In this document: piece by piece, positions 1 to 64,000 of the stretch
How positions within the stretch are numbered: position 1 is the first letter of the stretch
How the letters are laid out: each line of letters begins with the position of its first letter
Assembly: GCF_037038585.1 (NCBI RefSeq)
Contig: NC_092520.1
Location: forward strand, 148,799,104-148,863,103
Direction of reading: 5' to 3'
Origin: Patagioenas fasciata
Lineage: Eukaryota; Chordata; Aves; Columbiformes; Columbidae
DNA: 64,000 nucleotides
Translations under genes and position numbers: made by a program
Notes under the pieces: generated by a model
What the model was told of the DNA's origin: nothing
Databases searched by the model: none
Seen by the model: the letters and a program-made list of their open reading frames with translations, nothing else

Positions 1-599
1 ATCTGCCAGCACTTTGGCATCGGGTAATAATAACGGGAGGGTTTTTAGAAACGGGGATTAAAACAATACTGTGTTGATTGTTTGTTTGTTTTTTCCTGGA
101 CGCAGCAGAATGGTCATAAAATCTTAAGTAAGCTGGGAATGAATAAACTTTTTAGATTTTGCTTTTAAACAGAGCGCATGTGGCAAAGAAACAGTTCTCT
201 GTCCCAGAAGTTAACGTAATCTGTAAATCCACCACGGCGCAGCGATGGAGACCACACAAAAGCTAGCCATCAGCCCCTTCTTCCCCTGTCAGCAGACCCT
301 CACTGGAGTGGGTTTGTTGTCGTTGTTTCGACATTCGGGTCGGGAGAAGAAAAAGCCATTTCTCCCCGCAGAATTCCTGCAGAAAACGCTCTGCGCAGCC
401 CGGGCGCTGGCTGATGCTCGGCCAGTTCTGGCTGTGGCGCTTCGGGCGCTGCCTCCTAATGGGGGGAGCAACATTTCCGATAGGAAGCGGCATCATCCCT
501 TCTTTTATTTAAACAAAAGCCAACCTCTTCTGCTCACTCCTCGGAGACGAGGGGGAGAGCTTCAATCATCACACATCTCGAGGATCGTGCAAAAAACGT

Positions 600-938
600 G
601 AGGCGAAGCCGCCCGGGGCTTTCCCGCATCCCTCCCACCCAAAACGCCGATAAGGGCCGGAAATGTCTCGCTAAAGCCCCGAAGCAGGAGGAGCGGAGCG
701 AACCGGAGGAGGCGCCGCCGCGGCCGCCCAGGGTTTAAATGCCCCGCGGGGGCGGGCTGGTAGTGCGGTACCGCCCGCTCCGCTCCCTCCGCCCCGCTCA
801 GCTGACAGCGGAGCCGCTCGGTGCCCGCCGCGGCCTGCGCGCTCCCGCCGGGGATGGGGGCCGGCGCGCCGTGACCGTCCCGCGGGCGCGCCCCCGCGCA
901 GAGCCGCGCTACCGCAGGGAGCCGCCGCCGCCGGCGGG
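600..938 (+). promoter_or_regulatory. DENND5B: CpG-island promoter and 5' UTR of DENND5B
   Basis: This stretch is very rich in G, C and CpG. The island continues through exon 1 into the start of intron 1, to about 1450, while the flanking DNA is CpG-poor. A GC box fitting Sp1/KLF factors (GGGGCGGG) lies at 749-756. An AT island reading TTTAAAT at 734-740 is the only TATA-like sequence, and it is weak. The transcription start cannot be fixed from sequence. It is probably between about 740 and 900, giving a GC-rich 5' UTR. Two upstream ATGs, at 739 and 854, precede the main start. CpG-island promoters are usually broad and widely expressed, and may fire in both directions. I see no exon on the minus strand to support a divergent gene. 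Confidence 0.65.
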
Positions 939-942
939 ATGA
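739..942 (+). other. Upstream ORF whose stop overlaps the DENND5B start (ATGA)
   Basis: An open frame of 67 codons starts at ATG 739. Its TGA stop at 940-942 overlaps the DENND5B start codon at 939-941, making an ATGA overlap. It is Arg/Pro/Gly-rich, as any frame in such GC-rich DNA would be, so the peptide itself is unlikely to be functional. It matters only if transcription starts upstream of 739. In that case it could dampen, or couple by reinitiation, translation of the main ORF. Confidence 0.3.
854..874 (+). other. Short upstream ORF (six codons plus stop)
   Basis: ATG at 854 has G at -3 and G at +4, which is a strong Kozak context. It opens a six-codon frame reading MGAGAP that ends in TGA at 872-874, 64 bases before the main start. 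It lies 84 bases upstream of the DENND5B ATG, so it is likely inside the 5' UTR. It could lower translation of the main frame. The peptide is probably not functional. Confidence 0.4.
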
Positions 943-1050
943 GCGGGAGCGGCGCCCCCGGGCCCGGTGCGGCGCCCTGTCGCTTCGCCCACTACTTCGT
1001 GCTGTGCGGCATCGACGCGGAGAGCGGGCTGGAGCCCGACGAGCTGGCAG
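939..1050 (+). CDS. DENND5B: DENND5B coding exon 1 (N-terminus)
   Basis: This exon encodes residues 1-37 and the first base of codon 38, ending at CTGGCAG followed by the strong donor GTGAGC at 1051. The ATG at 939 is chosen because the frame gives [10 protein letters not shown], then [13 protein letters not shown] and SGLEPDELA, a hallmark start of DENND5 proteins. The context has G at -3. The Gly/Ala/Pro-rich leader (residues 2-13) is low-complexity and appears a little shorter than the mammalian one as I recall it. The conserved [11 protein letters not shown] segment begins the uDENN region. No signal peptide is expected or seen, which fits a cytosolic, membrane-recruited protein. The exon sits inside the CpG island. 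It ends in phase 1, so it can join either the cassette at 49841 or constant exon 2 at 55865 without a frame change. Confidence 0.93.
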
Positions 1051-4000
1051 GTGAGCGCTGCCGCCGGGCGCGGCGCGGCGGCCTCGCCCGCAGCCGTACC
1101 GCTGCGGCTCGCCGCGGCCCGGCGGGCTTTTGGGATCCGTTGCTTCAAAATGTCTGCCCCCCCAGCCCCGGGGAGGGGGAGAAGCGAAACGGGGGGGTCA
1201 CCCCGCCGGCAGAAACCGCAGGGAGGGAGCAACTTTGAAGGCTAGCGCATCCGCGGGAGAGCTAGTGGAGCATCCCCGGAGGGCAGCTCCCGCGGGGGGC
1301 GTTTGTCTGTCGGCCGCCGGGATGCGCCCTCCCCCGCCGGCAGGGCTCCGCCGTTGGCCCTGGTCCCTAATGGTGGAAGGGGAAAGGCAGCCCTGGGCGG
1401 GAGGGTATAGCGGCTCTGCCGCGGCCAGCAGGGTGCGATTGACGGGATAAGGGTACGGGGGGTTACGGAATTGAGGGGAGCGGAATGACCGGGCTTTCTG
1501 TCGGGGCAGTTGCATTTTCATCTCTATTTGCACTAGAAAGGGCGGAGGCGGGGGGGGGTGGTGGGGAATCTGAGAAGAATGGAATAAATTAGTGGAATCG
1601 CATCTTTAATCATGTTGCTTCATTCATATCTTATGTCTATTTGGAAATAGTCTTTCTGCATCGTTCGTTCTTTCTCCATCCCCAAAATGTTACAGAATCA
1701 AAGAATGAAATGCATTTTTAAAAATTTTTTTTGGAGAGTTTATGACTGGTTTTGAGCTGATGATGTTGGGAAAAGGCAGTATTCCTTCCCAAATGTCCGT
1801 TGTGTTTAAATAAAAGGAACTGTTTGTCATTTTTTACACACAAAATGAATAACAGGGCTCAATATCATGGAAGCTAAAGATTTTCTCTCTGAGTTGAGTG
1901 AGAAAGCCCTTAAGTGCTTATGTTTCACTGTTCCGATGTGTTTACACTGCAAGTGAATGGGTTGTGAATGAAACTGAAGGCGGCTGTAGCTGTCACTGTG
2001 GGCACCTCTGCCAGGTGATGGGATCCTGGCGAGGCCTCCACTGCTATCGTGTCAGAAAGTACCTCACCTTCCTGTTGTGTAAGAGAGAGACTTAATGATC
2101 TACATCACTGATCGATGTACCCTGGTTGAAGTTCATATTTTTGTAACCTGTGAGAAGGGTGGATGCATGCAACTGATATTCCAAGGAGCTTTATCTTAAT
2201 GTGGGGTGCCTATATCTTTTCCATTTGCAGTGAGCACACTCTGAGGTAGCCCTAGGATCTCCAAGTTGAACTATTAGCCAAATGTACTTAAATATCTGTT
2301 TGCTTTTTAAAGTGTACTAGTGACCGCAATTGTATCTTTTCAGTTTTGCTGCTTTTAGTAGAAAACTCCTGGCTTGTGACCCATCTCTCAGCTGATGGTG
2401 TACAGAGCTGGATTTGCATAGTATGACCTCTTGGGGTTTCAGCTTCTTAAACTTTGAGTCATCTCAAACTCTTCTATCTGAAAATAAACTATTTTTAAAA
2501 CATAGAACGCACCCGTCACAGGCTGGCAGGCTCTGCCTTCCCTGATGAGTACCCAGACTTTCAGCTTGTCTTTTGCGGATTTCTGCTCTGTTTCCCAGTG
2601 AGATGCGCAGGCGTGTTCTTGGAGTGCTGCTCAAGGACAGGCTGAGTGCAGTGGGTTTGTGCCGTGTAATAGCTCAGCTACCAGGGCTCCACTTTCATGG
2701 TCATTCAGTAGGTTTAGTTGAACTGCCCCAGCAACATTAAGCAGATGTCAAAGCTAAAGCAAGTCTCCTTCTTTGTTTTTCTGTAAAATAAAGACATTTT
2801 GGCACATCTATGATATGTCCATTTATAAAATTTAATGCAACCATGAATCATTTCAAAGAGAAATTACCACAAGTAGTTGTTTTTAAAGCAACTGGGGCTT
2901 CTTTTATTTTCTCCCTCCCCTCCAATTGGAAATCACAAGTAGAAATGTCTACTGTAACTTGTTTAAACTAGGCGAGGTCCAGCAGTATGGTTTAAACATA
3001 CAACATTTTTTGGTAATGCCAATTTAGGAGGCAACCTAGGAGTGTTGGGATGTGGTAGCGGAAGAAGTGGAGTAACAGAAATATGATGAGACTTAATATT
3101 GCCTCTGAGCAATGTTATATTTTTAGGGACTCGTGACAAGAGCTTTCTGCTATCAGCTGGGAGCTCAGCAGTTGGAAATGTTAGAGAAGAACAGGGAGTG
3201 CTGTGAGCTACAAATATAATGCAGCCGCGGAAAAATTAACTCTCCTTTTAGATGGAGCTGAGGAAACATTTCTGCTAAAGCTTGGGGGGTGTCACAGTAG
3301 GCAAGTAGTAGTGAGATCTCATCTGGAAATCTGTGTGAAGAGTTTTCAAAAACCAAGTTACCAGGGTTGAATTCATAACCAAACAGGTGGGGAGAAAGAT
3401 ACTTGTGGAAACAGAAGCCTGTTGTGTCACAGAAAACTCACAAATTAAGGTTATTTATTCCTAAAAATGCATTTACAACATTTTGTAGAAATAAATGATC
3501 CTGCTTTTTCCAGTATTGAATTACATAGCTGTGATAGCTTCCCATGCTGCTAGCTTTGTGCTTAAAGATCTTGAGGTAAGTCACAGCGCCGATGAAAAGT
3601 TGCTGTGACTTAAGCTGCTGCACAGATCATCCCCAATTTAGCAAAAAAGTAATTAAGAACCTGCTTATCTCCAGACCTGTGAGTGCCTTAGCAGCTGGTG
3701 TACACAAAGTGCCTTGCTCAAGCCAGGTCTGGCTGAATGGAGCTTTGCTAGGGTGGAACAGAGGAGCAGGAGGAGACAAGAGAAGCAATTCTGCCAGCCT
3801 GGGGCCTCTCTTCTGAACAGAGAAGCAGAAGTTGAAAAATCCTGGAGGGATTTTTGGTTTCCAGATAGTTACTGGTGATCAGCTGAGGCACAGTTGCCTC
3901 ACCAGGGTGTGTGGCAAGTCTTCTCCAGTGTCACTTGGAGCTCCCCAACCTGTGACCTCCCTTTGGTGGGGACAGATGGGCACCCATCCCATGTGAATGC

Positions 4001-4356
4001 TTTCCTTGCCTGATGGGTTAAACCCAAAGTCTCTTTACACACAAAGCCATCTGCAGTTAAAAAACAAAAAAACCAAAACAAACAAACAAAAAAAACCCCA
4101 CAAAACAGCAACAAAAAAACCCCAAACCAAAAAACACAAAAGCCCCTCATCTACTCCATCTGGCATGAAGTGAAATGTTTTGATGATAGTTTTGGAGGTG
4201 GGGTGAAGAACTAAGTTTTTAATTGGGTGTTTTCACAAAATGAAATGCAACAAAATCAAGGTTTTAAAGTTGTGTGAGGTATTGACGTTCTTTTAGGCAA
4301 GAGTGATTTTCTTTATGGTTCTTGTTCCTGTGGATGCTTGGTGCTTAAAATAAATG
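1051..4356 (+). other. Intron 1, first part: island edge then unremarkable DNA
   Basis: This starts with the donor GTGAGC. The CpG island fades by about 1500, and GC boxes and G-runs are dense up to that point. From about 1600 the DNA is AT-rich and ordinary. An A/C-rich low-complexity tract lies at about 4060-4140. Open frames here on both strands are short, with no recognisable protein similarity. Confidence 0.8.
4060..4140. repeat. A/C-rich low-complexity tract
   Basis: About 80 bases are made almost only of A and C, in degenerate units such as CAAA and AACAAAAA with CCCC interruptions. It resembles other A/C tracts in this window at about 24880-24957 and 50391-50527. On the opposite strand it would read as a T/G-rich pyrimidine-type tract. 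Confidence 0.8.
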
Positions 4357-4601
4357 GGTTCAAACTGGAACACAAAAGGTTCCACTTGAATTTGAGAAGA
4401 AACTTCTCCTCAGTGAGGGTGCCAGAGCACTGGAACAGGCTGCCCAGGGGGGTTGTGGAGTCTCCTTCTCTGGAGACATTCAAAACCCGCCTGGATGCCT
4501 TCCTGTGTAACCTCATCCAGGTGTTCCTGCTCCGGCAGGGGGATTGGACTAGATGATCTTTCAAGGTCCCTTCCAATCCCTGACATTCTGTGATTCTGTG
4601 A
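4357..4601 (+). mobile_element. CR1 LINE, 3' end fragment
   Basis: This is the typical 5'-truncated 3' tail of a chicken-repeat-1 (CR1) retrotransposon. It includes segments fitting the family: GGAACAGGCTGCCCAG, TGGAGACATTCAA, CTAGATGATCTTTCAAGG and TCCCTTCCAA. It ends in the tandem 8-bp repeat of ATTCTGTG at 4585-4601, the CR1 3' hallmark used instead of poly(A). It is in the same orientation as the host gene. The short frames on both strands here are fragments of the repeat, not genes. CR1 elements are the dominant retrotransposons in birds. Confidence 0.93.
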
Positions 4602-7600
4602 TAGATGAGAATTTACCACTATGCAAATGGTTCATTTTGCTTAGATTTTTTTTTTCCTTTGCCTGGATACTATTTTCTGGTACAAATTTTCCTATTTTTT
4701 TAATTAGCAAATTACTTCACAGCTGGCTTTTCAAATGGATTAATTTTAGTTTTTAAAGTGAATTAATTTTGAAAAATAAAAAGCTGTTTATGTATTGTTC
4801 AACTTGGTGGCGTATCCAGGCACACAGCAAAGTGGTGTATTGGATTCTAATGCTATCAAAACACTTGTGGCACAATCACAAAGCTCTCAGTCACGGGCGG
4901 AAGAAAGAAGTCTTTCTAGGGACTTGAGGGAGGAAATGAAGCTATCTAAGGATTTCTTGGCAATTAATAGTTGGAGAGGTCAGAAAAGAAGAGCAGGATA
5001 TTTGATATGAAATATCTTGAAAAACTTGAAAATTTCATTATTAGTTTCTGTGGCCAGTTGAACTGCACTAAAATAGGGTGAAGGCAGCTTTTCTTTCATG
5101 TTTGTGGCTGATAGAAAATACCATGCAGTTCACTTTCATCTTCATGCCTACATCTTTCAGGAAAAGCTGTTTTGAGACTATCAGCCTTGGAATTGCATAT
5201 GCTTAAATGGGCTTGTTACAGTAAATATTTAACATCAGCTTAAACAAAAAGGTGTAATCATTCATTAATTGCGTATTTTGTTGTACTATATGAACTTTGT
5301 GTCTGCAAGGCACAAAATTTTTCTGGCTGTAGCGGCTTTTACATTTTACTTTGAGAGCATATTAAATTTTGTAGTATCTTTTTACAGAGTGTCACGAACT
5401 AGAATTTAGAAAAATCCAAAATACCTATGTGTCAATTAATAAGAAAATTAAATATCTTTTATTGGGGAAGTAATTTAGTGCTCTGGAAGAAAGGAGAGAG
5501 AGAGAATTACAGACGGGTGTTTTGTTCCCAAGTGGAAGGACAGTTATGCTCCATTGAGGATGCTGTTGCTGGTGCAGTTTGGAGGTAGAAAGGATGCAGT
5601 AAGCCAGCATGAGAACTGGGCTCTGAAGGACCATGTTGGATGATGCCTTCTGCGTCTCCAAATGTGAATTATCAGTGGAGTTGTGGCAGCCCTCTTGCTG
5701 TATGAAATGAAAAGTTTTATAGCTTCTTTCCACACATAAACCATAAAAATATTACCTCAGGGCTATGCTTACAGTGAGGACATATTTCAGTTATTGTATC
5801 TTGTCTAGCAACATATTTTGCACTGTCTAGTTCTGGCCATTGCATGAAGATTCACTGTCTTATTGTCCTGGTTCAGTGTACACTTCAAAGCTGTAGAGAG
5901 CTTCACTACTCTACTTTTAAGGTTGCTTTCTTTTCTTTTATGACTGCTGAAGCTGAGAATGCTTTTACCAGTCATGCTCATTGGAAATGTTGAGTCTCTT
6001 CGCGAAGATAAACACTACTTCTGCCTCATGCTGTTTCCCTACAGATATTGGTAATTAATTCCCCCCCAATTAAATGCTAGTTCATTTCATAATGTTGAAA
6101 ACCAAACAGGTTGTATTGCAATCTGACTAACTGGTTTTTGTCTAGTAGGCTCTTAGTTTTAGAAAGCTAAAGGACCTTTTTTGTCCTTGTGTGAGCTTGG
6201 AACCTGCGCGCTCACGCCTTGCAGAGCGTCCCTGCAGCCCGTGCGGTTTCTCTATTGCAGTTCTCCATCCCGGTTCCTTCATGCCAAGTCACCCTGCAGT
6301 GCCAGATAACTTGCTGGTATTGCTACAGCAATACAACTTCTCATGTACATGTCTTTTTCTGAAAATAAGTAATTGGGTTTTTTTTCCTAGTTTACTGGAA
6401 ATAGACTGAGAAATTTCCCTTTACCAAGGAATATCTGAGCAGTTGCAGTTCCTGTTCATGACTTGCGCAGTTGCCACAAATGAAAAGCGGGCTACGGGAG
6501 TTTTGCTTTTCATTTTTAAGTACAGTCCAGAGTTGCATAAAGGATTTTTGGAGGGATTGCCCAGGTTAAGTAATCTGGATGTGGATGAGAGTGATATGAG
6601 TACTGTGCAACTTAACAAAACTTAACTTGTTCCTCAGAAGCAATTGTAGTAGATTGCTGAGGTTTTCTGATAATTGTAAGGCTTGTGGGATGGATGGGAC
6701 TCAAGCATTTCTCCTGCTTAAGAAGCGATGCTTAAATGCAGAGCTAAATCTTCTGACTTTATGGCTGGAATAAGCAATTCTCATGGATGAGGGACTGGAC
6801 GGAGCAGTTGGCTTATTATTGAAGTAACTTGGGTTTTTTTGTAACTTGTATACCCAGTGTTTCCTTGTTTGTTATGACATTTTGGAAACCTGTTTGATAA
6901 AAATCTAAGCCAGATTAATATTTTGTTCATGTGAAAATAAATCTTTTGATCTTGATCTGCGTAAGTAAAGAGCAGCTGTTATAGTTAAAGGGAGTTTGGA
7001 GATCATCCCTGCTTCTGTGCCACCTCAGCTTGATGCTGAAATGGAAATGATGTTTCTGCTCTCTTGTGCATCTTTAAAGGTGGTGGCGTGGACAACTGCT
7101 GTAATGGTTTGTTCTTAAACTTGTTTTTTTGTTTTTTTGCTACCAGAGAAAGACAGAACTGCATTGTGACACCACACAGACTCTAAAAAATAGATTTCTG
7201 AATTATAAATTAAAGACTTAGCTGCTGTAGGGGGATCTCTGCAGCCAAAGGAAGCAGTGCTTTTTTATAAAGAATTGTCGATATTATTGACAAGTATCAT
7301 CTCCATTTATGATAAACTTTAAGGACTGACTGTCTTGCTTACTTGGGTAACAGACCATTTGTGGAATTTCTAATGGTTGTGACGTATTATGCTTTAGTAA
7401 TAGCGTTTTCATTCTCTGTGCCAGAGAGACATTGGATTTAAATGCTCCCCCAACCCTGGTGTGACTATTCTTTTATATGTCTGCCCTCATCTAAGTTTTT
7501 ATACTCTATTCCTTGGAAAAAAAAATCATTATTCCTATCAATAGCACTGACTCATCAATGCTAAACCAAAGATAATTTCATGTACTTTTTTGCTAGATAA

Positions 7601-8019
7601 GCTGCTGTTTTAATTTCCAATTAGAAAGACTAAAACCTTTTGCACTCTCAGAGGCTGTTTAGCTGCCAGCAGCAGTTGTTGCAGTAGCACAGAGGAAGGT
7701 GTGACCATGTACATGAGGGTTTGTTTTAGGGAAAATTCTAGTAACTGATCTGTTAATATTGGGGTATGTAGCTTTTTTTCCTTCACATAGTGTAAACCTC
7801 AGTAGTAATCAAATTGCTGGCAGGCGGACTGGCTGAGCTGCTGTCCTTCATAAGAACGACCTAAATCCAACTCTAATCTTGTCCCTGAGCATCAGCCTGA
7901 AATCATGGCCAGTCCCACCCTGATGGCTTAGTGGTGCGGTGGCTGGGGAGCACCGAGGTCCCTGGGGCTGCAACCACGTGCCTCAGTCAAAGAGCTCTGA
8001 AAGGCAAACTTGCACATGT
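4602..8019 (+). other. Intron 1, no recognisable element
   Basis: Ordinary AT-rich intronic sequence with scattered short homopolymer runs. Frames of up to about 100 codons on either strand show no family I recognise and no coding-like composition. A TGTCCTGGTT string at about 5871 recalls the start of avian LTRs, but nothing following it supports an LTR. Confidence 0.7.
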
Positions 8020-8331
8020 CTTACTTAAAAGGGGCCTATAAGAGAGATGGGGACAGGCTTTTCAGCAGGGCCAATTGCAATAGGACAAGGGTTATGGTTT
8101 TAAACTAAAGAGGGGAGATTCAGGTTAGACATGAGGAAGACATTTTTTTACTATGAGGGTGGCCCAGGTTGCCCAGAGAAGTGGTAGATGCCCCATCCCT
8201 GGAGACATTCAAGTCCAGGCTGGATGGGACTCTGAGCAAGCTGATCTAGTTGAAAATGTCCCTGCTCATGGCAGGGGGTTCTGCTAGATGACCTTTGAAA
8301 GGTCCCTTCCAACCCAAAATATTCTATGATG
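8020..8331 (+). mobile_element. CR1 LINE, 3' end fragment (different subfamily)
   Basis: This is a second CR1 tail, starting near TTACTTAAAAGGGGCCTATA. It continues through TTTACTATGAGGGTGG, CAGGTTGCCCAGAGAAG, CCCTGGAGACATTCAAG and GGTCCCTTCCAACCC, and ends with a single ATTCTATGAT. It differs from the copies at 4357 and 37889, so it belongs to a different or older CR1 subfamily. It is in sense orientation and clearly 5'-truncated, with no reverse transcriptase frame. Confidence 0.92.
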
Positions 8332-11300
8332 TCCTGGAGACCGTAGCAGTGCTGTATCAGGCCTTGTCATGGCTAGGTGTTGGTAGGAAGCATGAAATGA
8401 TAGTTTAGAGCTTACGTTGAAGGTGTTTGTTGCCAATGGAGGGGCTCCCATGTCAGCATCCACCTCTGTGGTGGTCCTCACAGTGCTGGAGGAAAGTGGG
8501 ATCTGGGGGAAGAGGATTACTACTCTTCTCAAAACAGGAGAGCAGAAACAGTGGATATGTCAGAATTGTCCAGGGCAGTGTGTGGCTGGAGTATTGATTT
8601 CTCTGCTCAGCTGTCTGCTCGTGAAGCCTTTCCGTCCTCTCCAGGGCAATCTACCAGCACTGCAGGAGCTGTGCCAGCTCCCCGACACTGTGCCCACAGC
8701 ATTCCTCTGCCAGCACAGCACTCACTGTAGGAAAACCTCCAAAATAAGCTGGTTAAAATGCATGCAAGCCAGCAGGGCAAGGGTGTCAGGGCTCTCTTGC
8801 CTGGGTTCTTTCACCTGCTTGTCATGGGCTAATCAAGTTGTCCTTAATGCCAGCTCGTCCCTGAAACACGCTGGCAAACGTACAGCCTGCAAAGCCTCTG
8901 CGCAGGCTTGACGCTGGATGCGCGGCTGGCATGCTGCTCCCTGCTGCAGCTGCTGATCTGCTGCAACGAGGGCTGGAGTCAATGGGAAATGTGAATGAAG
9001 CAGGGAAAGAAAAAAAAAAAATAAACAGCATTTGGACTTCGATCCAGTTAATGGTGTGGTGCTTGGTTGGTTCTATTTGAGATCTGTAGGACTGTTTACA
9101 TATGTGGGAAGAAGATCACAAGTAGCTTGTTCAGCCATCTCTTGTGCACATGGAGAGGAACTGTAACAGTCAATATATGAGCCTTCATAGAGTTTGCAAG
9201 TGTAAGTAACTGACTTTTTTTTTAATCTACCTCTTGACCAGAAGTAGGAAGTGTTACATTGAGGAAAAACAAATTTGGTTAGGCAACAATAGACATACTC
9301 TGTTATTTTGGTCGCATGAGCGATATTGACAATCTCAAGTGTAAATAGGAAAGAAATGATGATGGATAATGACAATAAAAGACACATACTGGGGAGACGA
9401 CTGTGTGACAGACTGCTGGGGTGTCAGATACTGACATGGCTGGAAGAAGCTTCTGTTGAAGTATGCAAGTACAAACAGCTCAGTTTTTGCTCCTTGCTTG
9501 GAGTCAAAGATGGTTTTACTTGGCTGTCTGATTATTATATCTTAGCTGAGAGCTTTCTCGTTAAGATGTCCTAGGCTTGATGAAGATGCCTGGCTGGAAA
9601 TGTGAAACCATGCTCCTTCAAGGTGAGGGGTTTTGCTTCGTCCTACTTCTACATACCAACTCAATCCATGAAAAATAACATCAAAACACCCCAACAGATA
9701 CTTAAAGGGTGAAATGGTAAGAGTATTCCCTTGCTAATAGATACTCCATGTAGAGTAGTCATGAAGGACTTCACTAGATCTCAGTGAGCAGCTTTGATTG
9801 ATAGTACAAAATTTAACTCTTAGTAGAATATAACATGGGGGCAAATGTCGAGGTTTGGATCTGCAAAGAAAACTTCTTCTCTCACTGGAGAAGAACTTTC
9901 AGGATTTCATACAAAAATGTCAGCAGTCCTTGTGTTGTGTTCAGAGGCAATGTCAGTCTTGGGAGAATGAGATTCCACCTCTGCCCCCCACCTTGGAGCA
10001 CAAACTTGGCTTTGCTTTACAGTCATCTTAGTAATGAAATTCCAACAATAATTCTGGCACCTAGTAGCATTTTTTAAATAAGCTGCGTATGAAATGGAGT
10101 CAAATCATGTTTCAAAGCTGTGTGAGTGGTAGGTTGCACAGCATGAAAGCTGGAAGAATCCCCTGTCCACCCTCTTCTTGGTGTTCTCTTGTTATGTTGA
10201 AGACTAACATGTGGAAGGGTAAGGGGGCTTAATCTGAAACACCATTCTGTCTAAACAGTAATAGGATTTAAAAAAAGGCAAAGCTCAACTGTCATGGGTA
10301 TGTAGTGGCTGGTGCTTTTCATGCATGACTGAAATTATTTGTATAAATTTGCATTTTCCCCCTGGCATCTAGATAAACCCATGCTCATTTCCATGCATAG
10401 CTATTTTCACATGCAAACTGGCATGCGATGTAATGCAACATTACCTGCTTTAGCAGTAACTATAGATACAAGGAAAAAGCAAGTGTCGCTGTGGATGCCC
10501 CTTAGCTGAGGCCCCCCAGGTAGAAAAGGTGCTTCCAGTGTCTTGTGACTGAACAACAAGAGGGCTGAGCTCTTGTAAAGAAATGATGAAACCAAGCGCT
10601 TACTGAACTGGTAGTTTCTCAATGAAATATTGATCAAATGGGCCGAGTGGTCTGCTTTGGACCAACTGACATTTGAGATGTAGCTGGAACCTGCTGGGAG
10701 AGGAGGATGCTGTCATGGTCCAAATAGGTACTGGTTACACTGACTTTAAATGTCTGAGATCTGGAGCCCAGGTTCTCACTGTCCTGGTGACTGTCTAGAG
10801 GATCCAAGTTCCTGATTTAGGACTCCCTCTCTCCTGCTTTTTGTCTGGGTTGCTGCTGAGATAAATCCAGTCAGATGATGCAGGTACCTTCTGCTAGGGC
10901 CTCTGGTCTCCCATGAGATGCTCAGGAAAGAGAATTGAGATTTATTTTTTCAGATTCAAACTATGAAGTATTTGAGCAAAGAACGCAATAATATACAATT
11001 GAGTAAATATTTGGCTTTCCATTGCTGAGGGAGGGGAGGATTTGCTGATTAGTTAGTTATTCACACAGTACTGTTTTTTCTATCAGTATTTCCACTTGAT
11101 ATTATTGTTTGCTTTATGCTGTGTAACACTCTGACGTGAATGTAAAATGAAGAACAATTTTATGCTTAAAACAACATAGACATGTTAACATAGGCTTTGT
11201 CTCAGCTGTGATGTCGGCTGATGTGGAGAGATGAAGGGCTGTTGCACAGTTTATAGGGACTTTTTGTAATGTAGATGTTGTGCTTTCTCATTTTGTTTAT

Positions 11301-14300
11301 TCTTCCAGTATAACAATTTGAAAATACACAGCACCAAGTATTTGGGGCAGAATTCTCGCATTTTATTTTAAAACAAACCAGAAGCAACAAAACACCCAAA
11401 CCGCTAAAATTTTGTGTAATCATATGAAGAAGAAATGGCTGGTCGTGACTCAATGCGTAAAACTGCCAGGCACTTTGTAAAACAGCTGATGGTGATGTAC
11501 GCTCTGTCAAAGAGCTTTGAAGGGTGTATTCTGCTGTAGGTTTTGCCTTGTAAACACTTCAAGAATGTGAGGGCCAGGAAGAATGGTACTACAGTCTCTC
11601 TAATGCACCTCCTTTTTGGGTTGTTAACCTCTAGTGTCTATGGTTATGTATCTGTTAAGGGAGAATATTTATCTCTGAAGTCAGGAAAGCAGCTCTTCAG
11701 CCCAGCTGAATTAGGTGTTTAGCCTTTTCCCAAGGTGATGCTGTTCAAGATAAGTTTGTCTGACTAGCATTTGCAAATATGTTGACTCTGGCTTCAGTGT
11801 CTCATTCTGGCTTTAGTGTGATAGCAGATGTTGTTTGACTCTCTTAATTCAAGCAGGGATGTGTAGTCTAGTGTTTCTATCTCAAATTGAGGAATGACTA
11901 AGAACTAAAGAATCTCAGTGTAAGGAATGCTATTAAGTAATCATATTTATTTATGAAAAAATGAACATCTGCATAGGGTGAGGCAGCTGTAGATGTGGTC
12001 TGCTGTCTGTCTTAGCAAAGTGATGGCAGATGTTAACTTTAGCAGTAGCTGCTCTGGCTAATAACTTACTATAATTTCTATGCCTGTTTCTTTGTTTTCT
12101 TTCTTCTTGGAGCTGCATGCAGGATGGTGAGTTGGGAGGGGAAAGGAAGAGCCCTATTTGAAAATTGCTCCGTCTAATACGCACATGAGAAAAAAAATCA
12201 CCACCACCACCAACAAAAAGAAACAATTTAGCTTAATGGGGGGTGAACTTCCCATGAAAACTCTGCCTTAATGAGCTCAGGCCCCTCAGCCCTGCTTTGT
12301 CCCGGTCAGCAGGTGAGAAAGAGCTGAGGTCCCCGGCTCGGTGCCCTGGCTGTGACCCAGGGGCTCGGGGCCCCGATTAGTTCAGCTCTTGTGCTTTCGG
12401 CAGGAGTAAGAATGAGAAAACATCTTGTCGTGGGGCCTGGATGTATTCATGCTCCTTGCCTGCAGGTCTCTGCTAGCGCTGGAAAAGGCATTTGTTCAGG
12501 AGCTGAGGAAAAAAGGCACAGATTTAGGTCTTTCCTAAAACTGAGAATTAATTGCCTGGAGCAACTATAGCAGTGAAATATCCAAGATATCATACTTGAT
12601 AGTGGTGAAGATCTGAAAACTATTTGCAATTCAAAATCTGTCTTGGTTTTCAGTTATTGGTTAGTATTTTGTCAGCACTTTGTGGCAGTGACTTCTGTGT
12701 CCCAGCATCACTTGTGCACCGAACAGCTCAAAAGGGACATTGACGCTAAGCAAGAGACCATCTGTGTTGTTAGTAGTGTAGTATTATCACACTTAACACT
12801 CAGGCTTGCGTGATTGATAACCTGATCACACTAGGCCTGTTTCCTTTATACAAAAACAACAAAAAATACACCCCTCTAAATAAATAAATAAAGCTGTGTC
12901 CTTATCTATCAACTTCTGAGCCCGTAAGTCAATGTTGTCAGAGGTGGAACTCAAAAGATATGGGATTTTTTTCTTGTGCGTGTAAATTCCCTGCGGCTAG
13001 AGCAGAGATCCTCATTAACCTTCCAATCATACAAAGACTGGAAGAAAAGCAACAAAACTTTGTAAAGCAGGAGAGGCCCCTCCACGCGGGTACCCTGGTG
13101 GGCTGATTGGTAGCCTGGGGTGCTGGGATGTGAGAGGAGTGAGTGTTGCATCTTGCCCATCTGGTGGGTCAGGGACTGAAGGGCGCTGAAGGGTAACCTG
13201 TGGTACTGAGAGGGGAAGGAAAAGAAGGAAGATGGGAGCTCACAGGCTTGTGTGAGCAAAAGGAGCTGCAGATGAGAGGACCGTGACTTCTGTCCTGGCA
13301 TCCTGTCACATAAATGCGAGTGCTCTTCACCCATGCCTGTGAATCCGTTCAGCTGTGTTAATGCCATCTTCCCTTGTCTTTCCGTCTGGGCCTCAAAGGA
13401 AGAGTATTTGTTAGGGGAGCAATTCTGCTACAGCTCCTATAATGTGGTAACAGGTGGTGGGAGCAAAGCTGTGTTTGGCAATAAATAGCAATGCAAGGAT
13501 GGTTGGTTGCTGGTCCAAGCCCTTCCTCAGGGTCAATGAAAGGATGTAGGAGCTTGGTGGTGTTGGTGCTTTTGCATCCAATAGATGTATCTGTGCAAAA
13601 GGACTTATTTGTTTTTCAAAATGCACCGAGTGGGAGATATGTGCTTGGGAAGAGGGTTCTCTACTTTTTTTTTTTCTCCTTAATCTTTCTCCTTCCCACA
13701 CTTAAAACAAATCAGCTTATCCTCATGCTTTATTGTTTTAAAGTTGTTCTGACCTTTCTGATAATATTGTTAAAAACCAAGAACTGTATTGTGATCTGTT
13801 AAAGTGCTAATGATGCAGAAGGAGTCATAAAACCCTATTAAGTGCTTTAAATTTTGAGTAACTCCAGTAAAAGGCACCGCAAGGGATGGCTAATCACTCT
13901 GCATTTATGAGTTGTCTTGGAAGTAAATGGCAATATTCAGCCGAATCTGTCCACTGAAACAGCCTAGAAGGAGACGGCATTGCATTGCAGTGCAGTGGGA
14001 GGGTGGCAATCCACACTTGATTAATCTTCTCATACCAAAGTGGCATCGTTCCATGCTTCCAGCACGCTTGTTATAGATGAGTGCATTAATGTGGGCGCCT
14101 GGGTAACTGAAACTGTGCTTGGGGGTTGGGGGGGAAATTAAGATAAATGTTGCTGACTCAGTTTCTCTTTCTTATATGACCTCTACATGTGTTTTTCCAA
14201 GCAGTGCTTAAGTGATTCCATGTTAAAGTGAGCATTTTAAAATTCCTCTTGGCATCACTAACAGTCACAGAGCTGTTTTGTGTGGCTGGGTTATTTAAAC

Positions 14301-17300
14301 CCTTTGTTTTCCTGAACTTCCTCCACCTGAAAACTGTTGTGTTCCTCAGATCCAAAAGACTGACTCTTGGTTAGTCACTGTTACACTATGCTGAGTTTAA
14401 CCATGTTAGACAGATGTTGGGGCCAAACCTCCCTCAGGGCTGGACAAGTGGTCTTCTGAGCCATCTTCTTTTGAGTGGATACAATTAACTGGTTGGTGAA
14501 AGTGTGTAGAGGTCTCTGAGGGCTGACGATAATTTGCGGTCCAGAAAGTCTGGAAATTATTCTAGCCTTAAGAGAAACCAATTCAGGAGGCTGCTTAGCT
14601 TTTGCAGGGTTGATTGTCTTATTTTCACTTTCTGAGTATGTTTAATAAAAAGGAGATTGCAGCTAAATTTAAGCAAACTCTTGCATTTGGGACTTAAATT
14701 TCTGTTTTCCTTTCTTGCAGTGACTTACCAATAATTGTCTTGCTAATACATTTTTAAGTAGTAGAATTTGAATGTATTACCTGGTTTATTTTTGTGGGAG
14801 GTCATCGGTTTCACAATACTGTATAAAACTGAAACCAAATCCTCCTGTCTGCAGCTGCAGTGTTAAATAGAGCATCATTGTCATGTGGTGAGCATGGCTG
14901 TCAAAACATTTCGGGCAAAGTGGGTAACATGAACAGTTCTTCTACGTTAAATATTTATAGATGAAAATGCAAACTCAGAAGGCTGCCAGCAGACAGACGT
15001 ACTGCTTAAAGACATTGTTGTGTTGGTGAGGGCATGAATCTTCGCGCTGCAGCTTTAGAAGAAGACAGTGAGTTGTATCGCCTTGCGCATGGGCTCAAGG
15101 GTGTATTCATTCTCTACAGAAATATGTATTCAGAGGAACTGGAAGTTTAAAACATCTTGCGAAAAACAATAGCTCTACATAAGTGATTTGCAAGCCAGTG
15201 GCTCCTGAAATGGTCTGTTCTCTTTGCCCACTGGTCTGCTACAGCAGGCGTAGCAAAAGCCCAGCACAAGCCCTCTTTGGCATGCCTAGCCTCAAGGGCA
15301 GGCACGTCTTTATTTCTGGTCCTCTGGTGCAAACAGGTGGTGAGCTACAAGCGGCGAGGTACTGAGGAGAAAACCATGTAATTAAATCTGGCACCGTAGT
15401 ATAATAAATCTCCCTTGTATTCTTTAGCTTTCTAGACGCCTTTCGAGCAGCACACAATGTCTGTGATTAATGACTCTTGTATTGTCTTAAATAATAAGCT
15501 TGAGCCTTCAGATAGGTGACATAATTTAGCCATAATGAGCGTCAGCTTCATGTATTTGATCCCAACGCTTTGAATTTCAGCGTCATTGTTGCCGTGTCCT
15601 TGAGAGATTGTTTTATGCCAAAGAAAATCAGTAAAGAGGAGTGGGGGGCGATTCCTATGAGTGTGAAGAATCCAACCAATCTGTTGCTCTTGAAGACATT
15701 GACTTTTTTGTTGTATCTTGTTTTTAAATATGCAAGATAAAAGCAGTTGGATCATTCATAAACTGGACCCACTGTTATTGAGAAAGATTTTTCTCTTTGA
15801 CTAAAGTATTCCTTGCTGGGAGGTATCTGCTGACAGGACCAGTGATGGGTGTTTCCTTTTGTGTGTCAAGATGCACCAAATACCCATAGCAGGGAGAAGG
15901 CTTTTCGATCCTTTCCACACCACTGCCCCATCCATCACTTCCTCAGCAGGCTTCTCTGTTTTTCCTTCCCTTGACTGAAGGCAGCAGCCCTTTGATATGA
16001 GCTCCTGTTTTTTCACATTTCTCTCTCCTTTGCCTGGGTTCAGCTGACACAAGAGGCAAACAAAACCAAAAAACCAAACCACAACAAACATATTCTCTTC
16101 CCTGCAGCCACCTGTGAAGAGTTATACCCGTCTGTGTGCTGTGTATCTGTACTTCGGCAGAGCTGGGAAGGGAGGGCTGAGGAACTACAAAGCACATCAG
16201 ACCTAATTATTCAGCTAGCAGAAGGGCCTTTCTTTCCTGCTTGGGATATTTGCTCTTGACTGTGTGGGTAGTTTGACTGACAACGTGTGCTGACTTCAAA
16301 GCCTTTGCAGAGCACCGTGTAAATGCTTCAAATCCATCCTCCTTCGGGCAGCCTGGCCCAAGTGGGCAGCCCTGACCGCAGGGTTTGGCAGGGCTCATGA
16401 GCGAAGGGTAAACACAGCCTCTCCCCTTTTGTCATTATTTTTTGTGGGGATGGGGGGAGGAAGGGATTTTAAATCCCTCACCATTTCCTATTTAAAGTCC
16501 AACTCATTTTGTCTGGTTTAGCATTGTGGTAGAAAGAAACATAATGGATTTGCTAGGGTCAGTGCTTCACAATGTGACGGTTGATTTTGATGGGCAATAG
16601 GGCCTAGTTTGGCACTCCAGACAAAGGATTTGTAGGTCTTGCAGGCTGCCATCTGTTTCTAAAAGCAAGTTTTTGTGGAGAAGGGATGCAGTTTGCATGC
16701 TGAAAAAGTTGCATGGTTTGGTTTGTTTTTTGAGAACTTCTGGGCCTTTGTATTTGAGTTCTTAAACTGTGCTTAGTTTTGAAATTATTAATAGGAACTC
16801 CCCTTTTGCCCTCCCCCGGGCAAGCTGGCTGTCCGAATCTCATTAGTGATGGGTTGATGTCTTCTGAAATACTTGTATTTTAGAATAGATGCACTCATCC
16901 CCCAAAGTGTGTTCTGTTCTACCCTCCAGCCCCCACCCAAGCTCTCTGTAATGCAATATCTGGCTACCTTCAGGTCGTTTGCATTTATTATGATACATAA
17001 GCATATAAGGCAGAGATTGGAGAAGAAATAATGTTCAGCCTTCATTTGATTTTTCACTTGTGCCAAACTTTTGTCTTGTGCTCTCTTGGAAACAACAGAA
17101 AAGAACAGATGTTCGTACTCTGCCTCTGTAATCCGGACTGCAAAGTTCAACTTTCTGCAGTGATTCCACTGCAGAGTCTCTTAAATAAAACAACCAGCCG
17201 ACCTGTAGGGCTTAGACATGCTGACAAATACAATCTATTTATGTGCCATGTGTTAACCTGACTGTTAATGGATTGTTTCTATGTTTAACTACTGGAGGTA

Positions 17301-20300
17301 GCACAGAGCTGCGCAATCCAGGTCTGGAGGGCAGGAAAACATCCTGCTGCAGGGCTTAGGAAAAAAAAGGGGTAAAGCCTCCGCAGTTTCTTTCCAGCTG
17401 GAGACGAGCAGGACTTCCAGCACTGGTAAAGAGGTCCTGGCTCACAGTCCTGTCCTGCTCATTTATTTAGCCAGTTGCTCTGATGGTGCAAAATGGGGGG
17501 AGAGGGTTGATCTGGTCCTTTCTAATGCTCTTATGGTTCATCTTTTCATTTTTGTTAAGGGAAATGACTGGTGTGGCTGCTGTAGCTGTGCAGGTACACA
17601 CATGCATCACTGGATATGGGGCTGGAAGTGCAATGCTCCCCTCATTGTGGCGAGTTAGTGCACTACCGATGAATGTCACATTAAAAATGTGGCAGCTGCG
17701 AGACTGGCGCCTTCCACTCACCCACAAACACAAAACCCCCCATGTACCGTGCCAGAAACGTGTGCCTCCGTAGCCATCCTGGGTACTACCTTGGCACCCT
17801 TCTGTGAAACAGTGTTTGCCACCAACACTTTTGCTTCTGCTGGTTGCCAGCCACTAGCAGAAAGCTGGTGAGCCACGTGGGAACTCATGCTCTCATTGCT
17901 GGAGTGCTGTATATCTGGCCATTCCTTGAATTAACCTTTTATCCAAACTTGCTCCCAGCCCTGGTGAGCGGCATGGTGCTGTGGGCTGATATGAGAGAGG
18001 GAGCTGCCTGCCCTGCCTGTCACATGGAAGATGGAGACATGGCAATCAGCTGCTGAGCAGCACAACCAGGTCCAATTCCCTGCCCCAGCTTTCCTTGCAG
18101 CTCTGCGCCTGAGCCTGTGCTGCTTGAGCAAGGAGGGATTTTCTTCTGTGCAGGCAGCTGTGAAGAGAAGCAGCTTTTTTTTTGAGGGAATTAAATGAAT
18201 AAAATGACCGCCTTTGATGTGGCAGCCTGGTTGTATACTAGGCTCTCTGCTGCCAGATGTGGTAGCCAGGATTTCCTCTGAAGTCCATTAATGGCTCCTG
18301 AGAAGTAGCCCCTGACACCCTGCAGAAACTACACCAGTGGTGTGGTCTTGATAAGGTCAATTCTTCCACCTTTTTCTCAGCCTCCATATTTAATCTTCTT
18401 CAGGCTTCATCTTGAGATTAAGGCATCATCTATCTTCCTTGGAAATCCCATCCTTAAATATGGTAGGAAAGTTTTTGTCAGAGGTGGTTCTGCAGCTGAT
18501 GTGAAGCACTGGTGCTGAGGGAAGGTTGCTTGTAGCAGAAGTCCACATCTTGGTTCTGAGTAGCTGAGATCTTCAAGGTCCAAAGGGCATAACAAACCTG
18601 GAAACATTCCAGGTAAATATGTAGGCACCAGAGAAGTGGCATTCCTGGTGAATGGGGTTAACTTAAATGACAGTGTACTCAACTCTTAAAAAAAGACCGG
18701 AGCTCCATATGTAGTAGGCAGTCTAATTGCAGGCTGCTCCTACTAATATGGGTTCCTAGGTGCTTTACCTGGCCATTTCATGGAGTTTAAATATCTTGCC
18801 AAGATAGGGCTTGTCAGGCCCTGCCATGTCAAGTACCAGCACTTATATGGGACCCTTGGAAATGTGCTTGAGGAAGCCCACCATTTTCATGCTGTTAACT
18901 TTAAGTTACCAAAGCTGAGAATCTCTTGGTTCTCTTCCACTAAACTACAGGCTGAGACAACAAGCTTCACCAAAGTGTCTTCATTAGCTTAAGGGAGCAG
19001 ATTAAAATCGAAAGGGTTTTAAGGAAAGTTCTCATAATGGGATGCAGTAGCCAATGACGATAAATCAGTTACTTCCAGGTGTCTGTGTTATCAGTGCATT
19101 TAAAATGAGTGTTGAGTTTGAGAAGCCAACATGCTCGTTGTGGTCTGTTTGTGATCTCCAGGCTATTGGCAATGTGTATATATGATGCTTTTTGGGAGCT
19201 ACTGAACTTGCTACAGTGATAGCTGTATGATCCTCTGTGTCTTCTGTTTCTGTGTGGTCTTTGTATCTGCTACACCTTCAAAATAAAAGGCAGGTAGGAA
19301 GCGATACTTAAGAGAACAAAAATGATGGAAACATTATTCATGGAAACAGCAGCTGATTTAGTTGGTTTAGCCAAAGAAGCTTTGGCTCTATCAGGTAAGA
19401 ACTTTTCTGCTATACTTAACAGAATTTGCCAAGCTGGAACAAGCCGTGACATAGCAGTTTCAGCCCCTCCCTTCGCTAGTCAGCAGCATTCAAAGCTGCA
19501 GAGAGGTGAAGGAAAATGCTGAGCCAATGCTGCATGAACTGAAGAGGCAGCCCTGAAATGCCTTCTTGACCCAATGGTGACGGTGGGTCATTTCCTCTTC
19601 CTGAGTCAGTCTGGGACATTTGAGCATGTGTCCAATGCACAAAAATGAGCTGCTTACAGCAGGCAGCATGGGTTGCCACCATAAGGATTTTTGTCCTTGC
19701 AGAGTGTGTGTAGTTGGTGCCATCCAAGCAGGTGCCTGCACAGGCTGTGCTCTGGAGAATGCATCTCATCTGATCAAGCCTTTATGGAGAAGGAAAACTG
19801 GGATTACTTGGGAGCTGTGAGAGGAAGGCAAGAGTTTTCACATCCCATTATGCAGGAGCGTCATTTGTGTCTGGAAGAATAAGGGTATAGTAAGGGAACC
19901 TAAATTCTGAATTTTAATCCTGGTGTGGCATTGACTGTAGGTTCTGAGGTCCTTTATGTTCTGTCTTTCCTGCAGTCTACTGGAAAAAATGTGTTATTTG
20001 TACAGGGCACTGAAAGTGTTGGCTGTGAAAAAAGCTGCAGTTATTTACATGTACAGAGGGATGGTTCTGAACCATTCCAGCCTGCCTACTGGGATGGCAA
20101 GGAACTAACATCCTGCCAAATTAGTTGTTGCTTTAATTGGGAAGGGGAGGAGTGGTGTGCAAATGAATGCCTTCCATTTGAGTTAATTTGGAGCTGTGGA
20201 TGTACGAGCTGCTGTTTTTGTTTGATAAACTTGATAAACCTCATCTGCTGTAGCAGTGATTTCAATTGGAGGAAGATAAATTGAGGTGGAGAAGGAAATT

Positions 20301-22193
20301 TGAGGGTACAGGCTCAAGCCTGAGCAGGAAGGTGGTTTTGATAACCTTGTAAAATGCATCTTGCTTTGGTTTGGGGTGAATGCCAACTCTTCAAAGTTTT
20401 TAATGTAAAAAGGTAGAAACCTCAAGTTCTTCAGGTATATTTGAATAAATGTTCAAATGTATTTGAGGTACCTCTGAGAAGTGAGATCAATTTCAACCAA
20501 CAGACCAAGACAGAAGACTATAACTTTGTTGTGAAAATAGGCAGGCTTGCTGCTGGGTTTGTGTTCTTAGTCTTAGAATGAGAGCTTTCTGTTTGTCCTA
20601 TCCAGAACATAGGTTATTAAAATGTGCCAACAAAAAAAAGGGAATCTAATACAGTCAGGGGAAGCGGGGTGTAGTTTATCTGTGGTCATGGGTGTGCCTC
20701 AGTGGGTGTGTGAGATTCCTGCCCTGGATTAAGGGAGATTGTGCTTCTTTTAGACCTGGAGGAAATGGCTATAAGTGCAGTGAAGGGGTGAAGAATAGGA
20801 GGCAATGAACACATTAAAGATTATCTTTTGGGTTTGTTTTTTGTTTCATACACCACATTAAAATAGCCCAGATACAAAAGCTGAGTTTAAAAAGCACATT
20901 AAAACTGGAATACAGCCTGCTGAAATGTTGAGGTTGAAAAGTGTGCTAAAGCTGGAATGCAGATTGCTGCTTGGAAGAGGGAACTTGCAGAAATTTGTAG
21001 GGGAGGAGAAGTCTGTAATCTAAGAAACAGGCAAAACCAATAAGAGACTTGGTAGTTTTCCCAGGTTATAAGGGAAAAATATTATCAAACAGAAGAGAGA
21101 TTAGACTTCCAGCATCACCAACTAATGGTTTTACAACACTGTCAAAAATCATCGAAGCAAAGATGCACAACCCCTGGGAAGCTTTTCCTTCTCCAAATCA
21201 GTGGGGAAATGTGTGTACGAATCCATGTGTGGATCATGTTCCTCTCTTCCTTCACAGCCAAAGGGACCCCAAATAACTCAAGTTGTTAGAAAATGGAGTT
21301 TCTGCTGGCTCACAGCTCTCTATGACCCTTTTCTCCTCACTAAATGAGAATTCAAAGGAGTTTTCTGATAGTCCTAAATGAGAGGTGACCTTGACGGCCA
21401 GCAGGTACAGCTTCAAGAAGAATCATGGAAACTTAATGACTTCATGTGTGTGTTTTTCTACACCAGATCTGAGAATTAAGTAACTATAATAATCTTTCGC
21501 ATGGGGTGTCCAGTCAGTGATCTGAGCAACGAAGTCAAATCCATTTGTTGCCATGGTTCTTGCAGATCAATGTGCAAAGGCTTCTTTTTATGGTACATGA
21601 CAATTGATTCTAATGCTTGTTTAAGAGCCTTATTAATCCACAAGTTCTATTATTCCACCAAGAGTGATCCTCTGCATCTCTCCAAACCTTTCTAAGTAGT
21701 GACACCTGGTTCCCTCACTCTGTCCCTCAGTTCACAAACAGAAAGTTGTGGAAAATGAAACAAGAAATCAATATCTCTTGTGTGTGTTCATTATAAACCA
21801 ATATAACGTTCTTAACTTCTTTAAGACTCTTAATAGAAAATCCACGTTTCAAAATCCATGCAGTAAGAAGTAAAGAGATATATATGGGAGTAATTTTGGT
21901 ATATGTTTCTAAGATGACTTGTTGAGATAGGTGATGTATAGGGATTGCCCTACATATATATGTATTTGTACAAGATAAACTACTGTTAAACCTCTGGCAG
22001 AACAGATCACAGCATGTCCAGATGAGTACAGCATGTAGATTTTTTTATGACATGGCTCTGATACAAAGTCATTTGCCACAAACTTACCCAGAAGTCTTCG
22101 TTTATGCTGTGAAAGCACAAGCTCAGTTTCCTCCACGTTCATCAAAATGTTCAGTGGTCTTAGAAGAGTGACTCAGAGCTGACAGCCGTGGTG

Positions 22194-22246
22194 TTTGTTT
22201 TGTTTTGTTGTTTTGGGTTTGTTTGTTGTTGTTGTTTTGTTTCAAA
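22194..22246. repeat. T/G-rich low-complexity tract
   Basis: About 50 bases of TTTG, TTGT and GTT units. This is the strand complement of the A/C-rich tracts seen elsewhere in the window. It has no coding meaning. Confidence 0.75.
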
Positions 22247-23056
22247 TTTCATTTTGAAGCTGGCAGCCCCTGTGTCTTCAGCCAAGGTGATGCTTTTCAA
22301 TGCTGCACGTGTGATCTCTGTCCCCACAGTGCAGGTACCACATAGTCCTGTGAGGTGATGAGTGGCTTCCGAAATGGGCTGCAAAAATCACCCTGCTCTT
22401 GTAGCAGTGGGTGAGGACTGAGTTAGGCATTTTGGTGTGGTGGTGATGATGGTTACTGCAGCACTGGCAAAGCAGTTGGCTGGGGGAAGAGAAGAGTTCG
22501 TGATGAATTTTAGGGAGATGAAGGACTTATTGGGACTGGCCTGTCTGGTGATGCTTAACTGCACAAAAAGGCTTAGCTGAACTATCATGCTAAAAATCTC
22601 GTGGGTGGGAGCTTGAAGCAGATTTGGACAGTTCTCAAAGACCAGTCCATTCACTGATGTCTGAAATTCTTTCCTTCAAAAACAACTTTCGATACAAGTT
22701 TTCTTATTCTTCAGTCTGACTCTTGTGTTGGAGTGCTAACAAAAAGGAGAGGGTTATCTAAGGGCCTGTAAGTTTTTTTTTTTCTTGTTTTCAAGAGAGA
22801 GTGTGGTGTAAGAGGCCTCAGAGGACTTGCTCTGATGGAAGTAGATACCCTTCGGAAGAGTCCTCTGCTCTGCAAGCTTGATCTTTCTCCACAATACTTA
22901 ACCTGTCTAGTAGGAGAGGTCTTACAACTCTTTGCCTTCTCTCACGTTGCTACATCTCCAAAGAAAAGTACTTTCCTTTTTGAAGCAATTTAAAGACTAC
23001 TAAGGATAGTTGTTGCCATATTTTGTACTACTGGGTTAAATTTAGTTGGAAAGCTG

Positions 23057-23074
23057 AAAAAAAAAAAAAAAAAA
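23057..23074. repeat. Poly(A) run (18 A) followed by GAAA units
   Basis: A homopolymer of 18 A is followed by GAAAGAAA. Such runs can mark old retroposed copies, but no recognisable retroposed gene or SINE body precedes it, so I record it only as a simple repeat. Confidence 0.85.
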
Positions 23075-24879
23075 GAAAGAAACAGGTTGTCTCACCCAGG
23101 CAGTCCCGTATGTTGATTAAGTAGCTTGAGCTGCAAGTGCTGTTCTGTGCTGTGTATCAGTGTCTGCCTAGATTGCCAACTGTTCAACCTAATGCCAGAG
23201 AGGATCCGGTGTGCTTTCTGTTACCTATTAATAGCAGCTAACTTGTATACGGCAATTCCTGTCCTGGTCAGATGTACTGTCCATCTTGTCCAATAGCTGG
23301 TATATGCTGTTACTGTGGAGTACGATTCATAGCCAGTGTCCTAAAATAACTGTCCCTGAGGGGGCACATCTTCATGGTTATCCTTTGGAAAGGTTGATTT
23401 ACATGCTGAAATAGCAGGGAGCCCATCTGTGTGCATGTGCATCCTTCTGCTGAGCCCAGTGTGCCATGATGGGTGGACGAGGTCAATGGCCAGTCAGCTT
23501 TTCATCCTCTACTGATACCAAAGGGAGTTTTTGTTTGTCTGTCTCCTGTGTGCCCAGAATTCTCTTCACGAGCATCCCTAGCCTGGAAAGTAATTTGAGT
23601 GATGCCTGTATAACTCTGTTCAGTTTGCCTGATGGATGGAATTTATCCCCACCACAGTATTACATTTCTATTCCAACTTTTATCCTTATTTTGGAAAGTT
23701 GTTTAGTCAGTTGATGGGAGGTGGAGTCACAGCTTATCGAGACATGATATTTTTGGAAGTGAGAGAGAGGAGGTTGTAGTTATTTGGATTGCTTCCTTGA
23801 GGCTGCCAGATTGCCTGCACTTGTACAGTCTTCAGAAAAATCAGAACTAGCGTTTTTGAAGAACATGCTTACTTCTCTTTTATGCTATATTAAGAAACTC
23901 TTCCAGCTCAGGAAAGTACTGTGCCCATCCAGAAGTCCAAGAAATCACAGCACCAGTGCATTCATTGCCCCTGGAAAGAAGGTAGTGCACAATGCCGTTT
24001 TGGAAACCTGTCTGAAGTAGTACAGAATCCTCTCAATGCGTGGTTACTCATGCTCAATGAGCCACAGTCCTTCAAACAGAAGCAGTAATATGAAGAAATA
24101 AAATATTAAGGAAATTGAAGTTCAGTGTCATCACTGCGTTAATCAAAACCACCCTGCTATTTAGTGCAAGTACTGCTGAAACAAAGTAATGGACTCATCA
24201 ATATGGTTTTCATTCATTTACAAATGATTCCATCAATACTTTGCTCTTTGATGTATTCATTTTATCCAGTTCATTTGTTATGTAGGTGTTCTTGCCCACC
24301 ACACAGTCTCAGCACTCTGTATGAGGCAACTTGCTGTGGCGAGGCTCAGTTTTTGAGCATGTTTGCTTATTGCAGGTTTGCAAGTGAAGTATACAGGTTG
24401 TGGTGTATAGGCCTCAAGTTTGGGCTTACCTATCAAGAATTCCTGGGAGAGCCCCAGGAATCCTTCTAGGAAGAGCAAAAGAGAGTTTCTAAGTCCATTT
24501 TAATTTAAGTTTTTGTTTTGGTTGGCTGAGGGTTCAGCAGATCTGCACCTCTGAGCACATGGGAAGCAGTGGCACAGGCTCACAGAAGAGGTTTGGGGGT
24601 GCTCCCCTCCCAAGTCCTGCACTCAAGCTGCAGACTCTTCCCTGCTGTCCTCTTCTTGCTCCTCTTGTCTAGGCAATATCCCTGAGGTGTCCCTCAAGAG
24701 GAGCAGTGGTACTAAAACTTTGTATTCTTCAGATAGAGTTGATGTGCAGTATCTGTGGGGTTGAGGAATGTCAAAGTCCTCTTGCTAAAGCTCTCCTCAC
24801 AAAGGGGGTGTTAAGTACATCAACTATTTAAGGAGAGCTTAAGGTCCCACTATTGTAGTTACCTTCAGCAAATCTCATG

Positions 24880-24957
24880 TGTAAAAACCAACCAACCAAA
24901 AACAACAACAAAAAAACCCATGACCACCACCACCAACAAAACAACAAAAAAAACCCC
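24880..24957. repeat. A/C-rich low-complexity tract with CCA and CAA units
   Basis: The tract is built of AACC, ACA and CAC units with A-runs, including a short run of ACC triplets. It is similar in character to the tracts at about 4060 and 50391. The frame of 75 codons across it is Asn/Lys/Gln/His-rich purely because of the repeat. Confidence 0.8.
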
Positions 24958-26076
24958 AGATGTTCACGTAACTTTCAGAGTTGTTATGGGTTGGACTGGA
25001 TGCTGTGTGACTTCCGAGTAGCTGCTCCTGGACTAGTTGTTGTTGATGCAAAGATTAAATATCCTCATGGTATGAAATATAAGTTGATATATTGTAAATG
25101 TTAGCCCGTTGTTAAAATATTCCAAGGTCCTGTCACAGCTTTGGTTTACAAGAACAAACCTTTTGATTGTATTGTGGGGTGGGTAGCAGCTTGAAGAGGC
25201 TGTGTGAAGGAGTCACTGCTTTGCTGTGTTTTGGAGAACTGCAGTGCCTGGCTGAATCAAAAACTTTTGCAGGTTGCATAAACCATTTGGTACGGAATGG
25301 CACAAAGTAATAAAGCTCATTGTGAAATATTAATGTAGAACTTAAAATCTTGCTTTAAATGCTTGTTAAACTTTAATTGCAACAAGCATGGTTTAGACAC
25401 CTCATTAAAATGTTAAAACTTGATGTTCAGAGTGTGAGTTCAAGCAGGGGAAGATTATCCTGATTATCCTGAAATATGCATGTGAACAGGATTTCCCCTG
25501 CCCTTCTCCACCTTCAGAACAGCAGGGAGTAAGCATCAGAAAGTAAAGTATGACATTAGCAGTGCCAGTCACAGGCATCTGCATGGACCGAAGTCACTAG
25601 GTTGATATCCATAAAAGAGCTTGCCCCAGGAAATCAGAAGCAATTGCTCATCACCCTCTGCTTAATGGGGCCCATAAATCTCTCTGACCCAATGAAAGCT
25701 GCAGAGCACAAGAAGAACTTTGATTCTGTAACATAGTTACAAAGTTCAGCATGAGACTGAGGAAATCCCAGTCCCTACTCGTGGGATTTGTCCCTGTATT
25801 TTATCCAGCTGTGATGGGTCAGGCAACTTACCTTCCAACATGAAGCTCATCCCTGTCAGATGAGTGGTGTCACCAAGGGACTACAGAGTTAGTCACCTTA
25901 TGGGCCTTGTCTGCGGTCATTTTACAAGCTTCTTGGCTTAGCCAGGCAAGACACTTTTCCTTTAAAGTGTTTTCAATGGCATGGCACCATTTGAAGTAAT
26001 GCATAATCCTTCATGTAGGCTCTGAAGGACTGTATGTAGTGATTGACTTGGCAACGCTTTGGAGTGCCCCATTTAT

Positions 26077-26128
26077 GATTGGACTTGGTGATCTTGAGGG
26101 TCTCTTCCAACCAAAATGGTTCTGTGAT
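26077..26128 (+). mobile_element. CR1 LINE, very short 3' remnant
   Basis: About 52 bases match the last part of a CR1 tail: GATTGGACTTGGTGATCTTG, then GGGTCTCTTCCAACC, then GGTTCTGTGAT. It is sense-oriented. Nothing recognisable as CR1 remains upstream, so it is either severely 5'-truncated or old and eroded. Confidence 0.8.
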
Positions 26129-27771
26129 TTGCAGCTCCGTGATCAATGTCTCTGATATGGACAACTCAAGCACAGTGGTGTTCATCTCCTAGAGGGCCTT
26201 TTGCTCTTGGTTAGTTGGGCTAATTCCTCAACAATGCATGCAGCAGCATTTATAGTTCAGTGACACTGTAAAATGGGTAGTCCTCTTCATTTGATCCTAG
26301 ATCCTAATCACTTAAAATAATTTTTAAAAAAATATATCCCTGGCGCATTGCAGAAATGACTATTCCAAAGCAATGAAGAGCCTCGGGCTCATCAGGTGCA
26401 GGCTTCTCTCACTGCAGTAGTTTTCTTGGTGTAAATTATAAATGCAGTCATGTCAAACAGCAGCATATTATTGGACTGCCTTGCAGTAGTGTGTGTGTGG
26501 GAGGGAAGGCAAAAATGAGCAGTAGCCCCCTAAGAGGAAGTCCCTGGCTACACATTTGGAAAACCCCATGATTACCCTTTGTAAGCCAGCTTTTACTAAG
26601 GTAGCTATGGGAACCTTATTTCAAAATGAGGTAATTAAATGTTTTTCATCATTCTGCATTTCAGGTCAGTTTTCACTTATTTCACTCTTTCTTTCTGCTG
26701 TGTCGTAACAGTTTTCCTTTGCAAGTTTGAGATCTCAACTGCTAGAGAGAATGTCTGTATTTTATTGTCTTTTTTTTTTTAAATCAGTGCACATTAAAGT
26801 CTCTGCTTTTAGTAAACATTTCCACTATTCAGAAATTTAAAACAACTTTTGCCTGTGAAACCAGAGACAGCTTCCCTGAACTGTTTAAAGCTAGTGCTGC
26901 TTGCTTGCTTGTTTTTCCCCAGATTCTCCCCATCCTCCAGGTGTCTTTTTAACAGAAGAGGCTGAAACCATCTCCAAGGCATCACTAACCTACCATGCAG
27001 GGCGCTGGAGCTTGTGGAGACTTTTATATCATAATTAACTTGCAGATGTTTAACATGAAAATTTTATATGTGGATCTGAATGTGGAATCATTTACCATCT
27101 GTAAATAAAACAAGGACAGGGCTTTGCAATAATGATGAGACTCATTAGTCAAAAGAAATGTGAAAAGCTGAAACAGATGTCAGGGATCCTGTTGTGGCAC
27201 TGTTAGCAAAGTAAATCAACTCAGCTGCACAGGTGCTTAGAACAACAAGGACATAGGAAGTAGAAAACTTTTGGTTTCTCTCTTCAAATAAAGCCAACAT
27301 TAACTGCAAGCACAGATTGTGGTGCCTATTTTAGCCAGTAAAAGCCTGGTTAGTAGACCACCTGTAGTCTCCTTGGCACAACAGTGAGGCAGTAAAGGCT
27401 GCCGGCCCTGCATCAGATCTGAAACACTTGAAATGACATGAGCCTACATTTTCTTTGGTTTCTTTAATGCTACAAATATACTTCTGAAGCTCTGATAGCA
27501 CCTCTGAGGCAATTAGAGGTGACTGACATTATACAGAGCATAAAAGGACTGGGATTTTTCCACATTACTTACCACATCAGTTGTACTTTTGAAGGGAATG
27601 GTGGACTTCTGAAAATTTGATTACTACAGGCAAAGCAGATAGTGACCTGTGGGGATAGAGCCTCAGCATTAGTTAAAAGTGAATATGCACAAGACAGACC
27701 GAAGAACATGTTTGAGCAGTAACAATAGATAGAAAATCATAAATTAGCCAGTGAAATGGTAATTATTACAG
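26129..27771 (+). other. Intron 1, no recognisable element
   Basis: Ordinary AT-rich intron between the CR1 remnant and the solo LTR. There is a short TG run near 26491-26501 and no frame of interest. Confidence 0.7.
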
Positions 27772-28425
27772 TGTCCTGGTTTTGTTAAAAAACAACTTTC
27801 TCTTTTAGTGAATTTTGCCTGTCAGCTAAAGCCTTCATATTAGCTGCATTTTCCTGGAGAACCAGACACCTGTTTTGGTAAACCTAGCAATGGAATGCAA
27901 ACTTATTGATAAGCATGGATGGACATCTCACAAGAGGGGCAAGGAGAAACCGGTGACCAAGAAACTGACCAACTGTGTATAACATTCCATTCACGTGAAT
28001 ACTTCATATAAAAGTGGGAGATCACGAGGATCTCGTCCCTTTTTGTCCCTTTTTCCTCATGGCTGACATTAGGAGAGGACCTTGCTGGTTGTCCCTGTGA
28101 ACGGAGGCCTAGTGAGAGACTGAATCCAGCTCCAGTTGGCTACAGAATCTAATCCAGGACTTCGGGTGCTGGCTCTGCAGTTGCTGAGACTTTCAAGATT
28201 GGCTTTGTATATTTTGTATTATTTTCTCTATTCTTATTAGTAGCATTAGTAAAACATCTTTAACTTTTCCAACTCTCTTCTCTCTGTCCTTCTTTCCCTC
28301 CTGATCGCCTGTCCTGAGTGGGAAGGGGGGAGAGGGAGGGGCAAAAGGGGGAAGTGGGAGGGAGAGGAGGTTCACAATACATCTGCCAGGGTTTGATTGT
28401 CACCCTGCAATCTAAACCCTCGACA
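27772..28425 (+). mobile_element. Solo LTR of an endogenous retrovirus (ERVL-like)
   Basis: This is a 654-bp unit starting TGTCCTGGTTTTG and ending CCCTCGACA, so it has the TG...CA ends of an LTR. It is flanked on both sides by the same five bases, TACAG (27767-27771 and 28426-28430). That is a target-site duplication of the length usual for ERVL-class insertions. A TATA box (TATAAAAG) lies at 28007-28014, followed about 35-50 bases later by a T-rich initiator region, as expected for a U3/R boundary. An AGTAAA polyadenylation-like signal is at 28248-28253. No gag, pol or env remains, so recombination between two LTRs has removed the interior. The pattern fits common avian ERV LTRs. It is in the same orientation as the host gene, so its promoter could in principle drive sense transcripts. 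Confidence 0.9.
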
Positions 28426-31400
28426 TACAGTTATAAGAAAAATAATATAGATCTGTCTGATCCTGGCTAAATATTTGACAAGTGATGCTAAGGCAGCCCA
28501 GAGAACAGAGTATTCATCTCTTCCTGCCTCCTCCCTGCCAGAGCCTCTAGAATAGGGACACAGATGAGAAATTAAGCAGAAGATTACAGCCATTTTAACA
28601 ACAGCAAATCGTGTTCCCTAAAATGTATGTAGATGGTTACTGAAGCTTCATTTTATGTTCTACTTAATCTCTCATGTGGCCTTGCAGAGACCTTATAATT
28701 TTTGTAACTGCTTGAAATATTTCAACACTCCTTCTAAATTAAGACAGCAAATTGTACAGATAATCACTGGAAGGTTATTGTCTACATAATATTGTCTACA
28801 TAATATTTGCTTTAAAGTTTTCATATTTGCTTGTTTATGAAAAAGGGACATTATGCTTTCCTATTATGTACAAGCCTCTTCCTTGCAGCTTGGGCAATGT
28901 GAACTTGTTTCCGTTTTTTGTCCAGTTGTTTATTGTAGTACATTGTTTTAAAAAGGTGTTACTGAATAATTGAACATGTCTCCAGCTATGCTTTCAAATG
29001 AATGTTATTGCTAATGTGTGAAAAGTAACAGATGCCTTAGGTTAGCTGCTATCTTCATGTTCTTTGGGAGAAAGGTGTAATTCCATACAGTGTCCCTAGG
29101 TATGCCTCACTTTTTTGGTCCATAATTTTTTTATTTCCCTGGTTCTGAGAGCTGCCTTTAACATCTCTAATCTACTTGGGCTATGTATTTGGTTGGCTTT
29201 GTTCCCATGACTGGACTTCTTTCAAGATAGCTGACTTATGTTAGTTCATATTTCCTTAAAGAAGGATAATGAGCTAAAACAGAGTCATTTTTTACTTTGA
29301 AAAATCAAGTAAAATTTGGCATACAGAATTTACTGGTTTGGATGAATGTTGCAATGAAGCTGTTGTGTTACCTCCTCTGTTCAACTCGTCGTCCTGCTGC
29401 GCTCTGTTAAACAAAACGACAGCTACAGGAAACATATGGTTTCAGTTTTAGTGGCACAGTGTGTTAAGCAATTCACGATTTGTGGTCTTAACCTGTTTAT
29501 TGAGCCTGATTTTTGGTTGCCTCCATCAGTAGGATTTGTTTGTTCTAGGGTGGCTGGTGTCAGGCTTCCCCTTGCCACTTTATTGGCGGGGCACTGTGTC
29601 TGTTTACAACACAGATGTCTGTCTCCTACAATACAGTCATACAGTTCTCATTCAAACTGAGCTTTTTTTTTTTCTAAGAGCCGTTTGAATGTTTTTAATA
29701 TTCAAGCCCATTGCAGTCTCATAACTTAACATACCAGCTGAAGTGAAGGCTTTTAAATGAGACTCTTCACTGCTGTTCCTATGGTTACACTGGAACAGAA
29801 ACCTGCTAAATAGGAGCCAGCAGGGCACAGAAACTCTTCTATTAACAGTTGCTGTCATTACTGCGACTTTACAATTTCCAATTTCTTTCATTTTCTTTAT
29901 TTTCTCTTCAAGTGGAAGCGTATCTTTCTGAGGATTAGTGGCTGCTACTGTTGGAAAACAGTAGCTAGAAAATGATGGAGACAGACCCCCTGGAAACAGG
30001 GTTTTGTTCTGCTTGCAAGTGGATTTCCCTCCCTGCCCCCTCTCTCTTCTATCATAGTTAACTTAAATTGCAAAGTGCTCTTTATGTCTGATTCTAAGAG
30101 ATAGTTCCTGGGTTAGCTGTAGGTGACTTGCATACAAAGTACAAACCAATGTCAACATACACGTTCACATCAGATTGTAGGAGTAATAGGTGATATGTAT
30201 TATTCCCCACAATAGCAGTTAACATATTTAAAGCAAACAATCAGCAATTCCTTGAGCACTAGAATGAATGGAGCCTGAGTCTCCTGCAGATCTGCCTTGT
30301 GCATGATTGATTTTAACCATTTGAAAATAAGCATGAGCCATTCCTTGCAGCTGGGGCATTTTGTGGTGTTGCCCTTACCTCACGTCTGGGCTGGGGAAAG
30401 CCCACACAGCAGCACTGGTGGGGACCTCTGGTCTCCTTCTCCCGTTCTCATCCCTATCCTACTCCCACCTCTGGCAGAGGAGTCTCCCCATTTGCCCAGC
30501 TTTGCCATCTGTTTTTGCTGACACAAGAGTCTATCTGTTCACGGTGGCAGTCCCTGGATGCTCATCCCTCAGGCTCCCTGGAGATGTGGGGAAGGGGGTG
30601 TCAGGGCACCCTGTCTGCCCTTGTCTGGAGGTTGGAGAGGGCTCCAGGGCAGGGCATGGAGTGGTGCAAAAGGACTTGGCAGTCAGTGATGAGTCTGCCT
30701 GGTGTCCCTCTGGGCCCTCCCTGTATCAGTGAGAAGCCGGTGCAGCCTCTCTCCATCTCTACAGGGTGGTGCCAAGCAGGCAGCCAGTGGTACTGGCCCA
30801 TGTAGGGGTCTGCCTGGAGCTGCCTGTCCCTGGGACGCCCTTCTTCTGCCTGACTTGCCCTGAGTAGCAGATTGAGATGTCACTTCTGTTCTCTCGCTGT
30901 CACTGGTGGACACAGTTTCCACTGGAGAACAGGGTGGGTGGTAGCTGCAGGAGGGCATGTTACCTGTTACCTGCTTGGGAACTGGCCTCCCAGGGCCCGT
31001 TCTGGTTCCTGTTTAAAAGAATTGCCCTTGTGAAAACATTCGTCAAGCCCTGTGGCATGAGAGGTGTCTGAAGTCAGATTTTGTACTGCAAAAAGCCCAG
31101 GGTAATCAGGCATCCGTATAAGTAACACTTGAGGACACATTAAAACAGGAGAATGTTTATTCTAGCTGGTTTCTGGATACGTGAGTTTCCCTTGCTTTTT
31201 AGGTTATTGTAAAGGATGGATAGAAGACAGTTGTAAAAGAGGAGCAAATAAAATCAGATCATAATCACATAATGCAAGCTTGCTTTCTCTTTGATAATGC
31301 AGTTTATGACTCAAGTCATGTACAATTTTAGGGTTGTCAAACCAAAGAAAAAAGTAAAGAAATATGGAGTTGTAACAGAAACAGTTTGGGAGGGACTGAA

Positions 31401-34400
31401 GGGAAAGTGGCAGGACTAGAAATTGTGAATTAAGGGTCTACTTCCTGCTTTGAATAATTTTAAGCTGTATTACATAGGATGATGCCTGCTGGAGGTTGTA
31501 TCTTGATAGTAAAGTGTCAGCTATACCTGGGACCAGTGGGATTAGAAAGAGCAATGAACTGTTGGACCACTGGGAGGGAAAGCAGCAAAGCAACAATCTG
31601 TAGTAACACATACATATTTTTCAATCGCACTTTGTAATTAATTAATTGCTTTTGGTAGTGGATTCTGCCCTTTGAGTCAGCAGCTCTGCTATGACCTGCG
31701 GTTGTTACCTGTCTCCTGGGTTGGGACTCCTTGGGGGTTCAGGTGCCCTCACTCCCTGTCCTACTGCTGCCAGGGAGCCACCTGGCTGTGTCCTACCATT
31801 TGCCACCCATGAGTGGCCACCTCCTTGGCACTGTGCTGGTCTCTCCAGGATGACTGGAGGACCTAAGGTCTGGCACAGTGACGGTGCTCCAGTGCCCTCA
31901 TGTCTGGGATAGCTACCCTGAAGAAAGGGAATGTCTTGTGTTCATCACTTGACCTGAAATCTGTTGTGAAGCAGCATGAGGTAAACATAGAAGATTTTTA
32001 ATTACAAGACTGAAATGCAGACAACACAGTTGCAAAGTTGAGAAACACTCATATGGGTGAAAGTAAAACTAGACCGATGGTGTCTTGGGACTACTTTCTG
32101 CCAGCCAAATAGCTGTCTGTTCCTCCTTTCTTTGGAGATCCTTATGTCCCTCTAACACCCCTGACCTCCCCAGGAGCTGGTCTGGCACCTGGCTGAGCAT
32201 TACATGCCAGAGGGCTGATGGCAAATCAATAGAGGTTTTCCATATGAACCTTATAAATTTACTTGGGTGTAACCATGATCAATGCACCTTGCACACTGTG
32301 AAGTTTCACTGTCTAAAGCAATGACAGTTAAAGTCTCTCAGGATGACTTACGCAACTTAGTTATAAGGAATAGCATATCAAAGAGATTAACAGAAGCTCA
32401 TTTGACTGACTGTTCTCTGAGGGCTGATGGAATGACGAATGTGCTGCTCATCCTGTGCTGGATCTGAGATTTCTGCTAAGCTTCATCTGTAATAATCTTT
32501 TGGTGGAGGTGAACTTCCAGCACTGGTGTGGTAAATAACTCTCCCATGGTAAATTTACCGAACCATTTAGTGAGTGTTGCTGGCTGCTAAGAGGCTGGCC
32601 TTTTTCCCCAGTCTGCTACTTTCAGGGAAGTGAAATTATTGTTCCAGAAGCTAGTGGTTTATTGGTGTTCATCCTGAGATGCTTAAAATGTCCTTCAGTC
32701 TTCCATACCGTTATCTTCATGTAAACACATTAAGCCTTGGAGATAAAATGGGGAACTTCAGAAGAGCTGTTAACTGCATGAATAAATTCTGAATGTAAAA
32801 TTAATAATACTTCAGTCTTGTCAATATATAGACAAATGAAAGTTCACTTTGTATTACTTCCACACTTCTGTGTCCATTTTTGTCTCTTAACAAAGTTTAT
32901 TTCCTTCTTAGTATCATCAGTAAGACTGGCTTTTCCTTTTTCCTTTATGTAAAAGCTGTGTATTGAATGGCTGATGAGCCAATGAGGGAAAGTTGTATAG
33001 ATTGTGACCGAGACTTGTTTCTGCATGGCCAGGTTCTTGTGCACTGAGTTCCCCAAATGGCTTAAAATACAGAGTTCCTTTGGTCTGCATCTATAACAGA
33101 TGCTGAGAACTACTGGGAAATATAAATTTCTTCTGTTTTCCTGCTGGGCAAGATGTAAGTCTAAGATGGGCTAGCAAAGAGCTTAGTAAAATTCCTTCTT
33201 TTGGCAGGATTTTGATGGAAGTTGCTTGTGGGGATAATGAAGTAGCATCTAGTAGCTCTGGGAACCTTGTTGTGATTGAGAGCCCTACTCTGCCCTGCAA
33301 AGGGTGATGTGCTTTCTTCCTCTACAGGTACACAGATAATTGGAAGATGCTGTTTATTGCCAAAGATAGCTCCCAAAGTCCTTCAGACACGTGCTTTATT
33401 TGTTCTTAATAAGATGGAGAAAGGTGCTACCTTTTCAGCCAGGGTGCTACAGTTGTCCTGAAACTTGCATGCCATACCTGAGTAGAAAGGAGAGACATCT
33501 TTTTTAAAATCAATAGGATGCAAGAAATTAGGTTGACTAAGCTTCATGTCTGACTGGTTAAGTTTGGTTAGTTGATGTGAAACAGAAGTTCTGTAACCTC
33601 TCATAACCTAAAAAAGGTTAATTGATGCATTTCCTGACATTCTTTTAAAGATAAAATTTCTTCTACCCTACCTCAGCCCTCCTTCCAGTGGTCTTGAACA
33701 GAACTACCTGAAGAGATTATTTTTTTGCCTTCCTTTGCTCTTTCTGCTGTTGAAGAACATATGGGACCCAAATCCTGTTAACAGGAAAAAAAATTTTTAT
33801 TTATTTTTTTTTTTAATGGACTTCATCATTGAGCTGACCTTGCTCTGTTGGAGTGTAGCCTATATGAAGTAAGCCTAAAATAAGTAGTATCTTTCTGAAG
33901 TGGCCTGTAGTTGCTGGGATCTTCTTTGTTGGCTAGACACATCACTTGGGAGATCCCACGCAGAACCTTCTCCAGGGCTGTCTGGATGCCAGTCCCTGCT
34001 CTCACACTGTTATTGAGGGCTGGTTATGGGGATCCCCATGCACATGAAGCTGGGCAGGGAGCGTACCCCAGGAGTGTTCGTGCATTGACTGAAAATCCTG
34101 GGCCACTGAGTTATGTTTGAGATCCTTCTTCCATTTCTCCTTCCATTGTACTAATGGTGCACTTCCTTTTCTGTGGAGTGAGCCAGTTTGGGTTGATATC
34201 GCCTCTCCTGGGAGGTGAGAGAAGGTAATTTAGACCCAATCGCTCTCCATTCCAGCAAGTAAAAAAAACCCAAATTGAACAAATCTTTCATGCCTGAAGT
34301 GTTCTACCTCTTATGCCATGTAAAAGCAGATCCTTGCTGTTCCCTTAGCAAGATGCTATAGCTGCATTTTGTGGGGACACTATGCTTGTAAAACACTTGA

Positions 34401-37007
34401 AGCTTGCTTGCTGGATCAGGCCAGGCAGGGACTGGAAATGAGGCAAAGTGGTGCCTGAACTGTAGCTGAGGTGAGCAGGAGCTGTTTCTCTAGCAGCTGA
34501 GATGTGATGGAAAGGAGCACCCTGCAGAGCTGGAAGTACCCAAGGAATTTTCAGGCTGAAACCATAAGTTATTTCATAAATCCATAAACCCCCAATCAAT
34601 GACCAGCCAACACTGCCAGTGCCAAAAGCCAGGCTTTTCATATATATATAAGGAAGATCCTATGGTAGTGTATCCACTTTTGGATATGGATTTAAAGTTT
34701 TTTTTCAAAGACCAGAGAGCTCAGCAGTATTAATTTTCCATTAAATCCGTTTTGTAAAGAGCCTGAGTAATACTAGCCTTGCTGACAAGCAGTTCACGTG
34801 CAAGTGTTGCCTCTGTGCGTGTGCTGCCTCTGGGAAGGTGGTGGATTCTGTAATTCATGTCAAGAGTTCTGTGCATCATTCTGCAAACAGAGGTGATGCT
34901 TAAGATCAAATTGATAGATCACTCCTGAGCAGGAAACCTTCCAAACAGGATACCCTCTGCATTTTGAAAACAAGCATCATAGCTAATACTAGTATACAGG
35001 TACTTACTGACAGCATGCTAATAAGGGCGTCTTATTTTAGAAACCTTTGTAGATTTGTAGATGCTCTTTTGAGCATCTCTGAGATTGGTGAGTGTCTTTT
35101 ACATGTGGGGAGTCAGGCCATAGTAGCCCGAAGTGCTCCCCAAGGAGGGGAACACAGAAGTGTATGCTTAAGTGATGACAGGAGTATCCCTTCAGACTAC
35201 ACCAACAAACAGAAGACCTACCCTTAATCTCTTCCTATTCAGGCAGCTTCTGCAGCTATGCATAATGCAGTTTTAGCTGAACCATCTTATAAAAAAATAT
35301 TTTTTTTTATCATCAGATCGAATCTTTCTCGACTCTTCCCTCTTTCCCTATTTCCTCATTTCTAAACAAGGAACAGCAATCATCTAAATGAGTCTTTACT
35401 TATACTGTGTCTCTCAATTTTGATGCATCTTAATTTTAATTATTTTCTGTAACCTGAACAATATATTACCGATCTTAATGGTTTTGCACCTAAAGGCTAT
35501 CTGTCCTTAAATATGTACCAGAATGAATTTAGAAAACAGGTTGAGTTTGCCTTTGGTAACAGTCTGTAAACGTCTGTGTGCTCAATAATCTTTATGTTGC
35601 TACCCAGTAAAAGCATTTTAAGTTAAGTGGATAAATACAGATTGATTCCAGTCGTTCAGCATAGGAGGAAATCAGGACTGGAGAAAGATGTGGTAGTGAG
35701 AATAGAACTGTAAGGGCACAGGGGGGTGGGAGCATTTATGAAGGCTGGAGGTTTCTTCCTTCATAGAGCTGGAGGAAAAAAGAGGGAAGGGGAAAATATG
35801 CTCCAAGTGTGCACTGACTCTTTCTCTAGCTCTGAAAAAACCTGAGGACATTCTGTTTGTAATCTTTCTCCTCAAATCCTTTCTTTTTAAAACTACAGCT
35901 CTTACCTGGGCGGGGGGAGTTGTAGTGTTTCACTTTACACAAAGCTTCTGCTTCCCCTGTGGCTTATTTGTAGCCCAAGTGATGGGGCCTGACCAAGCCG
36001 CCTCTCACACCTTCAGAGCCAGGTTGGCATCGCTGGCTTTTAGGATTTGCTCTGTCCTTCTGTCTCATGCTGGGCTAATTTAGCCTCATCTTGGTAAACA
36101 AGAAAAGGGTCCTTATTCAACAGATTTGAGCTGGAGTGACTGCAGCTGTCGTCTGGCCTGTGCGCAAACCAATTTTGTTCATTCCCTTGCCTGGCAGGAA
36201 GCCTGCACCAGAATTGTGTCGGGACTAATCAGCATTAAACCGATGTTGGGAGGGCTGCGGCGGGCTGCCCTGTAGCAAGGCAAGAGCAGCAAGGCTGTTC
36301 AGGAGGGATTAGTGTTAAGTCCTGCCTGGGTTGCAGCTGCGCAAGGAAAGGCACCGAAACTGCACAGAGTATTTTCCCTGGGCGTTGTTGTTATGAAAGT
36401 CCCTAGGCAACTGCCAGAAAAAGTGGCTTAACAGTGAGAACTCAGCATGATTTACCGTATGTGTCCGTAAATATAAAAGCAGGAGAAGGTGCAGTGTCCA
36501 TGGAGCTGAAATATCCAGGAGATACAGGTGGTGCCTTTGAACACGCTGGGCTTTCTTCTCCTGGAAAGGCAAGGCAGGGAAGCACGAAAAAGTTCACTAT
36601 GTGGTCTCCAGCCAAAAGATGATAGTGATGTTCCTGCTAGTCTTATTTTATACTGTAATAGATGCGTTAATACTAAACATGAAGGCTGGGAGGTGGAAAT
36701 ATTTCTGAGTGGAGACCTGAGGCTTGGCAAGTGATGATTCATAGCTCTCATGCTTCACAGTAACTGTTTTTCTGCCTGGTATTTACACCGCAGATTCAAG
36801 AGTGCCTCCTGGTTTGCAATGAAAACATTAAATCGGAGAGAGACCAACATATGCTTTTTCGCTCCAAAGATACTGAAATGTTGATGTCATACTTTGCTCT
36901 CCTCTCCCTACAGCTATTGAATTGTCTTTGCAGTTTTTAATGTCAAATTATTTCTGTCTCAGTCCTGAGCAGCACAATTTAGCTTTGAAGTTGATCTTGC
37001 TTTGAAT
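28426..37007 (+). other. Intron 1 after the LTR, largely featureless
   Basis: Ordinary intron. A perfect 14-bp tandem duplication lies at 28777-28804. A locally GC-richer stretch spans about 30340-31060, with overlapping open frames on both strands that I cannot assign to any family. A second GC-richer patch is at about 31690-31920. Short AT runs occur, such as near 34641. No RNA gene or mobile element is recognisable. Confidence 0.65.
28777..28804 (+). repeat. 14-bp direct tandem duplication
   Basis: The unit ATTGTCTACATAAT is present twice in perfect head-to-tail copies, at 28777-28790 and 28791-28804. This is probably a replication-slippage duplication. Confidence 0.9.
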
Positions 37008-37053
37008 GGGGGCTTGGACATCCAGAGGTCCTTTCCAGCCCGGTTATTCTGAT
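37008..37053 (+). mobile_element. Probable degenerate CR1 3' remnant
   Basis: The stretch includes CCAGAGGTCCTTTCCAGCC followed by GGTTATTCTGAT. This closely resembles the CR1 terminal sequence, in which the gene-strand end reads approximately 'gaggtccctttccagcc...attctgtgat'. It is short and diverged, hence moderate confidence. Confidence 0.6.
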
Positions 37054-37888
37054 CCTCTGGTTTTCACAGGTGCATGTTTTAGATAGTTCTCTGCCTAAAA
37101 TTCTCAGTCTTCCTCTCAGCTCTGTTAGGGGGTCTGTCTGTTTGTGTATCTGCTCAGCATTAGTCATCCCTTCCCTGAATGTAGCTGTAACAGTTCATTG
37201 TATAATTACATAAAATTGGTATGCTCCTGTATTATCCACAATGGGCACAGCCATGCTCTAAATGCCTTTTTAGGCCCCCTAAGCCTCTAGGTAAATCTGC
37301 ATCTGCCTAAATTTACACATAAAAACTCTTTTCTAGTACAAAGCTAAGCCCAAATGAACTTTTGAACTGAGTCGCTGCCACATGTTAAGCATGTTGTCAT
37401 TGTTGAGGAAGCTCATTTAGGGGGAGCAAGCAGACCTTATGGTCTAAGATGCCCCAATTAATTATAAGCTATGCAAGGTAATAAATCCTTCTTGTAAGGG
37501 AAAAATCATTAGCCACAAACCTGTCTGAGATGAGTGAACAGAAACCCAGGAACAGATCTGCTTTCTGAGTGCTCTCATTGCTAGAAAAATCCATCAGGTC
37601 TCTGTGAAGAAGGGACCAAAGTCCCCAGCCTTGTCCTGTACTTACTCATATGTGAGATCAGCTGTGGGGATCTTGGTGAGACTCTATCTGCTTTGGGCGC
37701 GAGGGTCTGATAAGGTGCAGCGCTGTGTGACCAAAGCTCCTGTGAAACCTGAATGCCCTCTCTGCTGAGGTCTCCTTGGGTGACATCTGACAATGTGGAA
37801 CATTTGGTGGATGTGAGGTTATTGATTAGGCAGAAGAGTATTGGCTACCAGCAGTGCTTTCTGAAACACTGCTTTCCTAATGGTCTGT

Positions 37889-38254
37889 TTAGCCTGGAGA
37901 ACAGAAGGCTGAGAGGGGATCTCCTCAATGTTTATAAAATCTCAAGAGTGGGTGTCAAGAGGATGGGACCAGACTCCTTTCAGTGGTGCCCAACAATAGG
38001 ATGCGGGCAACAGGCACAGACTGAAGCACAGGAGGTTCCATCTGAATATGAGGAGAAACTTCTTTACCTTGCGTATGCCAGAACACTGAACAGGCTGCCC
38101 AGAGAGGTTGTGAAATCTCCTTCTCTGGAGACATTCAAACCCGCCTGGACACCTTCCAGTGCAATCTGCTCTGGGTGATCCTGCTTTAGCAGGTGGGTTG
38201 GGCTAGATGATCTCCAGAGGTCCCTTCCAACCCCAACCATTCTGTGATTCTGTA
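37889..38254 (+). mobile_element. CR1 LINE, 3' end fragment (longest copy)
   Basis: About 366 bases of CR1 tail start at TTTAGCCTGGAGAACAGAAG. They run through CTGAGAGGGGATCTCCTCAA, AGGAGAAACTTCTTTACC, CAGGCTGCCCAGAGAGG, CTGGAGACATTCAAACC and GATGATCTCCAGAGGTCCC, and end with the tandem ATTCTGTG repeat. It is sense-oriented. The frames at 37753-38178 and antisense at 38064-38432 are derived from this repeat. Its 3' part is close to the copy at 4357, suggesting related subfamilies. Confidence 0.94.
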
Positions 38255-41200
38255 AAGGGAAGTGAAATGGTTTTGGGGATGTACTTAAGTGGGAGTAAAA
38301 AGTTAAAAACCAACCAAACAAAATCAAACTAAAAAATTCCTTAATGTTTTGAAAACTTGGTTTCCAACTAGGCACTAACAGAAATAGAATGGCTTTCAAA
38401 GTAGCCTTCAATGTGCAGGTTTGAATAGACATGGAAATGGTTGGTCCCCACAGGTATGTGTGGAAATTAGTTATGAACCTCTATGACTCTGCTCTCTCTG
38501 ATTTTTATTTTGATTTTTTTTTTGCTGAGCCAGTCTTGGGTGAGAGAAACCTGGCTGGTGTGGAAGCTCTGCCCTCACTACAGGCGGGAAAGGCAGGGAA
38601 GCATTTGGTCCCTCATCACCCTGAACCTCCTGCACTGCAGAGCAAACTGGACCTTGCAGTACAGAGCACATCTCTCAGGTTTCTCCTTTGTCCTAACCAT
38701 CTTCTAGCAACATCCTAACCTGCCCTGTTTGTGCTAATTATATGTCTCATTCTTTCCATGACAAAAGTGATCAAAAATAGCTGCTTTAAAGGAGGGGGCG
38801 GGGGAGCAGGCAAGTAACAGAAACTAGATTTGCTGTAACCCAAGCCCCCTTTTATCTTCTTTCCTTAAAGACTCTTATTTTTTCATAAACAAACTATCAC
38901 TATTTCAGAGTCTCTGGTTCTTCAAAAGTGACTTTCCTAAATGCAGTGTTACACTTGGATTCTGGGGGCCTATTTTTCATGCTTAATCATATGCAGTGTG
39001 CTCTGCTGACAGCCAGTGGCTTCAGGCTGTTACCTTGAAATTGCTACCTCTTACCATTTCTAATGCAAGAGGTTGTTTTGTTTTTTAATTTGAGGCATTT
39101 GACAGGTTTGAGCCCCCTTCCTGTGGGAGCACAGATGGCAGCTAAAGGGATGCTGGAACAATTTCATCCCTACCTTGGTGATGACAAACAGGGTTTCAGG
39201 AGAGAGCGGCAAGGCTGTCTGTGCAAATGTTTGAACAGATCCCATGTCCCTGACTGACGTGGAAGGGATTTGATGCTCTCTGTGATGGCTAGTGCTGTGT
39301 TCTGAGGTGTTACCTGCTTGCCCGTGCTCTCCTGCTTGATTGTTGTGTCCAGGGCTCCCCTGCTGTCCAGATCTCAGTTTCTCGATTTCTAATGCTCTTA
39401 TGGAGCTTGCAAATGTTAAACCTATCTCTTCCTAGTTTTCTGGGGGTATGGTTTTCTCTCTTCCCCCATCCCCCATCCAAAACTCCAAATATCATGATTA
39501 TCAACCAAAAGGTGAATTTTGCATTTGGTCGCTTTTTTTAAATTGTGAGAAGATGTAAGAAGAAACAACAGGTAGCCTTTTTAAGGCAGGAAAAGGTCTA
39601 CCTTATAGGCCAGAGAGGCACCTTGATGTTCTGGACAGTTGAGGCTGTAAAGAAAGTGCTGGATAAGGCAAAGCTGAAATCCTATTGAGCCTGTCTGCAT
39701 GATGTCCCAGCTGGAAACCCTCTTTTTTTGCGGTTCAGTTTTCCCTGCAGCAACTCCCAAGCTTGTCCTGGAGGAGCTGAAGCAGCCAGAAGTGCCTTGT
39801 TGCCTCTTCTGCCTCAGGGCATCCTGTGAGAAGCACAGATCTACACTGCCTGTCAGGGAACTAATAATTCATCTTCCAGGAGAAGAGCTCTCCAGGAAAA
39901 TTTGACCTGATGCAGCTCATTTCTCTATCTTAAGGACCCATGTGTGAGTTTCAAGTTTTGTATGTGTCTAGCTTGTATAGATGAGGGTTTTAAAGAAAAG
40001 GGACAACTTGGATTTCAAATGTCTGAAGGCACATCCATTTTCAAGTTCATGATCTGACTGGAAGTTTTGTTTTCTGAATAATGCTGGGGGGGAAAAAAGC
40101 TGTGGTCAGAAGCTTTTCTTCTGCTTAAAATGATCTAATTTTATAATAAATAAAAAAACCAAACCTATGTACATTTATGCTTCTTGTTGTAGTGCACTAT
40201 TACTGTATTGCCTAGCTTTCCCTGGACCCTTTGTGAGCCTGATGGAGTGGTGCTTAAAAGTTCCTTCTGTAGATGTGTGGTTTGTTTTTTCAGTTTTTGA
40301 GATGTTGTGGTTTTTGTTGCATTTGGAATGTATTCCCTTGTTCCAGGTATCAGTGCCAGTGTATGCAGTCCTCCTTCCTCCTCCTTTCCTTCACTTACTG
40401 TTTCCCACCCTCCTACAGTTTTTTGCACAGATGAGATTAACTGGATGGAAAGATTAATCCAGCTGGGGGCTGAAAAGCAGCATGTTCCCCTCTGTTCTTC
40501 ATCCTTCCCTCCCTCCCCCAGGTATCCTTCAGCTGGCTCAGCTCACTGGTGCAGTTCCTTGCTGGAAATACCTGAGCTGATGAACCAAAAGCTTGGGTGC
40601 AGGGCTGGGAATGAGAAGAGGTGAGAGGAGGAGCTGCTTGTGGTGCCCGAAGTATCACTGCTGCTGGGTGTCTGCAGCTTTGGGGATCACTTACCTGCCG
40701 GGCTGCTAGCCTGCAGCTCAACAAAGGCCATGTGGACAAGGAGTAGCAATGACCAAGCTGGAACCTGGGAATTGTGTTCGGGGCTGAGGTGATGCAGGCT
40801 TGATGTATGTATTGTTCTATTGTAGCCACTGAGGTTAAAGCTTTCTCAGAAGAGCAAAATTTCCAAAATGTTAAGTAAAAGAAAGGTCACGGGAAGGGAA
40901 AAGCTGACCTTCTGTCAGGACAGAACATGTATTAAGTGCTTTTGCTTCTACACGTTGACACAAAGCTGTGATTAGACACATTTTCAAAGCAGACACTAAA
41001 AAGGCGTAGGAAACATAAGTTATTTTAGGCAATGTTGGTTGTATGGCTTCTTCAACATGCCCTGACAGTTCAGGGAGATGAAGCAATGTTGTCTTTTTGC
41101 CTACAAAAGTGCAAAACTCTGTCAGAGAGTCCACCTGGATGACTGTTGCAGAGTCATGTGAATCTGTGTGTTATCATTTGGGTAGGGCGACTGCACTTTG

Positions 41201-44200
41201 ACCTGGACTAGAGAAGGAGCTGTACCCATACAGGGCTCAGGTTTTGCTGCCATTCAGTCAGCTGCTCAAGATCTACCCCTGTGGGCTGCTTCCAAATCCA
41301 TCATCTCTTTAGACGTAGAAGCAGCGATGGAGAGGTCGGAAGGTGATGCAGGCTAGTGCCATTGCAGGATCCTTACAAGGCACATCCACCACCCTCACCA
41401 CAAAGTGGAAAGTGTTGCTGACCTGAAAAATGAGGCTCAGCGCTAACCTGCAGCCTGAGCCAGCGTTGTTGGAAATCACCGGTACAAGAAAGGGAGCAGA
41501 AAAGGTGAGGGAGATACCTAGAGAAACTCTCAAAGAGTTAAGATCTCTGGGACAGGTGGCAAAAAGATGTTTTCTTTGGGGAAGGATTAATCTTGGGAAA
41601 GGGTTAACCAAAAGCAGCTCCAGAACTGGTACTGCACTAGTTTAATAGCTGATTTAAAATACCCATTTCCTCAGGTTGTTTATAAAGTGATACTCTGATG
41701 CCACAAAATACAGATTCAGCTTGAAGTTTCATATTTCTGTATTAAAATAAGTCATATTCAGGCTGTTATATTGGTATAAACAGAGAATAAACCTTGCTGA
41801 ATTCAAAGCCTGGGGTGGACTCCTGCTTTAACAAACAACCTTTTTCAGAGGCAGGAGGAATGTATTTTTGAAGTTTTGTTGTTGTGGCTTATAAATAAAC
41901 TTTGCTAGAAGTTTGAGTGTTTTTTAATTCTTTCACAGCCCTTGAATTTGCAGCTGTAGGATGTTTGTGAGTGCTCAGATCCCTTTAATCTGGTGTACAT
42001 ACATACTCCTTGATTTCAAAGGGGAATTCTGTTCCCCATGTGCACTGCCTGTTCCTGTGATGACTCTGAGACCAGTCCCGTTGGACTGATTCTCTGTACA
42101 GGTGTGAAGCCCTTGAAATATTCATTATATTGTGTGGTAATCTAATATTAGTGAATCACCTTACAGTCGTTTATAAGAAGGTATATTTTTCAGCCTGACA
42201 ATAAAGCTGCAGGCTTTAGGTACGCAAATATCTAGTAATCCTTGTGCTCAGCTACCCTTTGCTTAGCGTATTGCTAAGTAAACTCACAACAATGTAACTG
42301 CTGCTATCTGTATCATTTGCTGTTACAAATATTTATAGTTTGTGTCTTTCTTCTTGTGTGTGCTTTCTGTGTAAGTATCTCCCCCCAAAAAAGTCCTTCC
42401 TTAATGTAAATATTTAATCCAACCTGTTAACCTTTGCATTGAAGAGGTATCCATCAGGGATGCTCTCAGTTGATTTGCATCTTGCAGAATAAATCACCAG
42501 AAACCTGTCAAGCCCTGAACATAAATGCAAATGCCTGCATCTCTTCAATCTGGCCTGTGTGTATCCTATCTGATATGAGATGGGAATTCTAATCCTGTGG
42601 GAGCAATGCAGGAACCCCTGATGCTACCGCAGTGCTGTGAGGAATGATGAGCCAGCTGGTGTCCAGGTTTGAGGACCATGTTTATTGTTGCTTGGGCTAT
42701 TTGGTGGAGCTGGGGAGAGCCCCAGGTGCAGGAGACAGACTTTGAACCTATAAGACAATGTTCCTGTCACTTCGCTCTCTTTGGGAGAGAAGGAGCATAC
42801 ACGTGTGTGGTTGGGAGTACATTACACATGTGCTCTTTCTTACACAGAATAACGCTCTTTAGCTGGTAGCCTCATGCATGATAGGGAATATAAGTGGTGA
42901 CTATTGAAACCCATCCTTATGCAGCATAAACAACTCTCTCCTGTCTTGATTGGAGGAATAACAACTTCTTCCTCCATGAAAAATGATTAGTTCTTGTTTT
43001 CTGTAACAAGATGCTCTGATTTAGCTGTCCCATATTGTCACAACATCATTTTCAGAGTTGTGCTCCTATGCCCATGTATGTTGTTAGTCCTCTTTCCTTT
43101 TATGTGTGCTTCCCTGTATTTATTAGACCTCCCAGACCTTAATAGACTCACAGAGACTGTAGGTACTAATGCGTGTTCAGCTATGGTGTGGTCTGTGCCT
43201 AATCCAGCCTTGATCTGCTCAGTATGAAATACTCCCTTTCTAACATGCACTCAAACAGTTACTGAGGCATCCAAAGCAGCATGGTGTGGGTTGCTTCATT
43301 ATGTGAAGTATTCTGTTTAGTTCCACAAAATTGCCCTTTATGCAAAAGGAAAAGTGTAAAATATCATAACAACTCCTGTTGGTTTTGCATGAGATGTGTG
43401 CAGTGGCCAGGAGGGCTCTTGTGCCTATTTGGGGTGGCTCTAAATGGTTTGCTTTTGAATTAACCTCTCTGTAGTCAGTGACAACTCGTGCTTATTTAAA
43501 AATGAGAGCAGCAATTATATGCCTTCTAACCCATGTATTCTTAGTGTGCCAATCAACCTGGGATCCAGGCACTAGAAGATTAGTGGATTAGTGGTAAAGA
43601 GGAAACATTTGCTTAAATGCCAGGTAATTTTAGGGTTATTTAGATCTCCATTCTCTGCTGTTTCCATCTCTACTAGCAGGACACTAAAACAGCAGGCAAA
43701 ATAGGCACCTGGAGTGAAAGTGGACTTTGATTTCTTACCTTTCTGTGCATCTCTGCAGCTTCTCTTTGAAAGTCCCACCAGCTCTTTTCAACCCTGTTTC
43801 AGGCCAGGAAACATGCTCTGTCGCCTTTTGTGGCTCTCTACCTTCTTGTTACCTTTAGGGTCTAAAAACATTCCAAAAATAATTACTGTTTTTACATGAG
43901 TGTCTACTGCTCTACAGAGGGATTTTTAGTGGAGTGGCAGTGGAAATCTGAGGCGACAGGAAGTAAGACACTGGTTTTCATTGAACTTTGCCGAAGGACA
44001 TACTTTTAAGATACAGAATCCTCTGTGTTGATTCCTTTTGCCTGTTTTGTGGGACTTACCTGTGTTCTTTAAGAGATCTTGTTGATGACAGTGGAAGATG
44101 TATCCCAGGGTTTAAATCTGGGTTGTTGGGAGAGCAGGAAACCCCAAATTACATTGGAGACCGAATTTGACGGAAACCTTGAAATGGTATTTTTGGGGTG

Positions 44201-47200
44201 CACAAAGGTTAGGGATGAACCTGTAGAATCACCTCCCGACATCTATGGGAACAAGTGAAACAAGGGAATAAAGGGTCTGAGCTGCAGGGGCATTTGCAAG
44301 CTGAACCCAGAGACTATTATTTTTCTGGCTTTCTCAATGGAGATCCACCTTTACAAAGATGCTTTGGCACCTAAGACTCCCCAAGGCATTAGGGGAAGCC
44401 AAAGGATTTATTTTCTGGGCTCCCCTTTGTAGGGATCTGAACCAAATCTAGATGCATGGTAGAAACACTGCTGTGCTTTCAGTTTCTCATCTGGAGTCTG
44501 GTTTGGATCTAGAAATTAGTATTGGTCCACACCTTTGGATTTGAATCCTGACACTTTACTCTGGCATGGTGATTGAGTCCTACTTTCAGCATTCTGTATT
44601 TTCAGTAGACTTGGAAACTGGCCACAAAACGGTCAGTTGTGATAAATAATAAATCTGTTTATTTATGCTTTTTCTGATATGTATAGAGCTCTGCTGCATT
44701 GAGGAAAAAAACTAAAGCTGTATCTAACTAGTCATGGTTTACTTAAGCCACATGAAAAATATTCTCTATGCTTAGATGTGAAATTACTGTCCACTGATAG
44801 CTTCTTAATGATCCCTTGTGTAAACTCGCTGGCAGCAGCCTCATCTTCAAACTGTTTCTAAATGCAGGTGGTGTTGACCAAGACATGTAGGTTCTTGCAG
44901 AGATGTTTGTGGCAGAAGAGGTGAATAGTTCCAAGAACTGATCTTTCTTTCAATATGATGATATTTTTAGTTGACAAAACTGCATTGTTGTTTTTTCAAA
45001 AGTTAATAAAAACAACATCATCCAGCACGTTGTATAAATGTCTTGTTCCTTCGGTGGTAGGTTTACCCACAGTAGTAGAAGTATTTGCAGCAATAGGGTG
45101 ATCTCTAGTTACTGTGGTACACCTCAGTTAAAGCATCTGAGAGCGATCTCCAAACTGAAATGGTTTCTCGAGTAGCTCTTAAGTGGATGTATCAGCTCTA
45201 AGGTCCAGTGTGGCTGTGCAGGCCGCGAATCCTCCTCTGCCCATGTTTTCGTTCCTATTCACTGCTATCCGTCATCCGGAAGCTCTGGTAACTTCAAGCC
45301 TTGCCTGCGGGTGCTTGTGACTTTTGAGTATGTGGAAACCTTTTGTCTTTTCTAAAAGGATTCAGTTGTTGAAAACTGGTGGAAGACGGGCTCTTGGAGA
45401 CTGTCATAGGCACAATTAATTGTTGGCAGCAGCTTAAACAGCAGTTTCTCAAAGACTCTTGAACAAAATCAGTTTGTGCTACACAAAGGAGTGTTTCTAC
45501 TTCGTGCTGATGAAAGAGCTTTCCTAAACACAAGAAGCAAAGTTCTTTCTTTGCTGGATCTCCTTCACGTTGAAACTGCATATAACTAAGTTTTCATAAG
45601 ACTTAGCAGCTGCAGCTTTGACAAGCAAGCATTGCATTGCTGTAACCCATTGCTTCTAAAGGGTATGAAAAAAAAAAGTATACAGTGAGGAGCTAATTCT
45701 GGGTCCACTGTCTCTAAATTCACCTCTTGCCCCACTAATAAAACCAATTTTCTAGACCTTGAACATGTGGGCTGGCTTTTCAGTAAGCATGAAGAGGCTG
45801 TTTCTTCCCAGCATGTCTTAAGTTGTCACCTTTAGTGCCACTATTGGGTTGTGGATTCAGTTATTTGAGAAGGAAAGCCTTCAGAAATTTGGAACAGCTT
45901 CCTCCTGGAAGGTACTGATGGATGTAGAAGATGGGGTTTCAGTGACTGGGTTCTGCATGGCTGATTAAAAACATCAACCATGAGTCCTTTGGATACTCTT
46001 TGTGGCTCAGCGCACCAAGGGACAGTTCTTGGGGACCTCCAAAATCAAGAGTTTCCTTTAAAGCTGAAAAGTCTATTGCCCAGTGTAACAGTACTAAGTC
46101 CAGGAAACTGAGGCCTCACGCTTGTGTGAGATGGGCAAACGAAGTCCCCAAAAAGCAAAATCCCAAAACAGGCATAGCTGACTCATCGAGCTGCTGGACA
46201 GGCATCTTTGTGCTCTGTTTATGTCAAAGTTGATTAGTGCTGAAAATGTTCCAGGCCAAATTAAGCTTCTTTCTTGTACTGATTTGCAAACGGAGCTTAA
46301 TTATGGTGGCAGAAGTTGTTGTCGGTGAATTTATTTGCACTCTGCTGTTGTGTAAATGCAGCTCTGGTGAAACTGCTTCTAACTTCAAGTGACAAAACAC
46401 CTGAAATTTGCCATCCTGATGATCCAAGGGAGGCTAATTTTGGTGCATTGTCTTATGGACATTGCGGAGTGGTTTAAAAAGAAAAACCTATCTTAATACA
46501 GCCCAACTTAAAATATAACTGAATGCAGTGTAATTATAAATATGAAGAATAAAAATAAAGCTACTTGTTCTTGTATTAAAAAGTCCCCAAAGCAAAATTT
46601 ACTGGGAAAATCCCCTCTTTTTCCTACATTCTTGCACACAAACCTAAACAGTAATGGCACAGGGATTTTTAGGATGACAAGTTCTGGTTGTATTTTGGGG
46701 GTGGAGGGGGATAAGGGGTGAGGGGATGGTATGTTTGTTTGGTTTTGTGTGTGTTTGTTTTCATCTCCAGAAAGATCAAGTGTAATAAAGCAGATTTTGA
46801 AGCAAGACTCTTGTGCTACCTCTGTCCCAGGGGCGTAGAGGATGAAACCTGCTTTAAGATTCGCTTGAATCAAAAATGATGTTTGCGAGAGTGTGTTTCC
46901 AAAACCAGTCTGAGAGTGCAACATCATGTTTTAACACAGAAATCAGGTATATTTGAACTTGGTCCTGGCCTTGTAAATTAGTAGAAAGTACAAGTGTGAA
47001 AGGACTCTTGTGCAAAAGGCGTGACTGGAAGCCTCCTGTTGCGTTCAGTGCTCGGAGGGAGGCGAACGTGTGAAATGAGGAGTGGGAAACACGTTGTACT
47101 GAGCAGGAAGCCATCTGAACTTCATAGAGGACGTGATGGCATCTAAAATGCCATACATTCCTTGGCAGTTCAGCCCAAGCCTGCAGTCAGGTGTCTTGCT

Positions 47201-49840
47201 CCAAAGCCAGGGACCCCCTTGCTTGATGGGCTTTGGCATCCTGCGGTGTTCAAGGACCTGAGCTGGTGTTTTGCTCTTCCTTGAACGTTTTTCACTCTGC
47301 TATCATTAATGCACTTCTGGGAACTGAGAGATGGATTTCAAACCTTTCAGTTTCATATGTTGCTCGTTTGCTACATAAGTAATCAAAAGGTTAGCAGGCA
47401 ATTTAAGAATAATGATATACGAAACTTTTAATTATAGCTTGAATTGTTTTCTGTATTAGTAAAAATGCTTCTTCATTCCATATCATGTATTCAAAAAGAA
47501 GAGCAGATTTTAATACAAAAATGCAATTAAAAAAAATCTATATACTTGCTGTGTATAAACAGGGTAGACCAAGGATCTCTGGAGCACACTCTCTGTATAC
47601 CACCAACACTGGATTGGGAGCCTGTGCTTGGAAAGGCAGGGTGACAGGCAGGGAACAGAATGAGTAAATTCCACACACCATGATTTTTACAAAAAATAAA
47701 GGCCCAAGGTGTAAATAATCCCCTATATTTGTAAGTACAGGTCCAGCTTTATACCCGCTCCACTGTTTTCTCCTAATACATTCCAGCACTTGAGGACAGA
47801 TTCCAGGGTAACCGTGTAGGAGCACCATGCCTGGGGTACCTGTTTGTTAAACTCCCACTCACCCAAACAACCATAGTTTAAACTATGGCCTTTTGGATTT
47901 GACAAGATTATGATGCAACTTTATGGAAAGGGGATGGTGTAATTCATAGTTGTTTGCTAGTGTAGTGGGATGCCTGTGGTCAGTTGGCAGCTGGGACCTG
48001 AGGCTATTTTAAGAAGCTGACAATGTTGATGCTGTATAATGTTACTTCGTAGGCAGATAATTAAGTGTTTTAATCAAAATCAGAAGAAAGGGATAATAGT
48101 GAATTAAACTTTGTAGCTTTTTTATCTTTATTTAGACTTGTGCAATAACTCAGGTGAACAAATCTCCTTTTTTAAACACACTTTTGAAATACTGAGAATT
48201 TTCTGAGTGAAATTAATTTGTGGCAATAGGTATATTATGTTGCATTTTGTGTGCATAAAGAATTAGGCTGTACAAAAGTGTTCATAGCTCTGTATTTGTA
48301 TCATGTCAGTGGTGTTCTGTTATTTGACTTGTTGTGCAGGAGTTTTTGCATAACTTCTGTGACTGTTTAGCTATATGACTGATGATGATAAATGGTCAAA
48401 ATACTGAAATGGGCAGCAAAACCAGAACCTGTCCCAATGCATCTGGCTATGCATCCTGTTACAAATTGCCGTCTTTTCACAGTTCCTATTACAGAGGTTG
48501 TGGCTAAGTCCGTGGAAGCTCAATGCCAAATTCCTTTTGCATGATAATGGACTTTGCATGTAAAGGACTTTTAGGGAGAGCAGTGAGGACAGCCTGGCAG
48601 AGACACTTGTAAAGGCACAGTGGATACAGGTCACTAGCAAGGGGAGTCTACAGCTTTGGAAATCGTTTTGTTTCCTTTACTGTAAATACTTATACAACTT
48701 TTTAGTTTAAACAGCTCAAAAGTAGAATGAAATAGCTTAAGATATCTAGAGCGGCAAAACATCATCCTGCAGATTTGAATGTGACTTATCTTTAGGTGCC
48801 TCTGAAAGAAATAAGAAAAATTATCCTCAAATACAAATTCACATCTAGAAGTCCTTATTGAAAGAACTCCTGTGCTGAGGGTTGTCTTCCAGAAAATACA
48901 GCCTTGGCAGAATTATCTGGGTCCTCTGAACTGACACCTGGATTAACAGCTCAAGTAGGAGGTCATGGTGGAAATACTCTGAAATTACACCTAGAAACTG
49001 AATGACCACAGAGGTCAATGGCATTGCAGCTTAAGTAGACACTCTAGGTTTATAAAAATAGATTTAACTTGAGGAGGATTGCATAACGTGTTTGCATAGC
49101 CTATGAATGGGACTGTTTTTGATGAAGGAATGCCATGGCATCTGTGGTTTTCTGCAAGAGTTGAGCAAACCCTTTGGAAGAAACCTCAGTTAGACACGCT
49201 AGCAGGAATTTTTTCCAATACAAGTGTCTATTGGGGTAGCTGTTACTGGAAGAGATTAAAATTGTTCATCCAAGTTATAAACATAGATTACTTATTCCAG
49301 TCTTTGTCTAAAACCACCCTATTATGAGACAAAAATGATGAATAAAACTATTGGGTAACTTTAGCAAGTCCTGAAAATGGCACATAGTACAGCATTGAAG
49401 GTGTAACGATGTGGCTAACAGTATTATGCTAAAGAAAACCTCTTGAGTTTGGTTCAATACCAGTTACAGAACTGATGTTTTTCCCCCTGAGTTTCACAAG
49501 CTCTGGAATGGCTCAATATATGAACAGAACTGTTTTTCATAATAGGGAAGCTGTACAGCAGCATACTGTTTGAAGTGCCGAGAATTTAATCTTGTTGCTA
49601 ATTTTGACAAGTACTTCTACCGTGTCTGTCAGTGCATTCAACACCTTTATAGCAATACAGTCGCAGGGGGTTTTATTTATCACATGGATTTACCCTTTGG
49701 CAGTAGTGGGGGGAAGAGAGGTTGCACCGGGGTGTGTTTAATGTCTGCCTCATGTTTTTCCCTTCCCCCGTACATTTGTGTATCTTTTAATTTTGTTCAT
49801 ACTTGCTTTCTCTTTTATCTCTGTTTGTTATGTTGTGTAG
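38255..49840 (+). other. Intron 1, up to the cassette exon; mostly featureless
   Basis: Ordinary AT-rich intron. I see a short A/C-rich patch near 38300-38330, an 18-bp perfect palindrome at 47871-47888, and small homopolymers. The end of this stretch, from about 49740, becomes pyrimidine-rich and leads into the acceptor TTGTGTAG at 49840. No other gene is recognisable. Confidence 0.7.
47871..47888. repeat. Perfect 18-bp palindrome
   Basis: CCATAGTTTAAACTATGG is identical to its own reverse complement over all 18 bases and does not extend further. It could form a small cruciform or be a dimeric protein site, but may be chance in 64 kb of AT-rich DNA. Confidence 0.85.
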
Positions 49841-49906
49841 TCTTGTACAAATGGCTAGAAGCAGACCTCCATGGCAAGAGCTCAGATACTGCAGACAAAA
49901 CCTCAG
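49841..49906 (+). CDS. DENND5B: Candidate in-frame cassette exon of DENND5B (22 residues)
   Basis: A 66-nt segment lies between a pyrimidine-rich acceptor (TTTGTTATGTTGTGTAG, ending at 49840) and a donor GTAAAG at 49907. It is open, a multiple of three, and phase 1 at both ends, matching the phase-1 end of exon 1 and phase-1 start of exon 2. Splicing it in would change codon 38 from Gly to Val, then add LYKWLEADLHG and KSSDTADKTS, and restore Gly before ENFDQSP. Total insertion is 22 residues. DENND5A, as I recall it, has an extra segment at this exact position that begins with a similar pattern (ALCQYIQAS); the alignment ALCQYIQA / VLYKWLEA supports homology. I infer an alternative, probably tissue-specific exon inside the uDENN region. 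Expression is not demonstrated by sequence alone. Confidence 0.8.
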
Positions 49907-50390
49907 GTAAAGAGGCGTTGAGGACAAAAGCAATCACCAGGCCCTCTTTCTCTCTCTTATTTTCTGACTCCCAATTCCCTTTCAATCAAATTAAGGGTCA
50001 GAGTTTAAAAATTAAACCAAAAATCCTCAACTTTTTCATTCTTTTACCTGATTTGAATCAATATCTGATAAATTTTAGTCTTTCTTCTTGAAGCTCTCTT
50101 GGCAGATGTGCTTCCCCTCTCCAAAGAAATGCTACTGGGGGTGTCAGGTATATTGATGGATATACAAATTGCTACATCTTAGTGTGCTTAGTAAATAGTG
50201 AGCAGTATCTTGCGTGAGGCTGCTTTAGAGAATACTCCCCAAGAAATCTGACTGGGCTTAACTATGTAGACTTATGTACAAAGGGTACTGGAAGGTCCAG
50301 CTCCACCAGTTTCTGCTGCTGAGACCCAAAGGTTCCTGACACCTCAAGGAAGCATGTTTTGCAGTCTAGATTTAAAAAGGTCCACACAGA
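49907..50390 (+). other. Intron between cassette and constant exon 2, first part
   Basis: This begins with the donor GTAAAG. A pyrimidine-rich stretch (about 49945-50090) lies just downstream of the cassette and is typical of regulated exons, but I see no clear cluster of a specific splicing-factor motif. No gene or mobile element is recognisable. Confidence 0.6.
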
Positions 50391-50527
50391 CACACCAAAA
50401 AACCCAACCCAAAACAAACAAAAAACCCACAACAGAACAACAACAAAACCCCCAAAGCAACAAAACAGAAACCAAAACAAACAAACAAAAAACCCAAACA
50501 AAACAACAAAAAAACCCTGACAAACCC
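50391..50527. repeat. Long A/C-rich low-complexity tract
   Basis: About 137 bases are nearly free of T and G, made of CAAA, AACA and AACCC units. The Lys/Gln/Thr/Asn-rich frame on the + strand and the Phe/Val/Cys-rich frames on the - strand here are artefacts of the repeat. The tract ends only about 20 bases before the palindromic element at 50547. Confidence 0.9.
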
Positions 50528-50546
50528 CAAACCAGATCATGTAGAC

Positions 50547-50710
50547 CGGGGGTGTCAAACTGATTTTCACCTGGGGTCACATCAACCTCGTGGTTGCTTT
50601 CAAGGAGCCAAATGTCATTTTAGGACTGCATAAGTGTAACTACTCCTACAGTTCTACAGTCCTAAAAATCACATTCGGCCCTTTGAAGGCCACCGTGAGG
50701 CAGCCGTTGT
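50547..50710. mobile_element. Palindromic MITE-like element (non-autonomous DNA transposon)
   Basis: The left arm starts CCGGGGGTGTCAAACTGATT and runs to TAGGACTG at about 50626. The right arm, from CAGTCCTA at 50657, is an imperfect reverse complement of it: TCACATTCGGCCCTTTGAAGG pairs with CAAGGAGCCAAATGTCATT, and CACCGTGAGG pairs with CCTCGTGG. The right arm breaks off after about 50710, so the outermost part (the complement of GGGGTGTCAAACT) is missing. I recognise this type of sequence as a widespread palindromic MITE with GGGGTGTCAAACTC-like ends in amniote genomes, possibly hAT-related. The exact family name is not certain. There is no transposase. Confidence 0.75.
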
Positions 50711-53700
50711 AGATGTATTGATGAGATACACAACCCACTATGGCTTCCTGTTTAAATACGATCCATTAATCCTTTTACATGTGGACACAGAAGAGGTGGG
50801 TTAGACCCTTCTCATCTCTCCTGCCTCCTGAAAAAGTCACCACCATGTTACAGACAACTCAGATTTTAAAACTTTGGGATGAATGCTGTTTTGTCTGCCT
50901 TGTCCCAGCCCTTCCTTTCCTATAATTTCCCTCCTCCACTGTAAGATTATGAGAATATGTGGTCAGGAATGATGCCTTTGAGTTAACATCCTTGAACACT
51001 GACAGGCCTACCACTGCTGCTTTGGTCTTATGGTGAGATGCAGAAGAAAAGCAGCAGAGCACAATTTCTGCCCTACTTAAATGATCCATCTCTTGAGCCT
51101 GACAGTTAACAGTTTAATTGCTCCCCAGCCAAGCACTATTTTTCCTGTCTCCATGTTGTTTTCTCACTCACATGTTGTACATCACTTGCTTCTCGTGCAG
51201 GGTCATCCAGTTACCCAATGCTTACACAGGTTCTGCCTTCAGGAAAAGGACATAGCTGGATGTGCCGAGCACTTTTAATTAGAAATAACTATCAAAGAGG
51301 TTGTCACCGTGAGGTGCAGTACTGTGTGTTAGTCGTGCTGCCAGTACGTTCCTCTAAAGGAATAAAAGATATTTTTACTTCTGTGGTGACAGGCATTCCT
51401 GTGTACGTTCCAGAGCCTGGAAGGAGCGACAGATAGTTCGCATTCCCTGAACCAGAGGGTGTGGGTGAAGGATGATGCCTCTGCCTATTTGGTACATGTT
51501 TTTGTATGCCTCTGTGGCTGTGATAATTAATTAAAACAGATCTGCTTAGATGTTAAGATCGCTAAGTTTTTAAATAATCACTCATATGAAAGCCATCAGG
51601 ACCGGCAACATCACAACTGTAGCTGCCTTTCCCTAGAAATTTTATCTTTCATTCAAAATGCAGAAGATCCTAGTTTTCTAATTTTGAGAAATCTTTTGAT
51701 TCTAAAATGAAATCAGGATGTTTCTTCTTGATATAGAACCCATCATTTCACTATTTGCTTTTAGTCTGAAACTAAAGATTCCTTTAAAAAATTAGTGCCT
51801 TTAAGGGAAAGTGCAAATTGTTTAAAAGTACCATTACACAGGATGTTGTATCTAGTCAAAATGGAACTTGAATCTGACACATTTTACATGATTTTGAAAA
51901 ATACTTGAATGATTTAAAAAAAAAAAATCCTGAAAGCAAAAGGAGTCCATTCAAAACCAAAGTTTTAGTTTGCCTCTTACAGGCAGCTTACCCTATGAGA
52001 TGTGCTGTTTGCATGAATGGATACCACACATGAAGTACAATGTTTCTGTCTGTATTCTTAATACTGTTATCCAGCCATTAATATTTTAGAATATGGATTC
52101 AATTCACATTTGATACTTGCTTCATTATTAATGTGCCTTGCTAATCCAGTTTTGGAAGCTAGCAAGCAAGTACTTAAATAAGCACACACTAGGTTTAATG
52201 AAAATTTACTGTTTGCCTAGAATAACAGCTAAATAAACTTTGTCACATGTGACTCCACAGTTCAGAGCTATCAAGGCTGAGATCTGATAATATCAGGTAT
52301 CCTTTGTCCAAATTCCTTCCCTCATGTTTGCCAAGAAGGTTTTGCTCCTTGTGGTTCTCTTCCAGCTGCTTGTCAGTGTGGAGCTGGGTGTCATGTTCCA
52401 CATCGCTCATCAAATTTTGGTGAGAGTCAGGGTGTTTCCTGCTGGATTGGCCAAATGATGACGCTTCACCCTGACATGCGATCTGCTTTCTGTTGTATCC
52501 TTATACTGTTTCCTTCCCAAATTATGTGTCTCTAAAAGCTTACCATGCCTGTCTTCTGGGGGCAGCTTTTTATGAAGGGTTTAATGCTGTCCTTTTGAGT
52601 TAATGACCAGCTGATTCACTCCCGTGTGGTTTCTTGGCTCTTCTCTTTTGTCTTGTGATCACTGATTGAGAAAATTGTATTTTGTGGGTGTGCGCTTTAC
52701 CTTTAATTTATGATTATTTTTTTTTAAAACCACCATAGTAGTAAAATACAAACCCTGCAGAGACTCTGCAAAGGTAAGTTATTTGTGCCATTCATTTTCC
52801 TGGACAAAATGAATCCATGTTGTCGGCCTACTAGAACATTATTACTGCCTGTTTTGGAAGGCTGGGTTTCTTAAAGCAATGTTTGTGTTTCATAAAGAAA
52901 ACTTTTTAGACATCTCTGACATCCAAGTGACTGTACAAGTATTCGCAGCAACATACAAATTATTGGTCATTTCCAAAAGGTGATTGAAACCCTAATTTTT
53001 CATGATTGCTATGGTTTATTGGTAAACATGCCTTGTTCATCTCCACTGGTTCCAGATGCTGTTGCAGTATTACCTGTCAAGATGGGGGGGTAACTAGAAC
53101 AGCAGAAAATCAAGAATTTTCCTGCTCACATATCCCTGGTGATATAATTTTTGGTCTAAGATGGAAATAAGTACAGCTCTTTCTAGTGGGGTTAGCAACT
53201 GAACCATCAAACTAGGATAAGGTATTTTCCTGTGGAGAAGCTTTCCAGGATTAGTTCCCAAATCCCTTTGAGTAGTCTGATGTCCTTCAAGTGTTTATTC
53301 TGTAAAACTTCAGGAATCAATGGATGACATTATATCTTTAATGCCTCTGCAAAGAACTTCTGGGCTAAAAGAAGAGGTCGTTCTACTGCCATATTCTGTA
53401 ATAGAGTGATGGTCTCTCTTTTGTATACCTCAGTCTGAGCTTTACAACTGAGATGGAGAGGATCTTTGTAGAGCTTGTGCTCTGGACTGCCATAGCATCT
53501 AATGGCAAGTCTGGTTCAGTTTGACAGATGTGATGAGCTAATCAGCTAAATCCTGACATGTCTTTTAATTTGATCCAGTTTAGCTGTTACTTTCAGTTTT
53601 CTTTATTTCTGTGATGCATACAGTTTTGCTGGATTTCTGGTTTGCCTTGAGCAATTCCAGAAGCATGCTGGATTCCCTGCCAGAGATCCTCATCTTACCA

Positions 53701-53989
53701 CTTACATTTATTCTTGCCCCAGGAAATATGGCTGCAGCATTGCATTGTCTTGGACCTTTTCTACTCTCAAATAAAAAATGTCCTTGTAGAAGCTTATTTG
53801 CTTTTTTTCTCCCCCACAATAATCTACCCAAATCAATGAGACATAATATTGAAAACACAACACTGAAATGTGTCTAAATAATGTGTTAAAAATGAACCAT
53901 TGTAAAAAAATTACCTGTATCCTTAAAAATCTCAGAGGTCTCTTGGGAAGGAAAAGACTTTTTTTGAAGCTGTTCTCTGAATGCATTTG

Positions 53990-54310
53990 CAAGCGAGCAC
54001 TGTCAGAAGAGCGGGTGAGCTCTCCTCCGCCTGGCTCCCAGCTCGGCTTGGTGGCTCTTACAACGGGGCAAAGCGCAGTCCCAGCACACCTCCCGAGGAA
54101 TTTCCATCTGCCTACACACATCCTCATGGAGGGGAGCTCCGGCAGAAGCCTTTGCGCCTTTGCTTCCCCTTCCTGACCGAGTGGGCGGCTGGTGTTGGTG
54201 TAAGAAATGCCTGACCACCTTCTCTTCCTCCATCTGCCTTTGTTGTGCAGATGATGCTGCGGTGGCCCTGGTACAGCAGCCCCTGAGAGACCGGGCAGCT
54301 CCTGCCGTAG
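53990..54310. other. Local GC/CpG-rich patch inside intron 1
   Basis: Over about 320 bases the GC content is clearly above that of its neighbours. I count roughly 14 CpG dinucleotides, whereas neighbouring kilobases contain only a few. Several open frames of 66-200 codons overlap it on both strands, which is expected of stop-poor GC-rich DNA. Nothing matches a known protein. It could be an intronic regulatory element or an alternative promoter lying 1.6 kb before exon 2, or simply a GC-rich patch. Confidence 0.4.
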
Positions 54311-54865
54311 CATTGAAGATGTGTTAAGGGTTCATACAGCAAATGGTTTTCAACCCTCCTAAAACTTTGTCTGGATAACTTTTACCTTGTGAATTGCAAC
54401 TCCTTTTTCCTCTTGTGTTCCTCCTAATTATCTGCACACCCGAAGTTCTGCCAGACAAAGGCTGAGAAGCTGTGCCTTCAGGTATCAATTTGTACAGAAA
54501 TTTCCTTGGATTAATTCACTCTGAGTCAAATGATGGTGTAGACTGTGCTTCTCATGGAGCAAAGGGCACGTCCGAAATGGCTGCGGCCTCACAAACCTTC
54601 ACATAACTGCTGAACTGTGGATTTTGCAACATCACTCAAAGGCTGCTTAGCTGCGCGAAGGTTGGGTTGTCACATCTAACTCAGCAAGCGCAAATTATAC
54701 TCCCACAGTCCATGTTGTTTTCAGAGAGGGGTTAGTGAGGTTAGTAACTTGTTTAACTTTTCTGCAGGAACAGCGATTGCCTTTAGAGCTTGCCAAGTGA
54801 TTGAGTGTTTTCTTCATCCTAAATAACCTGTCATTAAAAACATTAATGACATAGTCATTCTGTCT

Positions 54866-54900
54866 TTAAGTATAAAGATATATATATCTATATATATAAA
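54866..54900. repeat. AT-rich dinucleotide microsatellite
   Basis: Imperfect TA/ATATATCT units over about 35 bases. A simple repeat with no further meaning visible. Confidence 0.8.
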
Positions 54901-55864
54901 GAAAATAAATCCAATTATGTTTTGATAACACATTTTTGAAAGTATCTATTTAACACTAAGTCTGGAAAGGTGCCTTTGCATGCCCAGAAAGGTTTGGTGA
55001 AATATTTACTATTGTAAACTTCAGGCTTCCATCCCATTCTCCCCTCTGAGGTGAGAAAGGAACTGGACAAGAAAGACCCACTTGTAGTCTAAACCAAGAG
55101 GTCCAAAATTAGTAACCTGGTATCTGAGAAAAGCGTAGTAGATGGTAGCATAGCAAATAGTTTAAGAACTTCTTATTTTAGTTACTGTGTTGTATACTGT
55201 AGACTGTCCAACAATGGAAACTCTATTAGCAATATTACTGTGAAATACACTGTTTGTATGCTGATAACTGGATGCATTTCTGCCTGAGGTCTAATTTCAT
55301 TCTTCCTCTTTGCACTTGCTGAATTTTTTGTGTGGAAGAAGTCTGTCCTGGAAATTTGATGTAGGAAAAAAGATATGTTTAATGTTCACACAGGACTTGT
55401 GATATAGAAAAAATCATTGAATGATTTATAATAGCTGAAAGGTGCTCATCCTTTTTATTGAGTATAAGACAGTTTCTAACGAACTTCAGGGAAAGTGCTC
55501 TTTCAGCATTTGAGTAGAGTCGTTTCTAGATATTCATGCTATAGGAGAAGATGGAGAATTCAGCTTTTTCCATAAAACTCCAGCATTAATTTTTCTCTTA
55601 ATGATACATTTCCATGTGGTAAATACTGACCTGGAAGCTGTGTTGCAACAGTAATAAGATTTTGTGCGAAAGAGGGCAAGATCAGACTGAATGTGCATAT
55701 TTTATGTTTTTCTTTCATAAGTAATACATCTGTTGGGAATGTAAATGCCCTTCAGATTTCATTTAAAAAAAAAAAAAGTGAAAGTAATGAAAGTAAGCTG
55801 CTCAGGCAAGCTCTCTCTGAAGTATCACTGCAGTGATAAGTCATTATTTCTTCATTTGTTGCAG

Positions 55865-55974
55865 GAGAGAATTTTGACCAGAGCCCCTTGAGAAGAACCT
55901 TCAAGTCCAAAGTTTTGGCCCATTACCCTCAGAACATTGAGTGGAACCCCTTTGACCAGGATGCCGTCAATATG
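55865..55974 (+). CDS. DENND5B: DENND5B constant exon 2
   Basis: This 110-nt exon lies between the acceptor TTTGTTGCAG and the donor GTAGGT at 55975. It starts in phase 1 and ends in phase 0. With the last base of exon 1 it encodes [24 protein letters not shown] and [13 protein letters not shown], which are residues 38-74 of the form lacking the cassette. The segment is nearly identical between DENND5A and DENND5B in the family. The residues AHYPQNIEW and VNM point to DENND5B rather than DENND5A. It forms the early part of the uDENN module, which with cDENN and dDENN makes the Rab-binding and exchange surface. The Ser/Arg/Lys-rich RRTFKSK stretch is basic. The exon is 54.8 kb downstream of exon 1 and 6.0 kb downstream of the cassette candidate. 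Confidence 0.95.
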
Positions 55975-58900
55975 GTAGGTAGAGAAATTCTCTCCTCAAG
56001 CTGTTTCCTGACAACTTCAGCTCTACAGTGGTTCCTGAGTTGTTTACAACCAGCCCATGTGATGTGATGAAGAAGGTGCTTCTGCTGACACTAGATGCAT
56101 CCACAAGGCATGCTGGTTGAAAAGCTTTAGAGGAAGAGGTATTGTGAAAATACAGAATACTTTCAGGCATAACAATAGCAAAATGCTACATTTCCTTTGT
56201 TAGTTCTAGTTAAGTCTACTGCGTGATTAAACAAGTCTAACCACAAGCTCGATGTCTGTCTGAGAAGGGATGCAGTCACCCAGGACATGTATCAGCAGGT
56301 GGGAAGAAGGCAAACCGAATTTTAAGATACACAAAAATTTCACATGGACATTAGTATAAAAAAACCCCACCTTGACGCTGCATATAGCAAGGGAGAGAGG
56401 AATCTTTACTGAGAAGTTGGAACTTGCCTAAAACATGGCTTGGTTTAGGTGGTCACTTTAAATGGTGCCCCTGCACCAGTGCATCTTCTGTACATCTCTT
56501 TCCTCTCGGCTGAATTTGGTGTGGGTTTGCCTACATGGTTAAAGGGGAGGGAGGAGGGAACAGCTGGTGGGTAGTGACAGCTAAAACACTGATAATCCAC
56601 TGGAAATGTTCTCAAAGAGCTCATATTCAAAGGATGTTCCCAAAATCACTAAAGCACTTGTTAAGAACATATCCTGAAAAAGACAACAGATTACTGGTAT
56701 TTGAGCTTCCCAGTACAGAAAAAGCTGTTTGTTTTATAACTTTAACAGCTATTGTAATAATAACATTAAAGCAATATTAGCAATTCCAGATGTTTTCAAA
56801 ACTATTGGGTTTAACTCAAAATTGGAGAATTAGGAACTCTTCATTTTCCATGATGTGCTTCACATTTGAGGAGTGTAGGACCACATGCTAGCTACTTCAA
56901 ACCAGAGCTAAACTTGGTGCAGGTAGGAAGTCAAGACAATCTCCTGGCCCTCACTCTGATGGAGAAACAGGGAACTGCAATACAATGGCTTTTGTAAATG
57001 CGGTCTGAATTATGCTCAGTTCACATTTGCAACTTCTCTGCAGTTGTGAAGGTGTAGGAATCTTCAAAGTTCATCTCAATTTCCACTGAATTTTATTTTT
57101 TTAGCATAGTGCCAAATACTTAAGATGAAAACTCAGGAGATGGAAGTAGCAGTGATGCTGAGAACTGATACTCTGGCACTTGCACGTGCGCAGAAAGGCA
57201 AAGATGAGCCTGCTACCAGTATCAGTCACTTTGCCCACTAACAGCTCAGCACTTCTGTCCTCTGCTTCCAAATGTGCATTGATGGAGATGATGCAGTATT
57301 TGGGCAGGTCTCCACATTACTTTGCATATACAGAGGACTCCAAATGGTGTTTCATCAGCACAGTTAAGATGGTAATAACCACCAAGGCTACTTTTGCCTT
57401 TTAGTTCTGCCTTTGAATTAGGGGTGTTTGGAGGAGTGATGGGGGATGTGCAGCAGGAATATGGCAGCAGAAGGCAATAGCTGGAATTGCTGCATTATTT
57501 GTCTCTCAGGTTGCAGTTGAAAATATCTGGTATTCATGAAGTGTAATCATATTATCAGACAAAAATGGAATAACAAAACCAGCAAGAGACCTATTAAAAT
57601 AGTTGAACTGAGCTGCATTCAACCAAAATCAAATAGCTGAAGAACACAGCTTTCATTTGCAATGTATCTTGGAGGAAAAAAAAAAAAAAGACGTTTACTA
57701 ACACCAGCAGTATTTAATGGTCTTTTAAATAATCTTTTGGAAAACTTCTTTATTGTTTTGATCTGAGACATCATTTAAAGTAATATCCACCTCCACAGAA
57801 TCCCTTGAAGCAATTATTGGCCTTTCTGATCTTGCTTTGCTGTATTAGTTCTGCCTATGTTTTGCTTTATGTGAGCTTCCAGAAGCAATTTTCTTCAGAG
57901 AAGAAAATGCATAAATCCTTGAAGGTTAGCTTGTGAGAACTCTGGCTTTGCTGGATGCCTAAAGAATTTCAATTGCCTTCTGAAACCATCTTGTTGCTTT
58001 AAAAATAACCCCGTGAATTCCCAAGAAATGTCTCTGCCTGTGAGTCTTGTTTTCTCTCCCTTTCGAAGTATATGGAGTTCCCTTTAATAGGGAAGTATTT
58101 CTTTTCCCCCCACTGCTTTTTGCTTATCCCTGCCTAATGTCACATACTTTCTTCTGTGGCCATTCTGCAAGTAATGCTTTGTACCAAACTGAAGCTCTCA
58201 ATTAAGAGGAAAGTGAAATTTTTAGGAAATAAACCTCCTATTTTAGCGCATCAAGGTATGTAAATCTTTGCCTGTATTTCTGAAGTCCAAGGAAGTATCA
58301 TCTGTTTAACATGTCATGTACCAAAATAAAAGAATTGAAGGTTCTGCAGTGTAATTTGAAGGAACAGGCTTTAATACAAACAAAAGCGTCTTTCTCTCCA
58401 CCCCCTCACCCACAGAGCAATTGAGGTATGGAGCTTGCTGCCGTGGCACGTTTTGAACATTAAAAATACGCAGGGGCTTAAAAAGTGAAATAAGAGGATC
58501 CAATGGAGAAGAGCTGAACTGATGCTAATGGGCAGTGGTCCAGAGGGGACCTTTGGTTCAGAAATATCTGCACTTGGTGATGGCTGGGAGGAGGAAGGAG
58601 AGAGGGATTACACTGTGTGTGTGTGTCCTGCTTCTGTGTTTAGGAAAAGGGTATCTCCTGATCATCACTTGCAGAGGTGAGGTACGGATTACTTGATATC
58701 TTTCTGTCATTATGCGGTTTCCTTTTGTTTTTACAAACCGTGTTGATTGTAACCCTTATGGCAGGTATGATTTAATTCCACATTTTTCTGCTGATGGATA
58801 TGTTTAAACGTAAATAATGAAGTGCTCTGAAAACCAGAATCCTGTCCTTTCATCAGTAATCTTGAATAGTTTTCTGTGTTAATACAAAGACACGATACAG

Positions 58901-61050
58901 GTGTCTGACTGCCATTAGCCAGCCCGCTTCACCAGCAGGCAAAGCTTTCAACCGCTGCACATCCCGAGCTGCTCTTCCCCAGCACTCTCCTGTGGCACAT
59001 GTGACAAACACGGATGAGATGGGAAGTGATTGATGTCCAAGGCACTAAGATGAAAGTTTTCATGCATTAACTGCAAATTTGAAGCTTTCTGTATTGCTGG
59101 AAAATGAGCACAGGCTCTTCCTTTTGATCTTAGCTTCTTAAGTGATTCTTGGTCATTCTTCCCTGCCCTGTTTTCCCATCTTCTTTCTTTCCTTGCTTTT
59201 TCTCATGTCCTCTTGTAGATCTAACAACGGTGGCAGTTCTCTGTGCCAGGGTCTTAAAATGTCAATATCCGCTATATGCTGGGCTGTGGCTGAAACTTAA
59301 CATGTGTCCTGTCGTGTGTGTATACACTCGGTATATAAAAGACAAGAGGGTGATAATTGAGACTTGGAGGAAATTTATTTCGTATAGCCTTCTGAAATTA
59401 TCTCAGCTGGTCTGAATTTCCTTGATGCTTGTCTGTTCCTGATTGTACCAGTAGATATAATTTGCTTTTTCTGTAAAGCAAAAAAAAAAATATAATCTTT
59501 GATAGTGTCAAGATTAAAACCTATGATTTTGGCCTGATTGGATTTGATAAGGCTCTAGCTGCCATTGAATGCCCATATTCTAGAAATAAATTTTTATTAA
59601 GCAAGCCTGCCAAAAAATGAACTTAAGAGATAATTGTTGTGCAGAATAAATTTAAATAAAGCATGAGAAGGATTTTTTAGTACTTCTTTATTGGAGAAGC
59701 CTTAACTATGGCACTGCTGTTAATGCCTCAATAAAAAAATAGAAATCTTTTGAATGAAAATGAAGCTGCTGTTCAAAAATGATTTAAGCTGCAATTTCAG
59801 GGTTTATGTCAGCAAAGCTCATCAACTGAATTAAATTCTACCAACTCCAAGCTACTTATTTTCCTATACATTACCTTTTAGAGGAATACGTAAGAGCTGT
59901 CCTAGATGACAACTTAGGGGCTTGCTAGCATGTTGTGGAATGATCTGGAGCACTTGTCTAAATCCCAGCCAGGCAGGTAGCAGTTTATCAGGTTGTTGAA
60001 TGGTCTCTGCAAGATGAACTGGTGAAGTTCAGCATAGGATGTGCCTGAAAATATGTAATTATTTCACTTTACTTCTTCCACCATCAGAAGAATTTAGTCC
60101 TGGTCAAGGTGAGACATTAGGGGGTGCACTCAGTTGTGTTCATGTTCACATCCCTTGGGAAAGTTGCCTTCTCGTGTTGCCTTTTGGAACAGGAGGAGCA
60201 CTTTGAAGGGTCTCCCTCTCTTCTTTCGATTCCTTCAGATGGAAGGTACAGAGTAATCTTTATTCTTTGTTTATTAACAAACTGATGTAGATAGAACATA
60301 AGGAGTTTCATGCTGATGCGCATTCAAACAAGTTTTGCTGGATGTTTGTTAATTTGTATTAGAAGGGTGAAAGAATTCCTGAGGAATGCCTGGAAAAATG
60401 CCTCAAGTTATCACTAGTGCTATATTTCAGAGAAACACCCAGTGCAGTGGAATCAGTGCAAAAGATTTTGCAGAGTGGTAAATAAAAAATGAAACTTCCA
60501 TAGATTTTGGGTGGTTCCATGCACATCCCTGCCCCTCCCTGCCCCCCCGCCCTTCTTCCAATGTAAGTGAATTGAATAGCTGTCAATCAATTGTTTTGCT
60601 TTCTTTTAAGAAAATTATGGAAGATCAAAGAATTTCAGAAAGTCTGTAATTTTAATTCAGTGGTAAAAGATGCTCCCTTGATGCTCTGATTTTAGATTAC
60701 TGTGGGAATGATATATGCAAATGGCAACAAAAGTAGATGTCTTTATGTGATGTTTAAGTAAATGAGACAAAGGCTCACAAAGTGAAAATAAATTTACAAA
60801 GTAATGGAAATAAGTCATAATGACTTAATAGGTGATTTTTGAGGGTGTTTTCCTTCCTTCAGTCACGCCTAACTCTTAAGTAGCATCAGTTTTAAGCTGT
60901 TTGGTTTTGAGTTACTTTTCAGGGGAGTTATATTTAGTGATAACTGGCTTGTTATGATGTGGTGCAAAAAAACAATGTGCCTGTGAAGCAGAAGTAACAA
61001 AATAGAATTTGCAGCTTAGTTCACTATATATATTTCTTTTCTATTCTTAG
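55975..61050 (+). other. Intron 2
   Basis: A 5,076-nt GT-AG intron, from donor GTAGGT to acceptor TTTCTTTTCTATTCTTAG. It is AT-rich with an A14 run near 57676-57689, a short TG run near 58615-58625 and an A-run near 59480. I see no mobile element, RNA gene or additional exon. Open frames are short and unassigned. Confidence 0.85.
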
Positions 61051-61717
61051 CTGTGTATGCCCAAAGGGCTGTCGTTCAGGACGCAGGCAGACAACAGAGA
61101 TCCACAGCTCCATTCGTTCATCATCACCAGAGAAGATGGCTCTCGTACGTATGGGTTCGTGCTCACGTTCTACGAGGAGGTCACGAGCAAGCAGATCTGC
61201 ACAGCCATGCAAACCCTCTACCAGATGCACAATGCAGAGCAATACAGCAGCGTCTGCGCCTCCTCCTCGTGCAGCATGGACTCCCTGGCCAGCAGCATCG
61301 ACGAGGGCGATGCCACGTCCCTGGCCAAGCTCCAGCGGTACAACTCCTACGACATCAGCAGAGACACGCTGTATGTCTCCAAATGCATCTGTCTCATCAC
61401 CCCTCTGCCCTTCATGCAAGCCTGCAAGAAGTTCCTGATCCAGCTCTATAAGGCGGTGACCTCCCAGCAGCCACCACCTCTGCCCCTGGAGAGCTACATC
61501 CACAACATCCTCTACGAGGTGCCCCTGCCGCCCCCGGGGAGGTCGCTGAAGTTTTATGGAGTTTACGAGCCCATCATTTGCCAGAGACCTGGGCCCAACG
61601 AGCTGCCGCTCTCTGACTACCCGCTGCGAGAGGTCTTCGAGCTGCTGGGCCTGGAGAACCTGGTCCAGGTTTTCACCTGTGTTCTTCTGGAGATGCAGAT
61701 CCTTCTGTACTCACAAG
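61051..61717 (+). CDS. DENND5B: DENND5B exon 3 (uDENN core to start of cDENN)
   Basis: This 667-nt exon starts in phase 0 at CTGTGTATG (LCMPKGLSF) and ends with one base (G) of the next codon before the donor GTGGGC at 61718. It encodes residues 75-296 of the form lacking the cassette. Visible blocks: [16 protein letters not shown] at about 95-110; [20 protein letters not shown] at about 114-133; a Ser-rich acidic linker at about 140-163; [18 protein letters not shown] at about 168-185; PPPLPLES at 215-222; [16 protein letters not shown] at 229-244; then [20 protein letters not shown] at 270-289, which begins the cDENN part. The sequence is very close to mammalian DENND5B as recalled. The exon is much more GC- and CpG-rich than its introns. 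The frame continues into the intron only as far as TGA at 61726-61728, so the intron must be removed. Confidence 0.96.
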
Positions 61718-64000
61718 GTGGGCGCTGATCTGGTGATGCATGTTGGATCTGTTCCCAGTGGGCAGTTCCTGGGCAGCTGCAGCCACAGAAACTAATGTAA
61801 AGCTGTTGATTTTCAGCGGATTCATGAAATGTGAGAATGCAATGCAAAAATGTGAGAGATATTAGTCTGTCCTAATGAAAGAACTAAATAATTTCTCCTC
61901 CAGGCAGTCTAGATGCCGCTTGTTTAATTATGCATTATATTTATCACTTGTGACAGCTAGCAATAGAATTCACTTAATTATTATCCTTACGTTGCCCTTG
62001 ATCATACTGCAAGACAGCAAGAAACTAATCCCATCTTCTGCAAAAATACCAGCAGAAAGTAATATGTTTTGCAGAAAACACTCTTGCTACTTTCTTTTTC
62101 AAATTTCAGCAGCTTATTGAAATCCTACCTCCCATATGATGGATAGGTTCTGGTTAGAGCACTGAGAGTTTTTTAGCACTTAGAGGCTGAAGTTTTAATG
62201 CTGGGTTGTAACCAAGTGGAGTGACAGGGCATCCCTTTGTAGCCCTACTTAAGGTGTTTGGGAACTTTTCTCACAAGGATGCAGGTACTTCTTGAGGCAC
62301 TGTACCTTTTCTCTTCTGCTTGTGTCTTTCTGCAATAGTGTGATAATCTCCTGCAAGTTTTGGGAGTCTTGATATAGCACTGGGCACACTCTGAGGTTTG
62401 ACACGCCTGGTACAGTGTCCTGTATGATGCTGGTTGCTGTGAGTCTGGCCCTGGTGGCATTTGGGTACCAAAAGGTACATGTTGCTGCTGTTGCAGTGCA
62501 TCTGAGTGCCTGAACAAGTCCAGTTCCAGTTTCCTGCTGTCTTTCAGGGGGTTGTCTAAACTTTTTTGAGGTTCCTCTAAGCCTCGCTGGATGTCTGTCA
62601 AAATTATTTGGGTTCCCAAGTGGCATCTGTAATGCTGACCCTAAATTTGTAACATGTACCTCAGAGAAAAAGTTTGGGGGGTGGTTTCATCAGACTAAAG
62701 TGAAGAATGTGAAGCCAGGAGGTACACATACCTTTTAACAAAAAGAAGATGGTGAATACCTGGACTTCTCAAGAGATGTGTTTCAAGCAACTTCTCAAAA
62801 ATCAGACAGCTTGAAATGAAGAGGAGGGGGAGTATGGAAAGTCATCTAAAATGAGTACAGGTGATGAACCTCAGGCTTCAAAAATGAACACTTGGGTTTG
62901 TCATATAAAAGAAAAGGTCAGTAAGTGTGTAATAGTAGTACTAATGAATAAGTGACTGAGATGGGAAAAATGTTCCGGGGAGTGGAAAGAGGGTGATACT
63001 TCTGAAGATCACTGAATTCAAAGGATTGTCAGTTCTTTACAGAGCACTTCTCCACATGGACTCCAGGAGTTTGCTTTCAAGAACTGCAAATGAAGGGCTT
63101 TTTCTGCTCCCAGTTTGAAGTATGAGCAGAAATCCTGCTGTTAGTTTTGATTAGGCCACTTTTCCTCTCCCTTCTGCTTCTGGGTATGTGTGCTTACCCC
63201 TTTCTTTCTCAGTTTGAATCATGCTGCCTTTGCATCTTGACACTGGGGCTGGACATAAAGCTAGAACACCACTGAGATACCTCCCCATCCCAGCTTGTCA
63301 TTCCCACACTGGTTGTGGACTCACTGAAAATTAAGTTTTTCATGTAAGCTGGTGGCATTAGGAAAAATCTGCTTGTCAGATTACATTTTAGTAATATTTT
63401 GTGCAGATGAAGAACAGCCTGCAGATACATTACTTGTGCAGTAGTCCTCAAGACAGATACAAAACATCCACTAAATAATTTTGACTCAATTTTCAGTGCC
63501 ACCAGAAGTTATATAAATAAGTGCTTTTCTTCCAGTTACTGGCTATAATTTAAGGGTTTACTTGTTGGGTTTTATTTGTTGGTGGTTTTGTTTGTTTTCA
63601 CTGTGTGTGGTGTTGTTTGTTGGATTTGGTTTGGGTTTTTTTAAGAAAAATAAAATGGTGAGGATTAATCCTCCCCACCCTCCAAAATCTAGATTTTTTT
63701 TTTTTTTTTTTTCCCCTCCTCTATTACTAGTGAATCTGGGGATGTCCTTGACATGACCTTTACATCTCTATTCTAATAGAGACACAACTTGATGGTGCAC
63801 AGGGAAAAGCATGCAGTTGTATTAGGGAAATACTGTGATTATGTAAATAGCATCATAATGCCGGTTCCCAGAGGTGAGGAATGTGGAGTGGAGGTCAAGT
63901 GCAAAGCCTCTGTTTTGGCATATCCTGATAGCTGAGTGCTTGGCTAACTGTGCACTGTGGCTTCTTTTAAATGTCAGTCTTGCGATTCCTGAAAGAGGAA
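61718..64000 (+). other. Start of intron 3 (continues past the window)
   Basis: This begins with the donor GTGGGC, a relatively weak match to GTRAGT. The rest is AT-rich, with a T/G-rich tract at about 63557-63640 and a T19 run at 63694-63712. Overlapping antisense frames of 76-125 codons at 62245-62626 match no family. No further DENND5B exon is present before 64000, because no segment encodes the expected continuation of the cDENN domain. Confidence 0.8.
63557..63712. repeat. T/G-rich tract and poly(T) run
   Basis: From about 63557 the sequence is dominated by TTTG, TTGG and GTT units. It is followed by a T19 homopolymer at 63694-63712, with a short mixed spacer between the two. The low-complexity Phe/Gly/Val-rich frame over it is an artefact. 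Confidence 0.75.

Follow-up and report, generated by a model that had tools for sequence, protein, structure and literature searches.

The 66-nt segment at 49841-49906, in the first intron of a DENN-domain gene, is probably a real cassette exon, of an ordinary kind. Judging from the sequence, we read it as a genuine exon of DENND5B that preserves the reading frame and is optionally included, and put the probability of this reading at about three in four. What lifts the case above chance is that the acceptor of the segment closes an AG-free stretch unmatched in length elsewhere in the intron and, less surely, that the peptide it encodes resembles a presumed segment of the paralogue DENND5A from end to end. 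The window, by which we mean the whole 64,000-nt stretch of DNA that was analysed, holds the 5' part of the gene, with Pfam uDENN and DENN matches in the flanking exons. That the gene is DENND5B and that the DNA is bird-like are assumptions, in part following the original prediction, and do not come from the computed results. The coordinates of the features are collected in Table 1.

Table 1. Features of the candidate exon and its neighbours (positions in the window).
Feature	Positions	Strand	Description
Exon 1, coding part	939-1050	+	112 nt, 37 codons plus 1 base; donor GTGAGC, score 10.9
AG exclusion zone	49721-49838	+	118 bases free of AG (71% pyrimidine), leading up to the acceptor AG
Candidate cassette exon	49841-49906	+	66 nt, phase 1-1; would add 22 residues (VLYKWLEADLHGKSSDTADKTS)
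Donor GTAAAG and downstream CU-rich tract	49907-50006	+	PTB-like words
Exon 2	55865-55974	+	110 nt; begins at the common phase-1 junction GENFDQ
Exon 3	61051-61717	+	uDENN/DENN; 3' limit placed by eye at CACAAG/GTGGGC, unscored

The candidate exon lies 48.8 kb from exon 1. It is bounded by a TAG acceptor (...GTTGTGTAG/TCTTG, the exon starting at 49841) and by the donor ...ACCTCAG/GTAAAG (the exon ending at 49906); these sites are canonical AG/GT, and the phase fits both neighbours. The phase-1 frame is stop-free over the 66 nt, and splicing of exon 1, the candidate and exon 2 yields ...DELA-VLYKWLEADLHGKSSDTADKTS-GENFDQ..., with G/TC (Val) and G/GA (Gly) as the junction codons. The original prediction had given the size, the bounds, phase 1 at both ends, the TAG acceptor and the GTAAAG donor, all of which proved exact to the base; it had also held that the Gly at the junction would become Val and that Gly would be regained at the 3' end, and both codons are present. 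The open frame itself is weak evidence, since the 66-nt segment is open in two of its three frames and the phase-1 frame lies inside a 522-nt ORF (49570-50091) that extends far past the exon; as proof of the exon it was rejected on these grounds. A recursive splice site at 49841 was rejected as well, the acceptor being followed by TCTTG and not by GT. So was a repeat origin, as far as the window goes: a blastn search with 49641-50106 against the window (E up to 0.1) returned no second copy. Some 500 nt beyond the 3' end of the exon there is an A-rich degenerate tandem array (50396-50517; units of 21-33 nt with 67-70% matches).

We examined how the splice sites of the candidate compare with chance, using approximate weight matrices. 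Its acceptor scored 6.2 and its donor 8.0; the reference values were 10.9 for the donor of exon 1 and 12.8 and 7.8 for the acceptor and donor of exon 2. Pairs of sites 27-300 nt apart were then counted in intron 1 with an acceptor of at least 6.2 and a donor of at least 7.9, thresholds chosen post hoc just under the candidate's own scores. At these thresholds there were 25 acceptor-donor pairs of any phase, and 49841-49906 alone combined a length divisible by three with an open phase-1 frame. Comparable open phase-1 pairs were found at a mean of 1.95 in a Markov null of 40 simulations, at least one being present in 34 of the 40, and 7 such pairs were counted on the minus strand across the full window. 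The summed score of the candidate (14.2) was exceeded by at least 10 of the 3,097 open pairs in intron 1 (14.3-18.4 among the best ten listed). By both the Markov null and the ranking of summed scores, the splice-site strength of the candidate does not exceed the chance level of the intron; as proof of the exon it was rejected, being equalled by the null. Splice scores and openness alone prove nothing for 49841-49906. Real alternative exons often have weak splice sites, and site strength is a supporting rather than a defining property.

Three further open pairs are worth recording. At 39055-39120 on the minus strand, an antisense 66-nt open pair with scores of 9.3 and 8.8 shows how commonly such pairs occur. 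Within intron 1, the segments 33328-33423 and 52366-52419 are in frame and open in phase 1, with summed splice scores above that of the candidate; their AG-free zones are short (25 and 27, respectively), and they may be decoys or further optional exons.

The region upstream of the acceptor is more distinctive. The AG-to-AG distance at the candidate acceptor is 120 nt, which ranks first of 3,869 in intron 1, and the candidate thus has the long AG exclusion zone that supports a cassette exon. Among the 202 AGs of the intron with a tract of at least 66% pyrimidine, the distance reached 100 or more at three, the candidate's being the largest, and the eight distinct acceptors used by the ten higher-scoring pairs had distances of 9 to 54. 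Words resembling branch points within the final 70 nt before the acceptor were TTTAT (A at -24), TTCAT (A at -42) and TTAAT (A at -51). Long AG exclusion zones are known from acceptors whose branch points lie far upstream, and such acceptors are often alternative. Two results limit the weight of this feature. The Markov-simulated introns had a mean maximum AG gap of 114, and a gap of at least 120 occurred somewhere in 12 of the 40; consequently, the unusual part is only the coincidence of the gap with the sole in-frame candidate. The zones at the neighbouring real acceptors, 24 for exon 2 and 31 for exon 3, are not longer than those of the decoys, so that a long AG zone is no general mark of a real acceptor.

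We compared the insert with DENND5A (Rab6IP1), which we take to have at the same junction an N-terminal segment of 24 residues beginning ALCQYIQAS, presumably as a constant part of its reference protein. The comparison, made with a presumed DENND5A sequence, is a lead rather than a test. In a global, end-to-end alignment, the insert matched the presumed segment with P 0.0036 (20,000 shuffles). When 1,415 open pairs of 45-99 nt were ranked by this score, a single pair stood above the candidate, and its acceptor score was -9.1. A local alignment gave a score of 13 (P 0.55), compared with 23-24 in the best eight open intron pairs listed. When octamers anchored on an AG were scored against the presumed start of the segment, 11 of 2,710 exceeded the candidate, ties being left uncounted; over the first eight positions, the sole non-conservative difference from the presumed DENND5A sequence is Y against C. 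Like the candidate, the DENND5A segment lies between the DEL[AS] of the first exon and GENF[DE]Q, is of similar length, has a conservative start and is compatible with phase 1. Unlike in DENND5B, whose reference protein is apparently without it, the segment is presumably constant in the DENND5A reference protein. Paralogy with DENND5A, which the original prediction had proposed, has in its favour an end-to-end score above 99.6% of shuffles, but the local score is no better than shuffles, and the claim depends on a presumed DENND5A sequence. On these sequence comparisons, we consider a shared origin of the candidate exon and the DENND5A segment slightly better than an even bet.

These results bear on two other explanations of the segment. 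It could be a pseudo-exon, in which chance splice-like words around an open stretch of a long intron are never spliced. The frequency of comparable pairs in the Markov null (mean 1.95), the at least ten pairs with higher summed scores, the two open frames with the phase-1 frame inside the 522-nt ORF, and the absence of long AG-free stretches at the neighbouring real acceptors all agree with this; nevertheless, we consider a pseudo-exon unlikely, given that no AG-free stretch of the intron is longer than the one terminating at exactly the candidate's AG and that the insert resembles the presumed DENND5A segment end to end. The cassette-exon reading of the original prediction keeps the support of its anatomy and of the extreme AG-free stretch, but not that of the splice scores, which alone are at the level of chance. 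Alternatively, the exon could be real and non-homologous to the DENND5A segment, having arisen by later exonisation at the same junction. Although the local alignment with that segment was no better than shuffles (P 0.55) and the DENND5A sequence is a presumed one, later exonisation appears rather unlikely in view of the same junction, the similar length (22 residues versus a presumed 24), the global P of 0.0036, a start at which only Y against C is non-conservative over eight positions, and the lack of a second copy of 49641-50106 within the window.

The original prediction had located the insert in the uDENN region. In the including form, the insert occupies residues 38-59 and ends 15 residues ahead of the Pfam uDENN match, and its placement has to be moved upstream. 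The match begins at residue 53 in the skipping form and at residue 75 in the including form (75-136), and its score is 66.6 versus 66.8 bits between the two; the scores of uDENN and DENN thus hardly differ with and without the insert. Exon 1 probably encodes the first strand of the structural uDENN lobe, though. A Pfam search of the joined protein identified uDENN (E 2.3e-18) and DENN (E 6.4e-24), and exons 1 and 2 searched singly gave no match. Among solved structures, exon 3 as a query found DENND1A at E 0.0061, and the 276-residue joined form found none at E up to 1. Rfam at gathering thresholds detected nothing across the window.

The gene resembles the DENN-domain Rab exchange factors (uDENN-DENN-dDENN) in having Pfam uDENN and DENN matches in the flanking exons; unlike these domains, the 59-residue peptide formed by the insert and exon 2 gave no Pfam match (E up to 1), and the insert precedes uDENN. 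A search of solved structures with this peptide returned 10 sequences (E up to 10), all weak; the best was a designed repeat protein (E 0.00069) in which every single stretch was insignificant. When prokaryote genomes were searched with the peptide, 124 stretches matched a pattern and none passed. Viral contigs yielded 10 pattern-matched stretches, of which 1 passed. The one that passed is a 22-residue stretch of IMG/VR contig L001 (4777-4842), with 55% identity to query residues 19-40, across the junction of the insert and exon 2; only four of these query residues come from the insert, and the match was taken as chance.

CU-rich sequence lies on both sides of the exon, and PTB-like words were counted in each flank. 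The 100 nt downstream contained 11 motif starts, a number equalled or exceeded by 0.75% of intron windows; the 100 nt upstream contained 7 words, equalled or exceeded by 5.5% of intron windows and unremarkable alone. A density as good in both flanks was reached at 10 of 5,455 intron positions, the candidate locus counted among them. Six CELF-like words were present upstream of the exon (a count that has no control set), and neither RBFOX (GCATG) nor QKI (ACTAA) words were found within 300 nt. The candidate appears to share with the neuronal cassette exons repressed by PTBP1 CU-rich sequence on both sides, moderate splice sites, a long AG exclusion zone and preservation of the frame. In contrast to that class, its tissue-specific inclusion and PTBP1 binding are putative. 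Control by PTBP1 is a tentative proposal, to which we give somewhat less than even odds.

If the segment is a cassette exon, its regulation might be as follows. Exon 2 has the stronger acceptor and exon 1 the stronger donor, so that the candidate exon would be weakly defined and skipped by default. A repressor such as PTBP1, acting via the CU-rich flanks, would keep it skipped in most cells, and inclusion would occur where the repressor is low, in neurons and perhaps in others. The including form would gain a short helix-like stretch, followed by a linker rich in Ser and Thr, just ahead of the Pfam uDENN. The added loop could modulate how the protein binds Rabs or reaches membranes and leave the core fold undisturbed; effects of the insert on Rab choice are speculative. 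The exon would likely derive from the same ancestral exon that DENND5A retains as a constant segment. A fuller version of this history appears distinctly improbable: that the exon is uncatalogued and descends from a single ancestral DENND5 gene, was fixed in DENND5A but turned optional in DENND5B, and lets regulated splicing switch the N-terminal lobe of DENND5B between a short form and one that is DENND5A-like, the two differing in Rab choice.

A related question is whether the exon is already catalogued as a real alternative exon of DENND5B that is skipped in the reference human transcript. This would be compatible with the cassette-exon reading and would affect novelty only. Human DENND5B presumably has more than one reference transcript, and its exon 1 presumably encodes 42 residues. 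Because of these further transcripts, presence of the exon in some catalogue appears moderately probable. In one report, human DENND5B is numbered c.155/p.Arg52Lys in NM_144973.4 (PMC10940048); together with the exon 1 length given above, this numbering agrees with a reference transcript in which exon 2 directly follows exon 1, the skipping form. On the other side, no description of the candidate exon was found in the literature searched on DENND5B isoforms, exons and alternative splicing, a weak absence given the few texts examined, PMC8278112 among them. Two other reports place DENND5A among splicing changes, the exon being unspecified (PMC6429586, PMC11346782).

Alternative exons that keep the reading frame are ordinary. 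The interest of this one lies in the gene: according to the report that gives the human numbering, de novo DENND5B variants are a cause of a neurodevelopmental disorder, and DENND5B has a role in lipid handling (PMC10940048). If a coding exon is absent from the reference transcript, it would escape variant interpretation. If the relationship to DENND5A is true, the two paralogues, with a segment constitutive in one and optional in the other, would constitute a natural test of the role of this loop in Rab exchange.
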